This document shows positions 1 to 64,000 of a stretch of DNA of 64,000 bases, in pieces (positions within the stretch are counted from its first letter, which is position 1; each line of letters opens with the position of its first letter). Below the pieces are notes generated by a model that was not told where the DNA came from, searched no databases, and worked only from the letters and a program-made list of their open reading frames with translations. The position numbers and the translations under genes are program-made. Location: the NCBI GenBank assembly GCA_030765645.1, contig JAVCCE010000066.1, forward strand, positions 62,001 through 126,000. The letters run 5' to 3'. The DNA is from Candidatus Hinthialibacter antarcticus (GTDB taxonomy: Bacteria > Hinthialibacterota > Hinthialibacteria > Hinthialibacterales > Hinthialibacteraceae).

Positions 1-670
1 AGAGTAACTTTGGGACGCCGAACCGCGCCAATAGATATACAACGATGACAATCAATACGCCTTTGGCTCCCATCGCAAAAAACGCCAGCACCGGGTTTTC
101 GCTTTGCCCGGCCAGAATGGGCGCGATCAACATCATCGGGACAATCATTACGTCTTGAAAAATAAGGATCGCCAACGCATTGCGCCCGTAAGGCGATTCG
201 ATTTCCGCCCGGTCTTGTAGGATTTTCAGCGCGACCGCCGTACTGCTCAGCGCGATCAGGCAACCGACGAAAACCGATGTATTCATCGGCGCGCCAAAAC
301 ACATATAGATCAAGAAAAATAAAAAGACGGTCCCGAACGTTTGCAATGACCCGCCGACCAGCGTTTGGATTTTCAGTTTGGCGATTTTGGTGAGTGAAAA
401 TTCGACGCCAATCGTGAAGAGCAGCAATACCACGCCGATTTCGGCTAAGACTTCGACTTCATGGACGGCTTCAATCCATTGCAACCCGTAGGGGCCGATC
501 AACATGCCCGTCAGCAAAAACCCGACAATGCTGGGGATTTTAAGTTTGCTGATGACGTACAACACCACCGCAGACAGGCCGACGATGATGGCGAGATCAT
601 TTAAGATTGGCAATTCGCCAGCGGATTGAGAAGATAAAAATACCAGGTCAGTAAAGACAGCGCTTTGCAT
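1..670 (-). CDS. Monovalent cation:proton antiporter, CPA2/KefB type (3' part missing)
   Basis: I translated this from the minus strand; the ATG is at 670 and the frame stays open to the window edge, so about 223 N-terminal residues are visible. They are strongly hydrophobic and hold several membrane spans with CPA2 hallmarks: a loop reading PSIVGFLLTGMLIGPYGL, then EIGVVLLLFTIGVEFS, then ALSSTAVALKILQDR and LAILIFQDVMIVPMM. These correspond to the Na+/H+ exchanger fold of KefB/KefC and GerN-like transporters, which exchange K+ or Na+ for protons across the inner membrane. Whether a C-terminal TrkA-N regulatory domain follows cannot be seen. It is followed upstream (in its own direction) by an 85-base gap to the next minus-strand gene. 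Family assignment is secure; ion specificity is not. Confidence 0.9.
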   Translation of the reverse strand, partial: MQSAVFTDLVFLSSQSAGELPILNDLAIIVGLSAVVLYVISKLKIPSIVGFLLTGMLIGPYGLQWIEAVHEVEVLAEIGVVLLLFTIGVEFSLTKIAKLKIQTLVGGSLQTFGTVFLFFLIYMCFGAPMNTSVFVGCLIALSSTAVALKILQDRAEIESPYGRNALAILIFQDVMIVPMMLIAPILAGQSENPVLAFFAMGAKGVLIVIVVYLLARFGVPKLL

Positions 671-755
671 TCAAAACCCTCTTATAGATCGACTTTCGGT
701 TATCTTATCTTACAAGGAAAATTACCGAATAGATGGAAAACGCCTTAGAAAAAGG

Positions 756-1085
756 TTAGTTCTTTTGTTGGATTGTTTCACCTAACTTAGAGGGATACCC
801 GCAGTGAGGACACTTTAATAGCGTTTCGAGTTTCTTTTTGCCGCAGATGTCGCATGGAACAGACAGTCCGCTTGGCATGAGAAAGGCAAACACGATCCAT
901 CCGGCAATCGGAAATAGCATAGCAATTAACACCCAAATCGTTGGATTATCCATTCCACGATTTTTGGCTTGTTTACCGATCCAAACAGAGACCAATATCC
1001 ATAAAATCAAGAAAATAATCACGGGGATGAGAAATAAGACTAAAAGCATCGCTTCGAATTGTGAGGTTGTGTTTGAATACTGCAT
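756..1085 (-). CDS. Small membrane protein with C-terminal zinc ribbon
   Basis: The product is 109 residues. Two hydrophobic segments (about residues 13-36 and 47-69) are followed by a CDIC...CPHC four-cysteine zinc-ribbon motif (about residues 78-95). Between the two spans it carries a short charged loop (GKQAKNRGMDNPTIW), a layout seen in small phospholipase_D-nuclease-N-like or zinc-ribbon membrane proteins. The hydrophobic composition and the paired CxxC motifs argue for a real gene; the overlapping plus-strand reading frame has no such structure. Function is unknown. It lies between the antiporter and dusB, all on the minus strand, but the gaps on either side are long enough for separate transcription. 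Confidence 0.7.
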   Translation of the reverse strand: MQYSNTTSQFEAMLLVLFLIPVIIFLILWILVSVWIGKQAKNRGMDNPTIWVLIAMLFPIAGWIVFAFLMPSGLSVPCDICGKKKLETLLKCPHCGYPSKLGETIQQKN

Positions 1086-1164
1086 ATTTGTCCCCTTTTA
1101 ATAAAAGCGTTACGCAATTATCCCATATTCATTGACGCGCATAAAGAGGGAGCGGCGGGAAAGT

Positions 1165-2238
1165 TTATGCTACGCGCAATGACACCGAGCGATGCGGGGG
1201 CAGGGCGCCTTCGGTCTCTTCGCCTTTGGCGGCGAGATTGGCGTAATAGTCGTCCCAGTCGATGGCTTCTGACCAGGCTTGGATTTTATCCAGCATTCCT
1301 TGCAGGGTTTCTTGTTTGTTCACCTCATCGCGCAAGACGCGCACGCCGGGCAGCCCTTTAATGTACCAGCAGATTTGCTTGCGCATTTCCAGGCAGGCTT
1401 TGCGCTCGCCCTTCCATTCGACCGCGAGATGTAAATGGCGCATCAGCGTTTCGATGCGCTCGACCGGGCTTGGGTCAGGCAACTGTTCGCCCGTATCCAG
1501 GTAATGCTGAATCTGCGGAAAAATCCACGGATTACCATACGCCGCCCGCGCCACCATTACGCCGTCGCAATGGGTTTCGTCGATCATGCGTTTGGCGGAG
1601 ACGGCGTCGACCACATCGCCGTTGCCAATCACGGGGATGTCGAGATAGTCCTTCAGGTCAGCGATCCACTCCCACTGCGCTTGTCCGCCAAAGCCCATCC
1701 GGCGGGTACGGGCGTGAATGATGATGGCGTCGCAGCCTTCGCCCTGGGCGATGTCGCCGATCATGCGGTACATCAGCGATTTGTGGTTAACGCCGGCGCG
1801 AATCTTGACGGAGAGATGCAAATTGGTCGCATTGCGCATCGCGCGGATGACATGCACCAAATTGACCGGGTATAGCGTTAGCCCACAGCCGGATTTATTT
1901 TTGAATACCTTTTTTACTGGACACCCCAGATTCAGGTTGATTCCGGTTACGCCCAAATCTTCGATTTTCCTAATTGCCTCACCAATGATTTCCGGTTCGC
2001 CGCCGAATAATTGAAAGACCAGCGGGTCTTCATCGCGGCATTCATCCAACATCGAACCAGTTCTTTGGTTGTCGACAACGATGCCCCGCGCACTGATTAA
2101 TTCGCAAAAAGTTAGCGCACAGCCTTTTTCACGGGCAATCTGCCGCGTGGCGCGGTCGGTATAGCCCGCCACGGGCGCCAACATCACCTTGGGAAATTCA
2201 AAATCGGGTTTTACGCCTCGCGGCGGTAATATTGCCAT
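1165..2238 (-). CDS. dusB: tRNA-dihydrouridine synthase
   Basis: This 357-residue protein is an FMN-dependent enzyme that reduces specific uridines in the tRNA D-loop to dihydrouridine. The N-terminal LAPVAGYTDRATRQIA is the FMN-binding start of the TIM barrel. NLGCPVKKVFKNKSGCGL (about residues 102-119) holds the catalytic Cys and the Lys pair of the Dus family, followed by SVKIRAG, IIIHARTR and IPVIGNGDV, with GVMVARAAYGNPWIF as the phosphate-binding strand. The C-terminal helical RNA-binding domain is present, so the gene is full length. The DusB subfamily is inferred from overall pattern and is less sure than the Dus family. It is transcribed away from the CotH-like surface protein gene that starts at 2363. 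Confidence 0.9.
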   Translation of the reverse strand: MAILPPRGVKPDFEFPKVMLAPVAGYTDRATRQIAREKGCALTFCELISARGIVVDNQRTGSMLDECRDEDPLVFQLFGGEPEIIGEAIRKIEDLGVTGINLNLGCPVKKVFKNKSGCGLTLYPVNLVHVIRAMRNATNLHLSVKIRAGVNHKSLMYRMIGDIAQGEGCDAIIIHARTRRMGFGGQAQWEWIADLKDYLDIPVIGNGDVVDAVSAKRMIDETHCDGVMVARAAYGNPWIFPQIQHYLDTGEQLPDPSPVERIETLMRHLHLAVEWKGERKACLEMRKQICWYIKGLPGVRVLRDEVNKQETLQGMLDKIQAWSEAIDWDDYYANLAAKGEETEGALPPHRSVSLRVA

Positions 2239-2362
2239 AATCAGTATGTTACGCTAATTTTTATCTTTAGCGAACTTGAATTCTCGTTTATGTTTTATGT
2301 GACGATACAATTGAGAGTATGATACTTTATATACAATAACTCTTTTTTGAATTGGTATTTAT

Positions 2363-5300
2363 ATGTCCAAACAATATTTCACCTTTTTTTATCTGCTTCT
2401 TTTTCTCCCCATAGCAAATAGTAACGCCGGAGTCGTCATCAATGAGATCATGTATCACCCCTCATCATTGAATAGCGATGATGAATACATCGAACTTTAT
2501 AATAACTCCACAACCACCACCGATATTTCCGGTTGGGCGTTTACCAACGGAATTCAATATGTCTTCCCGGAAGGCGCTTCGATTGCCGCAGGCGGATATC
2601 TAATTCTATCTGCATCTCCGGCTTCTTTTAGTCAATCTTATGGGGCCGAGTCTGCTTATGGTCCATTTGTAGGGCGACTCAGCAATGATGGCGAAAAAAT
2701 AGAATTCACCCGCTTTGATGGCTCCATCGCCGATTCATTTACTTATCGCGATGAATTGGGTTGGCCGGAAATTGCCGATGGATTTGGTTCCAGTATCGAA
2801 CGTATCCATCCCGATATGGCGCCTGATTTTGCTGACTCGTGGCGCGCATCTCCTGATTTAGGTACACCCGGCAAACGCAACCTGTCTCAAGTCGACGCCC
2901 CGCTTCCGATTGTGACCGATATCGTTCAATCGCCCGTGTCGCCAAGATCAACCGATACCGTGCATTTTCGCGTACGCGTCTTTCATCCCGTTCCATTGCA
3001 AGACGTTGGCATTTTTTATAAATCCGAAATCGCGGATGAATATCAATGGGCGCCGATGCATGATGATGGATTGAACGATGACGGCGTAGCGAACGACGGC
3101 GTCTTTGGCGGCGTATTACCAGCCTTTGCTCATGGAACCATCGTAGAATTTCGCGTCCTGGCGTTAGATGCAAATTCTGTTCAAGGTTGGTTTCCATTCA
3201 ATCAAACGGCGCCTTCCGCTCTCTATCGGGTCGATAACACTGAATACGACGCCAGTTTGCCTTTGTATAAAATTGTCATGCGTACGCAAGATGAAATCAT
3301 GCTGCGGACCCGGGATCTGCGCAGTAATGATGAAATCTCCTCGTCATTTCTCTATGGTCAAAGCATCTACTATCAGGTCGGCGTTCGTTTTCGCGGCAAA
3401 GGTTCACGATATGCGGAACCGAAAAACTACCGGGTCAATTTCTCAACAACAAAGCATTTTGGCAAGACGCGAAAATTGAATCTCAACGCGGTCAATGTTG
3501 ACCGTCAGTATATCGGCCTGGAAAGTTTTGAGCGTTTGGGACTGCCAGCGCCGCAAAAACAATTCGTCGCCGTCGATTTCAATGGCGTCGTGATTCCGCG
3601 CTACCTTGAAGTCGAACGCACAGGCCGCGATATGATGCAGCGCGCTTTTGGCGACGGCAACGGCAATTTATACCGAGGCGTTGAACAAGCCAACTTCGAT
3701 TATCGGGGAGAAAAATTCGAGCCATACATTCCAAACTATATCAAAGAGACGAACGAGTTGCGCAGAGACTTCAGTGATATCGTGCGGCTATGCGATGCGT
3801 TTTCACTCAGCAGCAATGAAGAGTTTCCCGTAAAGATTTCAGAATGGATTGATCTTCGCCAATGGATCCGCTGGTTTGCGTTGAAGCAAATATTGAATGA
3901 CCGCGAAGGCGGACTCTCCCGCGAGCGCGGCGATGATTACTTTATTTACCGCCCAAGCGATGACAACCGCTTCTACTTGCTCCCCTGGGACCAGGATTCG
4001 GTTTTAGCGCTTCCACTTGAGGCAGTCCACCATCATGGAACGCCCGCCGTTCAACGGCTATTGCGTCATCCTGATTTTGCGCGGTTTTATTATCAGGAAC
4101 TGCTATCAATTCTCGATGTTGAATTAACGCCGGAAGTCATGCAATCCATCATCAATGAAACGGCGCCGGTGAACGATGAAATCCAACGCGCTGATTTAAT
4201 GAATATCTTCATGGCAAACCGTAACGCAATCACCAATCAAATTCCTCAAGCGCTTACGGTCCATGTTGATCCGTCTGAGACCTCTTATGTCCGGCTTGTC
4301 GGCGAAGAAGAAGAGTGGCGCTATTTCCGTGGGCGCAGCCAACCGTCAATCAATCCAATGGATTGGACCGAACCTTCGTTTGACGATTCACAATGGGAAA
4401 CCGGCCCGGGAGGATTTGGCTATGGAGACGGCGACGATCGAACCGAATTGACTGACATGGAGGACCAATATACGTCTGTGTTTATTCGCAAAAAATTCCA
4501 ACTGGATGACCTAAGCGCCATCACAGGCATAACTCTCACGGCTTTATATGATGATTCATTTGTTGCCTACTTGAACGGACAGGAAATTGTCCGCGAGAAC
4601 TTCGACGGCGTTCCGTTTTTTGACCTTGAAGCCAGTGGAAATCATGAAGCGAATGGTTATGAATCATTTGACGCGAGTTCATTTACGTCTTTGTTACAGC
4701 CAGGCGAAAATTGCTTAGCGGTTGTTGGGTTGAATACGAATATCGGGAGTTCGGATTTCAGTTTAGCAATCAACTTGTATGCAAATATTGTTAATAAATC
4801 AATAACAAAGATCAGCGGTTTGACGGATGCCGTCTATACCCGTTGGGTAAATGTCAACGGAGAGCGCACCCAATACGAACCTTGGCTGGGCCAGTGGTCA
4901 TACGCGCGAGAACTCGAAGACGGTCGCCATGTTTTCAACATCGAAGCCATTGACGAAGCGGGCTTGATTGTTGATTCCACCCAGATTGTTATTTACCAAA
5001 ACGCGGCGGCGCCGCAAGGCGTTACCGAAGTAATCGGCGACCTGGTTTGGCGTAAAGCCGACAGCCCGATTCATGTGCCCCAGACGGTTTGGATTCCACC
5101 CGCATCATCACTGACCGTCGAAGCGGGCGTCGATGTACGGTTTGCGTCAGGCGCGGCGATTTGGGCGCAAGGCCTCTTGCGTACAGCGCCCGAGGGCGAT
5201 GAGCCAATCACCTTTTTCCCTGAACAAAACGGAACCACTTGGGGCGGAATCGTAATTGATAAAGTCGCGGCAGTCGTCACGATCAAGAATGTCAGTATCA

Positions 5301-6196
5301 CTGGCGCGTCGTCGGCCCGTATTGCCGGGCAAAACTACCCGGGCGTCATCACCGTCCATGAAGGTGTTGTAGACATTGAGAACTGCTCATTTTTTGAACT
5401 AAACAGCGTAGGCATTGATGCGATCAATTCCACAATCAATATTCATCATAACACCTTTAAAAATATGGGCGAGGCGGTGCACTGTACGAATTCATTCGCG
5501 CAAGTGACAAACAACTATTTTGAAAATATTTTAGGCTATAGCGACGCGATTGATTTTGACGGCAGCGGCGCGATGGAATCGCTCATTGCCTACAATACGA
5601 TCATGGGGTCAGAAGACGACGGGCTTGATTTGGGATACTCTCAAACCCGTATCGAAGGCAACATCATCAACGGTTGCGCTGATAAGGGCATATCAATGGA
5701 AGGCGATTCCATGCCTGTCGTCGTGAACAACATCGTCACCAATTGCGACATAGGCGTTGCGGTCAAAGACCGCTGTAATGCGCAAGTCGTTCACAACACC
5801 ATTGTGGATGTAAAAACCGGGGTTTCGATTTATGAAAAGAACTTGGGGCAGGGCGGCGCAATCGCCGAAGTATTGAATAATGTGATTTGGAACACACAGC
5901 AGAGTGTCGCCGTCGACGAAAAATCCAGTTTGAATCTTCGCTCAAACAACCTGGCGCCATTGCCGGGTTCCGCTGGCTCTTCAAATTTTTCTCTTGATCC
6001 AATGTTCGCCAATTTGGATTTCCGCGATTTTCATCTTCTTGAGAACTCCCCGCTCATCGACTCCGCAGAAGCCTCTGACGTTTCCACGGACGTCTATTTG
6101 AATTCACGCCCAAAAGGCAACGCTGCCGATATCGGCGCCGTCGAAAGCGAATTTTTCAGCGCCATAGAGGATTGGCTTCTCCATATAGAACCTTAG
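2363..6196 (+). CDS. Secreted surface protein: lamin-tail, CotH-like kinase and parallel beta-helix domains
   Basis: This 1277-residue protein starts with a signal peptide (about residues 1-22, ending SNAG). A lamin-tail domain follows at about 23-150, opening VVINEIMYHPSS and containing the typical DEYIELYNNS and GWAFTNG. The middle (about 290-620) resembles CotH: FRGKGSRYAEPKNYRVNFS and LPWDQDSVLAL match the CotH substrate loop and PWDxD active site of spore-coat-type protein kinases. Residues about 640-810 look like a galactose-binding jelly roll (DDSFVAYLNGQEIVRENF). The region from about 950 to 1230 is a right-handed beta-helix with NosD-like NNxIxxC repeats. The protein ends SAIEDWLLHIEP, a tail shared with the protein ending at 33324. 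It is probably exported to the cell surface. Substrate and role are unknown; LTD-CotH proteins are common in metagenomic bacteria. Confidence 0.88.
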   Translation: MSKQYFTFFYLLLFLPIANSNAGVVINEIMYHPSSLNSDDEYIELYNNSTTTTDISGWAFTNGIQYVFPEGASIAAGGYLILSASPASFSQSYGAESAYGPFVGRLSNDGEKIEFTRFDGSIADSFTYRDELGWPEIADGFGSSIERIHPDMAPDFADSWRASPDLGTPGKRNLSQVDAPLPIVTDIVQSPVSPRSTDTVHFRVRVFHPVPLQDVGIFYKSEIADEYQWAPMHDDGLNDDGVANDGVFGGVLPAFAHGTIVEFRVLALDANSVQGWFPFNQTAPSALYRVDNTEYDASLPLYKIVMRTQDEIMLRTRDLRSNDEISSSFLYGQSIYYQVGVRFRGKGSRYAEPKNYRVNFSTTKHFGKTRKLNLNAVNVDRQYIGLESFERLGLPAPQKQFVAVDFNGVVIPRYLEVERTGRDMMQRAFGDGNGNLYRGVEQANFDYRGEKFEPYIPNYIKETNELRRDFSDIVRLCDAFSLSSNEEFPVKISEWIDLRQWIRWFALKQILNDREGGLSRERGDDYFIYRPSDDNRFYLLPWDQDSVLALPLEAVHHHGTPAVQRLLRHPDFARFYYQELLSILDVELTPEVMQSIINETAPVNDEIQRADLMNIFMANRNAITNQIPQALTVHVDPSETSYVRLVGEEEEWRYFRGRSQPSINPMDWTEPSFDDSQWETGPGGFGYGDGDDRTELTDMEDQYTSVFIRKKFQLDDLSAITGITLTALYDDSFVAYLNGQEIVRENFDGVPFFDLEASGNHEANGYESFDASSFTSLLQPGENCLAVVGLNTNIGSSDFSLAINLYANIVNKSITKISGLTDAVYTRWVNVNGERTQYEPWLGQWSYARELEDGRHVFNIEAIDEAGLIVDSTQIVIYQNAAAPQGVTEVIGDLVWRKADSPIHVPQTVWIPPASSLTVEAGVDVRFASGAAIWAQGLLRTAPEGDEPITFFPEQNGTTWGGIVIDKVAAVVTIKNVSITGASSARIAGQNYPGVITVHEGVVDIENCSFFELNSVGIDAINSTINIHHNTFKNMGEAVHCTNSFAQVTNNYFENILGYSDAIDFDGSGAMESLIAYNTIMGSEDDGLDLGYSQTRIEGNIINGCADKGISMEGDSMPVVVNNIVTNCDIGVAVKDRCNAQVVHNTIVDVKTGVSIYEKNLGQGGAIAEVLNNVIWNTQQSVAVDEKSSLNLRSNNLAPLPGSAGSSNFSLDPMFANLDFRDFHLLENSPLIDSAEASDVSTDVYLNSRPKGNAADIGAVESEFFSAIEDWLLHIEP

Positions 6197-6290
6197 GCGT
6201 GGGACGCTGCTTGGGGTTTATGTGATTTCCGCCGATTCTATAATCACTGAACGAGCACACATCATTGGAAGCGGAAATTGAGGAACATTC

Positions 6291-7355
6291 ATGATTATTA
6301 CGATGAAGGCAGGCGCAAGCAAAGACGAAATCACAAACGTTGAAAAACTCATCGGAGAATTTGGATACAACGTCCACCCGATCTATGGCACCAACTTGAC
6401 CGTATTGGCCGCAGTCGGCGACGAGCGCGGCAAAGAAGGCCTCTACGACCGCATGTTGAGCCAGCCCGGCGTTGATAAAGTCGAATTTATTTTACCTCCC
6501 TATAAATTAGTCTGCCGCGAGGTGCATACCGGCATCATGAGACCTGACACAACCGTTGATATCAACTTCAAATGGAAAGAAGGCCAGGGAACCGTTTCCG
6601 TCGGCGGCGATGAACTGGTTGTCATGGCCGGCCCCTGCTCGGTTGAATCCAGCGAACAGATGATGGAATGCGCCCGCATCAATAAACAATACGGCGCAAA
6701 AATTTTACGCGGCGGCGCATTCAAACCAAGAACCTCCCCTTATAGTTTCCAAGGCCTCGAAGAAGACGGCCTCAAAATGCTCGCGGATGCGCGCGAAGAA
6801 TACGGTCTCGCGATTATTACCGAACTGATGGACGCGCACCATCTCGAATTGGTTGACCAATATACCGATATCATTCAGATCGGTGCGCGCAACATGCAAA
6901 ACTTCATGTTGCTGAAAGCGCTTGGAAATACCAAAAAGCCCATCTTGCTCAAACGCGGCATCTCTTCCACCATTGATGAATGGCTGATGGCGGCTGAGTA
7001 CATCCTCTCGTGCGGAAACAGCAACGTCATGCTTTGCGAGCGCGGCATCCGTACATTTGAAACCAAGTACCGCAACACGCTTGATCTCAATGCAGTCCCC
7101 GTAATTAAAAAATTGACCCACTTACCGATTGTGGTCGACCCGAGCCACGGCACCGGCTATTGGGACTTGGTGACGGATATGGCGCTGGCCTCCGTCGCGG
7201 CGGGCGGTCATGCGTTGATGATTGAAACTCATCCCGAACCCTCCAAAGCCTGGTCGGACGGCGCACAATCTTTAACGGAAAAATCATTCAAAACGCTGAT
7301 GGAGCGCGTAGCCCTGGTCGCGAAAGCCGTGGGGCGCTCGGTTCCTTGGAGTTAA
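6291..7355 (+). CDS. aroF: 3-deoxy-7-phosphoheptulonate synthase (AroA I-beta type)
   Basis: This 354-residue enzyme condenses phosphoenolpyruvate and erythrose 4-phosphate, the first step of the shikimate pathway. The N-terminal 70 residues ([17 protein letters not shown] onward) form the ferredoxin-like regulatory domain of the I-beta class. The KDO8P/DAHP synthase barrel follows with [35 protein letters not shown] and [11 protein letters not shown], which supply PEP- and metal-binding residues. Length and domain order match Thermotoga/Bacillus-type enzymes. It is followed 10 bases later by a cysteine desulfurase gene, so the two are probably cotranscribed. The pathway link to aroQ at 17.8 kb is functional only, since the genes are not adjacent. 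Confidence 0.96.
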
Positions 7356-7365
7356 GCCGCAACTG

Positions 7366-8529
7366 ATGACGCAAAGCCGATCCATCTATTTGGACTATAA
7401 CGCCACGGCGCCGTTGCTGCCCGAAGCGGTTGAAGCGATGCGCCCACTGATGGAGGCAAATTTCGGCAATGCGTCCAGCCGTCATTCGTATGGTCGCGCT
7501 GCGTGGGACGCCGTCGAGCGCGCAAGAGATAGCGTCGCCGCTCTTTCCGGGGCGCACCCTGACGAAGTCGTGTTTACCAGCGGCGCGACCGAATCAAACT
7601 TTCTTTCCCTACTGGGCCGGTTTGATTTTTGTGTAGAAAACGGCAAATCGCCGCAATCCACCCGTATTGCCTATAGCCCGGTTGAACACCCCTGCGTTAT
7701 ATCCGCCGTTGAAATGCTGATCAAACGCGGCGCCGAGGCGGTAAAAATCCCCGTGGATTCTTACGGTCGCGTTGATCCAGCGTTTTTTACATCAAACGAT
7801 CATTTCGATATCGTTACCGTCATGGCGGTTAACCATGAGACGGGCGCCGTTCAGCCCATTCAGGAAATATCAAATCGGATTGACCATGAAAAGACCTTCT
7901 TCCATTGCGACGCTGTCCAGTGGGCGGGACGGGGCGCTGGAGGCTTCGATGAATGGCGACTCTCGGCCATGTCGCTTTCTTCTCATAAACTAGGCGGACC
8001 GAAGGGTGTTGGCGCCTTAATCTTGCGTTCCGGCGTTAAGATCACGCCGCAGATTCCTGGTTCGCAGGAAGCGGGGCTTCGCGGCGGCACAACCAATAGC
8101 CTTGGCATTGCGGGATTTGGCGCGGCGGCCCAAGTCGCCTTGAACCGACGTGAATTCCAAATTGATGAACTTACCAAAAAACGAGAATATCTCTGGCAGG
8201 GATTACAAACAGCGGTCCCAAATATTCAGCGTACACTGCCGCCGGACGTCTCGGTCTGCAAAACGCTTCATGTCCGCTTTGCGGGCATGAAAGGAGAACG
8301 GGTGGTTGATGCGCTCGATCAATTGGGCGTCGCCTGTTCCTCCGGCCCGGCTTGCGCATCCGGCGCCGCCAACGCTTCGCCAGTCTTACATGCAATGGGA
8401 TTAAGCGAGCAGGAATCATGGGAAGGCGTCCGTTTCAGCCTGGGTCACGAACTCAGTTTTGATGACCTCGACGAAGCCGTAAATCGAATATCTGCATGGC
8501 ATTTACGACAATCAGGCCGCGTCGCTTGA
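7366..8529 (+). CDS. Cysteine desulfurase, NifS/IscS family (class V aminotransferase fold)
   Basis: This 387-residue PLP enzyme mobilises sulfur from cysteine as a protein persulfide for Fe-S cluster or thio-modification pathways. Visible motifs are IYLDYNATAPLLPEAVEAM at the N terminus, TSGATESNFLSLLG, VNHETGAVQP and HCDAVQWAGR. SSHKLGGPKGVGALIL contains the PLP lysine, and LRGGTTNSLGIAGFG follows. The catalytic cysteine loop is VACSSGPACASGAANASP, closest to NifS-like group I enzymes. No iscU, iscA or mnmA neighbour is visible, so whether it serves clusters or tRNA thiolation is open. The start ATG is 10 bases after aroF. A possible terminator lies 62 bases downstream. Confidence 0.92.
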   Translation: MTQSRSIYLDYNATAPLLPEAVEAMRPLMEANFGNASSRHSYGRAAWDAVERARDSVAALSGAHPDEVVFTSGATESNFLSLLGRFDFCVENGKSPQSTRIAYSPVEHPCVISAVEMLIKRGAEAVKIPVDSYGRVDPAFFTSNDHFDIVTVMAVNHETGAVQPIQEISNRIDHEKTFFHCDAVQWAGRGAGGFDEWRLSAMSLSSHKLGGPKGVGALILRSGVKITPQIPGSQEAGLRGGTTNSLGIAGFGAAAQVALNRREFQIDELTKKREYLWQGLQTAVPNIQRTLPPDVSVCKTLHVRFAGMKGERVVDALDQLGVACSSGPACASGAANASPVLHAMGLSEQESWEGVRFSLGHELSFDDLDEAVNRISAWHLRQSGRVA

Positions 8530-8590
8530 TTGATTGTCTCTCCGTGAGTACCCTATCCAGTCTTATTTTCCTTCGGAATTAGCGTTGTGT

Positions 8591-8626
8591 TCCTTGATCG
8601 ACAGCGTATCATCAAGGATAATTTTA
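8591..8626 (+). terminator. Possible terminator after the cysteine desulfurase gene
   Basis: An 8-bp perfect inverted repeat (TCCTTGAT at 8591-8598 and ATCAAGGA at 8611-8618) with a 12-base loop is followed by TAATTTTA. It lies in the 244-base gap between the desulfurase and coaD. The T-run is short, so this is a moderate candidate. I saw no gene in the gap itself; a short open frame there has no recognisable features. Confidence 0.4.
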
Positions 8627-8773
8627 TGGATACGCCTATTTCACGGGATTTTCGTATTACGTTATGAAGCAGCTTGTGAGATACGCATTCACGCCGTAAT
8701 CCGAACACCATCGCAGATTCACAAAAGAGCATAGTGGGTAGCGGCTCTTTAAGTCTTTGAGTAAGGCATTTTT

Positions 8774-9262
8774 ATGGATCAGGCCATAGCCGTATATCCG
8801 GGAACCTTTGATCCGGTGACGCGCGGTCACTTAGATGTGATCGAACGCGGATTAAAAGTCTTTGGGCGGTTAGTGGTGGCAGTCGTCAACAACCCGAGCA
8901 AAAACCCCGTCTTCTCTACAACCGAGCGGATGGAAATGCTGCGAGAATCAACCCGGGACATGAACGGACACATTGAAGTCGATTCTTTCAATGGTTTACT
9001 TGCGGATTATGTACGCATCAAAAAAGCCAAAGTCGTCCTGAGAGGATTGCGGGCGGTTTCGGATTTTGAATACGAATTAGAAATGGCGCTCACCAACCGC
9101 CATTTGAACGAAGAAGCCGAAACGATGTTTTTAACGCCCAGCGAAAAGTATATTTATTTGCGGGCAAGCACAGTCAGGCAAATTGCGAAGTTGAATGGCG
9201 ACGTTAGCGCGTTTGTCACGCCCGATGTGGAAAAACGCTTGACAGCGCATTATTCAAAATAA
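8774..9262 (+). CDS. coaD: Phosphopantetheine adenylyltransferase
   Basis: This 162-residue enzyme transfers AMP to 4'-phosphopantetheine, the penultimate step of coenzyme A synthesis. AVYPGTFDPVTRGHLDVIER holds the nucleotidyltransferase T/HxGH motif (TRGH here; TNGH is commoner). VLRGLRAVSDFEYELEMA and the C-terminal YIYLRASTVRQIAKLNGDVS are typical CoaD signatures. The length matches the family. Placement just upstream of rpmF-plsX-fab is logical, because CoA supplies the ACP prosthetic group. Confidence 0.96.
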   Translation: MDQAIAVYPGTFDPVTRGHLDVIERGLKVFGRLVVAVVNNPSKNPVFSTTERMEMLRESTRDMNGHIEVDSFNGLLADYVRIKKAKVVLRGLRAVSDFEYELEMALTNRHLNEEAETMFLTPSEKYIYLRASTVRQIAKLNGDVSAFVTPDVEKRLTAHYSK

Positions 9263-9306
9263 AAAGAATCGCGCATCAAATTTAGAAGAAAATAAAGAGG
9301 AAGATC

Positions 9307-9474
9307 ATGGCTCACCCAAAACACCGGAAATCAAAAGCCAAGAGATTAATGAAACGCGCACACCATTTCATTACGCCAAAATCTTTGGTTGAATGCTCTA
9401 ACTGCCGAGGCGTTAAGATGCCTCACCGCGTCTGCCCTCATTGCGGACACTACAAAGGCAGCTCGGTTATTTAA
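9307..9474 (+). CDS. rpmF: 50S ribosomal protein L32
   Basis: This 55-residue reading frame begins MAHPKHRKSKAKRLMKR, the usual basic N terminus of L32. It carries a zinc-binding pair CSNC (about residues 30-33) and CPHC (about 43-46), the C+ form of L32. An AGAGGAAGAT purine-rich stretch precedes the ATG. It is the first gene of the conserved rpmF-plsX-fab order, which independently supports the call. The stop is a few bases from the plsX start, so the genes are cotranscribed. Confidence 0.95.
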   Translation: MAHPKHRKSKAKRLMKRAHHFITPKSLVECSNCRGVKMPHRVCPHCGHYKGSSVI

Positions 9475-9494
9475 GCCTGATGGAAAAAGCAAAC

Positions 9495-10493
9495 ATGCGA
9501 GTTGCTGTTGACGCCATGGGCGGCGACAACGCCCCTCAAACAATCATTGAGGGCGTTCGCTTATTTCGGAGCGAAGACGAACACACCGAAATTCTGCTCG
9601 TCGGTCGCCGCGACGCCCTCGAAGCCCCCTGCGCAGACCTCAATGTAACCATTGTAGATGCGCCGTCTGTTGTGGGGATGCACGAGTCTGCTTCAACCGC
9701 TCTCAAGACGCGAAAAGACTCGTCAATTGCTGTCGCTACCGGCCTGATGAAAGCCAAGCAGGCTGACGCATTGCTCACAATGGGCAATTCCGGCGCAGCG
9801 GTTGCTTTCGCCATGTTTGTTTTGGGTCGTTTGCCGAATATTTCCAAGCCTGCGATTGTCGCCCCGTTTCCGTCTGGAAACGAAACCGGCGTGACTCATG
9901 TCTTGGATTGCGGCGCTACGGTTGATTGCAAACCCAGCCAACTGCTTCAGTTCGCTCTGATGGGGTCAGCGTATTGCAAATATACGTTTAACGTCGAGTC
10001 GCCCCGCATTGGTTTGCTTTCAATCGGCGAAGAAGATTCCAAAGGCAACGAACTGACCTTGGCGACGTCCAAGTTGCTCAAAGAAGCCCCGCTCAATTTC
10101 ATCGGCAATGTCGAAGGCGTTGATATCATGCGGGGCGGCGCAGATGTTGTCGTCTGCGACGGATTTATCGGCAACGTCATTCTTAAATTCGGCGAAGGCC
10201 TGGTTGAAACCTTTTTCAAAGCCTTAACGCAAGAGACCGATGAAGTGCTCGGTTCAGATTTAAACGCAGAAGACCGGCGCACTTTTTTAACAGAAACCAT
10301 GCAGCGCGTTGATTATTCCGCTTATGGCGGCGCAGAGTTGTTAGGCGTCAATGGGCACTTGCTCATTGGACACGGACGCTCCGCCGCTCATGCAATTGCA
10401 AACGGCATCCGCTCTGCGCGTAACGTCGCCGAGCGCTGCCCGCTGAATAAAATTCAGCAAGCATTAGAAGCCGTACAGGCGCCCCCAGCGTAA
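9495..10493 (+). CDS. plsX: Phosphate acyltransferase PlsX
   Basis: This enzyme converts acyl-ACP to acyl-phosphate for phospholipid synthesis on the inner face of the membrane. I chose the ATG at 9495 because the protein then opens MRVAVDAMGGDNAPQTIIEG, the canonical PlsX start, and GGAAAAAG lies a few bases upstream. An ATG at 9480 is also possible; one at 9441 would overlap rpmF. Later motifs are LLTMGNSGAAVAFAMFVLG, DCGATVDCKPSQLLQFA, LLSIGEEDSKGN and VVVCDGFIGNVILKFGEG, all typical. The product is 332 residues and full length. Confidence 0.95.
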   Translation: MRVAVDAMGGDNAPQTIIEGVRLFRSEDEHTEILLVGRRDALEAPCADLNVTIVDAPSVVGMHESASTALKTRKDSSIAVATGLMKAKQADALLTMGNSGAAVAFAMFVLGRLPNISKPAIVAPFPSGNETGVTHVLDCGATVDCKPSQLLQFALMGSAYCKYTFNVESPRIGLLSIGEEDSKGNELTLATSKLLKEAPLNFIGNVEGVDIMRGGADVVVCDGFIGNVILKFGEGLVETFFKALTQETDEVLGSDLNAEDRRTFLTETMQRVDYSAYGGAELLGVNGHLLIGHGRSAAHAIANGIRSARNVAERCPLNKIQQALEAVQAPPA

Positions 10494-10514
10494 ACCATCG
10501 AAGGAGAAGCAACT

Positions 10515-11492
10515 TTGCGTGCTCACATCACTGCCACCGGAATGGCTGTTCCAGACCGGGTGGTTACCAATAATGATCTCGAGAAGATGGTTGATACGTC
10601 TGACCAGTGGATCCGCGACCGTACAGGCATGGTCGAGCGCCGGGTCAGCGACGATAAAACAGCCGCATCTGATTTGGCCGTCGCGGCGTCTAAACAGGCG
10701 ATCCAAAACGCGGGCCTCACGCCAAAAGATATTGACGCCATTTTAGTCGCCACCATCTCCGGCGATTATCCCTGGCCAGCCACCGCTTGCATCGTCCAAA
10801 GCAAACTCGGCGCGAATCCGGTCATGTCCTATGACCTTTCCGCTGCCTGCACAGGCTTCTTATATGGTTTGTCGCAAGCCTCTGCTTTTATTGAGACGGA
10901 GAAATTCAAAAATATCCTACTTATCGGCGTTGATTTGCTCACAAAAACCGTTGACTGGACAGACCGCAATACCTGTGTATTGTTTGGCGATGGCGCTGGC
11001 GCCGCGATTATCCAACCCAATCTCAATGGCGCAGGCGTGATCGACACCATGCTCGGCGCTGACGGCAGCGCGGCGGAAATGCTCTATCAAGCCGTCGGAG
11101 GTTCTCGTCATCCGATGACCGAAGACGCCATCAAAGAAGGCAAACATTATTTATATATGAACGGTCGCGAAATTTTCAAACAAGCCGTTCGCGTAATGGC
11201 GCAAACGATTCTGGCCTTACTTGAAAAACATGGAAAAACAGGCGATGACATTGCGCTCGTGGTTCCACATCAGGCGAATATCCGCATTCTAGAAGCGGTC
11301 TCCGACCGTATCGGCGTGGGCATGGACCGGTTTTTCTTAAATATTAATAAATACGGAAATACATCAGCGGCAACCATCCCAATGGCAACGCATGAAGCGC
11401 GCCAGGAAGGCCGCCTGAAAGATGGAGACCTCGTAGTCATGGTTTCGTTCGGCGGCGGATTAACGTGGGGAGCCAGCTTAGTTCAGTTCTGA
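10515..11492 (+). CDS. fabH: 3-oxoacyl-ACP synthase III
   Basis: This 325-residue enzyme starts fatty acid synthesis by condensing acetyl-CoA (or a branched primer) with malonyl-ACP. The start is TTG, chosen because AAGGAG at 10501-10506 sits 8 bases upstream and translation then begins with the usual RAHITATGMAVPDRVVTN. The Cys-His-Asn triad is present in DLSAACTGFLYGL, VVPHQANIRILEA and INKYGNTSAATIP. The C-terminal VSFGGGLTWGASL is typical. It sits 21 bases after plsX and 7 bases before fabD. Confidence 0.96.
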   Translation: MRAHITATGMAVPDRVVTNNDLEKMVDTSDQWIRDRTGMVERRVSDDKTAASDLAVAASKQAIQNAGLTPKDIDAILVATISGDYPWPATACIVQSKLGANPVMSYDLSAACTGFLYGLSQASAFIETEKFKNILLIGVDLLTKTVDWTDRNTCVLFGDGAGAAIIQPNLNGAGVIDTMLGADGSAAEMLYQAVGGSRHPMTEDAIKEGKHYLYMNGREIFKQAVRVMAQTILALLEKHGKTGDDIALVVPHQANIRILEAVSDRIGVGMDRFFLNINKYGNTSAATIPMATHEARQEGRLKDGDLVVMVSFGGGLTWGASLVQF

Positions 11493-11499
11493 TAATCCT

Positions 11500-12408
11500 A
11501 TGACTAAAATCGCATTCTTATTTCCAGGACAAGGTTCTCAAAAGCCCGGTATGGGTCTCGATTGGTTTGATGCGTCTGAAATCGCTCGAAATCGCAGCCA
11601 GCAAGCCGAGGCGGCGTTAGGTTGGTCGGTCACAGATTTGTGGAAACCCGAGAATGAATCTCAATTGGCTACCACAAAATTCACCCAACCAGCGCTTTAT
11701 ACTTTGAGCGCCATTCTAACCGATGCGCTCAAAGAGAAGGGCGTTGAGCCTGCTTTAACCGCAGGCCATAGCGCGGGCGAGTTTGCCGCTTTATATGCAG
11801 CAGGCGCCTGGGATTTTGAAACTGGATTGCGAGTCATCGCGGAACGCGCCCGCCTGATGCACGAACTGGCGGCGCCAGGCGCGATGGCGGCGGTTTTGGG
11901 GATGCAGCCTGAAGACATTCAATCCATCTGCGACGAATGGACGGACGGTATTGTCCAGGCGGCGAATTTTAATTCCCCCAAACAAACCGTGATTACTGGC
12001 GAAAAGGCCGCCATTGAAGCCATTTCACCCGTCTTGAAAGAAAAAGGCGCCCGCCGCGTCGTACAATTACCGGTCAGCGGCGCATTTCACTCGCCATTAA
12101 TGAAAGATGCGCAAACCCAGTTTCGTACTTTTTTACAAGATATTGAAATTAAAGTCCCAAGCGTCATTTGGGTTTCTAATAATACGGCCCAGCAACAGGC
12201 TTTTGCCAGCGATATTCGCGATCAGTTGGTGAAACAATTCTGCGAGCCGGTGCGCTGGGTGCAATCCATGGATGTGATTTTCGCCCAGAGCGAAACAGGG
12301 CTCGAAGTCGGCCCCGGCGAAGTTTTGTGCGGGCTTGCCAAGCAGTGCAACCGCGATTGGCCTTGCAACCCATGCGGAACAATCGAAGAATTTAGTCAGG
12401 TAACCTAA
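11500..12408 (+). CDS. fabD: Malonyl-CoA:ACP transacylase
   Basis: This 302-residue enzyme loads malonyl groups onto acyl carrier protein. It opens KIAFLFPGQGSQKPGMG, carries the nucleophile elbow GHSAGEFAALYAAG and the histidine region VSGAFHSPLMKDA. The length agrees with stand-alone FabD. Its stop codon and the fabG start are one base apart, so translation of the two is probably coupled. Confidence 0.96.
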   Translation: MTKIAFLFPGQGSQKPGMGLDWFDASEIARNRSQQAEAALGWSVTDLWKPENESQLATTKFTQPALYTLSAILTDALKEKGVEPALTAGHSAGEFAALYAAGAWDFETGLRVIAERARLMHELAAPGAMAAVLGMQPEDIQSICDEWTDGIVQAANFNSPKQTVITGEKAAIEAISPVLKEKGARRVVQLPVSGAFHSPLMKDAQTQFRTFLQDIEIKVPSVIWVSNNTAQQQAFASDIRDQLVKQFCEPVRWVQSMDVIFAQSETGLEVGPGEVLCGLAKQCNRDWPCNPCGTIEEFSQVT

Positions 12409-12409
12409 C

Positions 12410-13159
12410 ATGCAAACGCTGCCCCTGAATGATAAAGTTGCAATCATCACTGGCGGTTCGCGCGGCATCGGTCGCGCCGCTGTCGAATTGTTCGCCGCCT
12501 CCGGCGCGAAAGTCGTTTTTACAGGACGCAACCAGGACGCAATCACTGAAACGGAAAATGCCATCAAAGAATTAGGCTTTGAAGCCTATGGCGTCATCGC
12601 GGATGTTTCAGATTCTGATAAAGCGCAGAATGTAATTTCAGAGACGGTTGAGCGCTTTGGTAAGATTGACATACTCATTAATAATGCTGGGGTTACAAAA
12701 GATGGACTCGCAATCCGCATGAAGGATGATGATTGGGAATCCGTGTTGAAAATCAACCTCAGCGGCGCTTTTTTTATGGCGCGTGCAGCGGCGAAAATTA
12801 TGATGAAAGCCCGCGCAGGGCGCATCATCAATGTGACCTCCGTAGTCGGAATTACGGGTAACGCCGGACAAGTCAATTACGCAGCCAGTAAAGCGGGCGT
12901 GATTGGAATGACCAAGTCGCTGGCGAAAGAACTCGCCTCGCGCGGAGTCACCGTAAACGCCGTCGCGCCAGGGTTCATCGAAACCCGCATGACGGATGCC
13001 TTAAAAGAAGAGACCAAACAAGCCGTTAAAACGTCGATCCCGTTGGGACGTTATGGGACGCCGGATGAAGTGGCGGCGCTGTTGGGTTTTCTCGCGAGTG
13101 ATTTATCGAGTTACATAACAGGCCAAACCTTTGTCGTAGACGGTGGTTTAGCCATATAG
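12410..13159 (+). CDS. fabG: 3-oxoacyl-ACP reductase
   Basis: This 249-residue short-chain dehydrogenase reduces beta-ketoacyl-ACP with NADPH. The nucleotide-binding motif IITGGSRGIGRAA is near residue 15, NNAGVTKDG near 90. The catalytic Ser-Tyr-Lys lies in NVTSVVGITGNAGQVNYAAS followed by KAG. PGFIETRMT and the C-terminal YITGQTFVVDGGLAI complete the pattern. The cluster position makes FabG far more likely than a catabolic SDR. Confidence 0.96.
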   Translation: MQTLPLNDKVAIITGGSRGIGRAAVELFAASGAKVVFTGRNQDAITETENAIKELGFEAYGVIADVSDSDKAQNVISETVERFGKIDILINNAGVTKDGLAIRMKDDDWESVLKINLSGAFFMARAAAKIMMKARAGRIINVTSVVGITGNAGQVNYAASKAGVIGMTKSLAKELASRGVTVNAVAPGFIETRMTDALKEETKQAVKTSIPLGRYGTPDEVAALLGFLASDLSSYITGQTFVVDGGLAI

Positions 13160-13256
13160 CCCTTCGCCTTCACAAGGTAGCGGTTATAACTATAAGATTG
13201 TCAACTTACGAGCGGTTTCAAATAGCCGTTCGACATTTTAGAAACTAGAATTTTGC

Positions 13257-13262
13257 AGGAGG
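13257..13262 (+). promoter_or_regulatory. Ribosome binding site that decides the acpP start
   Basis: AGGAGG directly abuts an ATG at 13263 (zero spacing) but lies 9 bases before an in-frame GTG at 13272. Normal Shine-Dalgarno spacing therefore favours the GTG start; the ATG would add three residues (Met-Asn-Pro). Confidence 0.7.
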
Positions 13263-13271
13263 ATGAATCCC

Positions 13272-13514
13272 GTGAGCGAAAACGTCGAACAAAAAGTCAT
13301 CGATATCATCGCGGAAAAACTCAAAATCGACAAAGATGAGATCTCGCCGGAAAAGTCGTTCACACGCGACTTGGGCGCCGACTCACTCGATACCGTCGAA
13401 TTGGTCATGGAGTTTGAAGAGAACTTTGATATCGACGAAATCCCAGAAGAAGAAGCCGAAAAGATTAAAACCGTTGGTGACGCCATTAATTACATCAGCG
13501 GAAAAGTCTCGTAA
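13272..13514 (+). CDS. acpP: Acyl carrier protein
   Basis: This acidic protein of 80 residues carries growing acyl chains on a phosphopantetheine arm. The attachment serine is in [17 protein letters not shown] (about residue 39). The C-terminal part [19 protein letters not shown] is the usual helix 3-4. The GTG start is chosen from ribosome-binding-site spacing. The 112-base gap before it is the longest inside the fab cluster and may hold its own promoter, which would fit the high ACP demand, but I could not see a convincing box. Confidence 0.96.
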
Positions 13515-13541
13515 ACTAACTTGAATAGGGTATAAGTCAGC

Positions 13542-14780
13542 ATGAGCCGACGACGAGTCGTCATTACTGGAATGGGGGCAGTAACTCCCATTGGCAATAC
13601 AGTCGATGAATTTTGGACTTCGCTGATCGAAGGCAAAAGCGGCACAGGGCCGCTGACGCGCTTTGATTCAGAAGGCTTTTCATCGCATGTCGCCGCTGAA
13701 CTCAAAGGGTTTGATCCTGATCAGTATATCGAACCCAAAGAGTCGCGCCGCATGGACTACTTTGTCCGATATGCAATGGCGTGTTCAGAACAGGCAGTCA
13801 AAGATTCCGGCTTGGACGTCGATTCGATCAATCTGGATCGGGCGGGCGTTTACATCGGGTCTGGCATCGGCGGGATCGAATCGATTGAAAAACAAAAAGA
13901 AGTATTAGATAAAAAAGGCCCGCGGCGAATCAGCCCATTTTTGGTGCCCATGTTGATCGTCAACATGGCGTCGGGCATGGTTTCGATGCGGTTTAACTTT
14001 CGCGGCCCCAATAGTTGCGTCGTCACCGCTTGCGCAACGGGCAACAACGCCATCGGCGACGCAGCGCGGCTCATTCAATATGGGCAAGCGGACGTCATGT
14101 TGGCTGGCGGCGCAGAAGGCGCCATTACGCCGCTTGGTTTCGGCGGCTTCTGCTCACTCCGGGCGTTAACCACTCGCAATGACGATCCAACCACTGCCAG
14201 CCGTCCATTTGATAAATCCCGCGATGGGTTTGTCATGGGGGAAGGCGCTGGCGTCATTATGCTTGAAGAGTATGAAGCGGCAAAAAAACGCGGCGCCCGA
14301 ATATACGCCGAAGTCGCGGGTTACGGCATGAGTTCTGATGCGTTTCACGTCACCATGCCGGAGCCGGAAGGCAAGGGCGCACAAGCAGCGATGAGGCTCT
14401 CACTTGAAGACGCAGAAATTTCCGTCGATCAGGTAGACTACATCAATGCCCACGGCACCTCGACCGAATACAACGATAAAACTGAATCGTATGCAATCAA
14501 GCAGACCTTTAAATCCCACGCAAATACCGTGGCGATTAGTTCCACCAAGTCGATGACCGGTCACTTACTCGGCGCTGCGGGCGCAATTGAATGCATCGCC
14601 TGCGCCAAGGTCATCGAAAGCGGAATCGTTCCCCCGACCATTAACTATAATGAGCCGGACCCGGAATGCGATTTGGATTACACACCGAACAAAGCAAAAG
14701 AGATGGCTGTGAACGTCACCATGAGCAACTCATTTGGCTTCGGCGGTCACAATGCCGTATTGGTATTGAAAAAAGTCTAA
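13542..14780 (+). CDS. fabF: 3-oxoacyl-ACP synthase II
   Basis: This 412-residue condensing enzyme elongates acyl-ACP with malonyl-ACP. The active site Cys is in [19 protein letters not shown] (about residue 164). The two histidines are in [16 protein letters not shown] and [15 protein letters not shown], and the C terminus is [17 protein letters not shown]. It ends the lipid cluster; a strong terminator follows 21 bases after the stop. Confidence 0.97.
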
Positions 14781-14801
14781 GCAATTCACGAGAACGCAAC
14801 C

Positions 14802-14831
14802 AAGAAGCGGCCCGAAAAGGCCGCTTCTTTT
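14802..14831 (+). terminator. Intrinsic terminator after fabF
   Basis: An 11-bp perfect stem (AAGAAGCGGCC at 14802-14812 and GGCCGCTTCTT at 14819-14829) closes a CGAAAA loop and runs into TTTT. It ends the rpmF-fabF transcript. The rest of the 254-base gap before rex is AT-rich with no gene seen. Confidence 0.85.
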
Positions 14832-15034
14832 GGTATACGGCTATTCAACAAATCTACACTCAATTGGAATAATAGTTATTTTTCTTACCAATGGGTTGAA
14901 AGCGAAGCCAATCCGACGAATAATATATAGATAACATGTATAGAAATATTTGAATTTCATTTTTCTTATTTTATTCGACTTGGGGAATTTCATCTCTGAC
15001 CTACACCTGCGGCCCCACCCTACGGGTCCTATTT

Positions 15035-15739
15035 ATGAATGATTTACCAGAAAAAAAAAGTACGCAAAACGAAACCCGTCCTCCTGCATTGAGCGAAGCG
15101 ACGCTGATACGCATGTCGCGTTACATCAATGTCTTGGAAGAGTTTTCAGTAAAGGAGATTCCTCATATTTCCACACGAAAACTCGCTGACCTTTTGGGCG
15201 TAAACCCTGCTGTGGTGAAACAAGATTTTCTACCGCTGAACGTCAAAGGACAAACCGGCGTTGGTTATGAAGTCCCGGTGTTGATACAAGCGATTCGGGA
15301 TGTGTTTTTGTCGCGGGGTACACTCAATTTCGCCATCGCCGGGTTCGGAAATATTGGTCAGGCGCTTTCAAACTATTTTTCATTTGAAAAACAAGGCTTT
15401 TTGATGAAAGCCATTTTTGACGTCAATCCGCGCTTTCATCAATACCAAGTGCGCGGCGTTCCGGTGGACGATGTCGAGAGTCTTGAATCAATCTGCAAAG
15501 AACGTGGAATTGACATCGGCTTGATTTGTACGCCAGCCAGTTGCGCCCAAGACCTTGCAGACCGCTTAGTCGCGGGCGGCGTCAAAGGAATATGGAATTT
15601 CGCTCCGACTGAACTGGTCGTTCCTGAAGAAGTCATTTTGGTGCATGAACATTTGACGAGAGGCTTACTGGCGCTTTCATACCATATCGGATTGCGCCAC
15701 GGATTAATTGAGAAACCGCAAGAAGCAGACGAATCGTAA
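15035..15739 (+). CDS. rex: Redox-sensing transcriptional repressor, Rex family
   Basis: This 234-residue protein has the Rex architecture. The N-terminal winged helix (about residues 20-95) includes LSEATLIRMSRYINVLEEFS and STRKLADLLGVNPAVVKQDF. A Rossmann domain follows with FAIAGFGNIGQALSNYF as the NADH-binding loop, ending WNFAPTELVVPEEVILVHEH and the domain-swap helix. Rex proteins sense the NADH/NAD+ ratio and repress fermentative or respiratory genes. The usual second-residue context of the DNA-binding helix (NPAVVKQD rather than NSAQVRKD) is diverged, so operator preference may differ. I found no clear Rex operator in its own upstream region. A terminator follows. Confidence 0.9.
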   Translation: MNDLPEKKSTQNETRPPALSEATLIRMSRYINVLEEFSVKEIPHISTRKLADLLGVNPAVVKQDFLPLNVKGQTGVGYEVPVLIQAIRDVFLSRGTLNFAIAGFGNIGQALSNYFSFEKQGFLMKAIFDVNPRFHQYQVRGVPVDDVESLESICKERGIDIGLICTPASCAQDLADRLVAGGVKGIWNFAPTELVVPEEVILVHEHLTRGLLALSYHIGLRHGLIEKPQEADES

Positions 15740-15758
15740 TGTTGTAAAATACAAGTTA

Positions 15759-15789
15759 AAAAGCCGTGGCGACCGCTACGGCTTTTTTT
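15759..15789 (+). terminator. Intrinsic terminator after rex
   Basis: AAAAGCCGT at 15759-15767 pairs with ACGGCTTTT beginning at 15778, followed by a T-run. It lies 20 bases after the rex stop and immediately before the inserted repeat element. Confidence 0.85.
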
Positions 15790-15802
15790 ATATCATTATC
15801 TA

Positions 15803-16065
15803 GGGTTCTTCCGGTATTTGGATACTTTATCACAAATTGAATTGCGTTTTTTTGACGCTTTTTCGTAAATCCTTGATCTTTCACTGTATCAGGCATGGGT
15901 ACAACTCTGCTCGCTTCAGTGCGGGCTTTCAGGCCCTTATGCACAGGCGCTCCCAGAGTTCCACCCATGCCTGATTGGTTTGTCAATTTGTGAAATGCCG
16001 GAGCCTGTTTCTGAATAAATATTATGGCCATCCATCAATGTAAGTACTCACTTACCGGATGAACC
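15803..16065. mobile_element. MITE-like palindromic element, copy A (263 bp)
   Basis: The element starts GGGTTCTTCCGGTA and ends TACCGGATGAACC, giving terminal inverted repeats that agree over about 24 positions with a few mismatches. It is flanked by TTATCTA on both sides (15796-15802 and 16066-16072), a likely 7-bp target duplication. Inside, TCACAAATTGA (15830-15840) pairs with TCAATTTGTGA (15983-15993). A third stem, ATCAGGCATGGGT (15888-15900) with ACCCATGCCTGAT (15963-15975), encloses a GC-rich core. It encodes no protein. Its right flank contains the stop codon of the minus-strand gene at 16070. Related copies lie at 54750 and, core only, at 58437. What mobilises it is unknown. Confidence 0.8.
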
Positions 16066-16069
16066 TTAT

Positions 16070-17869
16070 CTAATCCATGTCAGAAGATTGAGGCGGCGAT
16101 AACATTTGGAATTTGTCATTCTCTTCCTGGAATTCAATTGTTTTCCCCAGCGACTTGTATACAAGTGAAATCTTTTCGCGAATTCTCGATGAAGCGGGTT
16201 CAAGATTTGAAGCAATTTTATATTGAATGATCGCCTGGTCGTATTTACCGACTGTGCCCAATAAGTCCGCGTAGAGTTCACGTAAGACAACAAGATATGG
16301 AAACGCCTGGACCGCCCGTTCAAATGTTTGCAACGCCCGGCTTGAATCGGCGCGAATCAGGTATACATCCGAAAGACGCTTATAAGCAAATAACGGGGCC
16401 ACATCATACCGGGCGCATGTAGTGAGAGCCAGTTCAATTTTTTGAATGGTCTGTTCATCCGGCATCCGATTGCTCTCGATAGCCGTTCGGAGATGATGCA
16501 TCGCATATAGCGCAGCGCCTTCAGGACGATAGGGAGCAATTTCACGCAACTCATCAAGCAAGAGGTTGCGTTGGCTTACGATTTTTTCGCCTAAAAATTC
16601 ATTGAAATGTAAATTATAGGTTCGTTGCACATTTAGATACGAGTAAGTAATGAGTGTAAGAAGTAATAGCAGACCTGCAGCAGCAGATGCTTCCGGGCGC
16701 TTCCAAATTGGCAAAGGTATTTCGAGGTCTAAGTTTTCATCACGTGCTTTGGAATTCTCGCGTTCTTCATTTTTGGGATAAAGCAAACTTAACCCCAACC
16801 AGAGTAGAGGGTGCGCAATCATTGATTCAACAGCAGAATAAGCCCCCGCTCCCGCCGTCAAAAGTAAAACAATACACGCCGGGAAAATCACGTCCGATTT
16901 TTCAAACCCAATTGAACGCCGAACCAATAATACAAAAATACAACCTGCAATGATAAACGTCGCAAAAATGGAAATTGGCGTACCCAAGGTTGATAGCGGT
17001 TGAAAAACGCCGAGTGTTCCCCAGGACTGGTTATCAGAGTTTCTCGCCTGCCAATACCAATCTAATTGCGGCAATGGCGTTGATGAAAGTAATGGAATCT
17101 GTATTGAGATCAGTGCGCATCCGGCCAATACGCCGCCAAGAATGATGACGACGGCCTTCGACTTCCAAGTCCAGACTTCGGTAGAAATGAATACTGAAAA
17201 TAAGAGCGCGCAGAGTCCGCCAATCCATGCAGGTTGATATCCAAATAGAAGAGTGAATCCCGTACAAACAATGAATAAGAATAATAAGAATACGTTTCTG
17301 GCGCTTGTTGTATTTGCACGAAATGTGATTATGAATAACAAAACAATCGTTAGGCACAGGCAAACGAACAAGAGTGAACTTTTTAACGGCTCTGCGGGAA
17401 AAATGGCTGGAGAAACTGTGTATTCATCTATGACCGAGCCAGAAGAAGCCATAACAAATTGCTCGTTGATCGCTTCTGGCTGCTGTAAAGAAGGGAAGAG
17501 AGTTTCCTGATACGAAGGCGGAGAAAATAATAGCAACCATGTTATTAGTAAAAAAACGCAAGTTCCACCCAAAGCGTATTTTGGATTTTCCGGGCGCTGA
17601 AAATAGAGCAGCAATCCTGCAATCATCGACGGAAGCAGCAATTCGCACACGTAACCGTCTTGGATCGAAAAGGCCGCCCAAACAATTGCAGCAGTAAGAA
17701 CAAAAAAATGCGCTACGGGAAAGCGATCTAAGCATTCGTCCCGATAATAAACGCAGAGAACGGCGCCCACGAAAAGCACGAAAAGCGCAACCATTCGCAT
17801 TCCAGGATCAATGCCCGGGACGCTGAACGCAAAGGCTATGTATGAGAGGATGGCGAGCACAACCCGCAT
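16070..17869 (-). CDS. Polytopic membrane protein with C-terminal TPR repeats (O-antigen-ligase-like)
   Basis: This 599-residue product begins [18 protein letters not shown] rejected a longer frame reaching 18088 because it runs antisense-free through aroQ coding sequence with a Cys/Arg-rich, non-membrane N terminus. About ten hydrophobic spans fill residues 1-400. The C-terminal third reads as tetratricopeptide repeats (for example [20 protein letters not shown] and [20 protein letters not shown]). The layout parallels the larger O-antigen-ligase/TPR protein at 18444, although the diagnostic GxGxxNF periplasmic loop is replaced by a shorter Trp-rich stretch. Its first 34 bases overlap the end of aroQ. 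A role in cell-surface polysaccharide assembly is inferred. Confidence 0.75.
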
Positions 17870-18285
17870 GCGGCACGTAAACCTAATAAGTAGCTTTGTA
17901 ATCCAAATCCACTGATTTGCCCAACGGCGACGCCCGCAATAAACGAGTGCTTGCGAAACTCTTCGCGCTTGTGGATATTCGACAAATGTACTTCGACGAC
18001 AGGTAAACCAACGGCTGAAACCGCATCGCGCAACGCAACCGACGTGTGCGTATACGCAGCGGGGTTCATTAATATCGCGTTCGCCCATTCGGCGTTCTCT
18101 GCTATCGCGTCAACCATCTCGCCTTCATGATTACTCTGAATAATGCGCAATTCGGTATCGAGTTCGCCTGCCAGTTCCGACAATGACGCATTGATCTGCT
18201 CAAGCGTTAACGTTCCGTACACGTCTGGCTCACGCGTACCGAGTAAATTGAGATTGGGGCCATGTAGTACCAAGATATTTGCCAT
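17836..18285 (-). CDS. aroQ: 3-dehydroquinate dehydratase, type II
   Basis: This 149-residue enzyme dehydrates 3-dehydroquinate in the shikimate pathway. The family signatures are [20 protein letters not shown] at the N terminus (catalytic Tyr in VYG), [30 protein letters not shown] and [18 protein letters not shown], with the histidines expected for type II. The length is close to the usual 145-150. Its 3' end overlaps the next minus-strand membrane-TPR gene by 34 bases, suggesting coupled translation of unrelated functions. Confidence 0.95.
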
Positions 18286-18443
18286 CGTTACGTCGAGGCT
18301 CCAAATTCGTTGAAACGCTTAGGCGCGACTTCTGTTGAAAGAAAACCAACGCCCCTGTTTCAAGGGAGTTAGGTGATTCAAGATTATCGTTTATACTACC
18401 ACAGTTTTTAGAAAATTGACTATCCCCCAGGGTGAATTGAAAT

Positions 18444-21341
18444 ATGAGCAATTCTTCAAACCAGTCCCTTGATCCTCAGATACTATCCATGTGGGAGCGC
18501 TGGGTTTTTCTTTTAGGCCGCTTGACCCTGTTGTTGGCTTTTCCCGTTGCGGTGATGGTTTTTTATATTCTTACGTGGCGACATTATTCCGTCCCCAAAG
18601 CAAGCCTGTTTCAGTTTCTCATGATGATCTCCGGCGCATGCTGGGCGGTGTTGGCGCTTCGTCGTCGTTTTGTTCGTTCGGCCCTTGCGACTCCGGCGGC
18701 TTTTCTCTTATCGGTCATCTGTTTCAGCATGTTGTTTGCCGTCAACCTGGGTGAGTCCTATGAAATTGTTACCTTCAAAATCGCCTGTATGGTGTATCTA
18801 ATCTTCATTCCAAAATTCTTCACGCGTTTTCAAGATTTCACCTTAATCGCGTATTTATTGGGTTTGTTATGCCTGGCTGTCGACGTTTATGCCATCGCTC
18901 AATACTATGATTGGCCCTGGTTCTTTCAAATGTTTGAGTCTTTGGGCTTTTCACAGATGGACGGGCAACCCGTCTCAACAATGGGCAACGTGAATTACAC
19001 CGCCGAATTTCTCAATATCGCTGTTCCTATATTGATCTGTATGATGATCGTCTATCGGCGCCGCGCGGTTGAATTCTTGTTCTTCTCATTTGTTACATTA
19101 CTCAATTCCATCGTATTTTATTATTTAGACTGCAATGCTTCTTATGCTGGTTTCATCGTCGCAATTCCACTCATGCTTTCCATTTTATGTTATGACCGCT
19201 TAATTCCTATCGCAGTCGAGTTACGAATAATCCCCACTTCATTGCCCACTGCCTTGCGTTATTTCCGGTATGCAGTCGTTACGATGATTCTTGCGATTGC
19301 ATTAATTGCTGTGGGTATCACTTCTTTTCCCAACAAAGTGCTCAATAAAGTGGCAACCACCGTCAGCTGGGTCGATACCGACGGCGATAATGTCACCGAT
19401 GGTTCAACGACCATCATCTTTCGCCTGCAATGTATGGATTCTGCAATGAGAGGGATCGTTCAGTCCCTATTCACTGGAATCGGCCCGGGCAATTTTAAAA
19501 TCATTCACCCACTCTATGAAACTCAACTAGAACGAAAAGTTTTAGGCAAAGAAGTCTTGGCGAGAAAGGTCCACAACGACCACTTACAACATGCGTTAAA
19601 ATACGGCGTCTTTGGATTATTTGCGTTTTATTGGCTACATGCCGTGGTCTTCTTTTGTATTATTTATTCACTCTATCATCTACGCCACCGCCCCAGAAAC
19701 GCGCAATCATCCAGCCCGATTCTGCGTCTATCGGCCTTTGAGCGAAATTTTTATTTCTACTTGCAATTGGGAATTCTCGGCGGGCTGACGACCTCTTTAG
19801 TGAGTTGCATTTTCGGTCACACCTTCGTCATTGAATCATCAGCGGTGACCTATTGGATGATGTCAGCGATCGCCGTGTCAATCTTCCAATATTTGCATCG
19901 TCTCAATCGCGGCGTGACTCAGCCCCGCTATGGGTTTACTCAAGAACAACCAAACCAGGTACAAACCGTTGGTCGCAGAATTCCGACGCTGTTGACATGC
20001 GCGGTTGCGTTTGCGTTAGTTTTGCCGTTCGGCGCCAAAAACACCTATCAATTAATCGGTGAAAGCTGGTTAAAAATGGGGATGGGTCAGCGCGATTCAA
20101 ATAAATATGAAACCATGCTGTATTGCATGAACCGCGCTCTGAAAATATACCCTTACCAAATGGAGTCCTACTACATTCTAGGTCGCTATTACATTGACGC
20201 CATTACAGAATTCGCCGTTGCAAAAGGAAAAGGCGAGCAAGAGCGCATTCAATATTTAACCCAGCGCGAGCTCTATCACGACAAAGAAGACATGTACATT
20301 CGCAAGGGCATCGTCTGCTTGCAAATTGATTTATTCCTGAATCCAAATTACAAATGGGCGCATAACAACTTGGGCGTATTGTACGACCGCTTGAATGATT
20401 TCAACCTCTCAAAAGCGGCGTATGGTCGCGTACTGGCGATTGACCCCGAACAAATCTACGCGCATTTCAACCTTGGGCTTGGTATGGTAAAACGCGAGCA
20501 GTTCGCTGACGCCATCACTTATATGGAAACCTCTGCCAGCCTTGAACCAGACTACGTCGAAGCCTATCGCTATATGGCGTCGGCTTTTTTAATTCAAGGC
20601 GACATCAATCGCGCAATGGCGTCAATTGACCGGCTCGTTTCGATTAATTTGCAAAGGCGGCTTTCCACCGCGCTCGGCTCCGTCGGCGGGCAACGCTACA
20701 TGCCTATCTTAGACCACTTAAACAATGGCCGATTGTATGAAGCGCTATCTGATGCGCAACGATTGATGAATTATCAAGATGAACAATCACAGTCATTCTA
20801 TTTGCAATCGGCTGTTGAACTCATCAAGCAGGGGCAGCTAGGGGAATTGACGCTCGAAGCCTTAAACAAAGGTACGTTATTGGCGCCTTTAACCGACCCG
20901 CCAAAATTGGCTTACATTGCAAGCCTGTATCAAAACATCTCTCAGTGGCAAGAAGCGGCCAAACGCTACCAGCAATATTTGCGACTGGAACCAAATGACT
21001 GGAATGTGCGCCGTAATCTCGCCAATATATACGCGACTCTGGATGACTACCCGTCTGCTGTTTTGGTATTTCAAAAGATTGTCGAATCGGGGCAAGGGAC
21101 GTATCGAGACCGGATTAGCCTGGCCCGATTAATGGTCGGAGCCAATCAATATACTTGGGGCGATATCCTTCCACATTTGCATAATGCAGTCACGGAAGGC
21201 GGCGACCAGGCAAAAGATATAATCATTGAGAATAGCCAAGTCAATCCGCTTTTAGGATTGGTTGACCAGTCTGAAGAGTTGCAAAATTTGCTTGGGGAAA
21301 CCTATATGGCAAAATTCGCGCAACTAAAATCCCAGCAATGA
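18444..21341 (+). CDS. O-antigen ligase/polymerase-like membrane protein with TPR domain
   Basis: This 965-residue protein has about 12 membrane spans in residues 20-540. The periplasmic loop FTGIGPGNFKIIHPLYE near residue 345 is typical of the Wzy_C/O-antigen ligase family. The C-terminal 400 residues hold tetratricopeptide repeats, for example WAHNNLGVLYDRLNDFNLSK, YAHFNLGLGMVKREQFADAI and PDYVEAYRYMASAFLIQGDI. Such ligase-TPR fusions act in surface glycan polymerisation or glycoprotein O-glycosylation in several phyla; which one applies here is not shown. It diverges from aroQ and heads a run with a glycosyltransferase and a lipoprotein. Confidence 0.88.
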   Translation: MSNSSNQSLDPQILSMWERWVFLLGRLTLLLAFPVAVMVFYILTWRHYSVPKASLFQFLMMISGACWAVLALRRRFVRSALATPAAFLLSVICFSMLFAVNLGESYEIVTFKIACMVYLIFIPKFFTRFQDFTLIAYLLGLLCLAVDVYAIAQYYDWPWFFQMFESLGFSQMDGQPVSTMGNVNYTAEFLNIAVPILICMMIVYRRRAVEFLFFSFVTLLNSIVFYYLDCNASYAGFIVAIPLMLSILCYDRLIPIAVELRIIPTSLPTALRYFRYAVVTMILAIALIAVGITSFPNKVLNKVATTVSWVDTDGDNVTDGSTTIIFRLQCMDSAMRGIVQSLFTGIGPGNFKIIHPLYETQLERKVLGKEVLARKVHNDHLQHALKYGVFGLFAFYWLHAVVFFCIIYSLYHLRHRPRNAQSSSPILRLSAFERNFYFYLQLGILGGLTTSLVSCIFGHTFVIESSAVTYWMMSAIAVSIFQYLHRLNRGVTQPRYGFTQEQPNQVQTVGRRIPTLLTCAVAFALVLPFGAKNTYQLIGESWLKMGMGQRDSNKYETMLYCMNRALKIYPYQMESYYILGRYYIDAITEFAVAKGKGEQERIQYLTQRELYHDKEDMYIRKGIVCLQIDLFLNPNYKWAHNNLGVLYDRLNDFNLSKAAYGRVLAIDPEQIYAHFNLGLGMVKREQFADAITYMETSASLEPDYVEAYRYMASAFLIQGDINRAMASIDRLVSINLQRRLSTALGSVGGQRYMPILDHLNNGRLYEALSDAQRLMNYQDEQSQSFYLQSAVELIKQGQLGELTLEALNKGTLLAPLTDPPKLAYIASLYQNISQWQEAAKRYQQYLRLEPNDWNVRRNLANIYATLDDYPSAVLVFQKIVESGQGTYRDRISLARLMVGANQYTWGDILPHLHNAVTEGGDQAKDIIIENSQVNPLLGLVDQSEELQNLLGETYMAKFAQLKSQQ

Positions 21342-21381
21342 CGGGTTTCTTTTTCCCGTTGCTGTTTTAAAGCCGCCTTCT

Positions 21382-22515
21382 ATGCGAATCCTGTTTATTG
21401 GACACAACGGGTATGATTATCCTCATACCCGCGTCCGCTGTTATCATTTTGCCAAAGCGCTATCCACGTTCCCGGATGTCGAAACCGGGGTGCTGTCTTT
21501 TCGCGACGACCTCGCGCCGCACTTGGCGGAAGCGGATATTTATTCTGCATCAGACCGCCGGAAGTTAACGCTTACAGGCAAAGCATTGGCGCGGCTACTC
21601 TCATACCGCGACACAATTCTCTATATTCAAAAAGCCCACTTTCACGCGGCGGCCCCGTTTCTATTGCACCGCCTCGGGGTTTGCCCCAATTATATTTTTG
21701 ATTATGACGACTACGACATTCCGCTTTCAAACTTTTTTTCAAGAGGAATCTGGAACCGTCTTTTTTTTGGGACCAACCAGTGGGATGAAATCACCTACCG
21801 TTTGGCGGGCCGTGCGCGGGGCTGTGTATGCGCCAGCCATGAGTTAGTGAATGTTCTACAACCGCACAATCAAAATCTCGCCTATATCCCAACCGGCGTC
21901 GACCAGAATGCTTTCACTCCCAGAGACGCTACCATTAAAAACGACAAAGTGGTTTTCCTTTGGAACGGATTAATTTGGGGCAAACCCATTTTAGACAACT
22001 TGCTCTTGCTCTTTCGCGCATTTGATTATGCTCACAACGAAATGGCGCCGTATCAACTTCGCATCATCGGCGGGGGCGACTGCTGGTCTGACGCTCAAGC
22101 AATCGTGGCGGAGCGCTTTTCCCGTCTACCAATTGAATGGATCGCATGGGCGAAACCCCAAGAGATGCCGGATCATTTGCGAAACGCCGATGTGGGTTTA
22201 TTGCCCGCTGCCGGAGACGACCTTTGGCTGAAGTGTAAAAGCCCAACCAAATTATTTGAATACATGGCTTCGGGGTTGCCCGTCGTCGCCAGCGCTGTTG
22301 GCGAAGCCAGCCACGTGATCGAGCATCTTGAATCAGGCTATTGCGCTAAAGATGAGCGTGACTTTTCCCAAGGCCTCATTCGTATGTCGAATGACGAACA
22401 AGTCCGGCGATCATTTGGAGAACGCGCGCGAACCACCATCGAAGACAACTATTCACTACCCGTCTTAGGAGAAAACCTGTATCTTTTCTTAAAGAACATT
22501 TTTATAGATAGGTGA
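21382..22515 (+). CDS. Glycosyltransferase, GT-B fold (GT4-like)
   Basis: This 377-residue protein begins MRILFIGHNGYDYPHTRVRC and has a GT-B two-domain layout. The C-terminal half carries LKCKSPTKLFEYMASGLPVV followed by ASAVGEASHVIE, matching the donor-nucleotide E-x7-E region of GT4 enzymes. Donor and acceptor are not predictable. It lies 40 bases after the ligase-TPR gene and overlaps the following lipoprotein gene by four bases (GTGA), so all three are probably one transcript for an envelope glycan. Confidence 0.88.
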   Translation: MRILFIGHNGYDYPHTRVRCYHFAKALSTFPDVETGVLSFRDDLAPHLAEADIYSASDRRKLTLTGKALARLLSYRDTILYIQKAHFHAAAPFLLHRLGVCPNYIFDYDDYDIPLSNFFSRGIWNRLFFGTNQWDEITYRLAGRARGCVCASHELVNVLQPHNQNLAYIPTGVDQNAFTPRDATIKNDKVVFLWNGLIWGKPILDNLLLLFRAFDYAHNEMAPYQLRIIGGGDCWSDAQAIVAERFSRLPIEWIAWAKPQEMPDHLRNADVGLLPAAGDDLWLKCKSPTKLFEYMASGLPVVASAVGEASHVIEHLESGYCAKDERDFSQGLIRMSNDEQVRRSFGERARTTIEDNYSLPVLGENLYLFLKNIFIDR

Positions 22516-24491
22516 TAAATCTCATGCTGCGGAACTCCCGCCTCCCCTCATTCAACGCACAATTGTTTGCCTTGACCGCAGCAACGCTTTTGGTGTTTTT
22601 TTGGAGCGCCTGCGGGGGAACGCCAGAGCGTAATCTTCCGGTTGATTCACAACCTCAAAAGGTCATAGAAGAAACCCCGACGCCTCCAATTACGATCATT
22701 GAAGCGCCCACAGCGACGCAGACGCCAACGCCGGCTCCGATTGAGCCAAAACAAGAATTTGGTTTGATTGTCCGGCATTCCAGTACGCTGGAATCAACAG
22801 ACTGGATCGGGCTGGCGCAAAATTATCAAGCGACCCATATTCAAATCGGCGGCGACGCCATTCGTGCTGTAGAAGATTTAATTTTTCAACCACAACTGCA
22901 AAACCAGGTGCGACGGCTCGCGCGCGAAGCCAACCAAGCCAATCTCAAAGTCTTCGTCTGGAGCCGGGAATTAAATTTAGGCGACGGCTTGTTTCGCTTT
23001 GATCCAACGGACCCGTTTTATGCGGCCCGCCAGTCGGCTTATCGAAATGTTTTGAAGTCATTGCCAGAGATCGACGGGTTCGTCTTACAATTTGCAGACG
23101 CCCAATCACCGCCCTGGAGCGCAGTTGCCGACCCAACCACCGTTCCGCAAAGTTCTATTAAACGTATACAAATTGTTATCGAAATGATTAAAAGCATCGT
23201 CGTTGACGAAATGGGAAAAACGCTCTGGGTTCGCGTCGGCGACGAAGGGCCGCAGGCAATCGAATGGCTGGCAACAGCCTTGCGTACAATGAATGCTGCT
23301 GATGTTGGCGTGATTCTCACTCAACCCACTTGGTTGGACGCTGAATTCAACCGCAAGGCATGGATTTCTCAACTATTTGGAGGCCAAAACGTCATTCTCG
23401 AAGCCGATGCAACCATGAACCACTGGGGGGGAGAAAACACCATTATCAGTTTTGCAGCCCCCTTGAACGAACTGCGCGGTTTTAAAGACGCATTCAATTT
23501 TAAGGGGTATGCTTGCGCCATCGACACACAGGACGCCCTCGTGTTTGATTCTCCCAATCGCTCCAATCTCGTCTTGTTACACCAGGATGAAGCGCCTTCA
23601 GACGCTGTGTTGCAAGCATGGATCGAAAAAGAATACCAATTCGCACCCGTGACTAAAGAAGGCGTCTCTCTGCGGAACCTGTTTATGGATTCATGGAGAA
23701 TCGCCAAAAAAATCAATACGGTTCAAGGCGCCGATCTATTCTCGTTCCAATGGGACGTCAACAATCCACCATCGTTTAATAGCCAAAGCCTCAATGCTCC
23801 AACCGAACAGACATTGCTAGACATCGCCCAGGAAACATACGAAGCGCAATCTAATCTCGAAGAGACATTATCTAAATTGCAGGAAATACAATTCAATCTG
23901 CCATTTACGCAAATATCTTCGCTTGAGCAACGAATCAAAAACCAAATCGAATTCGCAAAGTTGATGCACTATGCCAAACAGTGTTATTGGGGTTATCAAC
24001 TTTGGAAACGCACTCGCAATGAACAAGAAGCGCTTTATCTGGAAGGCCATTTACGCGCACTCCAACAAATAGCGAGCAATACGCCACAGGTTTTTCAACT
24101 CGAATCAGAGCGGGTAGACGCTGGCGCCATCTTAATGTTTATATCAAACATCCGGTCTCATTTTCCGCGTGTGTTATTTGGTTCAAAAGAAAGAACTTGG
24201 GCTAAAATTTTTGGCATCCACATTCGCCAGACGGCTGCCAATTCTATTGAAGTTCTCTGGCAAACCTCAGAACCAACCGTCGGTTCCTGTCACATCGTCT
24301 CAAAAACTCCGCCTCTCTGGCAACACTCCGCTGAATCGTCGTTATTTCCAGAAACAGAGCATCGGGTGCTCATAGAAGACCTCCAACCAGGACAACCCTA
24401 TAACGTGTCTATCTCGTCTACAGCACTCAATGGGTTTATTATTAATGCGAAAGATTATGGTCTCAACCTAGACGAAGAAGTCTTGTTCTGA
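22512..24491 (+). CDS. Large lipoprotein with possible TIM-barrel and C-terminal fibronectin-like domain
   Basis: The frame opens with GTG in a GTGA overlap with the glycosyltransferase; an ATG at 22524 is an alternative. A hydrophobic signal ends FFWSACGG (Cys about residue 34), a passable lipobox. A Thr/Pro-rich linker follows (TPTPPITIIEAPTATQTPTP). Residues about 85-400 alternate hydrophobic strands and helices (FGLIVRHSSTLESTDWIGLA, LKVFVWSRELNLGDGLFRFD, LWVRVGDEGPQAIEWLA), which suggests a glycoside-hydrolase-like barrel, but I recognise no family active site. A long helical stretch follows. The last 100 residues (IEVLWQTSEPTVGSCHIVS, VLIEDLQPGQPYNVSI) look like a fibronectin III or purple-phosphatase N domain. 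Function is unknown. Confidence 0.75.
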   Translation: MINLMLRNSRLPSFNAQLFALTAATLLVFFWSACGGTPERNLPVDSQPQKVIEETPTPPITIIEAPTATQTPTPAPIEPKQEFGLIVRHSSTLESTDWIGLAQNYQATHIQIGGDAIRAVEDLIFQPQLQNQVRRLAREANQANLKVFVWSRELNLGDGLFRFDPTDPFYAARQSAYRNVLKSLPEIDGFVLQFADAQSPPWSAVADPTTVPQSSIKRIQIVIEMIKSIVVDEMGKTLWVRVGDEGPQAIEWLATALRTMNAADVGVILTQPTWLDAEFNRKAWISQLFGGQNVILEADATMNHWGGENTIISFAAPLNELRGFKDAFNFKGYACAIDTQDALVFDSPNRSNLVLLHQDEAPSDAVLQAWIEKEYQFAPVTKEGVSLRNLFMDSWRIAKKINTVQGADLFSFQWDVNNPPSFNSQSLNAPTEQTLLDIAQETYEAQSNLEETLSKLQEIQFNLPFTQISSLEQRIKNQIEFAKLMHYAKQCYWGYQLWKRTRNEQEALYLEGHLRALQQIASNTPQVFQLESERVDAGAILMFISNIRSHFPRVLFGSKERTWAKIFGIHIRQTAANSIEVLWQTSEPTVGSCHIVSKTPPLWQHSAESSLFPETEHRVLIEDLQPGQPYNVSISSTALNGFIINAKDYGLNLDEEVLF

Positions 24492-24549
24492 GTATAATTG
24501 GATTGGTATATACTTATTTTTCGCTTGAATCGCGAAGGGGAGAATCAAC

Positions 24550-25212
24550 ATGAAAAAAGGTTTTACGCTTATTGAACTATTGATTGTCGTTGCGATTATT
24601 GGAATTCTTGCAGCCATAGCTGTGCCCAACTTTTTGAACGCACAAAACCGCGCCAAGATCGCTCGGTGCTATTCCGACATGAAGGCGATGGACACCGCCG
24701 TCCGTATGTTGAATATGGACACCAATCACTTACCTATCGACGGTTGGGATGACGATACGCCAGAAGGACGAGAGATTCTGAAAGATGTCTTCAATGGCGT
24801 CGGCGATTTTTCTGAAGCAGAACGAAAAACCTCTCACTATCTCGCCGTAATTACCAGTCCTATTTCTTATATGGGTTCTGTGCCGCTCGATCCATTTATT
24901 AGCATCACGACCGACGAAGATACACGCGGTTTTGGCAGTGGTTACGACACTTACATTTATGCTGATGTCGATCCGAACATTCCAGGCCACAACCAAGGCA
25001 TCCAAGCGCTCAATTCTCCGCTTGCGGAAGATTTCAATTTAAGGCCGCTGAAAAAAGGCGAGTTCGCTTTTATCGGAGTCGGGCCGGATGGCGTTGCTGG
25101 CGTTGGTTCAAGTGGTGCGTTTGGCTCCCGTGGATTTCCTTATAGCACCTCGAACGGCACAGTAAGTTCAGGTGATGTTGTTTTAGCGGGTGGTACGATT
25201 TACGGACAGTAA
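24550..25212 (+). CDS. Type II secretion/type IV pilin-like pseudopilin
   Basis: This 220-residue protein opens with a short MKKG leader and GFTLIELLIVVAIIGILAA, the prepilin peptidase site and hydrophobic helix of pseudopilins. NFLNAQNRAKIARCYSDMKA continues the N-terminal helix. The C-terminal part carries FAFIGVGPDG and YSTSNGTVSSGDVVLAGG, a signature repeated in the second pseudopilin at 29084. No secretion ATPase, secretin or prepilin peptidase is nearby, so it works with components elsewhere or is an orphan. A terminator follows. Confidence 0.92.
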   Translation: MKKGFTLIELLIVVAIIGILAAIAVPNFLNAQNRAKIARCYSDMKAMDTAVRMLNMDTNHLPIDGWDDDTPEGREILKDVFNGVGDFSEAERKTSHYLAVITSPISYMGSVPLDPFISITTDEDTRGFGSGYDTYIYADVDPNIPGHNQGIQALNSPLAEDFNLRPLKKGEFAFIGVGPDGVAGVGSSGAFGSRGFPYSTSNGTVSSGDVVLAGGTIYGQ

Positions 25213-25232
25213 GCAACCAAAATCATTCAATC

Positions 25233-25264
25233 AAAAAGCCGTCTCGTTTGAGGCGGCTTTTTTT
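25233..25264. terminator. Intrinsic terminator between pseudopilin and ddl
   Basis: AAAAAGCCGTCTC pairs with GAGGCGGCTTTTT across a GTTT loop and ends in a T-run. The paired A- and T-runs allow it to serve both the plus-strand pseudopilin and the convergent ddl gene. Confidence 0.85.
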
Positions 25265-25305
25265 GTTTGTACTAAAACACAAATCCAAACCAGAATTAGA
25301 AACCG

Positions 25306-26487
25306 TTACAATACTCTCATTTCAACTTGTCGCCGCAGTCTTCGTTTGGCTTTGTGTTCCGCGAGGGCTTGGTCAACGAGGATGGAGAGAAGTTCAGTGA
25401 ATGAGATTCGCGGCTCCGCTTTTTCCCATAAATAATATGAGAACGAGCCGGGGATCAGGTTCGCTTCGTTGAAATAAATTTCGCTCTCTTGGTTATTGAC
25501 AATAAAATCAAACCGCACAACGCCGCGACACCCCATCGTAGAATAAGCGCTGACTGCATGATTGCGGGCGCTTTCGAGCATTGCTTCTGGAACATCCGCT
25601 GGATTCAGATCGCGCTGTAACGAAGCCATGCCTTCACTCTGACTATCGGATATCTTCTTATTGCCTTTCATATACTTATCTTCGAAAGTCAGTAGCGTAT
25701 CCTCCCGCCGAGGACGCTCGACCGCTGAGGTCTTGGGCGGTTCGCCAAAAAGAACCGCGATGTTGAGTTCATACATATCTTCAATGAGCGGCTCGACCAT
25801 CACTTGATCGTCAAACGCAAACGCGCCCGCGAGCGAAACCATTAACTCTTCTTGGGTATGGGCGGATGAAATGGCGATGCTGGAACCCAGGTTGCAGGGC
25901 TTTACCATCCACGGCGAAGGAATTTGCTCTGCGATGCTTTGAGCCAAAATGTGCGCCTGGTTCGGGTCCCATTCCGATTGATGGATGAGGAGATCAGACA
26001 ATACCGGGACATCGCTTTGAGAAACCAATTTTTTCGCGAGGTGCTTGTTCATGCCAATCGAAGATGCACACGGTCCACTGCCGACGTATGGCGCGCCAAT
26101 CCATTCGAACAAGCCTTGGATGCAGCCGTCTTCGCCGTAGGTCCCATGAAACGCAGGGAAGAACACGTCAACAGGAAACCGCTGCGGTTCATCTTTTTTG
26201 AACCACCCGCCAGCTTTGGCTTGCGCCGTGATTTGCCAGTTAGAATCCGCGTTTAAAAAAACGGGAACGCATTGCTTCATCGCGTCTGATGAAAGCGGGA
26301 AGTTCTCACGCTTACACAGCACTTCGCCGGTAAACCATTTCCCTTCAAGGTCAACATAGATCGGGAGAAGATCAAAGCGAGTAGAATCGAAGGCGTCCAT
26401 CGCCTGCAAAGCGGAAATCACGCTGATTTCATGTTCGGTTGATCTGCCGCCAAACAACACGGCCACACGGGTTTTATCGCCGTTCAT
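25306..26487 (-). CDS. ddl: D-alanine--D-alanine ligase
   Basis: This 393-residue ATP-grasp ligase makes the D-Ala-D-Ala dipeptide for peptidoglycan. The N terminus RVAVLFGGRSTEHEISVISA is diagnostic. GPCASSIGMNKHLAKKLVSQ lies in the central region, followed by SPWMVKPCNLGSSIAIS in the ATP-grasp domain. CRGVVRFDFIVNN and IYFNEANLIPGSFSYYLW supply metal and substrate residues near the C terminus. It is slightly longer than many Ddl. It lies 38 bases downstream of murF in the same direction, so the dipeptide maker and the ligase that uses it are adjacent. Confidence 0.95.
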   Translation of the reverse strand: MNGDKTRVAVLFGGRSTEHEISVISALQAMDAFDSTRFDLLPIYVDLEGKWFTGEVLCKRENFPLSSDAMKQCVPVFLNADSNWQITAQAKAGGWFKKDEPQRFPVDVFFPAFHGTYGEDGCIQGLFEWIGAPYVGSGPCASSIGMNKHLAKKLVSQSDVPVLSDLLIHQSEWDPNQAHILAQSIAEQIPSPWMVKPCNLGSSIAISSAHTQEELMVSLAGAFAFDDQVMVEPLIEDMYELNIAVLFGEPPKTSAVERPRREDTLLTFEDKYMKGNKKISDSQSEGMASLQRDLNPADVPEAMLESARNHAVSAYSTMGCRGVVRFDFIVNNQESEIYFNEANLIPGSFSYYLWEKAEPRISFTELLSILVDQALAEHKAKRRLRRQVEMRVL

Positions 26488-26525
26488 TGTTCCTCCACTT
26501 AGTTATTGAAACTCGGTTCAGTAAT

Positions 26526-28178
26526 TCAAAAAAGACGAAAGGCTTGTCTCGACTCATACAAATCAGGCAAATCGTTTTCATATAATACAACATCGCCCGG
26601 TTTGAGATTTTGGTTTAGAAATTCTCGCGCTTCTTGCAAAGTTGAAAACAGTTTTAGACCGTCGCCTTGTACTTGTTGCGTCAGCGCATCGACCAAACTC
26701 TGTACCCGCTGCGGCGCGACCAGACAAATGATATCGCAGCTTTCGGCAATTTTTGGCGCCAACCGCTGATGTTCAGCGTCTTCACGGTCGCCGAGTTCCA
26801 CCATACCGGGCGTAACCAGAATTTTCCGCTGTCCGGGTAAAATTCGCAATACGTCTAGCGCATTCTCAAACCCGGTCGGATTTGAATTATAAGCGTCGTC
26901 GATGATGGTGACGCCGCCAGCCGACTTCTGAACAACCAGCCGATGGTCAATAGGCGGCATTGATTTCAACGCCGCAATTGCGGTCAACGGCGCAACGCCC
27001 AGTTGCATCGCGGTAAGAAACGCGCCCGCCGCGTTCATGGCTTGATGAAGCCCATAAATCGGCAACGTAACCTGATGCGATCCATCTTGGTACTCAAAAC
27101 AACAGCGGATTCCATCTGCGGTCAATTCATAGTCCGATAAACAACAATCCAACGCTCCCGCATCACGGTCTGTTCCATAAAACAGCGCCTTCGCTTTGGT
27201 ACGCTCCGCCATACGTCGGCAGAAGGGATCGTCGCCGTTCAAGATGACAAAACCGTCTTCAGGCAGCGCTTGCGGTAATTCTGACTTGGCTTCAAAAATC
27301 GTTTTCTGGGATTTAAAGCGCTCAAAATGGGCAACGCCGACCGCCGTCACGATCCCAACTTTTGGTGGGGTGAATTGGCAGAGACGCTGAATCGAACCGA
27401 CGCCATACGCGCCCATTTCGACGATAAAATACTCATGGTCGCGCGTCAATTTTTCACGGATAATGCGGGCGATTCCCATCACGGTATTGACGCTGCCAGG
27501 CGTCGCCAACGTCGGCGCATGAGCATTCAGAATATGCGCTAAAATCTGCTTGATTGAGGTTTTTCCATAGCTGCCTGTGATGCCAATCAGAACAGTATCT
27601 CTGTCAAGCAAAATCGCTTGCGCTTCTTTATAAAATTTCTTCTGGTTCAAGGATTCATAAGGAACAAGAAGCCCATTCGCAATCACAATAAACATTGGAA
27701 CCAATATGAAGGAAAGCGCAATAAAGAAAAGCGTAACAGGAAGATAGGGAAGGGTGCAGTATTGATTTAACGCTGAGGCAAAATAGGTGGAACCGAATAT
27801 CAAAGAAAAAATCTGCAACCCAATCGCAAGCGTGAAAATGCGCGTTGCGCGTGCAGTCATAACCAACGGTTTTTTTGTATTCGCCGGGCGGTTAGTGGCT
27901 CCAAACAGAGCAATGATTGATGCGAATAAGCAAGACGCCGCCATGAACAGAAAATAGGATTCTGGGATGAGATATAGGCTGCATAACGTAAATATAAGCG
28001 CGAAAATGGTTGCGCGACGCTCAAACGAATTGCTGGCGATCCACCAATAGAGAAAGCGCCTCGCGTCATATTCTTCCTGTTGGAAAAAATGGAGAAAGCG
28101 CTTGGTGATCGTCCATGAAGCAACGCAAAAGCCTGCGATTAAGGCTATCCATCCAATGGTGTTAAAACTAAAGATCAT
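26526..28178 (-). CDS. murF: MurF-type ligase with N-terminal membrane domain
   Basis: This 550-residue protein joins D-Ala-D-Ala to the UDP-MurNAc-tripeptide. The Mur ligase part starts near residue 195 with TVLIGITGSYGKTSIKQIL (ATP P-loop), then TPGSVNTVMGIARII, FVILNGDDPFCRRMAERTKA and VTIIDDAYNSNPTGFENAL. The first 170 residues hold about six hydrophobic spans absent from the classical soluble MurF but known in a membrane-fused subfamily. That would anchor the reaction at the inner membrane. The gene overlaps the upstream alpha/beta hydrolase by four bases (ATGA) and is followed by ddl, so the three form one minus-strand operon. Confidence 0.9.
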   Translation of the reverse strand: MIFSFNTIGWIALIAGFCVASWTITKRFLHFFQQEEYDARRFLYWWIASNSFERRATIFALIFTLCSLYLIPESYFLFMAASCLFASIIALFGATNRPANTKKPLVMTARATRIFTLAIGLQIFSLIFGSTYFASALNQYCTLPYLPVTLFFIALSFILVPMFIVIANGLLVPYESLNQKKFYKEAQAILLDRDTVLIGITGSYGKTSIKQILAHILNAHAPTLATPGSVNTVMGIARIIREKLTRDHEYFIVEMGAYGVGSIQRLCQFTPPKVGIVTAVGVAHFERFKSQKTIFEAKSELPQALPEDGFVILNGDDPFCRRMAERTKAKALFYGTDRDAGALDCCLSDYELTADGIRCCFEYQDGSHQVTLPIYGLHQAMNAAGAFLTAMQLGVAPLTAIAALKSMPPIDHRLVVQKSAGGVTIIDDAYNSNPTGFENALDVLRILPGQRKILVTPGMVELGDREDAEHQRLAPKIAESCDIICLVAPQRVQSLVDALTQQVQGDGLKLFSTLQEAREFLNQNLKPGDVVLYENDLPDLYESRQAFRLF

Positions 28179-28981
28179 TGCGGCAGGCCTTTCAAAAAGG
28201 CTGTGATATGGTGCTCGACCTGATGGCGCCCACGCGTCAGGATCGAATAGTGATCGAAGCCCGGTAATTCTACATACTGAGCGTTAGGCAATTGTGTTTT
28301 CATGCGGCGTCCAAATTCCGGCGGCGTTTCAGTGTCATCAGCGCCGTAGAGCAATAAAACAGGGGTTTGAATGGAAGACAATAGAGGTTCGAGGTCTTCA
28401 TTCACCACTTTGACGAATGTTTCACGCAACTCGCCTGCATCTAAGTAGTCGCGAGATGCAATCTTTTTATACAAATTTTGTTTAATTGATTCACCAAGCC
28501 GCCCTGGAAGCAGGGTTTTGGCGATTCGCGCCGTATATTGAATCATACGGATGCGCGCTTTCTTGAGCATGGGGACGCTGCGCCGAAGCCCCGCCGCTGC
28601 GATCAATACCAACGCGCGGCAACGATGGGGGTGCTTTACAGCAAGCCGAATCGCTAAGCGCCCGCCGAATGAGTGACCAATGATTATGCACGGCTCAAGC
28701 CTCAGTTCATCCAAAAACGCGAGAACGCACTCCGCATATTCAATGGTGCTCCAAGGCGCGGGTGGAGGCGGAGAACCGCCGAAACCAGGCAGGTCAATCG
28801 AGATACAGCGCCCGGTCTCTGAGAGTGAGTCGGTCAGCGGCTGAAAGAACGACCGATTGGCGCCCCAACCATGTAGAAAGACGCTAGCGTTTCCTGTTCC
28901 TACATCAGAATAGGCCAACGGGATATCAGAACCGTTGTAATGGATGGTTTTCATACAAGAATGATTGGATGAATCATTCAC
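28175..28981 (-). CDS. Alpha/beta-fold hydrolase
   Basis: This 268-residue protein has the standard hydrolase pattern. An oxyanion loop HGWGANRSFFQPL is followed by ISIDLPGFGGSPPP and the nucleophile elbow IIGHSFGGRLAIRLA (Ser about residue 105). An acid is in LYGADDTETPPEFG and the histidine in LPGFDHYSILTRG. No signal peptide is seen, so it is cytoplasmic. Substrate is unknown. Its stop overlaps the murF start, hinting at cell-wall-related work, but family members are too diverse to say more. Confidence 0.88.
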   Translation of the reverse strand: MNDSSNHSCMKTIHYNGSDIPLAYSDVGTGNASVFLHGWGANRSFFQPLTDSLSETGRCISIDLPGFGGSPPPPAPWSTIEYAECVLAFLDELRLEPCIIIGHSFGGRLAIRLAVKHPHRCRALVLIAAAGLRRSVPMLKKARIRMIQYTARIAKTLLPGRLGESIKQNLYKKIASRDYLDAGELRETFVKVVNEDLEPLLSSIQTPVLLLYGADDTETPPEFGRRMKTQLPNAQYVELPGFDHYSILTRGRHQVEHHITAFLKGLPQ

Positions 28982-29083
28982 GCCATGTCCCTCAACAGAC
29001 TTACGATAAATTACGCCGAGTATAACTTATAATAACGAGTTTTAGGGAATTCTAAGAGGGGGATATTTCTAGCAGAATCGAAA

Positions 29084-29800
29084 TTAAAAGGTCTCGCCGG
29101 GAACAAAACCTTCGAACTCGCCACGGAACGAACCAAAATCGCCGTCGCTGTAGAGTCCGTTGGTAGGGCTATAGACTGTCATCGCTTGAGTCATGGCGGT
29201 TTGACCAAACACCGTCAGCAAACGCCGACGAATCATCAGCTGTGATTCATTGGCCAGCGGATACAAACTCAACAGCGAATCAGCGCGGTCGGGGCCGATG
29301 CTGTAGAGACCGATTCCGCGAATGGTGGGGATGTCGTCCGTGACGAAATTTCGATAATTGACAAACACAAAACCGTGGCGCTTGTCGCTTTCACCCGCAA
29401 AAAATGAGGTGATAGAAGGGCGCCGCGTTTCGAGGGTTTCATCTTCGGGCAAGCGCTGAAACGGGTCAGCGGCGTTGGTGCTGGACACGTACTGGCCTTG
29501 TTCTAAAATCCTGAGGTCAATCTTAGAGTCGTACGATACACTATAAGGGTAATGGTCGCGATCCATAAAAAATGTTTGGGCCGCGTCGCCATAGGCTTTC
29601 ATTTGCGCTTTAGAAGCCGTCATTTCTGAGCGAAGTTTCATGTCAGAAAAACGGGGAACCGCAATGGATGAAAGAACGCCGATCACAGCCAAAACGACCA
29701 TCAACTCAACGAGAGTAAAGCCGCCGTTGGGTCGGTTTTGGCAAACAATATGTGAAGAACGCCCAAATAATTGCATAATCATCCCAGACACTTTTCCCAT
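29084..29800 (-). CDS. Type II secretion/type IV pilin-like pseudopilin
   Basis: This 238-residue protein has a leader of about 27 residues ending NGG, then FTLVELMVVLAVIGVLSS, the class III signal of pseudopilins; later Met codons could shorten the leader. The C-terminal part has GIGLYSIGPDRADS and VYSPTNGLYSDGDFGSF, matching the signature of the pseudopilin at 24550 (GPD and YSxxNGxxSxGD). It diverges from the ECF sigma gene at 29938 across a 137-base AT-rich gap that should hold both promoters. No other pilus gene is adjacent. Confidence 0.9.
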   Translation of the reverse strand: MGKVSGMIMQLFGRSSHIVCQNRPNGGFTLVELMVVLAVIGVLSSIAVPRFSDMKLRSEMTASKAQMKAYGDAAQTFFMDRDHYPYSVSYDSKIDLRILEQGQYVSSTNAADPFQRLPEDETLETRRPSITSFFAGESDKRHGFVFVNYRNFVTDDIPTIRGIGLYSIGPDRADSLLSLYPLANESQLMIRRRLLTVFGQTAMTQAMTVYSPTNGLYSDGDFGSFRGEFEGFVPGETF

Positions 29801-29937
29801 TACGTCTACGCTATTATAGTATAACTAAAATGAGTAAACAAGCATTTTGTAATAAAAATTTGTATTTTTCCCGATTTTGAAGCTTTTAATCGCCCCCTGG
29901 CGTCTAGAATTATGAAAACACGAGAAGGGGAACTCGG

Positions 29938-30603
29938 ATGACAGCTGCAATGGAGCGGATAGAGGCGACGGCCCATAAAGAAGAAGCCTCGGTCCAAATC
30001 GACCAAACAGAAGATCAAGCACTGATTCTTCTGATTGAAAGCGCACAGCAAGGCTGTGAGCAGTCCATTGAAGAACTGTTTAACCGATATTTCTTCCGCG
30101 TTTCCTCCTTCGTTAGGAGATATGTTGATTCACAGGAAGTAGAAGACGTAGCGCAAGAAGCATTTATTAAGGTATTTCGGAATCTGAACAATATTAAAAA
30201 AGTACAAGCCTTCGAGGGGTATTTGTTTCAAACGGCGAAAAACAGCTGCATCAGCTGGTTGCGCAAGAAAAAAAGGATGAGATCAATGCTTGATATCGTC
30301 TGGTACGCAGCAACAAACTGGCGCGACGCAAGTTCTGACCGGGAACCGCAACGCGCCGCCGCTATTGACGCCCTGATGGAACAACTCCCAGAGGTGAGCA
30401 AGTCTTATTTACACATGTTTTACGTTGAAAAGCGTTCGCGGGCTGAAATTGCAGCGGCGATGAATGAGTCCACTTCATCGGCCTACCGAAAATTGGCTGC
30501 GGCGAAAGCAAATTTGCTCGACGCCGCAAAGCGGATGAATGTAAAAATTGTCTTTAGCGGCAGGCATGATATGTCAGTTCAAGAAATAGAGGCGAAGTCA
30601 TGA
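29938..30603 (+). CDS. ECF-type RNA polymerase sigma factor
   Basis: This 221-residue protein has sigma region 2 at about residues 45-105 (LFNRYFFRVSSFVRRYVD, EVEDVAQEAFIKVFRNL) and region 4 at about 140-195 (LPEVSKSYLHMFYVEKRSRA, EIAAAMNESTSSAYRKLAAA). It lacks regions 1 and 3, as in extracytoplasmic-function sigma factors. AAGGGGA precedes the ATG. It overlaps the FecR-like gene by four bases (ATGA), the arrangement of a sigma with its cognate membrane regulator. It probably drives envelope-responsive genes, likely including its own operon. Confidence 0.93.
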   Translation: MTAAMERIEATAHKEEASVQIDQTEDQALILLIESAQQGCEQSIEELFNRYFFRVSSFVRRYVDSQEVEDVAQEAFIKVFRNLNNIKKVQAFEGYLFQTAKNSCISWLRKKKRMRSMLDIVWYAATNWRDASSDREPQRAAAIDALMEQLPEVSKSYLHMFYVEKRSRAEIAAAMNESTSSAYRKLAAAKANLLDAAKRMNVKIVFSGRHDMSVQEIEAKS

Positions 30604-31436
30604 AGTTGAAACCGGAACTGCTGTTGTTGTATAAAGAAGGCCGCCTTTCCCATGATGAAAAGCGCGAAGTCGAAGAATTTCTGTCGAACCAGCCCGATGA
30701 GAACCGCGTGTTTGGAGAGTTCGACGAACTGGGCGAATCACTTGAGTCATGGGGCCAGATGCACCGCGTCCGCGGTAATGTCTTGCAAGCAGTCAGACAA
30801 GAAAGCGCTCAGCCCAATGTGATTCATCTACCGCAATTTCGCGGCGCAGCGATTCCCACTGCTGTTGCGGCCTGTTTTGTGATTGCGCTCACAGGCCTGT
30901 ACTTTATGATGCAAAACCAAGACGCGACTTTCACCGAACTCGACCGACAAGGGACCGTAGTGATTTCGCAAAATCAGATTGATGTAGAATCTGATGGTTT
31001 TCTTTCCATCAAAATGGCCGATCAAAAATCGGTTACGGAATATGCGCCCAATACCATCGCAATGATTACAGGCGTACGTAGTCTCTTCATCGAAACAGGC
31101 AAGGTTTGGAACGAAGTCGGGAAAGACGATGGAAACCAATATACCGTCACAACTCAACACGGAACCATCATTGTCCTAGGGACGCAATTCGAAGTTGAAG
31201 TTAATAATGATAAAACGACTGTTCGCTTGTTAGAAGGCAGCGTTAAACTGGTTCACACAGACGGCAGCGAACAACTCTTAAACCCGAACGAAGAAGCAGT
31301 GATGAAACCTGCCTCGAAAATTCAACTTACACAAATTACAGCCGATGATATTGCTAAATGGCGTGGCTCATTTATCGGGAAGGGATTCACTACACGAGAC
31401 GTGCCCAATGTGTTACAACAAACAAAAAATCGCTAA
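30600..31436 (+). CDS. FecR-domain membrane regulator (putative anti-sigma factor)
   Basis: This 278-residue protein has an 80-residue cytoplasmic helical N terminus, which starts LKPELLLLYKEGRLSHDEKR and lacks a zinc HxxxCxxC motif. One membrane span follows (about residues 84-104, IPTAVAACFVIALTGLYFMM), then a periplasmic FecR domain. SLFIETGKVWNEVGK, TVTTQHGTIIVLGTQFEVEV and VRLLEGSVKLVH are typical FecR strands. It likely holds the sigma factor at 29938 until an extracytoplasmic signal arrives. The downstream secreted beta-propeller gene starts inside its 3' end. Confidence 0.92.
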   Translation: MKLKPELLLLYKEGRLSHDEKREVEEFLSNQPDENRVFGEFDELGESLESWGQMHRVRGNVLQAVRQESAQPNVIHLPQFRGAAIPTAVAACFVIALTGLYFMMQNQDATFTELDRQGTVVISQNQIDVESDGFLSIKMADQKSVTEYAPNTIAMITGVRSLFIETGKVWNEVGKDDGNQYTVTTQHGTIIVLGTQFEVEVNNDKTTVRLLEGSVKLVHTDGSEQLLNPNEEAVMKPASKIQLTQITADDIAKWRGSFIGKGFTTRDVPNVLQQTKNR

Positions 31437-33324
31437 AAGCGACTCTTTTTTTAATGCTCTTTTTGTAATTAAAGGCCTCCGCCTTTTGGGTGGAGGTTTA
31501 TTTTTCTTTTTATTTACAGTGAGTTTATTTAAAGCTGAAGCTGAAGTTCCTTTTGTTGAATCCGTACAGTCTCATGTTCGACTCGAAAATCTCCTCACTG
31601 GAATGGTTGAATGGCCAGACGGTTCTATCATCGTTGCAGAAAATGATTCTGGTGAAATATCACGCCTTCGCACCAATAGCCTGTTTTCAACGCTGCGCAT
31701 CGACACTTTAATGACAGGATTCACTGATCCGGTCGCGCTTGCATTTGATTCAGGCGGGCGCCTTCTCGTCGGTGAGCGCTCGACAGGAAGAGTCATTGCA
31801 GTCGGGAACAATCAACGGGAAACTCTTTTTCGCGGCTTGAATGATTTGGCCTCAATCCGCACCGACCAACTCGATAACATCTATTATGTTGAAATGGACC
31901 CGGGGCGAATTTCCCGCTATAGCCTGCGTTCAAATGGACACACATTGATCCAGGACGGCCTTTCATTTCCCAGCGATTCATTCGTATTTGGTCGTAGTTT
32001 AATGACATCTGAACTCGTTGATCGTTCCGGTATTTCGGGACGAGTTACAATGGAACCGATTGCAGTTGACCAAGACCCGATTCCATTGCCGCCAATCTTT
32101 GAATGGTCAATTGATGACGCGTTTATTGACCCGATTCGTTTCGTTCAGGACCCCCGCAATAACTCTCACGCTTTACTTAGCGTTCGCCATGTAGATAGAA
32201 CCATCGCCGGAATCCAATCCCCTGGCGCGATATACCAAATCAATCTGATTACTGGCAAGGTTGAAGGTTTATTCGTCGAAGATTTATACGGCCCGACTGA
32301 CATGGTGGCGAATGAAAACGGATGTTTTGTTTTAGAAGAACATGCGGAACGAATCAGTTTTTATGACTGGTCGGGCAAGCGCAATGTACTTTGGGACGGC
32401 TTGGGCGCCCCAATCGCTTTTACCGTAATTCCTAACCAGATAAACCGCTATTTAATTGCAGAAACCGCGCCCCACGCCGGGATTTCGTCGATTGTGAGCC
32501 AAATTGTCAGACCCAGCACGATGCCCGCTGAATTAGAAAATGAAAGTATTGGCAGCATTTTGGCAACAACCAAGTTGTTTCTTTCCATCACAAATTTAGG
32601 TGAAATTGTCGTAGTGAATGATGACGGAACCTATGAAACATTGACCTCGCAATTGTTCGCTCCGGGAAAACTGGTCAAGGGCGAAGGCAACAGCATTTGG
32701 GCTTACGACTTAATCGGCGAATTAAAGAAACTCAACAGCGACACCGGGAAGGTCATGCAAAGCGCAAGAGGCGCTCAGGTTGGAATGGTTGACTTCGACG
32801 TCGAAGTCGACGGCTCTTTAGAGACGGCCTATGCGTTGGATGCGCTGGGCGATATTTGGCAATACGCCACAATACGCAACGTGTTTACTCCAGTATCCAT
32901 TCTCACGCTTGAGTTCGCGGATGATTATAATAGTCCGCTTACGCCCGTCTTTGCCCGCGTTGCCGATGAAGGCTTTGTCATTGCGATGAACGACCTTGAT
33001 GGAAGCATCGTCTGGATTGACGACAATGGCGGCCAAGAGGTCATCCATACCGGATTTCGAGAGATAACGCAATTACATGCGGAATCGCGTCTTAACATAA
33101 CCGCTCTATCAAATCGTGGATGGCTGCGGACGATTCGTTTAATGTATCCAAGCGATATTCCTGAACCGACGCCGACGCCGTTTATCACTCCAACGCCAGT
33201 TTTGCCAACTCGCACACCGACGCCAAACCGTCCCGGGACGCCGTCTCCAACCCCAATTCGACCAACACCGACTCCAACAGAAGTCACTTCGATCATTGAC
33301 TGGTTGCTTCACGTCGATCACTAA
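31408..33324 (+). CDS. Secreted beta-propeller protein with Pro/Thr linker and DWLLH tail
   Basis: I chose the ATG at 31408, which gives 638 residues with a Cys/Lys N terminus before the hydrophobic segment LRLLGGGLFFFLFTVSLFKA; a TTG nearer the signal is possible and the start is uncertain. The mature part repeats strands such as MVEWPDGSIIVAENDSGEIS, LAFDSGGRLLVGERSTGRVI and LDNIYYVEMDPGRISRYSL, consistent with an NHL/SMP-30-like propeller. A 45-residue Pro/Thr-rich linker (nt about 33160-33285) precedes the C-terminal SIIDWLLHVDH, which matches the tail of the protein ending at 6196. It is cotranscribed with the sigma/FecR pair, overlapping by 29 bases. A surface-anchored sensor or effector is inferred. 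Confidence 0.78.
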   Translation: MCYNKQKIAKSDSFFNALFVIKGLRLLGGGLFFFLFTVSLFKAEAEVPFVESVQSHVRLENLLTGMVEWPDGSIIVAENDSGEISRLRTNSLFSTLRIDTLMTGFTDPVALAFDSGGRLLVGERSTGRVIAVGNNQRETLFRGLNDLASIRTDQLDNIYYVEMDPGRISRYSLRSNGHTLIQDGLSFPSDSFVFGRSLMTSELVDRSGISGRVTMEPIAVDQDPIPLPPIFEWSIDDAFIDPIRFVQDPRNNSHALLSVRHVDRTIAGIQSPGAIYQINLITGKVEGLFVEDLYGPTDMVANENGCFVLEEHAERISFYDWSGKRNVLWDGLGAPIAFTVIPNQINRYLIAETAPHAGISSIVSQIVRPSTMPAELENESIGSILATTKLFLSITNLGEIVVVNDDGTYETLTSQLFAPGKLVKGEGNSIWAYDLIGELKKLNSDTGKVMQSARGAQVGMVDFDVEVDGSLETAYALDALGDIWQYATIRNVFTPVSILTLEFADDYNSPLTPVFARVADEGFVIAMNDLDGSIVWIDDNGGQEVIHTGFREITQLHAESRLNITALSNRGWLRTIRLMYPSDIPEPTPTPFITPTPVLPTRTPTPNRPGTPSPTPIRPTPTPTEVTSIIDWLLHVDH

Positions 33325-33431
33325 ATCCGTTTATCGGCTTTGCCAGCAGGCGTGATAAGACGCCTATTCGCCCGGCCTGACGTTTTTGCGCCCCATCCCA
33401 TATACTATAAAAAGCAAAATAAATATGTTTG

Positions 33432-33582
33432 CGGTTCGCATTGAGCGAATCATTTGGGAAGCCGGTGAGAATCCGGCGCGGTCCCGCCACTGTAATCGGT
33501 CAAGCCGTTCCGAGCCACTGTCAATCAGACGGGAAGGGGAACTGGATAACGGCCGTAAGCCAGGAGACCAGCCGCAAACATC
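33432..33582 (+). ncRNA. Cobalamin riboswitch aptamer
   Basis: The conserved core is readable in order: GGGAAGCCGGTGAGAATCCG, then CGGTCCCGCCACTGTAATCG, a second GAGCCACTG, GGGAAGGGGAACTGG, and GTAAGCCAGGAGACCAGCC. These are the diagnostic elements of the B12 riboswitch class (L-box of the core, B12 box, P3-P6 stems). It lies directly upstream of the btuF-btuD-btuC genes, the expected regulon. It should bind a cobalamin and lower expression of the transport operon through the switch at 33597-33670. Exact 5' boundary is approximate. Confidence 0.95.
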
Positions 33583-33596
33583 CACATCGCCTCTTC

Positions 33597-33670
33597 GGGG
33601 ACCAAGGGCGCGGTGAATTTCACAGTACGTTCTTGGTCCCCAGTTGATCTACCGCTGGGGATTTTTCTTT
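33597..33670 (+). terminator. Riboswitch expression platform: antiterminator and terminator
   Basis: CCCCAG (33638-33643) and CTGGGG (33655-33660) form a hairpin followed by ATTTTTCTTT, an intrinsic terminator. Upstream, GGGGACCAAG (33597-33606) is perfectly complementary to CTTGGTCCCC (33632-33641) and would use the same four C residues. The two stems exclude each other, so this looks like a transcriptional on/off switch controlled by the aptamer just upstream. Confidence 0.8.
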
Positions 33671-33694
33671 AGGCGGAACTTTTTGGAGTTTAGA

Positions 33695-34585
33695 ATGAAC
33701 CGTTCTGTCGTTGCATTTATCGTTTTACTCATCATCGGCGCGGTATTATCCTTCTCATTACAATACTATCAGTCGAACCACACCTCACGCAAAGCCTCTC
33801 CCGGCGGCGCGTTTCCGTCCCGCATTATTTGCGCGGCGCCGAGCGCGGTTGAAATTGTTTTTGCGTTGGATTGCGGCGACCGGGTTGTTGGAGTCAGCGA
33901 CTTTGTGGCCTACCCGCCTGAAGCAGTCGATAAGCCGCTCATCGGCGGATATTTCAACCCAAACTACGAACGCATTCTCTCTATGAAAGCGGACTTGTTG
34001 ATCCTGCAAGGCGAAAGCGAAAAACTCACGCTGTTTTGCAAGGACAACCAGATTCAATTATTACGCATTGATATGACCGACATCGAAACGATATTGAATG
34101 ACGTTCGCCGCGTAGGTAAAACTCTCGGCGTTAATGAAAACGCAGCCGCGCTCATTCAAACCATGCAGGAGCGCTTAGACAACGTCAAAAAACAGGCATC
34201 CGAAATTCAACCAAAACCGAACGTATTTATATCATTAGGCCGAAAATCCAGCGCCTTGAGCAATATCACCACCTGCGGCGGCGGGACATTTTTAAGTGAA
34301 TTGCTTACGCTTGCGGGCGGCGAGAACACCTTCGGCGACTTGGGCGACGAATATCCTCAAATCTCACTCGAAGCAATTACGAAGCGCGAGCCTGAGGTCA
34401 TTTTGGATTTTCAATTAGAAAACACGCGAGATGCAGCCAAGGCCGCGTTAGACTGGCAGAGCGCCTCCTTGCTGCCCGCCGTCGAAAACCAACGCGTGTA
34501 TGCGGTGACCGAATCGTTCTTTTTGATTCCCGGCCCGCGAATGCCGCAAGCGGCGGAGAGATTGGTAGAACTCATTCATGGTTGA
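33695..34585 (+). CDS. btuF: Cobalamin/corrinoid ABC transporter substrate-binding protein
   Basis: This 296-residue protein starts at an ATG with TGGAG upstream; a longer frame would begin inside the riboswitch terminator. MNRSVVAFIVLLIIGAVLSF is an uncleaved anchor or signal segment without a lipobox Cys. The periplasmic-binding (class III, BtuF/FhuD type) fold follows: IICAAPSAVEIVFALDCGDR, VVGVSDFVAYPPEAVDKPLI, ILSMKADLLILQGES and VFISLGRKSSALSNITTCGG. Its riboswitch points to corrinoid uptake. It overlaps the ATPase gene by eight bases. Confidence 0.9.
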   Translation: MNRSVVAFIVLLIIGAVLSFSLQYYQSNHTSRKASPGGAFPSRIICAAPSAVEIVFALDCGDRVVGVSDFVAYPPEAVDKPLIGGYFNPNYERILSMKADLLILQGESEKLTLFCKDNQIQLLRIDMTDIETILNDVRRVGKTLGVNENAAALIQTMQERLDNVKKQASEIQPKPNVFISLGRKSSALSNITTCGGGTFLSELLTLAGGENTFGDLGDEYPQISLEAITKREPEVILDFQLENTRDAAKAALDWQSASLLPAVENQRVYAVTESFFLIPGPRMPQAAERLVELIHG

Positions 34586-35378
34586 ACCGTGCGCCCGTCT
34601 CTCAATTGAGGAGTTAGAGTTTCAATATGACCAAAGCGAATGGCGGTTGTACGCACAATCGTTCCAAGCAAACGCGGGCGAAATCATTGCCATCATCGGC
34701 CCGAATGGTTCGGGCAAAAGTACGCTGTTGCGCCTGGCCTCCGGGGTCATACATTCACACGCAGCAATCAAAATAAATGGGCAGCGGTTGCAAAAAATGG
34801 AACGGCGCGAAGTGGCCCGGCATCTGGCGTATTTACCGCAAGACCCCGAAAGCGAATATGATTATCTCGTAAGCGAGATTGTTTCATTGGGGCGTTATGC
34901 CCATGCGGGAGCAGGCGGTTTTTTAAGCGAACAAGACTGCAAGGTTATGCAAGATTGCATGGCTTCGACAGAAATTTCCGGTTTGCAAACTCGACGCCTC
35001 TCTCAACTATCGGGCGGCGAAAAACGGCGCGTATTTCTTGCGTCGGTTCTCGCGCAAGAACCGACCATTTTGTTACTCGATGAACCCACAACGGCGCTTG
35101 ATCCACACCATCAGATACGGTTTTTTAATATTCTTCTCGACTTAGCGAAGAACGGTATCACCGTCTTGGCGGCGACGCATGACATTAATTTAGCATCGCA
35201 TTTTTGCAAGCGTATTGTGCTCATGGACGAAGGAAAAATCGCCGCCGACGGAACGCCGGAAGCCGTCTTAACCGAACACTATCTCCATCGCGTCTATGGC
35301 GAAGATTTACTGCTCGCTCAGCATCCCCAAACAGGGCGCCCGGTTATCTTTCCCCGCATCATGGAGGCAAGCCATTGA
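34578..35378 (+). CDS. btuD: Cobalamin ABC transporter ATP-binding protein
   Basis: This 266-residue ATPase powers the B12 importer. Walker A is IIGPNGSGKSTLLRLASG (about residues 38-55), the Q-loop LAYLPQDPESEYD, the signature LSQLSGGEKRRVFLASVLAQ and Walker B ILLLDEPTTALDPHHQIRFF, with a switch His in AATHDINLASHF. It belongs to the FepC/BtuD group. It overlaps both neighbours, so the three genes are translated as one unit in the order F-D-C. Confidence 0.95.
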   Translation: MVEPCARLSIEELEFQYDQSEWRLYAQSFQANAGEIIAIIGPNGSGKSTLLRLASGVIHSHAAIKINGQRLQKMERREVARHLAYLPQDPESEYDYLVSEIVSLGRYAHAGAGGFLSEQDCKVMQDCMASTEISGLQTRRLSQLSGGEKRRVFLASVLAQEPTILLLDEPTTALDPHHQIRFFNILLDLAKNGITVLAATHDINLASHFCKRIVLMDEGKIAADGTPEAVLTEHYLHRVYGEDLLLAQHPQTGRPVIFPRIMEASH

Positions 35379-36370
35379 AGACGCTCACGCCCGCGAGACT
35401 GGTTTTGTTATTGTCTCCTTACGTTATTTGCTTGGTCGCTTCATTGATTCTTGCCCCGCTCATTGGCAGTGAAACCATTTCCATTCAAGCCGCACTTTCA
35501 GGAAAAAACGGAATTGATTCTGAAATATTTTTCTTTCAACGAATTCCACGCATCATCCTGGCGGCGTTGGTCGGCGGCGCCTTAGCGACGGTAGGCGCTT
35601 GTTTTCAAGGCATGTTGCGCAACCCCTTAGCAGAACCCTATACCCTCGGCGTCACCGGAGGAGCAGCGGTCGGCGCAGCGTCTGCGATCATTTTCCCAGC
35701 GCTGCAATGGTCATGGGGGCCTTTCTCGACGGTGCAAGCATTGGCGTTGGCTGGCGCGGCGTTGTCGATGGGGTTTATCTACTTGCTCGCCAATCGCTCC
35801 CAGGGCATCGCCATGAACACGTTGTTGCTTGCGGGCGTAACTGTCTCCATTTTATGCGGCGGCATAATTTTGCTTCTGCGCTATATCGCCAGCCCAAACT
35901 ATCTGGCGCAAATGGACCGCTGGTTGATGGGCGGATTAGACGTGGTTGGTTATCACGACCTGTCGCTGCTGCTGCCGTTTTTGCTGCCGGGTCTGGGGCT
36001 GTTGTTCGGCGGTATGATCGAGATTAACCATCTCACCTTAGGGCAAGACATGGCGATGGGGCATGGCGTGAATGTTCGGTCAGCGCACCGCCGTTTATTT
36101 TTCGGCGGCAGTCTGGCGACGGCGGCGGCGGTTTCACTCGCGGGGCCGATTGGTTTTGTCGGGCTGATCGCGCCTCACGCAGTGCGGCGTTTAAGCGGAT
36201 TCGACCACCGCATCGTCTTGCCGGGTTCGTTTATGCTGGGCGGCGCCTTCCTGGTTCTATGCGACGCTATCGCCCGAACGATGCTCGCGCCCCGTGAGAT
36301 TCCAGTTGGCGTGATTACCGCTATGATTGGCGGGCCGTTGTTTATCTATCTACTCGTTCGCCGCAACTAG
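35375..36370 (+). CDS. btuC: Cobalamin ABC transporter permease
   Basis: The TTG at 35375 is chosen because GGAGG lies 7 bases upstream and the coding sequence before it overlaps btuD. The 331-residue product begins KTLTPARLVLLLSPYVICLV and has about ten membrane spans. FQRIPRIILAALVGGALATV, FQGMLRNPLAEPYTLGVTGG, LGQDMAMGHGVNVRSAHRRL and GPIGFVGLIAPHAVRRL are signatures of the FecCD/BtuC family. The protein is full length and ends at LFIYLLVRRN. Confidence 0.93.
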   Translation: MKTLTPARLVLLLSPYVICLVASLILAPLIGSETISIQAALSGKNGIDSEIFFFQRIPRIILAALVGGALATVGACFQGMLRNPLAEPYTLGVTGGAAVGAASAIIFPALQWSWGPFSTVQALALAGAALSMGFIYLLANRSQGIAMNTLLLAGVTVSILCGGIILLLRYIASPNYLAQMDRWLMGGLDVVGYHDLSLLLPFLLPGLGLLFGGMIEINHLTLGQDMAMGHGVNVRSAHRRLFFGGSLATAAAVSLAGPIGFVGLIAPHAVRRLSGFDHRIVLPGSFMLGGAFLVLCDAIARTMLAPREIPVGVITAMIGGPLFIYLLVRRN

Positions 36371-36379
36371 GGGACATGA

Positions 36380-37534
36380 ATGGCTGTATCACTGGATCGA
36401 GTCTGGTTGTTTGACGATCCACGCTCGCACGGCGCCCGGTCGATCTTGCGTTGGGCGGCGGACGGTCTGCGTCAAATCGGGAAGACGGTATTTATATCCC
36501 AGCTGAATCCCGATGATTCAAACTCGCTCATTCAAATGCGGAATGAACTTGTTGAATTTGAGCCGACCTCCGTCTTACTTGCCAACCATCCAGCGCAACA
36601 ATTCTGGCAGCAGTTAGGGTTCGACAAACCTCAATGCACTTCACTCGCGTGGTTGTTTGATGATCCATTGTTGATGGGCAATGAGGCGTTTTCTTCTGAC
36701 GAAATCGTTTTGCTGTCTGACCCCTCGTTTGAAGCGGGCGCAAAAAAACGCGGCGCCCAAACGACTTTGTTCTTGCCCGTTGCCGCACCGGACGCCATTG
36801 ACGTTCAGCGCGATCCCCGCTTGAAAGCAGCTGTCGCGTATGTCGGCGCTGCGGCGGATTTATCCGCCATGCGAAATGCGCTTTCGCAAGACATTGCCGG
36901 ATATTTTGATTCGATTGCGAAGAAAAAAGCCAAACAACCAACCGCTGATCTTAATGATTTACTCGCTAAATTCCCGTTATCAAAAACTCAACGCATTACA
37001 TTAACTGGTCAAGTTTCGTATTATATTTATGCTAATGCCAACCGCATTCATCGCCTGCAATATTTAGCGCCGTTGGCGGAGAAGAACTTCCATCTCTACG
37101 GTAATGACGCTTGGCGCCCCTATATAGAAAACACACCGCTGCAAGCGTGCTTTAAAGGTGGAATTGGTCCTCTAACTGACTATCATCCGTTAATTCAATC
37201 CGTTGAAATCAATATCAATCTTCGCAGTTTACAGGGATTTTCAGCGCCAACGCACCGTGATTTCCTTGTCCCGCGCTTGGGCGGCTTTATGCTCGCCAGC
37301 GCCCGTTACGGTCAATTGTCGAGCCGTGATATGGACCCGGACAACCGTTTTGGCATAGAGGATTTTCCATGGGCGCCAGAGGCGGATACGCCGGATTCAA
37401 TTGAATTTCAGACGCAAGAGTGGTTGGATAAACCCGAAAAGCGGACACAATGGTCTCAAGAGGCGTCTGAAATAATATGCCGGGAACATCTTTTTTCTCA
37501 TCGCATGAAGCAGTTAAATGATTTGTTGACTTGA
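36380..37534 (+). CDS. CgeB-like glycosyltransferase family protein
   Basis: This 384-residue cytoplasmic protein reads like the DUF3880/Glyco_trans_1_2 group. The N-terminal half has VLLANHPAQQFWQQLGF, TSLAWLFDDPLLMGNEAF and IVLLSDPSFEAGAKKRGAQ followed by TLFLPVAAPDA. The C-terminal half has FHLYGNDAWRPYIENTPLQA, YHPLIQSVEININLRSLQGF and HRDFLVPRLGGFMLA, typical CgeB. It begins 10 bases after btuC and may be cotranscribed under the cobalamin riboswitch, although no B12 link is known for the family. Assignment is by pattern only. Confidence 0.72.
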   Translation: MAVSLDRVWLFDDPRSHGARSILRWAADGLRQIGKTVFISQLNPDDSNSLIQMRNELVEFEPTSVLLANHPAQQFWQQLGFDKPQCTSLAWLFDDPLLMGNEAFSSDEIVLLSDPSFEAGAKKRGAQTTLFLPVAAPDAIDVQRDPRLKAAVAYVGAAADLSAMRNALSQDIAGYFDSIAKKKAKQPTADLNDLLAKFPLSKTQRITLTGQVSYYIYANANRIHRLQYLAPLAEKNFHLYGNDAWRPYIENTPLQACFKGGIGPLTDYHPLIQSVEININLRSLQGFSAPTHRDFLVPRLGGFMLASARYGQLSSRDMDPDNRFGIEDFPWAPEADTPDSIEFQTQEWLDKPEKRTQWSQEASEIICREHLFSHRMKQLNDLLT

Positions 37535-37587
37535 ACCCTTTTTAATTGACAGATTCAATTCACTTGAATCCGCCTGGAGGATACCAA

Positions 37588-38235
37588 ATGAAAATTCGTA
37601 TATTTTTGATCGCTCTTGCCGCTTGCATGTCCCTTTCGTCCTGTTCATGGCTGGGCTTTGGCGAAAACGAGGTCATTACCAATCAGCCGTTTGAATCGCT
37701 TTTTGATGGAAAAATTCAACGCGATTGGGTGGTCATGGGCGACCCCGCCGGTTGGAGCGTCGCCGATGACGTCATCCGCAGTGAAGGCGGCAAAGGCGGA
37801 AACTGGCTGCGCTCCAAACGGGAATACAGCGACTTTATTTTGCGTTTAGAATTTCGCGTGTCTCCGGGCGGAAACAGCGGCGTCTTTATTCGCTGCGCAG
37901 AGCAGGGCAACCCGTGGGAAACCGGGCATGAATGCCAAATCTCGAATGAACAGCCGCCCCGCGATGACTCGCACTGCACTGGCTCATTGTATGGCAGCCT
38001 GCCTGTTTTAGCGCGACCGGATGAATCGCCCGAAGTCTGGCGCCAATATGAAATTCTCTGCAAAGGCTCGCGCATTATGGTCTTTGTCGATGACGTGAAA
38101 ACTGTTGACGTCCCTCAACAGGAAGTCGCCTCAATTCAAAACAAGCCGCTCAAAGGCTTCATCGGCCTGCAAGATTCACATACCGAAGCAGGAATGTGGG
38201 TGGAGTACCGTAATATAAATATTCGAGAACTATAG
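37588..38235 (+). CDS. DUF1080 (3-keto-disaccharide hydrolase-like) lipoprotein
   Basis: The ATG at 37588 is preferred because GGAGG lies about 8 bases upstream and it starts a lipoprotein signal, IFLIALAACMSLSSCSW (lipobox Cys about residue 19). The 215-residue product carries the single DUF1080 concanavalin-like domain: FESLFDGKIQRDWVVMGDPA, YSDFILRLEFRVSPGGNSGV, FIRCAEQGNPWETGHECQIS and KPLKGFIGLQDSH. The family includes 3-keto-glucoside hydrolases; members often sit near Gfo/Idh oxidoreductases that make 3-keto sugars, as do two genes further along here. Enzymatic activity is not proven. Confidence 0.9.
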   Translation: MKIRIFLIALAACMSLSSCSWLGFGENEVITNQPFESLFDGKIQRDWVVMGDPAGWSVADDVIRSEGGKGGNWLRSKREYSDFILRLEFRVSPGGNSGVFIRCAEQGNPWETGHECQISNEQPPRDDSHCTGSLYGSLPVLARPDESPEVWRQYEILCKGSRIMVFVDDVKTVDVPQQEVASIQNKPLKGFIGLQDSHTEAGMWVEYRNINIREL

Positions 38236-38275
38236 ATTTGCATTGACTTTCATATTCAATTCATAGAATAATAAG

Positions 38276-38307
38276 GACTAGCACTAAGATGGTGCTAGTC
38301 TTTTTAT
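38276..38307 (+). terminator. Intrinsic terminator after DUF1080 gene
   Basis: GACTAGCAC (38276-38284) and GTGCTAGTC (38292-38300) form a perfect 9-bp stem followed by TTTTTATT. Confidence 0.88.
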
Positions 38308-38332
38308 TCTATTTCATTTGGAGGATGTAGAA

Positions 38333-39355
38333 ATGAGATTTAAGAATTTTTTTGTCTTGTCAGCGGCCGTTTGCTTGCTGATGCCGGTTCATGCACAAAC
38401 CGTAGATGAAATGGTCGATGCATTTCTTAGTTTCGACATGACCGCAGAAGGCCCCTGGTCAGACGTCGATCTCACAACGACGACTGTTCCTAAAGTAGGG
38501 AATGGTTCCATCACGCTAGATGGAAGTATTTCTTCTGGTGAATATGGCGGCTATGAAGGCACCGAAATTGTTCCTGGCAAGAACGCCTGGATACTCGACT
38601 TCGCCAGCGCCAAAGAGTGGGAAGGGCCGGACGATAATAGTTTTACCTTCTACCTTGCTTATGATGATGACAATTTGTATCTGGGCGTATCTGTTAAAGA
38701 TGACGTGGTACGTTCGAATGACCCGCCAGCAGCGTTTTGGAAAGATGACGCCATTGAAATCGTGATGGACCCCAGTAATTCCCGCTATGACTACAATACC
38801 GATTCAGTAAATAATCTGTATGGCGGTCACTGCTATTTTAACTGGGAAGGTTTGATCTCGGCTTTTGATTACGATACGGGTCTTCCATTTAACGCGGGGA
38901 CAGAAGAAGCCCCTACATTCCGCTGGGGCGGCGCTTCAGAATGGACGTATGCTGAAGACGGCGATATCTATGGAATCGGCATTGAAACGGCTGATGGCTG
39001 GGCTGTTGAAGTTCGAATCGGCAAAGCGACGCTCGAAGATACTGAAGCGGGCGTAACTTTGACTCCGGGAACGACGATGGCGTTTAACCTGGGCGTTGAT
39101 GATGACGACGGCGCTGATCTCGCCATTCAATACTTCTGGGCCAGCCGCGTTCGCGCAATCGGCGCGACGCCAGACGATGAAAATTGGGACCTTCTTCTTG
39201 AAGAGGAAATCGCCAATAAAGATTATCTTGATCCTGATTCACTAGCGGCTTTCTGGGAAGTTGGTATCAATGAAACTGGTCGTTTGTCGCGCGCCGGCGG
39301 CGGAGAAATTATTCTTGGTGAATCCACTGAGATCAATGACTGGCAGTTGCAATAA
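38333..39355 (+). CDS. Secreted protein with carbohydrate-binding family 9-like domain
   Basis: The start ATG at 38333 has GGAGG about 8 bases upstream. A signal peptide (MRFKNFFVLSAAVCLLMPVH, cut near HAQ) leads a 340-residue product. Residues about 45-270 match the DOMON/CBM9-like fold used for carbohydrate recognition: ITLDGSISSGEYGGYEG, TFYLAYDDDNLYLGVSVKDD, FWKDDAIEIVMDPSNSRYD and WAVEVRIGKATLED. No catalytic domain is present. It ends STEINDWQLQ, faintly like the DWLLH tails elsewhere. Role is binding or structural, inferred only. Confidence 0.82.
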   Translation: MRFKNFFVLSAAVCLLMPVHAQTVDEMVDAFLSFDMTAEGPWSDVDLTTTTVPKVGNGSITLDGSISSGEYGGYEGTEIVPGKNAWILDFASAKEWEGPDDNSFTFYLAYDDDNLYLGVSVKDDVVRSNDPPAAFWKDDAIEIVMDPSNSRYDYNTDSVNNLYGGHCYFNWEGLISAFDYDTGLPFNAGTEEAPTFRWGGASEWTYAEDGDIYGIGIETADGWAVEVRIGKATLEDTEAGVTLTPGTTMAFNLGVDDDDGADLAIQYFWASRVRAIGATPDDENWDLLLEEEIANKDYLDPDSLAAFWEVGINETGRLSRAGGGEIILGESTEINDWQLQ

Positions 39356-39371
39356 CGCAAATTCAATCATG

Positions 39372-39401
39372 AGCGGGGTGCGTAACATTACGCACCCCGC
39401 T
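39372..39401 (+). terminator. Strong hairpin, probable terminator or 3' stabiliser
   Basis: AGCGGGGTGCGTAA (39372-39385) is followed by its reverse complement TTACGCACCCCGCT (39388-39401). It begins 16 bases after the preceding stop. There is no T-run, so it may act by another mechanism or stabilise the message end. Confidence 0.6.
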
Positions 39402-39458
39402 TAGCCTAACAAATTTTCAACTTCACGTTTGAAATCCCTTCCTCTCTAGAGCAAAGAT

Positions 39459-39905
39459 ATGACAGCGGTATCAATTGCGGAATCTTTTGTCTATCTCAAG
39501 CGACTGGCTGTTGTCGGCGTATCCAGGCATCAAAAATTCGGTAATGTCATCTTTAAAGAACTCTCCGCAAAAGGGTATGACGTCGTTCCTGTGAATCCAA
39601 AAATGGAATCATTTGAAGGCGCAATTTGCTATCCTTCTCTTGATTCGATCACGGAGCCTGTAGAAGGCGTCGTGGTGGTTGTCGGAAAAGAAAAAGTCCT
39701 GGATGTCCTGAAAGACGCCGTTAAAGCAAATGTACGCTATGTCTGGGTGCAGCAAGGCGCTGGATCAGATGAAACCAAAAATTATTGCAACCAAAATGGT
39801 TTACATGCGGTTTTCGGACAGTGCATTTTGATGTACGCCAAACCCGTCGGGGGCATTCATGCCGTACATCGCTTTGTGTGGCGAATGTTAGGCCTCACCA
39901 CATAA
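39459..39905 (+). CDS. CoA-binding domain protein (YccU-like)
   Basis: This 148-residue protein is a single CoA_binding_2 Rossmann domain: LAVVGVSRHQKFGNVIFKEL, GYDVVPVNPKMESFEG, GVVVVVGKEKVLDVLKDAVK and YVWVQQGAGSDETKNYC, then AVFGQCILMYAKPVGGIH. The fold binds CoA or a related nucleotide; physiological role is not established for the family. It stands alone between a hairpin and cysS. Confidence 0.88.
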   Translation: MTAVSIAESFVYLKRLAVVGVSRHQKFGNVIFKELSAKGYDVVPVNPKMESFEGAICYPSLDSITEPVEGVVVVVGKEKVLDVLKDAVKANVRYVWVQQGAGSDETKNYCNQNGLHAVFGQCILMYAKPVGGIHAVHRFVWRMLGLTT

Positions 39906-39983
39906 TTTCCCCCTCATGCTTTGCGCCCTGCGCCTTCCTGCCTATAATTCAGTTCTGTTATTAATTTCTTAAGGACGGAACCG

Positions 39984-41399
39984 ATGTCAGACGTGATTCA
40001 AGACGTGCATTTTTTAAATACCGCCACCAATAAAAAAGAAAAATTTGAACCGTTAGAGCCTGGAACCGTCGGGCTATACACCTGCGGGCCAACGGTTTAC
40101 GACTATGCCCATATTGGGAATTTTCGCGCCTATCTGTTTGAAGACGTACTGCGCCGTTTTCTAGAATTTCGCGGATACAAAGTCAAACACATCATGAACC
40201 TGACCGATGTGGAAGATAAAATTATCCGCAAGTCGCAAGAAACGGGACAATCGATTTATGAATGTACGGCGCCATACATCGAAGCCTTCTTTGACGACCT
40301 CGACACTCTGAACATTCAGCGCGCCCATGAATACCCAAAAGCGACCGGGCATGTTGATGAAATGGTCGCAATGATTAATACGCTTAAAGAAAAAGGCTTC
40401 ACCTACGACAAAGACGGCTCGATTTATTTTAGAATTAAAAAGTTCAAAGAATACGGAAAATTGTCCGGCGTCCGGCCTGAAGAAGTGCTCAGCGGCGCGC
40501 GCATTGATTCAGACGAATATGAAAAAGATGACGCCCGCGATTTTGTTTTATGGAAATCGCGCAAAGAAGGCGAGCACTTTTGGGAGACCGAACTCGGCGA
40601 AGGCCGCCCCGGCTGGCACATCGAATGCTCCGCCATGGCGATGAAATACCTCGGCGATCAGTTTGATATTCACTGCGGCGGCGAGGACAATATTTTCCCC
40701 CACCATGAAAATGAAATCGCCCAAAGCGAAGGCTGCACCGGAAAACATTTCGTCAAATACTGGCTGCATTGCCGCCACCTTTTGGTTGACGGCGAAAAAA
40801 TGTCGAAGTCAAAAGGCAACTTCTATACGCTGCGCGATTTGCTTGCCAAAGGATTTCATCCAATGGCGATCCGCTATTGCATTATTTCAAACCACTACCG
40901 CAGCCCGATGAACCTCTCGATGGATGCGCTGCACGCCGCCCACTCGGCTTGGTCGCGTATTATGGACTTCAAACAACGCTTACAGGAAAAAGCAGACGCC
41001 AACCTTGAGGCGCCTCAATCAAACAACTTGCAACGAGAGTCGGACGAATTTTTCAAACGCTTTACCCACCACATGAACGACGACCTCGACACGCCGCGCG
41101 CCTGTTCCGTCTTGTTCGACTTTATTCGTGAAGCGAACAAAGTCCTTGATACGGAAGCGCTATCTTCAACGCAAGCGAAGGAAATACTCGAAATTTTAGA
41201 GCAAGTCGATCATGTGCTAGGCGTGATGAAACAAGATGACGGCTTGCTTGATGAAGACATCGAACGCCTGATTGAAGAACGCCTGGACGCGCGAAAATCA
41301 AAGAACTATGCGCGAGCGGATGAGATTCGCGACCAACTAGCCGAACAAGGCGTGATCTTAGAAGACACACGGGAAGGGATGCGCTGGAAGCGCCGATAA
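39984..41399 (+). CDS. cysS: Cysteinyl-tRNA synthetase
   Basis: This 471-residue class I synthetase charges tRNA-Cys. VGLYTCGPTVYDYAHIGNFR contains the HIGH-like motif and first zinc Cys. The other zinc residues are in WHIECSAMAM and FPHHENEIAQSE. The KMSKS loop is GEKMSKSKGNFYTLRD, and the C-terminal DALR-type helical domain ends ILEDTREGMRWKRR. Length and order match the family. The deoxyhypusine-synthase-like gene starts six bases later. Confidence 0.97.
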   Translation: MSDVIQDVHFLNTATNKKEKFEPLEPGTVGLYTCGPTVYDYAHIGNFRAYLFEDVLRRFLEFRGYKVKHIMNLTDVEDKIIRKSQETGQSIYECTAPYIEAFFDDLDTLNIQRAHEYPKATGHVDEMVAMINTLKEKGFTYDKDGSIYFRIKKFKEYGKLSGVRPEEVLSGARIDSDEYEKDDARDFVLWKSRKEGEHFWETELGEGRPGWHIECSAMAMKYLGDQFDIHCGGEDNIFPHHENEIAQSEGCTGKHFVKYWLHCRHLLVDGEKMSKSKGNFYTLRDLLAKGFHPMAIRYCIISNHYRSPMNLSMDALHAAHSAWSRIMDFKQRLQEKADANLEAPQSNNLQRESDEFFKRFTHHMNDDLDTPRACSVLFDFIREANKVLDTEALSSTQAKEILEILEQVDHVLGVMKQDDGLLDEDIERLIEERLDARKSKNYARADEIRDQLAEQGVILEDTREGMRWKRR

Positions 41400-41404
41400 T
41401 CAAA

Positions 41405-42502
41405 ATGAAAAAAAACAAAAGCAATTACTACGTCAAACCGATTACGCCGAACGGCGTTCGCAAAAATATGTCCGCCCGCGCTTTAATTGACGAATGCTTT
41501 TCTTCATTCAATGCGCGCGGCCTACGCAACGCTTGCCAATTGTTCGCCGACCGGGTGTATAACGAAAATACGACCATCGGCATGAGCCTGACCGGCGCAC
41601 TCGTCCCTGCCGGCCTCGGGCGCTCTTGTTTGATCCCGCTCATCAAGGGTGGATACATCGACTGGATGATTAGCACCGGCGCCAATATGTATCACGATCT
41701 GCATTCCTGCCTGGGATATGATATGTTCGAAGGCAGCCCGGATGTGGACGACACCAAACTACGCAAAGACGACGTGGTGCGCATTCACGATATTTATTTT
41801 GAAGCCGACGCGCTGTTTGACACCGACGCGTTCATACGAAAACTTTTCCGCGAATATCCTATTGAAGGCCCGGTATCCAGCGCGGTGATTCACCGAATTT
41901 TGGGCGAAGCCTTGTTGCAGCGCAATCCAAAGGCGCATGAGTTCAGCGTTCTGGCCGCCGCCGCCAAGATGGATATGCCCATTCATACATCCAGCCCCGG
42001 CGACTCAAGCACGGGCATGAACCTGGCGGGGCTCGCTCTGGAAGGCAAGTCGATCATTGTTGACCCGAACCTCGACGTGAATTTGACCGCCGCATGGGTT
42101 TATGACGCGAAGAAATCCAAAGGCAAAACCGCTGCGCTAATTCTAGGCGGCGGCAGCCCGAAGAATTTTCTCTTACAAACCGAGCCGCATATTCAAGAAG
42201 TCTTGGGTTTGCCCGAAGCAGGCCACGACTTCTTCGTGCAATTCACCGATGCGCGAATCGACACGGGCGGGCTGTCCGGCGCCACTCCGTCAGAAGCCGT
42301 CAGCTGGGGCAAGATTGATCCGACTCAACTCAGCGCGACCCAAGTCGTCTATGGCGATTGCAGCGTGTACATCCCATTGTTTGTTTCATATATTCTCAGC
42401 GCGGTTCCCAAACAAAAACCGAGACGGCTTTGGGAAAAGCGTGATGAGTGTATGGATCGCATGCTCAAAGCATTTAAAAAATCCAAACACTGGGGCAAGT
42501 AA
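41405..42502 (+). CDS. Deoxyhypusine synthase-like protein
   Basis: This 365-residue protein matches the deoxyhypusine synthase fold: GMSLTGALVPAGLGRSCLIP, YIDWMISTGANMYHDLH, IHTSSPGDSSTGMNLAGLAL and AALILGGGSPKNFLLQTEP. The lysine-bearing segment ATPSEAVSWGKIDPTQLSAT includes the WGK where eukaryotic enzymes form the butylimine adduct. Bacteria lack eIF5A, so relatives are thought to work in polyamine synthesis, for example as homospermidine synthases; the true substrate here is unknown. Cotranscription with cysS is likely from the six-base spacing. Confidence 0.88.
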   Translation: MKKNKSNYYVKPITPNGVRKNMSARALIDECFSSFNARGLRNACQLFADRVYNENTTIGMSLTGALVPAGLGRSCLIPLIKGGYIDWMISTGANMYHDLHSCLGYDMFEGSPDVDDTKLRKDDVVRIHDIYFEADALFDTDAFIRKLFREYPIEGPVSSAVIHRILGEALLQRNPKAHEFSVLAAAAKMDMPIHTSSPGDSSTGMNLAGLALEGKSIIVDPNLDVNLTAAWVYDAKKSKGKTAALILGGGSPKNFLLQTEPHIQEVLGLPEAGHDFFVQFTDARIDTGGLSGATPSEAVSWGKIDPTQLSATQVVYGDCSVYIPLFVSYILSAVPKQKPRRLWEKRDECMDRMLKAFKKSKHWGK

Positions 42503-42504
42503 AA

Positions 42505-43197
42505 TCAGGGAATAAAGCGGTAGCCTTGGCGGTGCGCGGTGATGATGTGTTGCGGCGAATCGGGTTCGATCTCGATTTTTTGCCGCAACTTCGCGATATG
42601 GTTGTCCACCGTTCGGGTTGCGGGGACGTTGTCGTACCCCCAGACTTGTTTTAAAAATTGCTCGCGGGATACGATCTTACCTTCGCTTTCGACCAGGAGT
42701 TTCATGATCTCCATTTCACGCGGAGAAAACTCCAATTCTTCTCCATTCTTAGTCGCAGTCATGTGGTCAAAATCAAGCGTGACATCAGAAAACTGGAAAG
42801 TATGGATACTTTCACGCGGTTCAATTTGCGTACGGCGTAGGATGGCTTTGATACGCGCCAGTAGCTCGCGCAAACTGAATGGCTTGGTGATGTAGTCGTC
42901 GGCGCCGATTTCCAAGCCTTCGATTTTATCCGCTTCGGAACCTCTAGCGGTCAGCATAATGATCGGCGTTAATGAGCCGCCGTCTTTGAGATGCCTGCAA
43001 ACGTCGATGCCGTCCATGCCTGGCAACATCAGGTCAAGCAAGATCAAATCAAATTCTTCTTTTTGCGCGAGCCGTAATCCTTCAACGCCGTTGGCGGTGG
43101 TCACCACCATATAATTTTCAAATTCCAGGTTGTCTTGCAACCCCCGGCGCATGTCTGGTTCGTCTTCGATGATGAGTATACGAGGCATGATATTCAT
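42505..43197 (-). CDS. OmpR/PhoB-family response regulator
   Basis: This 230-residue protein has a receiver domain (ILIIEDEPDMRRGLQDNLE; phospho-Asp in FDLILLDLMLPGMDGID; IIMLTARGSEADKIEGLEIG; DDYITKPFSLRELLAR). A winged-helix output domain follows (LEFSPREMEIMKLLVESEGK, IVSREQFLKQVWGYDNVPAT, VDNHIAKLRQKIE). The ATG at 43188 (MPRILI) is an alternative start. No histidine kinase gene is adjacent, so its partner must be elsewhere. It converges on the deoxyhypusine-synthase-like gene with only two bases between stops. Confidence 0.94.
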   Translation of the reverse strand: MNIMPRILIIEDEPDMRRGLQDNLEFENYMVVTTANGVEGLRLAQKEEFDLILLDLMLPGMDGIDVCRHLKDGGSLTPIIMLTARGSEADKIEGLEIGADDYITKPFSLRELLARIKAILRRTQIEPRESIHTFQFSDVTLDFDHMTATKNGEELEFSPREMEIMKLLVESEGKIVSREQFLKQVWGYDNVPATRTVDNHIAKLRQKIEIEPDSPQHIITAHRQGYRFIP

Positions 43198-43431
43198 CCA
43201 CGCGATTCAGAGTTAGTTCTAAAATCACAGTTTCATTATATCGCAAAACATTTGAATAGAATGATGATGCCATACACAATTGCATGTGAACAGAGTTAAA
43301 ATTGATTCTCGTTTATGAATTTACAACTTTTTACATTAACTACGACAACGCCCACAACAGGGATGGGGTTTAACCAAAACATGGAACAGTGGTATAAATA
43401 AGAGAATAAATCTCATACAAGGAAAAGAATT

Positions 43432-45330
43432 ATGTTAAAACTCAGCGGTTTTGGGGATGAAATTCACGAAGATTTTGAAATCCAATTGCGTGAAATGCGT
43501 AAAATGGACATCAATTACATTGCTCTTCGAAACTTATGGGGAACCAATGTTCTCGATCTGAACCGCCGCCAAAAGAAAGATGCGCGCGACTTGTTGCGCA
43601 AGTACGGTATGGGTGTTTCAGAAATCGGTTCGCCATTGGGCAAAGTGCTCATCACCAGTTCGTGGAAAAAAGAATGGGCGAGATACATGAAAGCGGTCGA
43701 AATGGCCAAGTATTTTAATTGCCCCCGCATTCGTATTTTCTCGTTTTATTTTCCCAAAGGCCGCGAGCCGGAAGAGTTTCGCTCCGCAGTCATTAAGCGC
43801 CTTCGCGAGATGGCTGATTACGCGGAAGAAAACGACATCATGCTTTTGCATGAAAACGAAGCGAACATCTACGGCGATACAGGCCTTCGCTGCAAAGACC
43901 TTGCCGAGTCGGTCAATTCGCCTAATTTTAAATTGATTTTTGATCCCGCCAATTATGTTTTCTGTGGAACCAAAGCCTTTTCGCAATGGTATGAGATGCA
44001 GAAAGACCAAATCACTCATCTGCATATCAAAGACTGTTGTTTTGATCGAACCTTTAAAACCGCAGGGAAGGGCGACGGCGAGTTTCCTGAATTGGTTCGT
44101 GAATTAGTCGGCAGCGGATTCTCCGGCTTCGCAACCATGGAACCGCATCTCGCACACGGCGGACAGTTCGCCGGATTCTCCGGCCCGGATAATTTTGCGG
44201 AAGCAACAAGAGAATTCCGAAAATTATGTAAGAAAGAAGGCATGGAAACACGCCAGGTTCGCGTCGGCGTGGTCGGCATGGGTTTTATTGGCAAGTTCCA
44301 TTGCGACGCGCTTCAAGAAGTCCCACAAGCGCATTTGGTCGCGGTTGCTGATAGCAAAAAAGTCCCAAACTTACAAAAAACGGAAGATGAATACAACGTC
44401 GCCGCATACAGCAACGTCAATCGCTTGTTGAAGCGCACTGATATTGATGCAATCACGCTAGGCGTTCCGAGCGGTTTACATGCTGAGATTGCTGTTGAAG
44501 CGGCGGAATCTAAAAAGCATGTCCTGACCGAAAAACCCATTGAGGTCACATTAGATAAAGCGGACGCCATGATCGCCGCCTGCAAAAAGAACAATGTGAA
44601 ACTTGGCGTCATATCACAACGGCGTTGGGACGACGGCATGAAAGAATTGAAAGAAGCCGTTGATGAAGGCGTTCTCGGAAATCTGGTGCAAGGCGAGGCG
44701 TATGTCAAATGGTTCCGCACCCAAGATTATTACGACGGCGGCGCCTGGCGCGGCACATGGGACATTGACGGCGGCGGCTGCCTGATGAATCAGGGCGTCC
44801 ATACCGTCGATTGCTTCCAGTGGGTGATGGGGCCGGTCGTGAGCGTCACCGCCCAGACTGCCTGCCTCGCGCATGATCGCATTGAAGTCGAAGACGTTGC
44901 CTATGCGATGCTTAAATTCAAAAATGGCTCGATGGGCGCCATCATCGCATCGACTGCTGCTTACCCTGGCATGGATGAACGCATCGAAGTCACAGGGACC
45001 AACGGCACCATGATAATGAACAAGAGTTCGATTACGCTTCGTGAGATTCGCGGCGAAAAAAATGCCGATGCAGACGAAGCCGTCGAACGCGGCAGCGGCG
45101 CCGCTGATCCGCAGGCGATCACCAATGAAGGCCACGTCGCCCAGATCAAAGACTTCTGCGAAGCGGTGTTAAATAACCGCAAGCCGATGATTGACGGCAG
45201 CGAGGGACGGCGTCCGTTAGAGATCATTCTTGCGGTCTATGAATCAGCAAAGACAGGCAAGACCGTCAAACTTCCGTTGAAGCCCAAAGGGCGCACAGGT
45301 GTCAAAAAGAAGACGGCCAGAAAAAAATAA
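43432..45330 (+). CDS. Fusion of sugar phosphate isomerase/epimerase and Gfo/Idh/MocA oxidoreductase
   Basis: This 632-residue protein joins two enzymes. Residues 1-270 form a xylose-isomerase-like TIM barrel with its metal ligands in LLHENEANIYGDTGLR, LIFDPANYVFCGTKAF, ITHLHIKDC and GFATMEPHLAHGG. From about residue 276 a Rossmann domain starts (VRVGVVGMGFIGKFHCDAL), with the catalytic-region lysine in HVLTEKPIEVTLDKA and the C-terminal sheet in GGCLMNQGVHTVDCFQWVMG. The frame is continuous and both halves keep key residues, so this is a real fusion, not an assembly join visible by frameshift. Inositol or keto-sugar catabolism is inferred from the IolE/IolG-type pairing. A Lys/Arg-rich tail ends the protein. 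Confidence 0.9.
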   Translation: MLKLSGFGDEIHEDFEIQLREMRKMDINYIALRNLWGTNVLDLNRRQKKDARDLLRKYGMGVSEIGSPLGKVLITSSWKKEWARYMKAVEMAKYFNCPRIRIFSFYFPKGREPEEFRSAVIKRLREMADYAEENDIMLLHENEANIYGDTGLRCKDLAESVNSPNFKLIFDPANYVFCGTKAFSQWYEMQKDQITHLHIKDCCFDRTFKTAGKGDGEFPELVRELVGSGFSGFATMEPHLAHGGQFAGFSGPDNFAEATREFRKLCKKEGMETRQVRVGVVGMGFIGKFHCDALQEVPQAHLVAVADSKKVPNLQKTEDEYNVAAYSNVNRLLKRTDIDAITLGVPSGLHAEIAVEAAESKKHVLTEKPIEVTLDKADAMIAACKKNNVKLGVISQRRWDDGMKELKEAVDEGVLGNLVQGEAYVKWFRTQDYYDGGAWRGTWDIDGGGCLMNQGVHTVDCFQWVMGPVVSVTAQTACLAHDRIEVEDVAYAMLKFKNGSMGAIIASTAAYPGMDERIEVTGTNGTMIMNKSSITLREIRGEKNADADEAVERGSGAADPQAITNEGHVAQIKDFCEAVLNNRKPMIDGSEGRRPLEIILAVYESAKTGKTVKLPLKPKGRTGVKKKTARKK

Positions 45331-45350
45331 TCAGCGTTTCAAAAACTCTG

Positions 45351-45383
45351 AAAGGGCTTTCGCAATCGCGGAAGCCCTTTTTC
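45351..45383 (+). terminator. Intrinsic terminator after fusion gene
   Basis: AAAGGGCTT (45351-45359) pairs with AAGCCCTTT (45372-45380) and runs into TT. The loop is 12 bases with a partial internal TCGC-GCGG pairing. It lies close before the next start at 45397. Confidence 0.75.
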
Positions 45384-45396
45384 ATGAAAGCAAGTC

Positions 45397-46494
45397 ATGG
45401 AACGGTTACGCATTCTCCATGTAACAAGCGAATGTGGTTGGCGCGGCGGCGAAAACCAGTTGTTGCTATTACTTCGCCAGCAGCGCAAATTGGGGCACAG
45501 CGCCGCCTTGGCTGCGCCGCCAGGGTCAACAATCGCAGACAAATTCCTGCAAGAAGGCGGAGTTTTTTCACTAAAACAGCGCTCTGACTTGGATATTTTC
45601 GCCGCATGGGAATTATCGCACATCATGCAAGCGCATGAATGCGAGGTCATCCATGCGCATACGGGCCGCGCTCATGCAATCGCGGCGTTCGCGAACCGGT
45701 TTAACAAGAGAAATATCCCCCTTATTGTTTCCCGCCGGGTTTCGTTCTCATTAAAAAATTCGCCGTGGAACCGATTAAAATATCAATCTGCAGACCACTT
45801 CATTCCCGTATCAAATGCCGCGCGTACGCCACTATTACAAATAGGCGTGAACGAAAAGGCGATAACAATTATTCCAGACGGCGTTGACGCGGACATGCTT
45901 GAGAGAAAATCGAGACCGGGCATTCGTGAAGAATTCGGAATTTCAGAAAGCGCGTTTGTCGTTGGCAATGTTGCGCATTGTGAACTCAATAAGAACCAAG
46001 CGCTTATTTTGGATGCAGCGCCGGAGATCATTCAAGCGCATCCAGGCATTCAATTTATTATGGTTGGCGACGGCAAAGAACTCAATTCGTTGAAGCAAAA
46101 AACCGCTGAATTAGGCGTTAAAGACAACTTCATCTTTCCCGGATTCAGAAACGATATTGAGCGCTTTTATCAGGCGTTCGATTGCTTTGTCATTACTTCT
46201 CTCGAAGAAGGATTATGTAGTTCGATTTTGGAAGCGCAGTGCTGCGGCGTCCCTGTGGTTGCTACGAGAGCCGGTGGCATTCCAGAAATCATCGAAGATA
46301 AAAATACGGGATTATTGATTGATAAGAGCGACAAAACAGGCCTTGTTGATGCACTCACCAAAATACTAAATGATAGGGAATTTTCCGCGAACCTTGGCTT
46401 AGCCGGAAAAAATTCCGTATTGCAAAACTTCACGATAGAGATCATTGCCGAACAAACGCTGGACGTTTACAGAAAAGTGATCCGCCAGAAGTAA
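45397..46494 (+). CDS. Glycosyltransferase, GT4 family
   Basis: This 365-residue protein has the N-terminal GT-B start LRILHVTSECGWRGGENQLL, then EVIHAHTGRAHAIAAFANRF and VSNAARTPLLQIGV. The donor domain has ITIIPDGVDADMLERKSRPG, FIMVGDGKELNSLKQKTAEL and VITSLEEGLCSSILEAQCCG, followed by VPVVATRAGGIPEIIEDKN; the two glutamates of the GT4 EX7E motif are in the last two. Sugar and acceptor are unknown; lipopolysaccharide or surface-glycan assembly is likely. A perfect hairpin starts at the base after its stop. Confidence 0.92.
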   Translation: MERLRILHVTSECGWRGGENQLLLLLRQQRKLGHSAALAAPPGSTIADKFLQEGGVFSLKQRSDLDIFAAWELSHIMQAHECEVIHAHTGRAHAIAAFANRFNKRNIPLIVSRRVSFSLKNSPWNRLKYQSADHFIPVSNAARTPLLQIGVNEKAITIIPDGVDADMLERKSRPGIREEFGISESAFVVGNVAHCELNKNQALILDAAPEIIQAHPGIQFIMVGDGKELNSLKQKTAELGVKDNFIFPGFRNDIERFYQAFDCFVITSLEEGLCSSILEAQCCGVPVVATRAGGIPEIIEDKNTGLLIDKSDKTGLVDALTKILNDREFSANLGLAGKNSVLQNFTIEIIAEQTLDVYRKVIRQK

Positions 46495-46522
46495 ATTTGG
46501 GCGGGAACGCTCCCGCCCAAAT
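46495..46522. terminator. Bidirectional terminator between convergent genes
   Basis: ATTTGGGCGGGA (46495-46506) and TCCCGCCCAAAT (46511-46522) form a perfect 12-bp stem with an ACGC loop. It fills the 35-base gap between the GT4 gene and the convergent glycoside-hydrolase-like gene. There is no long T-run on either side. Confidence 0.75.
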
Positions 46523-46529
46523 ATTTCGA

Positions 46530-49181
46530 TCAATTGTGCAGTCCTGCTTCACGCACTTCTGATGGATCAAAAATCACGATTTCATACCAGGGCGCCAAGG
46601 GGCCGTTCATCAGGTCTATGGCGAATCCACCGTCGATGTCTTTCGTCGCGTTTTCCACTTCGCCTGCGCGTTGGCCTTGTTCATCCAACGCATAAATTTT
46701 GGCTTCAACGCCTGGGCGTTCCCATTCGATACGAAGAGGAACAGTTTCAATCAACGGCGGGCCGTCGCCCCATTGATTGCCGACGGATGTCTTGGTTTCG
46801 TCTTTCCAAACCATACCTTTGTTTTCGGAGTATCCCGTCGCCATTAACAACCAATGGTCGCCCTCGTTGTCGCTTTTCATCAGGCTTAAAAGGACGTTCG
46901 CCCAATTCTGGACCGTATCGCCGACCGTTAAAACAACGCCGTCTTGCAAGTCGATGAGCCGCCCAGGATTAAACCCGATAAACCCTTTCGTTTGGTCCGC
47001 CATCAATTGGTAATACGCATTCACGCCTTTTTTACGAAACTGAATTTCTTCCGTATCCGTTTCAAGCAAGACGGTCGAGGTCGATGTTTCAGGGTTCTCG
47101 ATTGTCTGCGCTTCATCCACCACGCGCACAGCCGTTCGATGCGTATATGGAGCGAAAGCGTTCACATCGGTATCGAGCAGCGGGCGCGTCCACAGAGAAC
47201 CGTTGCGATCAAAGATGTGATCTAGATAGGTCTCTTTCTGTAATATGCCAATGACGGGGTCGCGGCCAATTTCAATGTCGCCGCGAAGCAACAGGTTTGC
47301 CGCGATAGGCATACACATCATCTTGGGCGTGTTGCCTGTGAAATCAAAAAAACTGTCTATGCTGCGATCGGGGTAGTTGGTGTTGTGGCTGTACGAATAA
47401 TAAAAAATGCCGTCCCAATCTTGAAACGCCGCATAGGCAGCCAGCAACGGGACGCCTTCGGATGCGTACACATTCGGCGATGGATGATTATATTCAGACA
47501 CCGTATAGGGCCGACCTTCGATGCGCGACTGCATCATGTGAAGCAGGGAATTGTCGAGCGTATCGACAATGGAATCGTTCTGGATAACCCAGTCTACGGA
47601 GTCCCATGAATTATTGGGGAAACTGGGATGGCGCCAGTAAGCGTGGTCGTCGATGTAATCATGCGGCAATTGCGACAGCAGCGTACTGAAGCCCATCTGG
47701 CTTCCAGTAATGAGCGATTTGACGCCAAGATCATTGCGTAAGTAATCGTGCATCTCCTGGTTGTATTGCGTTTCGCGTTCAACCAGAAATTCATACCAAT
47801 CGCGCTTGGCTTGAACTGTGCGGCGGGCGAATATGTCACGGCGCATCCAAGCAACGCTGCCGTCTTCAAGCGTTTCGCCTTGCGGCAAACCGTCAAAGCT
47901 GCTTTCGGTAAGGGAGATTCGCGAAGCGGATATACTGCCGAGTTGTCCGCCGAATCCGGTGATATCCATACGCGCGTTTGAATCGCCTTGGCCTGAGCTA
48001 AACAGAAATTCAAACCGCTGCCACTCGCGGGTCAAATTCGCCGACAGGGTCGAATCTAAAAATTGCCAGGGATCATGGTTTTGCCGAATTCCAATATCCA
48101 CGGTTCGCGGGCGGCTGGCTTTCATCCACAAGTCGGCCTTATACACTTTTTCCGGTTCGATGTTCAATCCAGAATAGATCAATTGAACATACCAACTTTG
48201 GTCGCCGACTTGGGTAACCTCAACATTCATCGCCGAATCGCCGTCGGGGCCGTCATTCGCAATCGTTTTTGTCCCCTTGCCATTTTCCGCTTGTTGCAGG
48301 TTCCATCCAGCCAGCCCGCGCGTGAGTTTTTCTTCACCCGACCCGGCGCTGGGCGCTTGCCAGGCGGCGCGCAAGGCGTCTGTGTTTGAATAGCGACCTT
48401 GGAGAAATTCGTTCCAGTCATTTTGCAGGTAGGCCATATATGATTCAGGCGTATTGTCCAAATCATTGTTTCGCCATGCGTTTAACAACCCGGCTTCGTT
48501 GTTGATTTCAACCAGCGCTACGACAGGGTCATCAACGTACCGCAATCCTGTGTAGGGGTTCGTTCGTCCTAAATAATCGCTGGCAAATTCCTTCTGCAGT
48601 TCAATCATTCGGGGAACAAAATGATCTGGCCCCTTGTCGTAGGTCGGCAAACGATCAGTTTGTTCAAAGCCGTCGCCGTTTATCACTTCGCGCCCGACTT
48701 TCAAATTCAAGTTGACGTAGATGCCGTTCTTTTTTAGTTCTGAAATAAAATAATCGAGCCGGTCAATCACGTCCGGGTCGAGCTGTTGCTTATCGGACGT
48801 GCCTTCTTTCCATACGCCGTTGGGGGCGCGTAAAGAATCGTGATGATGAATGCGAACGCAGTTGATCCCGTATTTCGCTAACCGCGACGCGACGCCTTCC
48901 GCGATGTCTTTCGGTGGAAACCCGCCCGAGAAAGAGGTGTTCATTCCTAGAAAACGAATGCGTTTTCCCTCGCCGTCTACCATGCGTCCATTTTCATCAG
49001 TATGGACAAATCCATGCTTGCCCGCAGGCTTTTCTAAGAGGCTGGACACATTGGTAATGCTCTCGGAGCCGTCATTCCAAGGCAATGTGAAGGGCGTGAG
49101 TTGTTGAGATTGAATTGAGAGGTTGAATGCCATGATGCTTGTGATGATGACCATCAGTAGACATTGAATGCGCTGTAGCAT
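46530..49181 (-). CDS. Large secreted glycoside-hydrolase-like protein (GH5-type barrel, CBM-like insert)
   Basis: The ATG at 49181 is preferred since AAGGAAGG lies upstream and the protein then starts with a signal peptide (LQRIQCLLMVIITSIMAFNL). The product is 883 residues. Residues about 60-260 form the first half of a TIM barrel (RIRFLGMNTSFSGGFPPKDI, YGINCVRIHHHDSLRAPNGV, YVNLNLKVGREV, DDPVVALVEINNEAGLLNAW). A beta-sandwich resembling CBM4/9 is inserted at about 290-430 (LTRGLAGWNLQQAENGKGTK). The barrel resumes with SLITGSQMGFSTLL and RPYTVSEYNHPSPNVYAS, where Glu is a likely nucleophile. NNEA would supply the acid/base. Family and substrate are not certain. Confidence 0.82.
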   Translation of the reverse strand: MLQRIQCLLMVIITSIMAFNLSIQSQQLTPFTLPWNDGSESITNVSSLLEKPAGKHGFVHTDENGRMVDGEGKRIRFLGMNTSFSGGFPPKDIAEGVASRLAKYGINCVRIHHHDSLRAPNGVWKEGTSDKQQLDPDVIDRLDYFISELKKNGIYVNLNLKVGREVINGDGFEQTDRLPTYDKGPDHFVPRMIELQKEFASDYLGRTNPYTGLRYVDDPVVALVEINNEAGLLNAWRNNDLDNTPESYMAYLQNDWNEFLQGRYSNTDALRAAWQAPSAGSGEEKLTRGLAGWNLQQAENGKGTKTIANDGPDGDSAMNVEVTQVGDQSWYVQLIYSGLNIEPEKVYKADLWMKASRPRTVDIGIRQNHDPWQFLDSTLSANLTREWQRFEFLFSSGQGDSNARMDITGFGGQLGSISASRISLTESSFDGLPQGETLEDGSVAWMRRDIFARRTVQAKRDWYEFLVERETQYNQEMHDYLRNDLGVKSLITGSQMGFSTLLSQLPHDYIDDHAYWRHPSFPNNSWDSVDWVIQNDSIVDTLDNSLLHMMQSRIEGRPYTVSEYNHPSPNVYASEGVPLLAAYAAFQDWDGIFYYSYSHNTNYPDRSIDSFFDFTGNTPKMMCMPIAANLLLRGDIEIGRDPVIGILQKETYLDHIFDRNGSLWTRPLLDTDVNAFAPYTHRTAVRVVDEAQTIENPETSTSTVLLETDTEEIQFRKKGVNAYYQLMADQTKGFIGFNPGRLIDLQDGVVLTVGDTVQNWANVLLSLMKSDNEGDHWLLMATGYSENKGMVWKDETKTSVGNQWGDGPPLIETVPLRIEWERPGVEAKIYALDEQGQRAGEVENATKDIDGGFAIDLMNGPLAPWYEIVIFDPSEVREAGLHN

Positions 49182-49340
49182 GAGGCGCCTTCCTTTCTTC
49201 GCCAAGATGATTTGTTAACAATTGTATCGTTGTGGTTCGAGTTCTCACTAACGCCGTCTAAAATTGTATGTAATGTAAAATGTTTCCGTAAGCGCAAGAA
49301 GAACATTATTGTGCGCTTGCGGGCGAATTGGAGCGTTTCT

Positions 49341-49754
49341 ATGGTTCGTATGAACCGGAAATCTAAGAAAACATTGGTTGTGTCTGAAGATGGCGTGGGT
49401 CAAACAAAACACGTCATTGAATTTCAATATCAAGATACAACCGATATGCAAACCACCTGGTCTCCACAGATGGATATCTATGAAACGGAAGACGACTTGG
49501 TGATCTTAGTAGAAGCGGCTGGATTGCGGGAAGGTTCGTTACAATTGCACGCCGTCAATAACCGTTTGATTTTGGGAGGAGAGCGTAATCTAAATGAAGA
49601 AGCGCCCATCAGCCGATATCACCAGTTAGAGATTCAATTTACGCCATTTCAAAAAACGATCATTCTTCCGGGCAACATTAGTGAAAAACATGTAAATGCG
49701 GAATATAAGAACGGCCTTCTATCAATTCGCGTGAAAAAAAGGTATATCAAATAG
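49341..49754 (+). CDS. Small heat shock protein, Hsp20/alpha-crystallin family
   Basis: I chose the ATG at 49341 (GGAG a few bases upstream); a longer frame to 49212 adds a basic, Cys-containing stretch not typical for the family. The 137-residue product holds an alpha-crystallin domain: WSPQMDIYETEDDLVILVEA, AGLREGSLQLHAVNNRLILG, FTPFQKTIILPGNISEKHVN and AEYKNGLLSIRVKK, with the GLL/IRV closing strand. It is an ATP-independent holdase. Lon begins nine bases after its stop and HtrA follows, giving a protein-quality-control cluster. Confidence 0.93.
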   Translation: MVRMNRKSKKTLVVSEDGVGQTKHVIEFQYQDTTDMQTTWSPQMDIYETEDDLVILVEAAGLREGSLQLHAVNNRLILGGERNLNEEAPISRYHQLEIQFTPFQKTIILPGNISEKHVNAEYKNGLLSIRVKKRYIK

Positions 49755-49762
49755 CAAATACC

Positions 49763-52186
49763 ATGAACGATATCATCGAAGAAAAACCTGATAAGCAGGA
49801 AGCCATTCAAATTCCCGAATGGTTGCCAGCCGTTCCGTTGCATAATGCGGTTTTGTTTCCCGGCGCAACCGCGCCGATTGCAATATCGAGCGAAGAAGCG
49901 GTGCAGGCAATTGAACTGGCCGCCAAAGGAAACCGCTTGTTTGCCGCCGTTACTTCGAAAGCGGACGACACCGACCCCGTAGAGTCAATCAACGAGATTT
50001 ACCGAATCGGCACCGCAGCGTTTATCATCCGCATGATGCGCGGCCCGGAAGACGTGACCCAACTGGTCACGCGCGGCGTCTCAAAAGTTAAAATCCATTC
50101 GCTGTCCATGCGCGACGGCATCCCCTGGGTCAAAGTCAGCGTTATCCCCGAAGCCGTTGAACGCAGCAGCGCCATCGAAGCGCTGATGCGGCAGTTGGCG
50201 GAGCGTGAAGAGGAACTGATTCGCAATTCGCCAGGCATTCCAAGCGAGTTAGAAGGACTGCCCACTTCATTACAGAACCCACACCGTTTGGCGTATATGG
50301 GGCTGAGTTTAACCCGCAGCGATAAACATGCGCTGCAAAAAGTCTATCAAGTTAAAACTTTAGAACGCAAACTCAAATTGGCCTTAAAAGAAGTCGCCCG
50401 TGAACTCGAAATTGTTGATTTGGGCGGAAAAATCCAAAACGAAATTGAAACCAAACTCAGCCAAACGGAAAAAGAGTATTACCTGCGCGAACAATTGCGC
50501 GCCATCCGTAAAGAGCTAGGCGAAGCGGATGATGAAAACCAGGAAATTGATTTAATCCGTGAACAAATCGAAACCACGCCGCTGCCCGAGTATGTGTTGG
50601 AGAAAGTCGAATCCGAATTGAAACGATTCGAACGGATGCCGAACAGTTCGCCGGAATATCCCATGCAACGGACCTATCTCGAGTGGTTGCTGGAATATCC
50701 CTGGTTAAGAAACACCCAAGATAAAATCGATATCCGCAAGGCGGAACGCATTCTCAACGAAGACCATTACAACATCAAACAAGTCAAAGAGCGCATTCTT
50801 GAATATCTGGCCGTGCGAAAATTAAACCCTAATATCAAAGGGCCGATTCTTTGTTTTGTCGGCCCGCCCGGGGTAGGAAAAACCTCACTGGGGCAGTCCA
50901 TTGCCCGTGCATTGGGGCGCAAGTTCGCGCGGCTTTCATTGGGCGGCGTACACGACGAAGCGGAAATTCGTGGACACCGACGAACTTATATCGGTGCTAT
51001 GCCCGGCGCCATTATTCAGCAAATTAAGCGTTCTCGCACCAATAACCCAGTGTTTATGTTAGATGAAATCGACAAAATCGGACGCGATTTTCGCGGCGAT
51101 CCTTCATCGGCCTTGCTCGAAGTGTTAGACCCGGCGCAAAACCACGCTTTCCGCGACCATTATATGGAAATCGACATCGACCTAAGCCAAGTCTTATTTA
51201 TCGCGACGGCGAACGTGCCCGACCGTATCCAACCGCCGTTGCGCGACCGCATGGAAGAAATCCGCCTGGCGGGGTATACGACGCATGAAAAAGAGCAAAT
51301 CGCGTTACGGTATCTTGTCCCTCGCGCCGTGAAAGAAAATGGTCTCAACCAAGGCGACCTGCAATTTGGGCAAGGCGCTCTCGAACAACTAATTCGCGGC
51401 TACACGCGAGAGGCGGGCGTCCGTAATTTAGAACGACGATTGTTTGCGGTTGCGCGTAAAATTGCCGTAAAGAAAACACGCAACAAATGGCGTCGGGTCA
51501 AAATTACCAAGGCGCGTTTGAATGAAGTTCTCGGCCCCATTCAGTTCACCGAAGAAGTGGCGCAACGGACCGCGCGTCCCGGCGTGGCAACCGGATTGGC
51601 TTGGACGTCAGTCGGCGGCGAAATTCTGTTCGTTGAAGCGCTTCCCGTACGCGGCGGCAAGGGAATTCTGCTGACGGGAAAACTGGGCGACGTTATGAAA
51701 GAATCGGCGCGCGCGGCGATTTCGGTCATCAAATCGCGAAGCCGACACCTGGGCATCGACGAGAAATTTTTTAAAGAGAATGAACTTCACCTTCACGTCC
51801 CCGCTGGCGCAGTCCCAAAAGACGGGCCATCAGCGGGCGTAACCATGGCGACAGCGGTCGCGTCTGCGGCCTTAAGAAAACCCGTCCGCCCCGATCTCGC
51901 CATGACGGGAGAGATCACGCTCTCCGGTCAAGTTTTGCCTGTTGGCGGGATCAAAGAAAAAATAATTGCCGCCCACCGCGCTGGAATCAAAACAATCATG
52001 ATGCCCAAGCGTAATGAAAAAGATTTGGAAGAAATTGATAAAAGCATTCGGAAAGAACTGACATTTATTTTTGCAGAAATGATTGAAGACGTTCTCAAAG
52101 AAGCTCTTGATTCAAGCAAACCAAAGCGTAGAACTACGTCAAAAAAACGCACCTCGCGAAAACAAACATCACGAAGCCGTTCATAA
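49763..52186 (+). CDS. lon: ATP-dependent protease Lon
   Basis: This 807-residue protease degrades damaged and regulatory proteins in the cytoplasm. The N-terminal LON domain starts [21 protein letters not shown] coiled region ([20 protein letters not shown]) leads to Walker [21 protein letters not shown] and Walker [21 protein letters not shown]. The proteolytic Ser is in [18 protein letters not shown] and the Lys in [18 protein letters not shown]. The last 25 residues are a Lys/Arg/Ser/Thr-rich tail not typical of Lon. It is probably cotranscribed with Hsp20. Confidence 0.97.
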
Positions 52187-52291
52187 AAACCGATAAAACG
52201 ACTGCGAAAGATGAATTACGGTGCGTTACAATTCACCCATGCGCTCGTAATCACTAAACGTATGTTGAATAATTGTTTGGAGGAATACTTG

Positions 52292-53821
52292 ATGAAACGG
52301 TATGAATTCCGGTACCACATTCTCAACATTGCATTGCTCATCGGTCTGGCGATTGCGCCTGCCATCCAATATGCCGAAGCCCAGAACGGAAATTTAGCGA
52401 AGCAACTTTCAAAAGCGTTTCGAAGCGCAATTGAAAAAGTCGAACCCGCCGTGGTCAGCATTCAAGCCGAGCGGAGAACCGAACCAACCCCAAGCGTTCA
52501 AGGAAGCGATGTGCCTGATTGGTTCCGTCAGTTTATGCCGCCTGGGTTCCAGGGCGGGCCTCAAGCGCCGGAACGACGCCAGGAATGGCAGGGAACCGGC
52601 GTTCTCATCAGCCCCGACGGCGAAATTTTGACCAACAACCACGTCATTGCTTATCAAGCGCCGTTAGGCAACAGCATCGAAAATAAAATTGCCGATAAGA
52701 TCAGCGTTACGCTTGCCGACGGAAACTTTTATGAAGCGACGGTCATCGCGACAGATCCGCAAACCGATATTGCTTTAATCAAAATCGACGTAGACGCTAC
52801 CTTGCCCTACGCAACTTTGGGCGATTCAGAACAATTAGAAATTGGCGATTGGGTACTGGCAATCGGCAACCCATTTGGGCTGAGCCATTCTGTCAGCCAG
52901 GGAATCGTCAGCGCGATTGGACGTACGGGGACGGATGTTCCGGTAGGAACCTCCATGTTCTCGATCAAAGACTATATTCAAACCACTGCGGCGATAAATC
53001 CCGGCAACAGCGGCGGGCCGTTGATTAACCTCGACGGTGAAATCATCGGCGTGAATAACGCCATTCAAACTGCGGGCGCCGTCGCAGGCAACATTGGCAT
53101 TGGCTTCGCCATCCCCTCAAAACTCGCCAAGCGAGTCGTGAAAGATTTGAAAGAATTCGGCAAAGTCAACCGCGGCTTCATTGGCGTTGAAATGGAATCT
53201 TCTGACGATTGGCGCGACTACTACCGTGAAGAACACAGCATCAACTACGGCGCCAAAGTCCGCGATATCACCGACGATTCGCCCGCTGAAAAAGCGGAAT
53301 TGAAAGAAGGCGACGTCATTCTGAAAGTCGATGGCGTGAAAGTGCGCGACAATGGACATCTCATCAATCTCGTCACGCAGCGTCTCGCGGGCGATGAAGT
53401 CGAACTCTTAATTTTCCGAGATGGAAAAGAGATCAAGAAAACCGTGACTCTCATGGAGCGCCCGGACCGGATCGCCTCGGCCCAAAGCGACATTGAGCGC
53501 TACCTTGGAATGAAACTGGATTCTCTTACGCCGGAACTCGCTGTTGAGAAAGGCTATTCGGAGACGCTCACAGGCGTGTTGGTCTCTGACGTTGACCCTG
53601 CGGGGCCTGCGGCGGAAAAAAATATCCAAGCCGATGACGTCATTTCTGAAATGAACGACAAAAGCGTGCAAAGTGTTGAAGACGTCGAAGAAATTTTGAC
53701 GGCGATCATTGATGAAATGCGCTCAGAGAATGATGACGACCGTCCCATCCTGTTCAAAGTTCACCGGGCGGGAAGCGGGTCTCACAAATTCGTTGCGCCG
53801 TACATTACATTGCAGGAATAA
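52292..53821 (+). CDS. Periplasmic serine protease, DegP/HtrA family
   Basis: The ATG at 52292 follows GGAGG by 9 bases and opens a signal peptide (MKRYEFRYHILNIALLIGLA, cut near YAEA). The 509-residue product has the trypsin-like triad in LTNNHVIAYQ (His), ATDPQTDIALIKID (Asp) and AINPGNSGGPLINLDGE (Ser), then two PDZ domains (about residues 280-370, with INYGAKVRDITDDSPAEKAE, and about 390-480, with TGVLVSDVDPAGPAAEKNIQ). It degrades or refolds envelope proteins. It follows lon by 105 bases and ends at a strong terminator. Confidence 0.95.
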   Translation: MKRYEFRYHILNIALLIGLAIAPAIQYAEAQNGNLAKQLSKAFRSAIEKVEPAVVSIQAERRTEPTPSVQGSDVPDWFRQFMPPGFQGGPQAPERRQEWQGTGVLISPDGEILTNNHVIAYQAPLGNSIENKIADKISVTLADGNFYEATVIATDPQTDIALIKIDVDATLPYATLGDSEQLEIGDWVLAIGNPFGLSHSVSQGIVSAIGRTGTDVPVGTSMFSIKDYIQTTAAINPGNSGGPLINLDGEIIGVNNAIQTAGAVAGNIGIGFAIPSKLAKRVVKDLKEFGKVNRGFIGVEMESSDDWRDYYREEHSINYGAKVRDITDDSPAEKAELKEGDVILKVDGVKVRDNGHLINLVTQRLAGDEVELLIFRDGKEIKKTVTLMERPDRIASAQSDIERYLGMKLDSLTPELAVEKGYSETLTGVLVSDVDPAGPAAEKNIQADDVISEMNDKSVQSVEDVEEILTAIIDEMRSENDDDRPILFKVHRAGSGSHKFVAPYITLQE

Positions 53822-53842
53822 CAGACAACGGATTGAATCCTA

Positions 53843-53876
53843 AAAAGGCCGCCTCAAATTGGGGCGGCCTTTTTTC
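53843..53876 (+). terminator. Intrinsic terminator after HtrA gene
   Basis: AAAAGGCCGCC pairs with GGCGGCCTTTT around a TCAAATTGG loop and is followed by a T-run. Confidence 0.9.
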
Positions 53877-53898
53877 TCATTATCTTCGGCTTGCATTC

Positions 53899-53927
53899 TT
53901 GACGGAAATCTCATTCCCAAGTAACTT
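53899..53927 (+). promoter_or_regulatory. Possible promoter for tRNA-Glu
   Basis: TTGACG (53899-53904) and TAACTT (53922-53927) are separated by 17 bases, ending 27 bases before the tRNA. The -35 is close to consensus and the -10 is weak. Confidence 0.4.
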
Positions 53928-53954
53928 CATTGTTGTCGTGTAAGTTCAAGGCAT

Positions 53955-54026
53955 GGTCCTATCGTCTAGGGGTTAGGACGGCAGATTCTCATTCTGCAAA
54001 CCGGGGTTCGATTCCCCGTAGGACCA
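53955..54026 (+). tRNA. tRNA-Glu (CTC anticodon)
   Basis: The 72-base cloverleaf has a 7-bp acceptor stem (GGTCCTA with TAGGACC) and discriminator A. The anticodon stem GCAGA/TCTGC encloses TTCTCAT, giving anticodon CTC. The T arm is GGGGTTCGATTCCCC. The 3' CCA is not encoded. CTC reads GAG codons; a UUC-anticodon Glu tRNA must exist elsewhere. The gene converges on the minus-strand gene ending at 54032. Confidence 0.95.
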
Positions 54027-54031
54027 TTTCT

Positions 54032-54724
54032 TTACGTAATTTGCGCCCCTTCGACAAGCTCTCGCCGTCGCGTCTCTTTTTTCTCGCTTTCGATTAATCG
54101 TACGCCGCGAATCACGAATATTAAATCTTGATAATCGTTATTACTCGAAGCCTCCCAGGCAACCACATACCATCCGGGTTTGGTTTGACCGTGTATGCGA
54201 TAGGGAAAAATGCGCGCTTTGCGAATATCAACGCCAAAGCGCTCAATGAGCTGATTGGGCTTGTTTTGGGTGCGTACCGTTTCTCCATCCAGCGAGAAAT
54301 TTTGATTCAACGCATGGCATTGAAGATACAAGCCGAATGGTTCCGCGCCGGGTTGAAACGAATAGACGCCGCCCGGCTTTGAAGCGATTCCATAGATTTG
54401 CGCTTGCCCGTTGCTTGCTTCGTCGCATTCAAACAACCAGCGCAACTCATCAGTTTTAGACGAAGAATAATACCCGATTCGAATTGCGGCTTTTTCGAGT
54501 TCATCATCATCGCCGAATTTCGCAATCGGAAGAATTTCTACTTGTCGCCCCGTCTTCACAAATAGCCCCTGCATCGGGCCTTTTAAACGAATTTCATCTT
54601 GCCATGTCAGATCAAAACCAAATATCGAGAATACGTCCTCGAGAGTCGGCTCCCCCGCGATTATAGGAGCCGCCAGACAGGCCATGAATAATATAAAACT
54701 TAAAAGTTGTTTGTGTAATTTCAT
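54032..54724 (-). CDS. Secreted protein of unknown function
   Basis: This 230-residue protein has a clear signal peptide (LHKQLLSFILFMACLAAPII, cut near IAGE). The mature part is beta-rich with no family I recognise. Notable stretches are FDLTWQDEIRLKGPMQGLFV, AAIRIGYYSSSKTDELRWLF, VYSFQPGAEPFGLYLQCHAL and GWYVVAWEASSNNDYQDLIF. The pattern ends with a basic, Arg/Glu-rich tail. The PFGLYLQ and WYVVAWE phrases recall the PEP-CTERM-like DUF4114 class, but only loosely. Its upstream region is occupied by repeat copy B 25 bases from the start codon. Confidence 0.78.
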   Translation of the reverse strand: MKLHKQLLSFILFMACLAAPIIAGEPTLEDVFSIFGFDLTWQDEIRLKGPMQGLFVKTGRQVEILPIAKFGDDDELEKAAIRIGYYSSSKTDELRWLFECDEASNGQAQIYGIASKPGGVYSFQPGAEPFGLYLQCHALNQNFSLDGETVRTQNKPNQLIERFGVDIRKARIFPYRIHGQTKPGWYVVAWEASSNNDYQDLIFVIRGVRLIESEKKETRRRELVEGAQIT

Positions 54725-54749
54725 CCATCATTCTCAGAATCTATATTTT

Positions 54750-54983
54750 GGTTCTTCCGTAAATTGGATACTTCTTTTATACATTGAATTGAGATTTCGT
54801 TGCATGTGGCATGGGTACAACGCTGCTCGCTTCAGTGCGGGCTTTCAGGCCCTTATGCACAGGCGCTCCCAGAGTTGCACCCATGCCTGATTTAGTTTGT
54901 CATTTATTGATACACTGGGATACGTTTTCGGAATCAAAATCATGGTCATCCATCAATGTAAGTACTCACTTACCGGATGAACC
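54750..54983. mobile_element. MITE-like palindromic element, copy B (234 bp)
   Basis: It starts GGTTCTTCCGTAAATTGGAT and ends TTACCGGATGAACC, the same terminal inverted repeats as copy A. The last 37 bases (54947-54983) are identical to 16029-16065 of copy A. The core from 54823 to 54876 is identical over 54 bases to 15907-15960. The sequence between is only loosely conserved. No exact target duplication is seen; flanks TATATTTT and ATTATTTT are similar. Its right end lies one base from the stop codon of the minus-strand carboxypeptidase gene. Confidence 0.8.
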
Positions 54984-54984
54984 A

Positions 54985-55719
54985 TTATTTTGGCAATAAC
55001 GCAGGGTTGATACCAAGGCCCCATTTTTGACGAAACACCTCTAAAAACTCAGCCGTTAAATGCTCACGTCCCATCAAAGGCGGTTGCGCAATCTTCTTGT
55101 GAAGATCAATTTGGCTCCACTGGCGCAAGAAGGGAACCGACAACGGCGCATAGCTCCAATGCCACGGCTCAAATTTATAGCCGCTGCGCTCGGGGTCGTC
55201 GGTATAGACCTCATGAAACCCAAATTCACTGGCGTGAGTTTTCATCCAGCGATAGAAATTCTCGTAAAGACCACCCTTTAGAAAATGGTTTGAATACAGC
55301 AGGTTTCGAGGCCGTTTCTGGCTGTCATCAACGAGGTCGGCGTCTGTCCCCCAATGATGGCGCGAGGTGCCTGGAATGCTGGAAAACTCCACGATCGCCG
55401 CAATAATGTCTTCCGGCTTCTTCATACGTTTCTGATAATTACTGTACTTGCGGTTCCATATTCCAAGTTGATGCTTAAACCCGCGATAGCTCGAAACCGA
55501 ATAAATTTTGATACCGTCTTTTTTAGCGGCATTTTGCATTTTGACGAACGCGTCCGCCGCTTCTTGGCGAAAATTAAAATTCACGCCGTCAAATAGAGAG
55601 GGCGCCGTCTTGCCAAGTAATTCACTTTCAGGGATTTGCGTTAATGCTTGGCTTTTCGCCGATACGATCACCAATGGCGCAGAGAAGCCGCTCAATGCAA
55701 TAAATTGTCTACGTTTCAT
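54985..55719 (-). CDS. D-alanyl-D-alanine carboxypeptidase, VanY/M15 family, with twin-arginine-like signal
   Basis: This 244-residue protein starts MKRRQFIALSGFSAPLVIVS, a twin-arginine-like signal (RRQFI plus a moderately hydrophobic segment). The M15 zinc peptidase domain follows: YSVSSYRGFKHQLGIWNRKY, GTSRHHWGTDADLVDDSQ with the H and D zinc ligands, and FEPWHWSYAPLSVPFLRQW with the catalytic Glu/His region. It removes terminal D-Ala from peptidoglycan peptides or precursors in the periplasm. TAT export of a VanY-type enzyme is uncommon. No vancomycin-resistance genes are nearby, so housekeeping wall trimming is likelier. Confidence 0.9.
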   Translation of the reverse strand: MKRRQFIALSGFSAPLVIVSAKSQALTQIPESELLGKTAPSLFDGVNFNFRQEAADAFVKMQNAAKKDGIKIYSVSSYRGFKHQLGIWNRKYSNYQKRMKKPEDIIAAIVEFSSIPGTSRHHWGTDADLVDDSQKRPRNLLYSNHFLKGGLYENFYRWMKTHASEFGFHEVYTDDPERSGYKFEPWHWSYAPLSVPFLRQWSQIDLHKKIAQPPLMGREHLTAEFLEVFRQKWGLGINPALLPK

Positions 55720-55863
55720 TCATAATTCCTATTGTCTTTTATAATAGATACGTTTTGCGTTGAAAAATCGTTCTGGTCAAGGGAACGTCTCCCCTTTATT
55801 CTACGACATTCTTAGGGGTATGATTATATCGCTGTTTAGAAATTCACTTGAAACGAGGTCGCC

Positions 55864-57171
55864 ATGACAACAGAAACATCACCAACTCGACGCAATTTCC
55901 TTAAATCGTCTGGTATCGCTGCCGCCGGACTGACCGCTTTGCAATATAAAAATGCAACAGCGGCGGAATCAGACAAAAAAATTCGCCTCGGCATCATCGG
56001 AATCGGCGGTCGTGGCAGCAGCCTAATGAACTCGTTTATGAAGAAACAAAATGCAGAGTTCGTTGCTGTCTGCGATGTATATGTAAAACGCCGCAATGAA
56101 GCCGCCAAACGCGCAGGCTTAGACCCGAAGAATTCAAACGAAACCTTTGCCGATTACAAAGAATTGCTTCAGCGCAAAGACATCGACGCCGTCATTATTG
56201 CGACGCCTGACCACTGGCACGCCACCATCGCCATCGCCGCGATGAATGAAGGCAAAGACGTCTATCTCGAAAAACCGATGACCAAAACCGTCGCCGAAGC
56301 GAAAGAAGTTGACGCCGTCCGCCGCAAATTAAATCGTGTGTTGCAAGTCGGCAGCCAGACGACCTCCAGCGATCAATGGTGGAAGGTCAAAGACGTTATG
56401 CAAAAAGGCATGATCGGCAAACTGATCATGAGCCAAGGTTCTTACCACCGCAATTCAGAAGGCGGCGAATGGAACTGGTCTATTGATCCAGGCGCAGGCC
56501 CTAAAGCCTCCGGCGACGGCTATATCGACTGGGACATGTGGCTTGGACCAGCCCCCAAACGCGACTTTGACGCCGACCGCTTCTTCCGTTTCCGTAAATT
56601 CTGGGATTACTCCGGTGGTATCGCGACCGACTTGTTCTATCACGTCATGGCGCCGCTCAACATCTGCTGGCCCGAACCGCAGTTCCCACAGAAAGTTACG
56701 GCGAGCGGCGGAATTTATGTCTTCAAAGACAGTCGCGAAGTGCCCGATACTTTCGCATTTATGGCCGAATATCCTGGTGAACACCAAGTCGTTTTGTCAT
56801 CTTCGATGGCGAACAGCACTCACATTCCTGGATTGATTCGCGGTCACGAAGCGACCATTATGATCGTTGAACACGGTCAGTTTGAGGGCCGTACAGAACA
56901 CATCAAAGTGACGGCGCAACGCCCCTACCGCGATAAATTCAAAGAAAAATGGGGTTCTGAAGAAGTTGTGATCGAAGTCGAACCGCGTGAAGACCACTAT
57001 GATAACTTCCTGCGTTGCGTCATCGAACGCGAAAAGCCCGTGTTGGATTCAGCGACCGCTTATCGCGCCATGACCACCATCGCCATGTCGGTTGAGTCGT
57101 TCCGCTCCGGCAAAGTGTTGTACTTCGACGAAAAGAAAGAAACCGTTTCCGATACGCCGCCAAAAGCGTAA
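55864..57171 (+). CDS. TAT-exported Gfo/Idh/MocA family oxidoreductase
   Basis: This 435-residue protein starts with a twin-arginine signal, [20 protein letters not shown]. The Rossmann domain reads [40 protein letters not shown] and [20 protein letters not shown], where the EKP lysine is kept. [20 protein letters not shown] is the C-terminal histidine region. Such exported, cofactor-bound family members are abundant in Planctomycetes-like bacteria and oxidise sugars or glycosides to 3-keto forms; substrate here is unknown. It precedes a GH5 enzyme gene across a terminator. Confidence 0.93.
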
Positions 57172-57194
57172 GCGAAAACGCTATCTCGCAATCC

Positions 57195-57226
57195 AAAAGC
57201 CCGGTGGAACCTCACCGGGCTTTTTT
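57195..57226 (+). terminator. Intrinsic terminator after oxidoreductase gene
   Basis: AAAAGCCCGGTG (57195-57206) pairs with CACCGGGCTTTT (57213-57224) around a six-base loop and continues into a T-run. Confidence 0.9.
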
Positions 57227-57240
57227 GTTAGGAGTGAACC

Positions 57241-58425
57241 ATGAGTTTTCATGTTTTCAAGATACTTTTAACGGCATTGATACTGATCCATTGCGCGTCT
57301 ATTTATGCCAATGAAAAACTGGATTATTGGAACCAGCAACGAAAAGGCGCCAACGGTATGGACTGGTATGAACCGGAAACATGGATGAAAGCCGCCAGTG
57401 AAACGGGCATCGAAGTCGTACGCATTTCGCCTGCCTCATGGCCCAGCGACTCACGCGACCCATTATTGGGCAATGCAGACGAGTACACCGCGCTCGATCA
57501 AAATGATCTCGCCAAATTGATCCAAGTGTTGGATTATGCGGACCAATACGGCGTCAAAGTGGTCATCACCATGTTCAGCCTTCCTGGCGTTCGTTGGAGC
57601 CAGCATAACGACGACAAATTTGATTACCGCCTATGGCATGACGACAAGTATTTGAAACAAGCCTGCGCTTTCTGGCAGGATATGGCGAAGGCATTGAAAG
57701 ACCATCGCGCCGTCGTTGGCTATAACCCGCTCAACGAACCTCACCCCGCGAGAGAATATCAGTTTGAGGATAACCGGGATGGGCTGTTTGAATTATGGTA
57801 CAAGACGCACAAGGACACAACAGCAGATTTAAATCGTTTTAATCGAACGATGATAAAGGCCATTCGAGAAATCGACGCCTACACCCCAATTGTCTTAGAT
57901 GGCTGGTTTCACGCCGTACCCAAAGGGATTGAATTTGTCGAACCGATTGATGATAAAGCACTCATCTATTCGTTTCATGTCTATGAGCCGTGGATTTTCA
58001 CAACGCTTCGGGTCAATAAGGAGCGTTTTTCCTATCCAGATGCAATGCCTGCCGAAGATGGTGAATCAACCGAAGCATGGGAAATAAAAAATTTAACCAA
58101 CCGCATTCAGCCCGTCGTTGATTGGGCGAAAAAGCATAATATCCCAGCAAATAGAATTTGGGCTAGCGAGTTCGGCTGCGACCGCCGCGTCAAAGGCGCT
58201 CAACAATATTTTACTGATCTGATTTCGATTCTTAATAAAAACGACTGGCATTGGGCGTTTTATTCCTACCGCGCGGTTGATTGGGATGGGATGGATTATG
58301 AACTGGGCACAGAGAAAATGGGTTGGAAGTATTGGGAGGCAATCGAAGCCGGCAAACACCCTGAATCACTCAAAACGCGAGAAGATAACCCACTTTGGAA
58401 TGTGATTCAGCGCGAATTAAAATAA
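57241..58425 (+). CDS. Secreted glycoside hydrolase family 5 (cellulase-like)
   Basis: This 394-residue protein has AGGAG before its ATG and a signal peptide (FKILLTALILIHCASIYANE). The TIM barrel shows VKVVITMFSLPGVRWSQHND, AVVGYNPLNEPHPAREY (acid/base Glu in NEP), PIVLDGWFHAVP, LIYSFHVYEPWIF and IWASEFGCDRRVKGA (nucleophile Glu in SEFG). Both catalytic Glu residues and the aromatic cleft residues are present, so an active endo-glycanase is likely; whether it prefers cellulose, mannan or another glycan is not predictable. Repeat copy C follows its stop by 11 bases. Confidence 0.93.
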   Translation: MSFHVFKILLTALILIHCASIYANEKLDYWNQQRKGANGMDWYEPETWMKAASETGIEVVRISPASWPSDSRDPLLGNADEYTALDQNDLAKLIQVLDYADQYGVKVVITMFSLPGVRWSQHNDDKFDYRLWHDDKYLKQACAFWQDMAKALKDHRAVVGYNPLNEPHPAREYQFEDNRDGLFELWYKTHKDTTADLNRFNRTMIKAIREIDAYTPIVLDGWFHAVPKGIEFVEPIDDKALIYSFHVYEPWIFTTLRVNKERFSYPDAMPAEDGESTEAWEIKNLTNRIQPVVDWAKKHNIPANRIWASEFGCDRRVKGAQQYFTDLISILNKNDWHWAFYSYRAVDWDGMDYELGTEKMGWKYWEAIEAGKHPESLKTREDNPLWNVIQRELK

Positions 58426-58436
58426 TTAGACAATGA

Positions 58437-58530
58437 GTAATTTGGCGTGGGTACATCTCTCTTCGCTTCAGTGCGGGCTTTTAGGCCCTGTTTCACAGGC
58501 GCTCACAGAGTTGCCCCCACGCCAAATTAC
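58437..58530. repeat. Palindromic repeat, copy C (core of the MITE-like family)
   Basis: The ends GTAATTTGGCGTGGG (58437-58451) and CCCACGCCAAATTAC (58516-58530) are a perfect 15-bp inverted repeat. They enclose GCTTCAGTGCGGGCTTTTAG and ACAGGCGCTCACAGAGTTG, the same core as copies A and B with several changes. The outer terminal repeats of the longer copies are absent. It lies between two convergent genes and could serve as a bidirectional terminator. Confidence 0.8.
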
Positions 58531-58551
58531 GTAGAGATTATTGAGCTGCTT

Positions 58552-59043
58552 TTAGTCAAACTTGGGTGGAGTGGGTTTGTAGGGCGCAGGCATATTTGCT
58601 AAAGCGTGAATTTCTTTATACCAGTTGGGAAACAATTTTTTTGCGTCCAGATCGTCTCCGCCCGGTTTTCCATCAGCGCCATCGCTGCGCAACTCTATGA
58701 CGCCGCTTTCCAATACGCTATATGCGAGAGGGCGTCCCCACGGGTCTTTGAAGAAGTCTGGATTATCAATATAAGGGCCGCGCCAGATTCCCGTGCCTTC
58801 GAGAATTTCCGGCTCTGCGATCAGGGCGTCAAGTCCATTTTGGGTAGAGGGGTATTTGCCAACATGAATACGGTAAATCTCAGACGCTGCCAGAATCAGC
58901 ATCATCTGCATTTTGAAATCAACTTCCTGCCCGGCGACAACAATTCGGTGCGATTGCACCGCAGGTGAATCCGAAGGCCCGCCGCAAGCCAAGGCAAGAG
59001 CGATAATCACGGGGAAGAGGAAAACGACGGCTAAAGGGCGCAT
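58552..59043 (-). CDS. Lipoprotein carrying a GspG-type pseudopilin domain
   Basis: This 163-residue protein has a lipoprotein signal (VVFLFPVIIALALACGG, lipobox LALAC) and no prepilin GFTLIE motif. From about residue 62 the mature part reads like the GspG globular domain: YPSTQNGLDALI, WRGPYIDNPDFFKDPWGRPL, and the calcium-loop-like LRSDGADGKPGGDDLDA. The preceding helix FKMQMMLILAASEIYRIHVG corresponds to the pilin stalk end. It follows the siroheme synthase gene by 11 bases in an operon that starts at hisS. Role is unknown; it is not a normal pseudopilin because lipidation would anchor it instead of polymerisation. Confidence 0.85.
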   Translation of the reverse strand: MRPLAVVFLFPVIIALALACGGPSDSPAVQSHRIVVAGQEVDFKMQMMLILAASEIYRIHVGKYPSTQNGLDALIAEPEILEGTGIWRGPYIDNPDFFKDPWGRPLAYSVLESGVIELRSDGADGKPGGDDLDAKKLFPNWYKEIHALANMPAPYKPTPPKFD

Positions 59044-59054
59044 TTGGCGTCTCG

Positions 59055-59759
59055 TTAGGAATTGGCAATCGGCAAAGAGCCTAGGCTAGTATCTTTATCA
59101 CGGCGCGCTTCGTTCACAATCTTTTCAAGCTCACGGTCCGCTTCCTGGCTCATGCCGCTGCGAATCAACGATAACGCGCGAGACGACACCATCCGTTCGA
59201 GAATTTTGGCCCGCTGCTGTGGATTGGTAAATTCATTCAATACCATAGGGCGATATTTAGCCATCATTTCTAAAAACGAACCGTATTCGTCGCCATACAC
59301 CATTTCTAATTCCTGACGGATACTGGCCGCCAGCGAAGGGCTGAGACCGCAGGTTGAAATTGCGATGGTGAGCGGGCCGCGCTCGACCACGGTTGGATTG
59401 ATAAAATCACTTTCATCCGGGCCGTCTACCACGTTAACGAGTATATTTTGTTCACGGCAGAGGGCGCCGATTTTTTGATTGAGTTCACGTTTATCGGTTG
59501 CGGCGACAGCGAGAAATGCGCCGTCCAGATCGCTGTCTTCAAAATCACGCTGCACCCAGGTGATTTCTTTTTGAAACGCCATGTATTCTAACACCGGGTC
59601 GAGTTTGGGGCTGATGACAGTCAATACGGCGCCGCAATCACTGAGCGAAGCCGCTTTGCGACGCGCAACATCACCGCCGCCGACCACGACGCATTTGCGG
59701 TCTTTCACATTCATGCAGACAGTGTAGTACGACGTATATTGAGACTCGTTCTCACTCAT
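59055..59759 (-). CDS. Precorrin-2 dehydrogenase/sirohydrochlorin ferrochelatase (siroheme synthase N-terminal type)
   Basis: This 234-residue protein matches the Met8/CysG N-terminal domain: CVVVGGGDVARRKAASLSDC, VLTVISPKLDPVLEY, FLAVAATDKRELNQKIGALC, VNVVDGPDESDFINPTVVER and IAISTCGLSPSLAASIRQEL. It oxidises precorrin-2 to sirohydrochlorin for siroheme, or for heme by the siroheme-dependent route. No uroporphyrinogen methyltransferase domain is attached. It lies between hisS (88-base gap) and the lipoprotein gene on the same strand. Confidence 0.92.
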   Translation of the reverse strand: MSENESQYTSYYTVCMNVKDRKCVVVGGGDVARRKAASLSDCGAVLTVISPKLDPVLEYMAFQKEITWVQRDFEDSDLDGAFLAVAATDKRELNQKIGALCREQNILVNVVDGPDESDFINPTVVERGPLTIAISTCGLSPSLAASIRQELEMVYGDEYGSFLEMMAKYRPMVLNEFTNPQQRAKILERMVSSRALSLIRSGMSQEADRELEKIVNEARRDKDTSLGSLPIANS

Positions 59760-59847
59760 TCAAACCGCTCCTTAACAACACACCCAATTCAATCAGGAAT
59801 ATCGCATACTCAAGCCTACCATTGCTATCGCAAAAATCAATTATTCA

Positions 59848-61131
59848 TTACTTGTTTGATGCGCTAGAGGCAATGGCGTTTTTCAACTCGATCAAGTTTT
59901 CGTTCCACGGCAGTTCTTCTTGTGTTCCTTCTTTCAGGTTTTTCAAGACCACTTTGCCTGCATCCAATTCTTCGTCACCAATAATTATGGCAAAACGAGC
60001 CCCGAGTTTGTCTGCGGCCTGAAACTGCTTACGAAAACTTTTTCCGGTCAGGTCGCGTTCGCAGCGTACGCCATCGTCGCGCAGGTTGAGCATCACTTCA
60101 TGCGCTTTCAAGGATGCTCTATCTCCCATCGCAATAATGAACACATCCACGCCGGAAGTGAGCGCAATTTCTTTACCCGTTTCTTTCAAGATCAACACCA
60201 AACGCTCCATGCCCGCGCCGAAGCCGATTCCGGGCGTCGCGGGGCCGCCCAGTTGTTCGACTAGCCCGTCATAGCGCCCGCCGCCCATCAACACGCCTTG
60301 CGACCCCAGCGGCGCATAACTCATCTCAAACGCCGTCTTGGTGTAATAATCGAGGCCGCGCACCAACTTGGGTTCGACTTGATAGGGAACCTTGTACGCA
60401 TCCAACCCTGCGCACAGCGCTTCGAAGTGCGACTTTGAGTCGTCATCCAGATGGTCGATTAATTTGGGCGCCTCTTTGAGTATTTTCTGGCAACTCTCGC
60501 TCTTACAATCGAACATGCGCATCGGGTTGGTTTCGGCTCGGCGGTTGCAATCGCCGCACATGTCCGCCATGTAAGGCTTCATGTATTCGAGTAACTTGTC
60601 CCGATACGGCGCCCGGCAAGCGGGCGTTCCAACGGAATTAATTTTCAGGTTGAGTTCGTCCAAGCCCAGGCTTTGGTAAAAGCGGTGCAGCATCAGCAGC
60701 AGTTCCAGGTCGATGTCCGGCCCTGGAGCGCCAAACACTTCGCAGCCGTATTGTACGTGCTGGCGAAAGCGGCCCTTCTGTTTGCGCTCATAGCGAAACA
60801 TTTGGGCGAAGTACCACAATTTGACCGCGCCGGGCGTCTTTTGAATCAGCCCGTTTTCGATCAAGGCGCGTACAACGCCTGCGGTGCCTTCGGGTCGCAG
60901 AGTCAGACTGCGGTCGCCGCGATCCATGAAGGTGTACATCTCCTTGGAGACGATATCGCTTGACTCGCCCACGCCGCGCGCGAACAGTTCGGTATATTCA
61001 AACATCGGCGTGCGAATTTCGCCGTAGTTGTACACCCGAAACATCTCGCGGATGCGTTCTTCAAGCGCCTGCCACAAAGCGGCGCCTTCGGGCAGCAGAT
61101 CGTAAGTTCCAATGGGTTTTTGTATTTTCAT
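59848..61131 (-). CDS. hisS: Histidyl-tRNA synthetase
   Basis: This 427-residue class II synthetase charges tRNA-His. Motif 1 is near FEYTELFARGVGESSDIV, motif 2 has TLRPEGTAGVVRALIENG and FRYERKQKGRFRQHVQYG, the histidine-binding loops are LVRGLDYYTKTAFEM and GGGRYDGLVEQLGGPATPG, and motif 3 is IGFGAGMERLVLIL. The C-terminal anticodon domain is complete. It starts the minus-strand group hisS, siroheme synthase and GspG-like lipoprotein. Confidence 0.97.
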   Translation of the reverse strand: MKIQKPIGTYDLLPEGAALWQALEERIREMFRVYNYGEIRTPMFEYTELFARGVGESSDIVSKEMYTFMDRGDRSLTLRPEGTAGVVRALIENGLIQKTPGAVKLWYFAQMFRYERKQKGRFRQHVQYGCEVFGAPGPDIDLELLLMLHRFYQSLGLDELNLKINSVGTPACRAPYRDKLLEYMKPYMADMCGDCNRRAETNPMRMFDCKSESCQKILKEAPKLIDHLDDDSKSHFEALCAGLDAYKVPYQVEPKLVRGLDYYTKTAFEMSYAPLGSQGVLMGGGRYDGLVEQLGGPATPGIGFGAGMERLVLILKETGKEIALTSGVDVFIIAMGDRASLKAHEVMLNLRDDGVRCERDLTGKSFRKQFQAADKLGARFAIIIGDEELDAGKVVLKNLKEGTQEELPWNENLIELKNAIASSASNK

Positions 61132-61327
61132 AATTTGATAATTTCAGTTAAATTAATTTTGAGCATTTTCCAACGGCGGATGATACTTTGTCGAACTTGA
61201 ATCAACAACGCCAGTCACCTAGTTAGTTTAGCCAAATTGACAAGCATTACTCAGGGCAGGGATTGACGGTTTCGCAAGACATCGTCAATATCTTTAAGTA
61301 AATCTATAGCATGTAGGCGGGAACCGG

Positions 61328-62401
61328 GTGAGTAACGACGTTTCTTTCAAAGCCGATAACGACGTATTATTAACGGTCGATAATTTAGTCAAGCATTTTC
61401 CGATTCGCAAAGGCGTGTTGGGACGCGTTGTCAATCAAGTGAAAGCCGTTGACGGCGTGACCTTCTCAATCAAAAAAGGCGAAACGCTTGGGCTGGCGGG
61501 CGAGAGCGGCTGCGGAAAAACCACCGTGGGCCGCGTCATCCTGCGGTTACTCGACGGCGCCCAGGGCGATGTGCGGTTTTCAGACTCGCCCAACATTCTT
61601 GATCTGAACCAACGCGAGATGCGGGCCTATCGGAAACGAATGCAGATCATCTTTCAAGACCCGTATTCATCGCTGAACCCCCGTCTCACCGTTGGCAGCA
61701 CTCTCGCCGAACCGCTGAAAATCTTCAAACTCTATCCTGACAGAAATAAACGCCGTCAGCGTTGCATTGAGTTACTGCAATCCGTTGGTTTAGGTGAAGA
61801 ACACCTGAGCCGCTATCCGCATGAGTTTTCGGGCGGGCAACGGCAGCGCATCGGCATCGCGCGGGCGCTCTCGGTAGAGCCGGAAATCATCATCGCTGAT
61901 GAACCGGTGTCTGCGCTGGACGTTTCGATCCAGGCGCAGATCGTCAATCTGATGATGGAGTTGAAGGAACAATTCGGACTCAGCTACTTATTCATCGCAC
62001 ACGATCTTTCCGTCGTCCGGCACATCAGCGACCGGGTGGCGATTATGTATTTGGGGCGCATTGTCGAACTGTCGCCGTCAAAGACGCTGTTCGCCGTGCC
62101 CAAACACCCCTACACCCGCGCCTTGTTAGAAGCGATTCCCATCGCCGACCCCAAGGCAAAAAAAGAACGCCGCTTACTCGAAGGCGATGTGCCCAATCCC
62201 ATCGATCCGCCTTCGGGATGCACGTTCCATACGCGCTGCCTCTATCGCTTCGACCCATGCGACAAACATCGCCCCGAATTGATGCAAGTAGGCGATTCGA
62301 CCGTTGCGTGTCATTTGTACGATCCGAACCACAGCCAGAATATCCCCAATACGATACTCGACGTGGAGCCGCCTGGAGAGAAGCATCATCTGGTGAGTTA
62401 A
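61328..62401 (+). CDS. Oligopeptide/dipeptide ABC transporter ATP-binding protein (OppF/DppF type)
   Basis: The start is GTG. The 357-residue product has Walker A GLAGESGCGKTTVGRVIL, the Q-loop region IFQDPYSSLNPRLTVGSTLA, the signature YPHEFSGGQRQRIGIARALS, Walker B EIIIADEPVSALDVSIQAQI and the C-terminal oligopeptide-transporter motif SGCTFHTRCLYRFDPCDKHR, which binds an Fe-S cluster in some OppD/F proteins. It energises uptake of peptides or similar solutes. The usual partners (binding protein, two permeases, OppD) are absent from this side of the gene; it may be the last gene of a set elsewhere or an orphan. Confidence 0.93.
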   Translation: MSNDVSFKADNDVLLTVDNLVKHFPIRKGVLGRVVNQVKAVDGVTFSIKKGETLGLAGESGCGKTTVGRVILRLLDGAQGDVRFSDSPNILDLNQREMRAYRKRMQIIFQDPYSSLNPRLTVGSTLAEPLKIFKLYPDRNKRRQRCIELLQSVGLGEEHLSRYPHEFSGGQRQRIGIARALSVEPEIIIADEPVSALDVSIQAQIVNLMMELKEQFGLSYLFIAHDLSVVRHISDRVAIMYLGRIVELSPSKTLFAVPKHPYTRALLEAIPIADPKAKKERRLLEGDVPNPIDPPSGCTFHTRCLYRFDPCDKHRPELMQVGDSTVACHLYDPNHSQNIPNTILDVEPPGEKHHLVS

Positions 62402-62415
62402 GATTACCCAATCAA

Positions 62416-62463
62416 AGCCCCTCTTTTATAAGGGGGGTGGCGCGAACGCGCCGGGGGGATTTC
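62416..62463. repeat. Short palindrome-rich repeat, GC-rich
   Basis: CCCCTC with TTTTATAAGGGG forms one inverted repeat; GGCGC (62440-62444) and GCGCC (62449-62453) form a second hairpin; GGGGGGATTTC follows. It starts 15 bases after the ABC ATPase stop and lies before the secreted protein's likely start. It resembles dispersed GC-rich intergenic repeats seen in many genomes, but only one copy is in this window. Confidence 0.5.
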
Positions 62464-62505
62464 AAAAGAGCATTATCTCAAGGGCTGTCGTCGCTTCGCG
62501 CCGCC

Positions 62506-63267
62506 TTGCCCTTGCCACCCACCCAATTCAAACTTGCGATCATTACATTCCTTCTTGCATTTTTTCTGTCGTCAGTTTATAGCGAAGAGGTTTACGAGCC
62601 ATTTTATTATCCCGTCCGCGACGATTTTTCAACGCAATATTTGGACTACGCCAGAGACATCAATCTGCGCGTCTATGAACTGCGTTTCATTTATGACTGG
62701 AGCACAAGAGAAGAACAAAAAACGTTCTTTGAAGATCGAATCCATGAAATAACCAATACTCTAGAAAACAGAAACTTCTTTCGTGAAAATGAAATTATTA
62801 AATTAAGCGCGTTGTGTTATCTCGCTTTAGAAAAAGGCGATATTTCACCGGTTGGATTACTACGCGAACATCTAATGTTGAGTTTGAATAATAATCCATA
62901 TCAATTTTATGGAGGTTTTCGGAATAAATTTGAAAAAAGACCAGACAGAAAACTTATTGATTTTCCTGTTTTATATCTTGCTTTACACAACGGCGAACCG
63001 GCCTTGCCTGAATTGAGACAGATTGTTTATGATGAGAGCCTACCTTTTCGAGATAGAGCATTGGCGTATCTGCTGATCCACCAGATCAAGCCGTTATATA
63101 GAATGTCAGTCTATGCAGAGTTCCGGTCCGGCTTGGCCGAAGAACAGCAGATGTATTTCGACCGTCTACATTGGTTTCTTGATATTGAACCCTGGAAAAT
63201 TAACGATGTGTTTAAGCCCTGGCACCCACGCCTACTTGAGCAGCGCAAGATAAGGGCTATGAATTAA
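62506..63267 (+). CDS. Secreted protein of unknown function
   Basis: The open frame extends upstream to 62218, but that part overlaps the ABC gene and has an Arg-rich, unlikely composition. A TTG at 62506 (or 62512) would start at PLPPTQFKLAIITFLLAFFL, a signal peptide ending near SSVYSEE. The mature protein of about 225 residues is acidic and helical (YLDYARDINLRVYELRFIYD, WSTREEQKTFFEDRIHEITN, IIKLSALCYLALEKGDISPV, LPELRQIVYDESLPFRDRAL). Aromatic residues are frequent. I recognise no family; the mid-region loosely suggests HEAT-like helices. The start codon is the least certain in this window because an RBS was not found. Confidence 0.6.
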   Translation: MPLPPTQFKLAIITFLLAFFLSSVYSEEVYEPFYYPVRDDFSTQYLDYARDINLRVYELRFIYDWSTREEQKTFFEDRIHEITNTLENRNFFRENEIIKLSALCYLALEKGDISPVGLLREHLMLSLNNNPYQFYGGFRNKFEKRPDRKLIDFPVLYLALHNGEPALPELRQIVYDESLPFRDRALAYLLIHQIKPLYRMSVYAEFRSGLAEEQQMYFDRLHWFLDIEPWKINDVFKPWHPRLLEQRKIRAMN

Positions 63268-63292
63268 TGATTCGGCGGGCAATCGACAGTAG

Positions 63293-63373
63293 GTGTCATT
63301 GCGAGCGAAGCGAAGCAATCTCGTTCTGGAAAAAGTAGATTGCTTCGGTCGTTTTACTCCCTCGCAATGACAC
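63293..63373. repeat. Palindromic GTCATTGCGAG-type interspersed repeat
   Basis: GTGTCATTGCGAG (63293-63305) and CTCGCAATGACAC (63361-63373) form a perfect 13-bp inverted repeat, and GCGAAGCAATCT mirrors AGATTGCTTCG inside it. This matches a widely known bacterial palindromic repeat beginning GTCATTGCGAGCGAAGCGAA. It sits between the unknown secreted protein and the convergent PhyH gene and could terminate both transcripts. Confidence 0.85.
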
Positions 63374-63379
63374 TCATTT

Positions 63380-64000
63380 CTAATCCACTTCTAACAACAA
63401 CGGATAAAACTGGCCGCTCATGGGTTCGCCCTTGGGGATGGCGTCGGCGCCGTCGAGCAGCGGTTCGCCGTGATCGCAGAGGGTGCCGTCTCTGAATGTG
63501 TTGATGACCGTGGCGCGGCGTGGACGCTCGCTGTTGTTTTCATACGATCCGTGCATGGTCAACCCGTGGTGAAACGTGCACTCGCCTCTCTTGAGTTCGA
63601 CCGGAACCCGTTTATCGAACGCTCTTTGCTGCTCTGGGCTTAGCACGCTTTGCACGGCGTCCATATCATCGGCGAGGCCCGTTATAGGAAGCAAGTCCCA
63701 ACGATGACTGCCGGGGACGTAATGCAAACAGCCGTTTTCCGTCGTGCTATCATCGAGGCCAATCCAACACGTCAGATGATTAAGCGGGATGGTGCGCGTC
63801 CAGTAGGAATAGTCCTGGTGCCAAGCGACCACGCCGCCATGCTTGGGCGGTTTGCAAAACAGCTGGTCATGCCAGAAGCGCACCGAGCCGCCGATCAACT
63901 GCGAAGCCGGGACAGTAAATGCTGGATGCCAGAGAATATCGTGAAAGCCCGCCGCGATGCGCCAGGCGCCCAGGGCGTGAAACAAGACGCGGCTGGGATC
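63380..64000 (-). CDS. Phytanoyl-CoA dioxygenase (PhyH) family protein, 5' end off window
   Basis: About 206 C-terminal residues are visible; the frame stays open past the right edge, so a TTG at 63985 is not a start. The 2-oxoglutarate/Fe(II) site is in [14 protein letters not shown] (HxD pair), with the distal His in [20 protein letters not shown] and the Arg of the oxoglutarate clamp in [29 protein letters not shown] is the typical PhyH central strand. Substrate is unknown; family members hydroxylate diverse secondary metabolites and fatty acids. The family is common in Planctomycetes-like genomes. Confidence 0.9.

Follow-up and report, generated by a model that had tools for sequence, protein, structure and literature searches.

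A nine-residue C-terminal tail shared by unrelated exported proteins of Candidatus Hinthialibacter antarcticus and its relatives

The window, that is, the whole stretch of 64,000 nucleotides analysed here, contains three genes for exported proteins that terminate in similar short tails. The relevant features are as follows:

2363-6196, forward strand: CotH/LTD/beta-helix protein, with signal peptide, LTD, CotH, beta-helix, choice-of-anchor Q and tail
6026..6148, forward strand: choice-of-anchor Q domain (NF041518), directly 5' of the CotH protein tail
6158..6193, forward strand: C-terminal tail of the CotH protein, SAIEDWLLHIEP, with a Trp that is invariant in ortholog alignment A1
6158-6184, forward strand: core nonamer of this tail, SAIEDWLLH
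31408..33324, forward strand: propeller-like exported protein with tail, weakly similar to ScyD/ScyE
33163..33285, forward strand: Pro/Thr-rich linker preceding the propeller protein tail
33286..33321, forward strand: C-terminal tail of the propeller-like protein, TSIIDWLLHVDH
33286-33312, forward strand: core of this tail, TSIIDWLLH
38318-39355 (also listed as 38333..39355), forward strand: exported protein with a CBM9 domain (CBM9_1, E 1.1e-10), third carrier in the window
39326..39352, forward strand: tail of the CBM9 protein, TEINDWQLQ

The translation of the CotH gene terminates with FFSAIEDWLLHIEP and that of the propeller-like gene (31345-33324; the start at 31408 is the likelier one) with TEVTSIIDWLLHVDH, each directly followed by the stop codon. 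Thus, the DWLLH-type tails ending at 6196 and 33324, which the original prediction had described, are indeed present, as are the hydrophobic N-terminal signals of both proteins and the Pro/Thr-rich linker in front of the propeller tail (68% P/T/S among the 25 residues preceding it). In the CotH protein, the match to the choice-of-anchor Q model (E 1.2e-07 for the whole protein, 2.2e-09 for the last 60 residues) ends 15 residues before the stop. The signal peptide of the CBM9 protein, as read from the translation, is MRFKNFFVLSAAVCLLMPVHA. Directly upstream of the propeller gene, genes for an ECF-type RNA polymerase sigma factor (29938-30603) and a FecR-like anti-sigma protein (30600-31436) were recognized from their translations only; in FecIR systems, the position held here by the tail-bearing propeller gene is usually that of a TonB-dependent receptor.

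A degenerate DNA pattern for DW[LF][LF]H (GAYTGGYTNYTNCAY) matched twice in the window, compared with 0.02 matches expected in shuffled sequence. In the whole genome it matched 10 times, and only three of these matches lie at protein ends, the third being that of a subtilase ending in AKTPDWFLH. The literal DWLLH ending is confined to the CotH and propeller proteins. According to the original prediction, finding the tail in these two proteins only would have refuted the idea of a signal, and a genome scan restricted to the exact string could have led to that verdict; a relaxed pattern revealed that the string is merely a slice of a larger motif. The exact DWLLH was therefore discarded as too narrow, being one form of a C-terminal nonamer. 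For ∼0.8 Mb of the genome (contigs C11, C66, C74, C70, and C67), genes were called and the ends of signal-bearing proteins compared, which yielded similar ends such as TDVVDWALY, SSVSDWMLN, TAINDYMLY, NDVDEWNLY, ADVSEWSIH, TAIQQWSLY, and TDIQNWMMY. A nine-column profile trained on ends from the same genome gave the consensus [ST]-x-[IV]-x-[DEN]-W-x-L-[YH], and in the parts of the genome read, 47 proteins carry such a tail. Conserved among them are the Trp (41 tails), [IV] (45), Leu at -2 (34), and Tyr at -1 (32); the core forms the exact C-terminal end in 36 tails, and about a quarter have one to six residues beyond it. Of the match over the last eight residues claimed originally, the part within the core thus holds, but the residues trailing it in the two window proteins (IEP and VDH) are not conserved and resemble each other by chance. 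Because some of the 47 loci were chosen by the DNA pattern, the residue frequencies are biased in favor of the consensus. The AlphaFold prediction stayed below a pLDDT of 50 in the region of the tail and hence carries no information on its structure.

At a threshold of 7, the profile found tails on 19 of 136 secreted proteins in the ∼0.8 Mb, versus 0.35 expected when the same tails were shuffled, and on three of 368 non-secreted ones. Applied to held-out fragments of relatives from families f1 (to which the genome belongs) and f2, it matched 6 of 84 proteins (G004), 3 of 28 (f2), and 1 of 22 (G005), with at most 0.2 expected in each case. When the tails were removed, the 47 carriers fell into 29 groups without a BLAST link, the largest cluster comprising 17 proteins; represented are CotH/LTD, LamG, FG-GAP, PQQ and WD40 propeller, and CBM9 proteins, an Hcp-domain protein, a subtilase, and a heparinase-like lyase. 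Codons at the fixed positions vary freely among synonyms (ACG/ACC/ACT/ACA; GTT/GTC/ATT/ATC; TTG/CTG/CTC), which indicates that selection acts on the peptide rather than on DNA or RNA. Two individual proteins may be mentioned. One (L024:11590-12756) combines a signal peptide, the Hcp domain of type VI effectors, and the variant tail ASVGSFRVY, which implies that an Hcp-fold domain is exported by Sec; the other (L015:13264-15174) is a bacterial protein with a signal peptide, 13 WD40 repeats, and the variant tail SSIENALLY.

The original prediction had also suggested asking whether such tails are restricted to proteins with signal peptides. In genomes G000 and G004, the tail was found on 27 of 199 non-lipoproteins with a type I signal peptide, on none of 22 lipoproteins, on none of 24 pilin-like proteins, and on 5 of 525 proteins without a called signal. 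Carriers scored as non-secreted are in part proteins whose start was placed too late, for instance the CBM9 protein of the window. In seven other genomes, 22 of the 23 complete pattern-matching open reading frames of at least 100 residues encode a signal peptide, and one carrier from family f4 begins with MKRRDMIQLGLGSLAYF, which looks like a Tat signal. The two stop-terminated matches from outside genomes end frames of only 16 and 27 residues. Signal peptides were called by a simple hydrophobicity rule and not by SignalP, which is a limitation. As far as can be judged from such sequence-based calls, the tail is restricted almost exclusively to exported non-lipoproteins; about 85% of the secreted proteins lack it. 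Its recurrence on many unrelated and almost only exported proteins throughout the lineage largely supports the notion of a C-terminal sorting or secretion signal.

To follow the tail across bacteria, 290 genomes were searched for the DNA pattern [ST]x[IVM]xxWx[LIVMF]Y-stop and for control patterns, and the sites were tallied; this 30-base pattern was used instead of a TGG-only one, which had proven too loose on named genomes. The six genomes of family f1 contain 24, 32, 23, 42, 16, and 39 sites (controls 0-1), in total 176 versus 3 control sites; the enrichment over control in these six genomes is 10- to 50-fold. Three f2 genomes have 7, 5, and 9 sites (controls 0), the f3 genome 6, three f4 genomes 21, 10, and 8, and the f5 genome 3 (controls 0-2). 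For the class as a whole, this amounts to 245 versus 6 control sites in 14 genomes, every one of which lies above its control. Nearly all other bacteria among the 290 genomes gave 0-2 sites, the same as the controls, and nothing was found in the viral contigs searched. Outside the class, two f17 genomes (8 and 3 sites, controls 0) and one f214 genome (5 sites, control 1) stood out; where their sites end long frames, the proteins are mostly exported (SSVSDWALY, SSVADWSIY, TSVKEWSLY). An apparent enrichment in G060 was rejected, as most of its count stems from ten identical TSIDQWFIY-stop sites on contig C1, copies of one repeated sequence that is probably a mobile element. The relatives include 'Candidatus Omnitrophota' Zod_Metabat.949 (G001), 'Candidatus Omnitrophota' Ch114 (G002), and 'bacterium RI_285' (G004). 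A GroEL tree places the class near Verrucomicrobia and Lentisphaerae; since the phylum labels given by submitters may be wrong, no phylum is claimed for it. Sumerlaeota were considered as a second carrier phylum and dismissed, with no sites in three named genomes. CotH proteins of named Sumerlaeota (L192, L225, L239, and L271) end in AGVGRWTYYR, SAVARRWDIYR, TGVRRWREY, and GNWSGWILH, loosely similar RW...Y tails in which a basic residue precedes the Trp or lies close to it; they may possibly be a divergent version of the tag. In the GroEL tree, both f17 genomes fall together with two of the three named Sumerlaeota, but so weakly (84/69) that the phylum of f17 remains unsettled.

Orthologs and paralogs of the CotH protein (45-53% identity) have the same domain order but different linkers, and the sequence just before their ends differs, while the tail is retained (TTVTDWILK, NAVKTWDLHY, TMIYDWGLMR, TSIEKWMLHP, STDIRAWETY); in the five-row alignment A1, the Trp column is invariant. 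To judge by its name, the choice-of-anchor Q domain in front of it should be followed by anchors of different kinds. In G011, the f5 genome, the corresponding CotH region runs on into a P/T linker (PTPTPTFSPTPTF) and then into a dockerin (DLNRDGVVDATDLLILARL...LLDFAQYW), so that a dockerin occupies the slot that is taken by the tail in the window protein. This CotH-type protein of G011 (L142:13900-15300 on contig C1) is distributed over two frames, called with 1308 and 374 residues, of which the second ends with the P/T linker and the dockerin; the split may be due to a frameshift or an assembly error. The tail itself sits on Pro/Thr-rich stalks in the propeller protein and in f4 proteins. Dockerin matches number 1-10 per genome in f1/f2 and 8-35 in f3-f5, and dockerin-like ends in the sister families (...LLLLIADWARG and ...FVQEWLVADSEP) have the same [IV]xxW spacing as the tail. 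Secreted proteins encoded on contigs C16 and C11 of the f4 genome G012 (L151-L168) end in dockerin-like repeats and, in one case or more, in a PEP-CTERM-like tail; dockerin, exosortase, and WxLY-type tails thus seem to coexist in this genome.

Among the searched Pfam and NCBIfam models, including those for PEP-CTERM/exosortase and dockerin, none explains the tail, in line with the original prediction, which knew of no named signal with this sequence and would have been refuted by a match to a known dockerin, PEP-CTERM, or Por variant. For ten carriers, the terminal 60 residues gave no Pfam or NCBIfam match covering it (NCBIfam E up to 10), and the NCBIfam CTERM models did not match these ten C-termini at E up to 10. 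Full-text literature searches, tail strings included, retrieved no paper describing it. The C terminus of PEP-CTERM proteins consists of a PEP (or variant) motif, a transmembrane helix, and basic residues, in this order, whereas the tail has no PEP motif, no transmembrane helix, and no basic end but consists of nine polar and aromatic residues on soluble proteins. The two are alike in forming a short region of C-terminal homology that occurs on dozens of diverse signal-peptide proteins per genome and is distributed patchily over lineages (PMC1569441). Exosortase (PF09721) was not detected in any of the nine f1/f2 genomes, which are the genomes of the order and all have the tail; the tail is therefore independent of this enzyme. 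A mutual exclusion of the two across the class was ruled out, as the enzyme is present in all four f3/f4 genomes and f4 has both. Cargo of type IX secretion likewise bears a C-terminal recognition element on Sec-exported proteins, but as a folded domain of about 40-80 residues or more (PMC11969387); the tail comprises nine residues and matches no Por_Secre_tail-type model. SprA/Sov (PF14349) was not detected in any of the 14 genomes, nor in the control genomes, so that a positive control is lacking. GlyGly-CTERM/rhombosortase and MYXO-CTERM/myxosortase are comparable in that they, too, rely on sorting tags at the C terminus, and their processing is many-to-one (PMC3237569; PMC11980579). Those tags require Gly-Gly or an invariant Cys with a membrane helix and basic residues behind it, and the tail has neither. 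An LPXTG/sortase signal consists of an LPXTG-like motif, a membrane helix, and a basic tail; by its composition, the tail lacks both the motif and the helix. Type I dockerins, calcium-binding EF-hand pairs of about 55 residues, are similarly C-terminal and often follow P/T linkers, in the f5 relative at the very place of the tail, but the tail contains no EF-hand pair, and Dockerin_1 did not match in the carriers scanned. Substrates of type I secretion have no N-terminal signal peptide, in contrast to the 22 of 23 complete carriers mentioned above. Finally, the outer-membrane beta-signal has alternating hydrophobic residues at -3, -5, -7, and -9 and a terminal aromatic residue; the tail has D/E/N at -5 and T/S at -9, and its carriers are not barrels.

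What can be read from the sequences is the motif, its selection at the amino acid level, its restriction to exported non-lipoproteins, its place behind anchor-type domains and linkers, and its distribution. That a receptor reads the tail, with surface delivery or docking as the outcome, is inferred. The interpretation we favor (with a probability of roughly 0.7) is that the nine residues constitute a linear C-terminal targeting tag, recognized by a receptor in the envelope and serving delivery to, or holding at, the cell surface; counted against it are the lack of any experiment, of a receptor, translocon, or protease linked to the tail, and of the tail itself on most secreted proteins. Ordinary signal peptides would take the carriers through the inner membrane, via Sec and in some cases apparently via Tat. 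In the envelope, the protruding terminal tail, which some carriers present on a Pro/Thr-rich stalk, would then be bound by a dedicated receptor or outer-membrane translocon, which would bring the carrier to the surface or retain it there. In the architecture of the carriers, the tail fills the slot held elsewhere by a dockerin, a PEP-CTERM, or a type IX C-terminal domain.

The main rival to this interpretation is that the tail addresses an outer-membrane secretion machine (e.g., type II) and marks release instead of surface docking. It would suit carriers that are exported hydrolases, lectin-like, and propeller proteins, the absence of the tail from lipoproteins, and the many pilin-like proteins of the genome; yet the choice-of-anchor and dockerin neighbors point to attachment, and type II cargo is not known to have a short conserved linear C-terminal signal, which leaves release as possible but rather unlikely. 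Considerably less credible is a shrunken dockerin, of which only the last helix of a repeat would have survived the loss of the calcium loops. The shared [IV]xxW spacing and the lower number of dockerins in f1/f2 than in f3-f5 could be understood in this manner; however, T/S-x rather than a Leu-rich helix precedes the core, tails occur without any EF-hand remnant, and f4 has dockerins and tails side by side. About equally weak is the idea that the tail is recognized in the periplasm by a C-terminal protease or a quality-control factor and thereby governs protein lifetime: the hydrophobic or aromatic carboxy terminus is often free (36 of 47), but about a quarter of the tails continue beyond the core, and dozens of large carbohydrate-active and structural proteins would be strange bearers of a degradation tag. 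That the carriers share the tail by chance or by common ancestry is already contradicted and retains next to no plausibility, because the two DWLLH endings and the one cluster of 17 carriers, which could be cited in its favor, are set against 29 unrelated groups, the enrichment in six genomes, and tails on exported proteins in two other families.

Within the libraries and papers searched, the tail is thus a real but undescribed C-terminal tag: its kind, a C-terminal sorting signal, is known, whereas its form (nine residues, without helix or domain) and its lineage are new as far as could be determined. C-terminal tags have repeatedly exposed secretion or anchoring systems (LPXTG/sortase, PEP-CTERM/exosortase, GlyGly-CTERM/rhombosortase, and type IX), and the present one is clear by sequence, has no name in the libraries searched, and does without the membrane helix or folded domain of the others. 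With somewhat less confidence than the targeting function itself, but still as the probable case, the tail may represent an undescribed diderm targeting pathway with its own receptor or translocon, which would operate across the class and in two or more additional lineages, with dozens of the exported proteins of each genome being sent to the surface in this way. For uncultured bacteria, the tail also opens a way into the surface proteome: dozens of proteins without known function now form a single cargo class, and co-occurrence with tail-bearing proteins can be used to look for the receptor.
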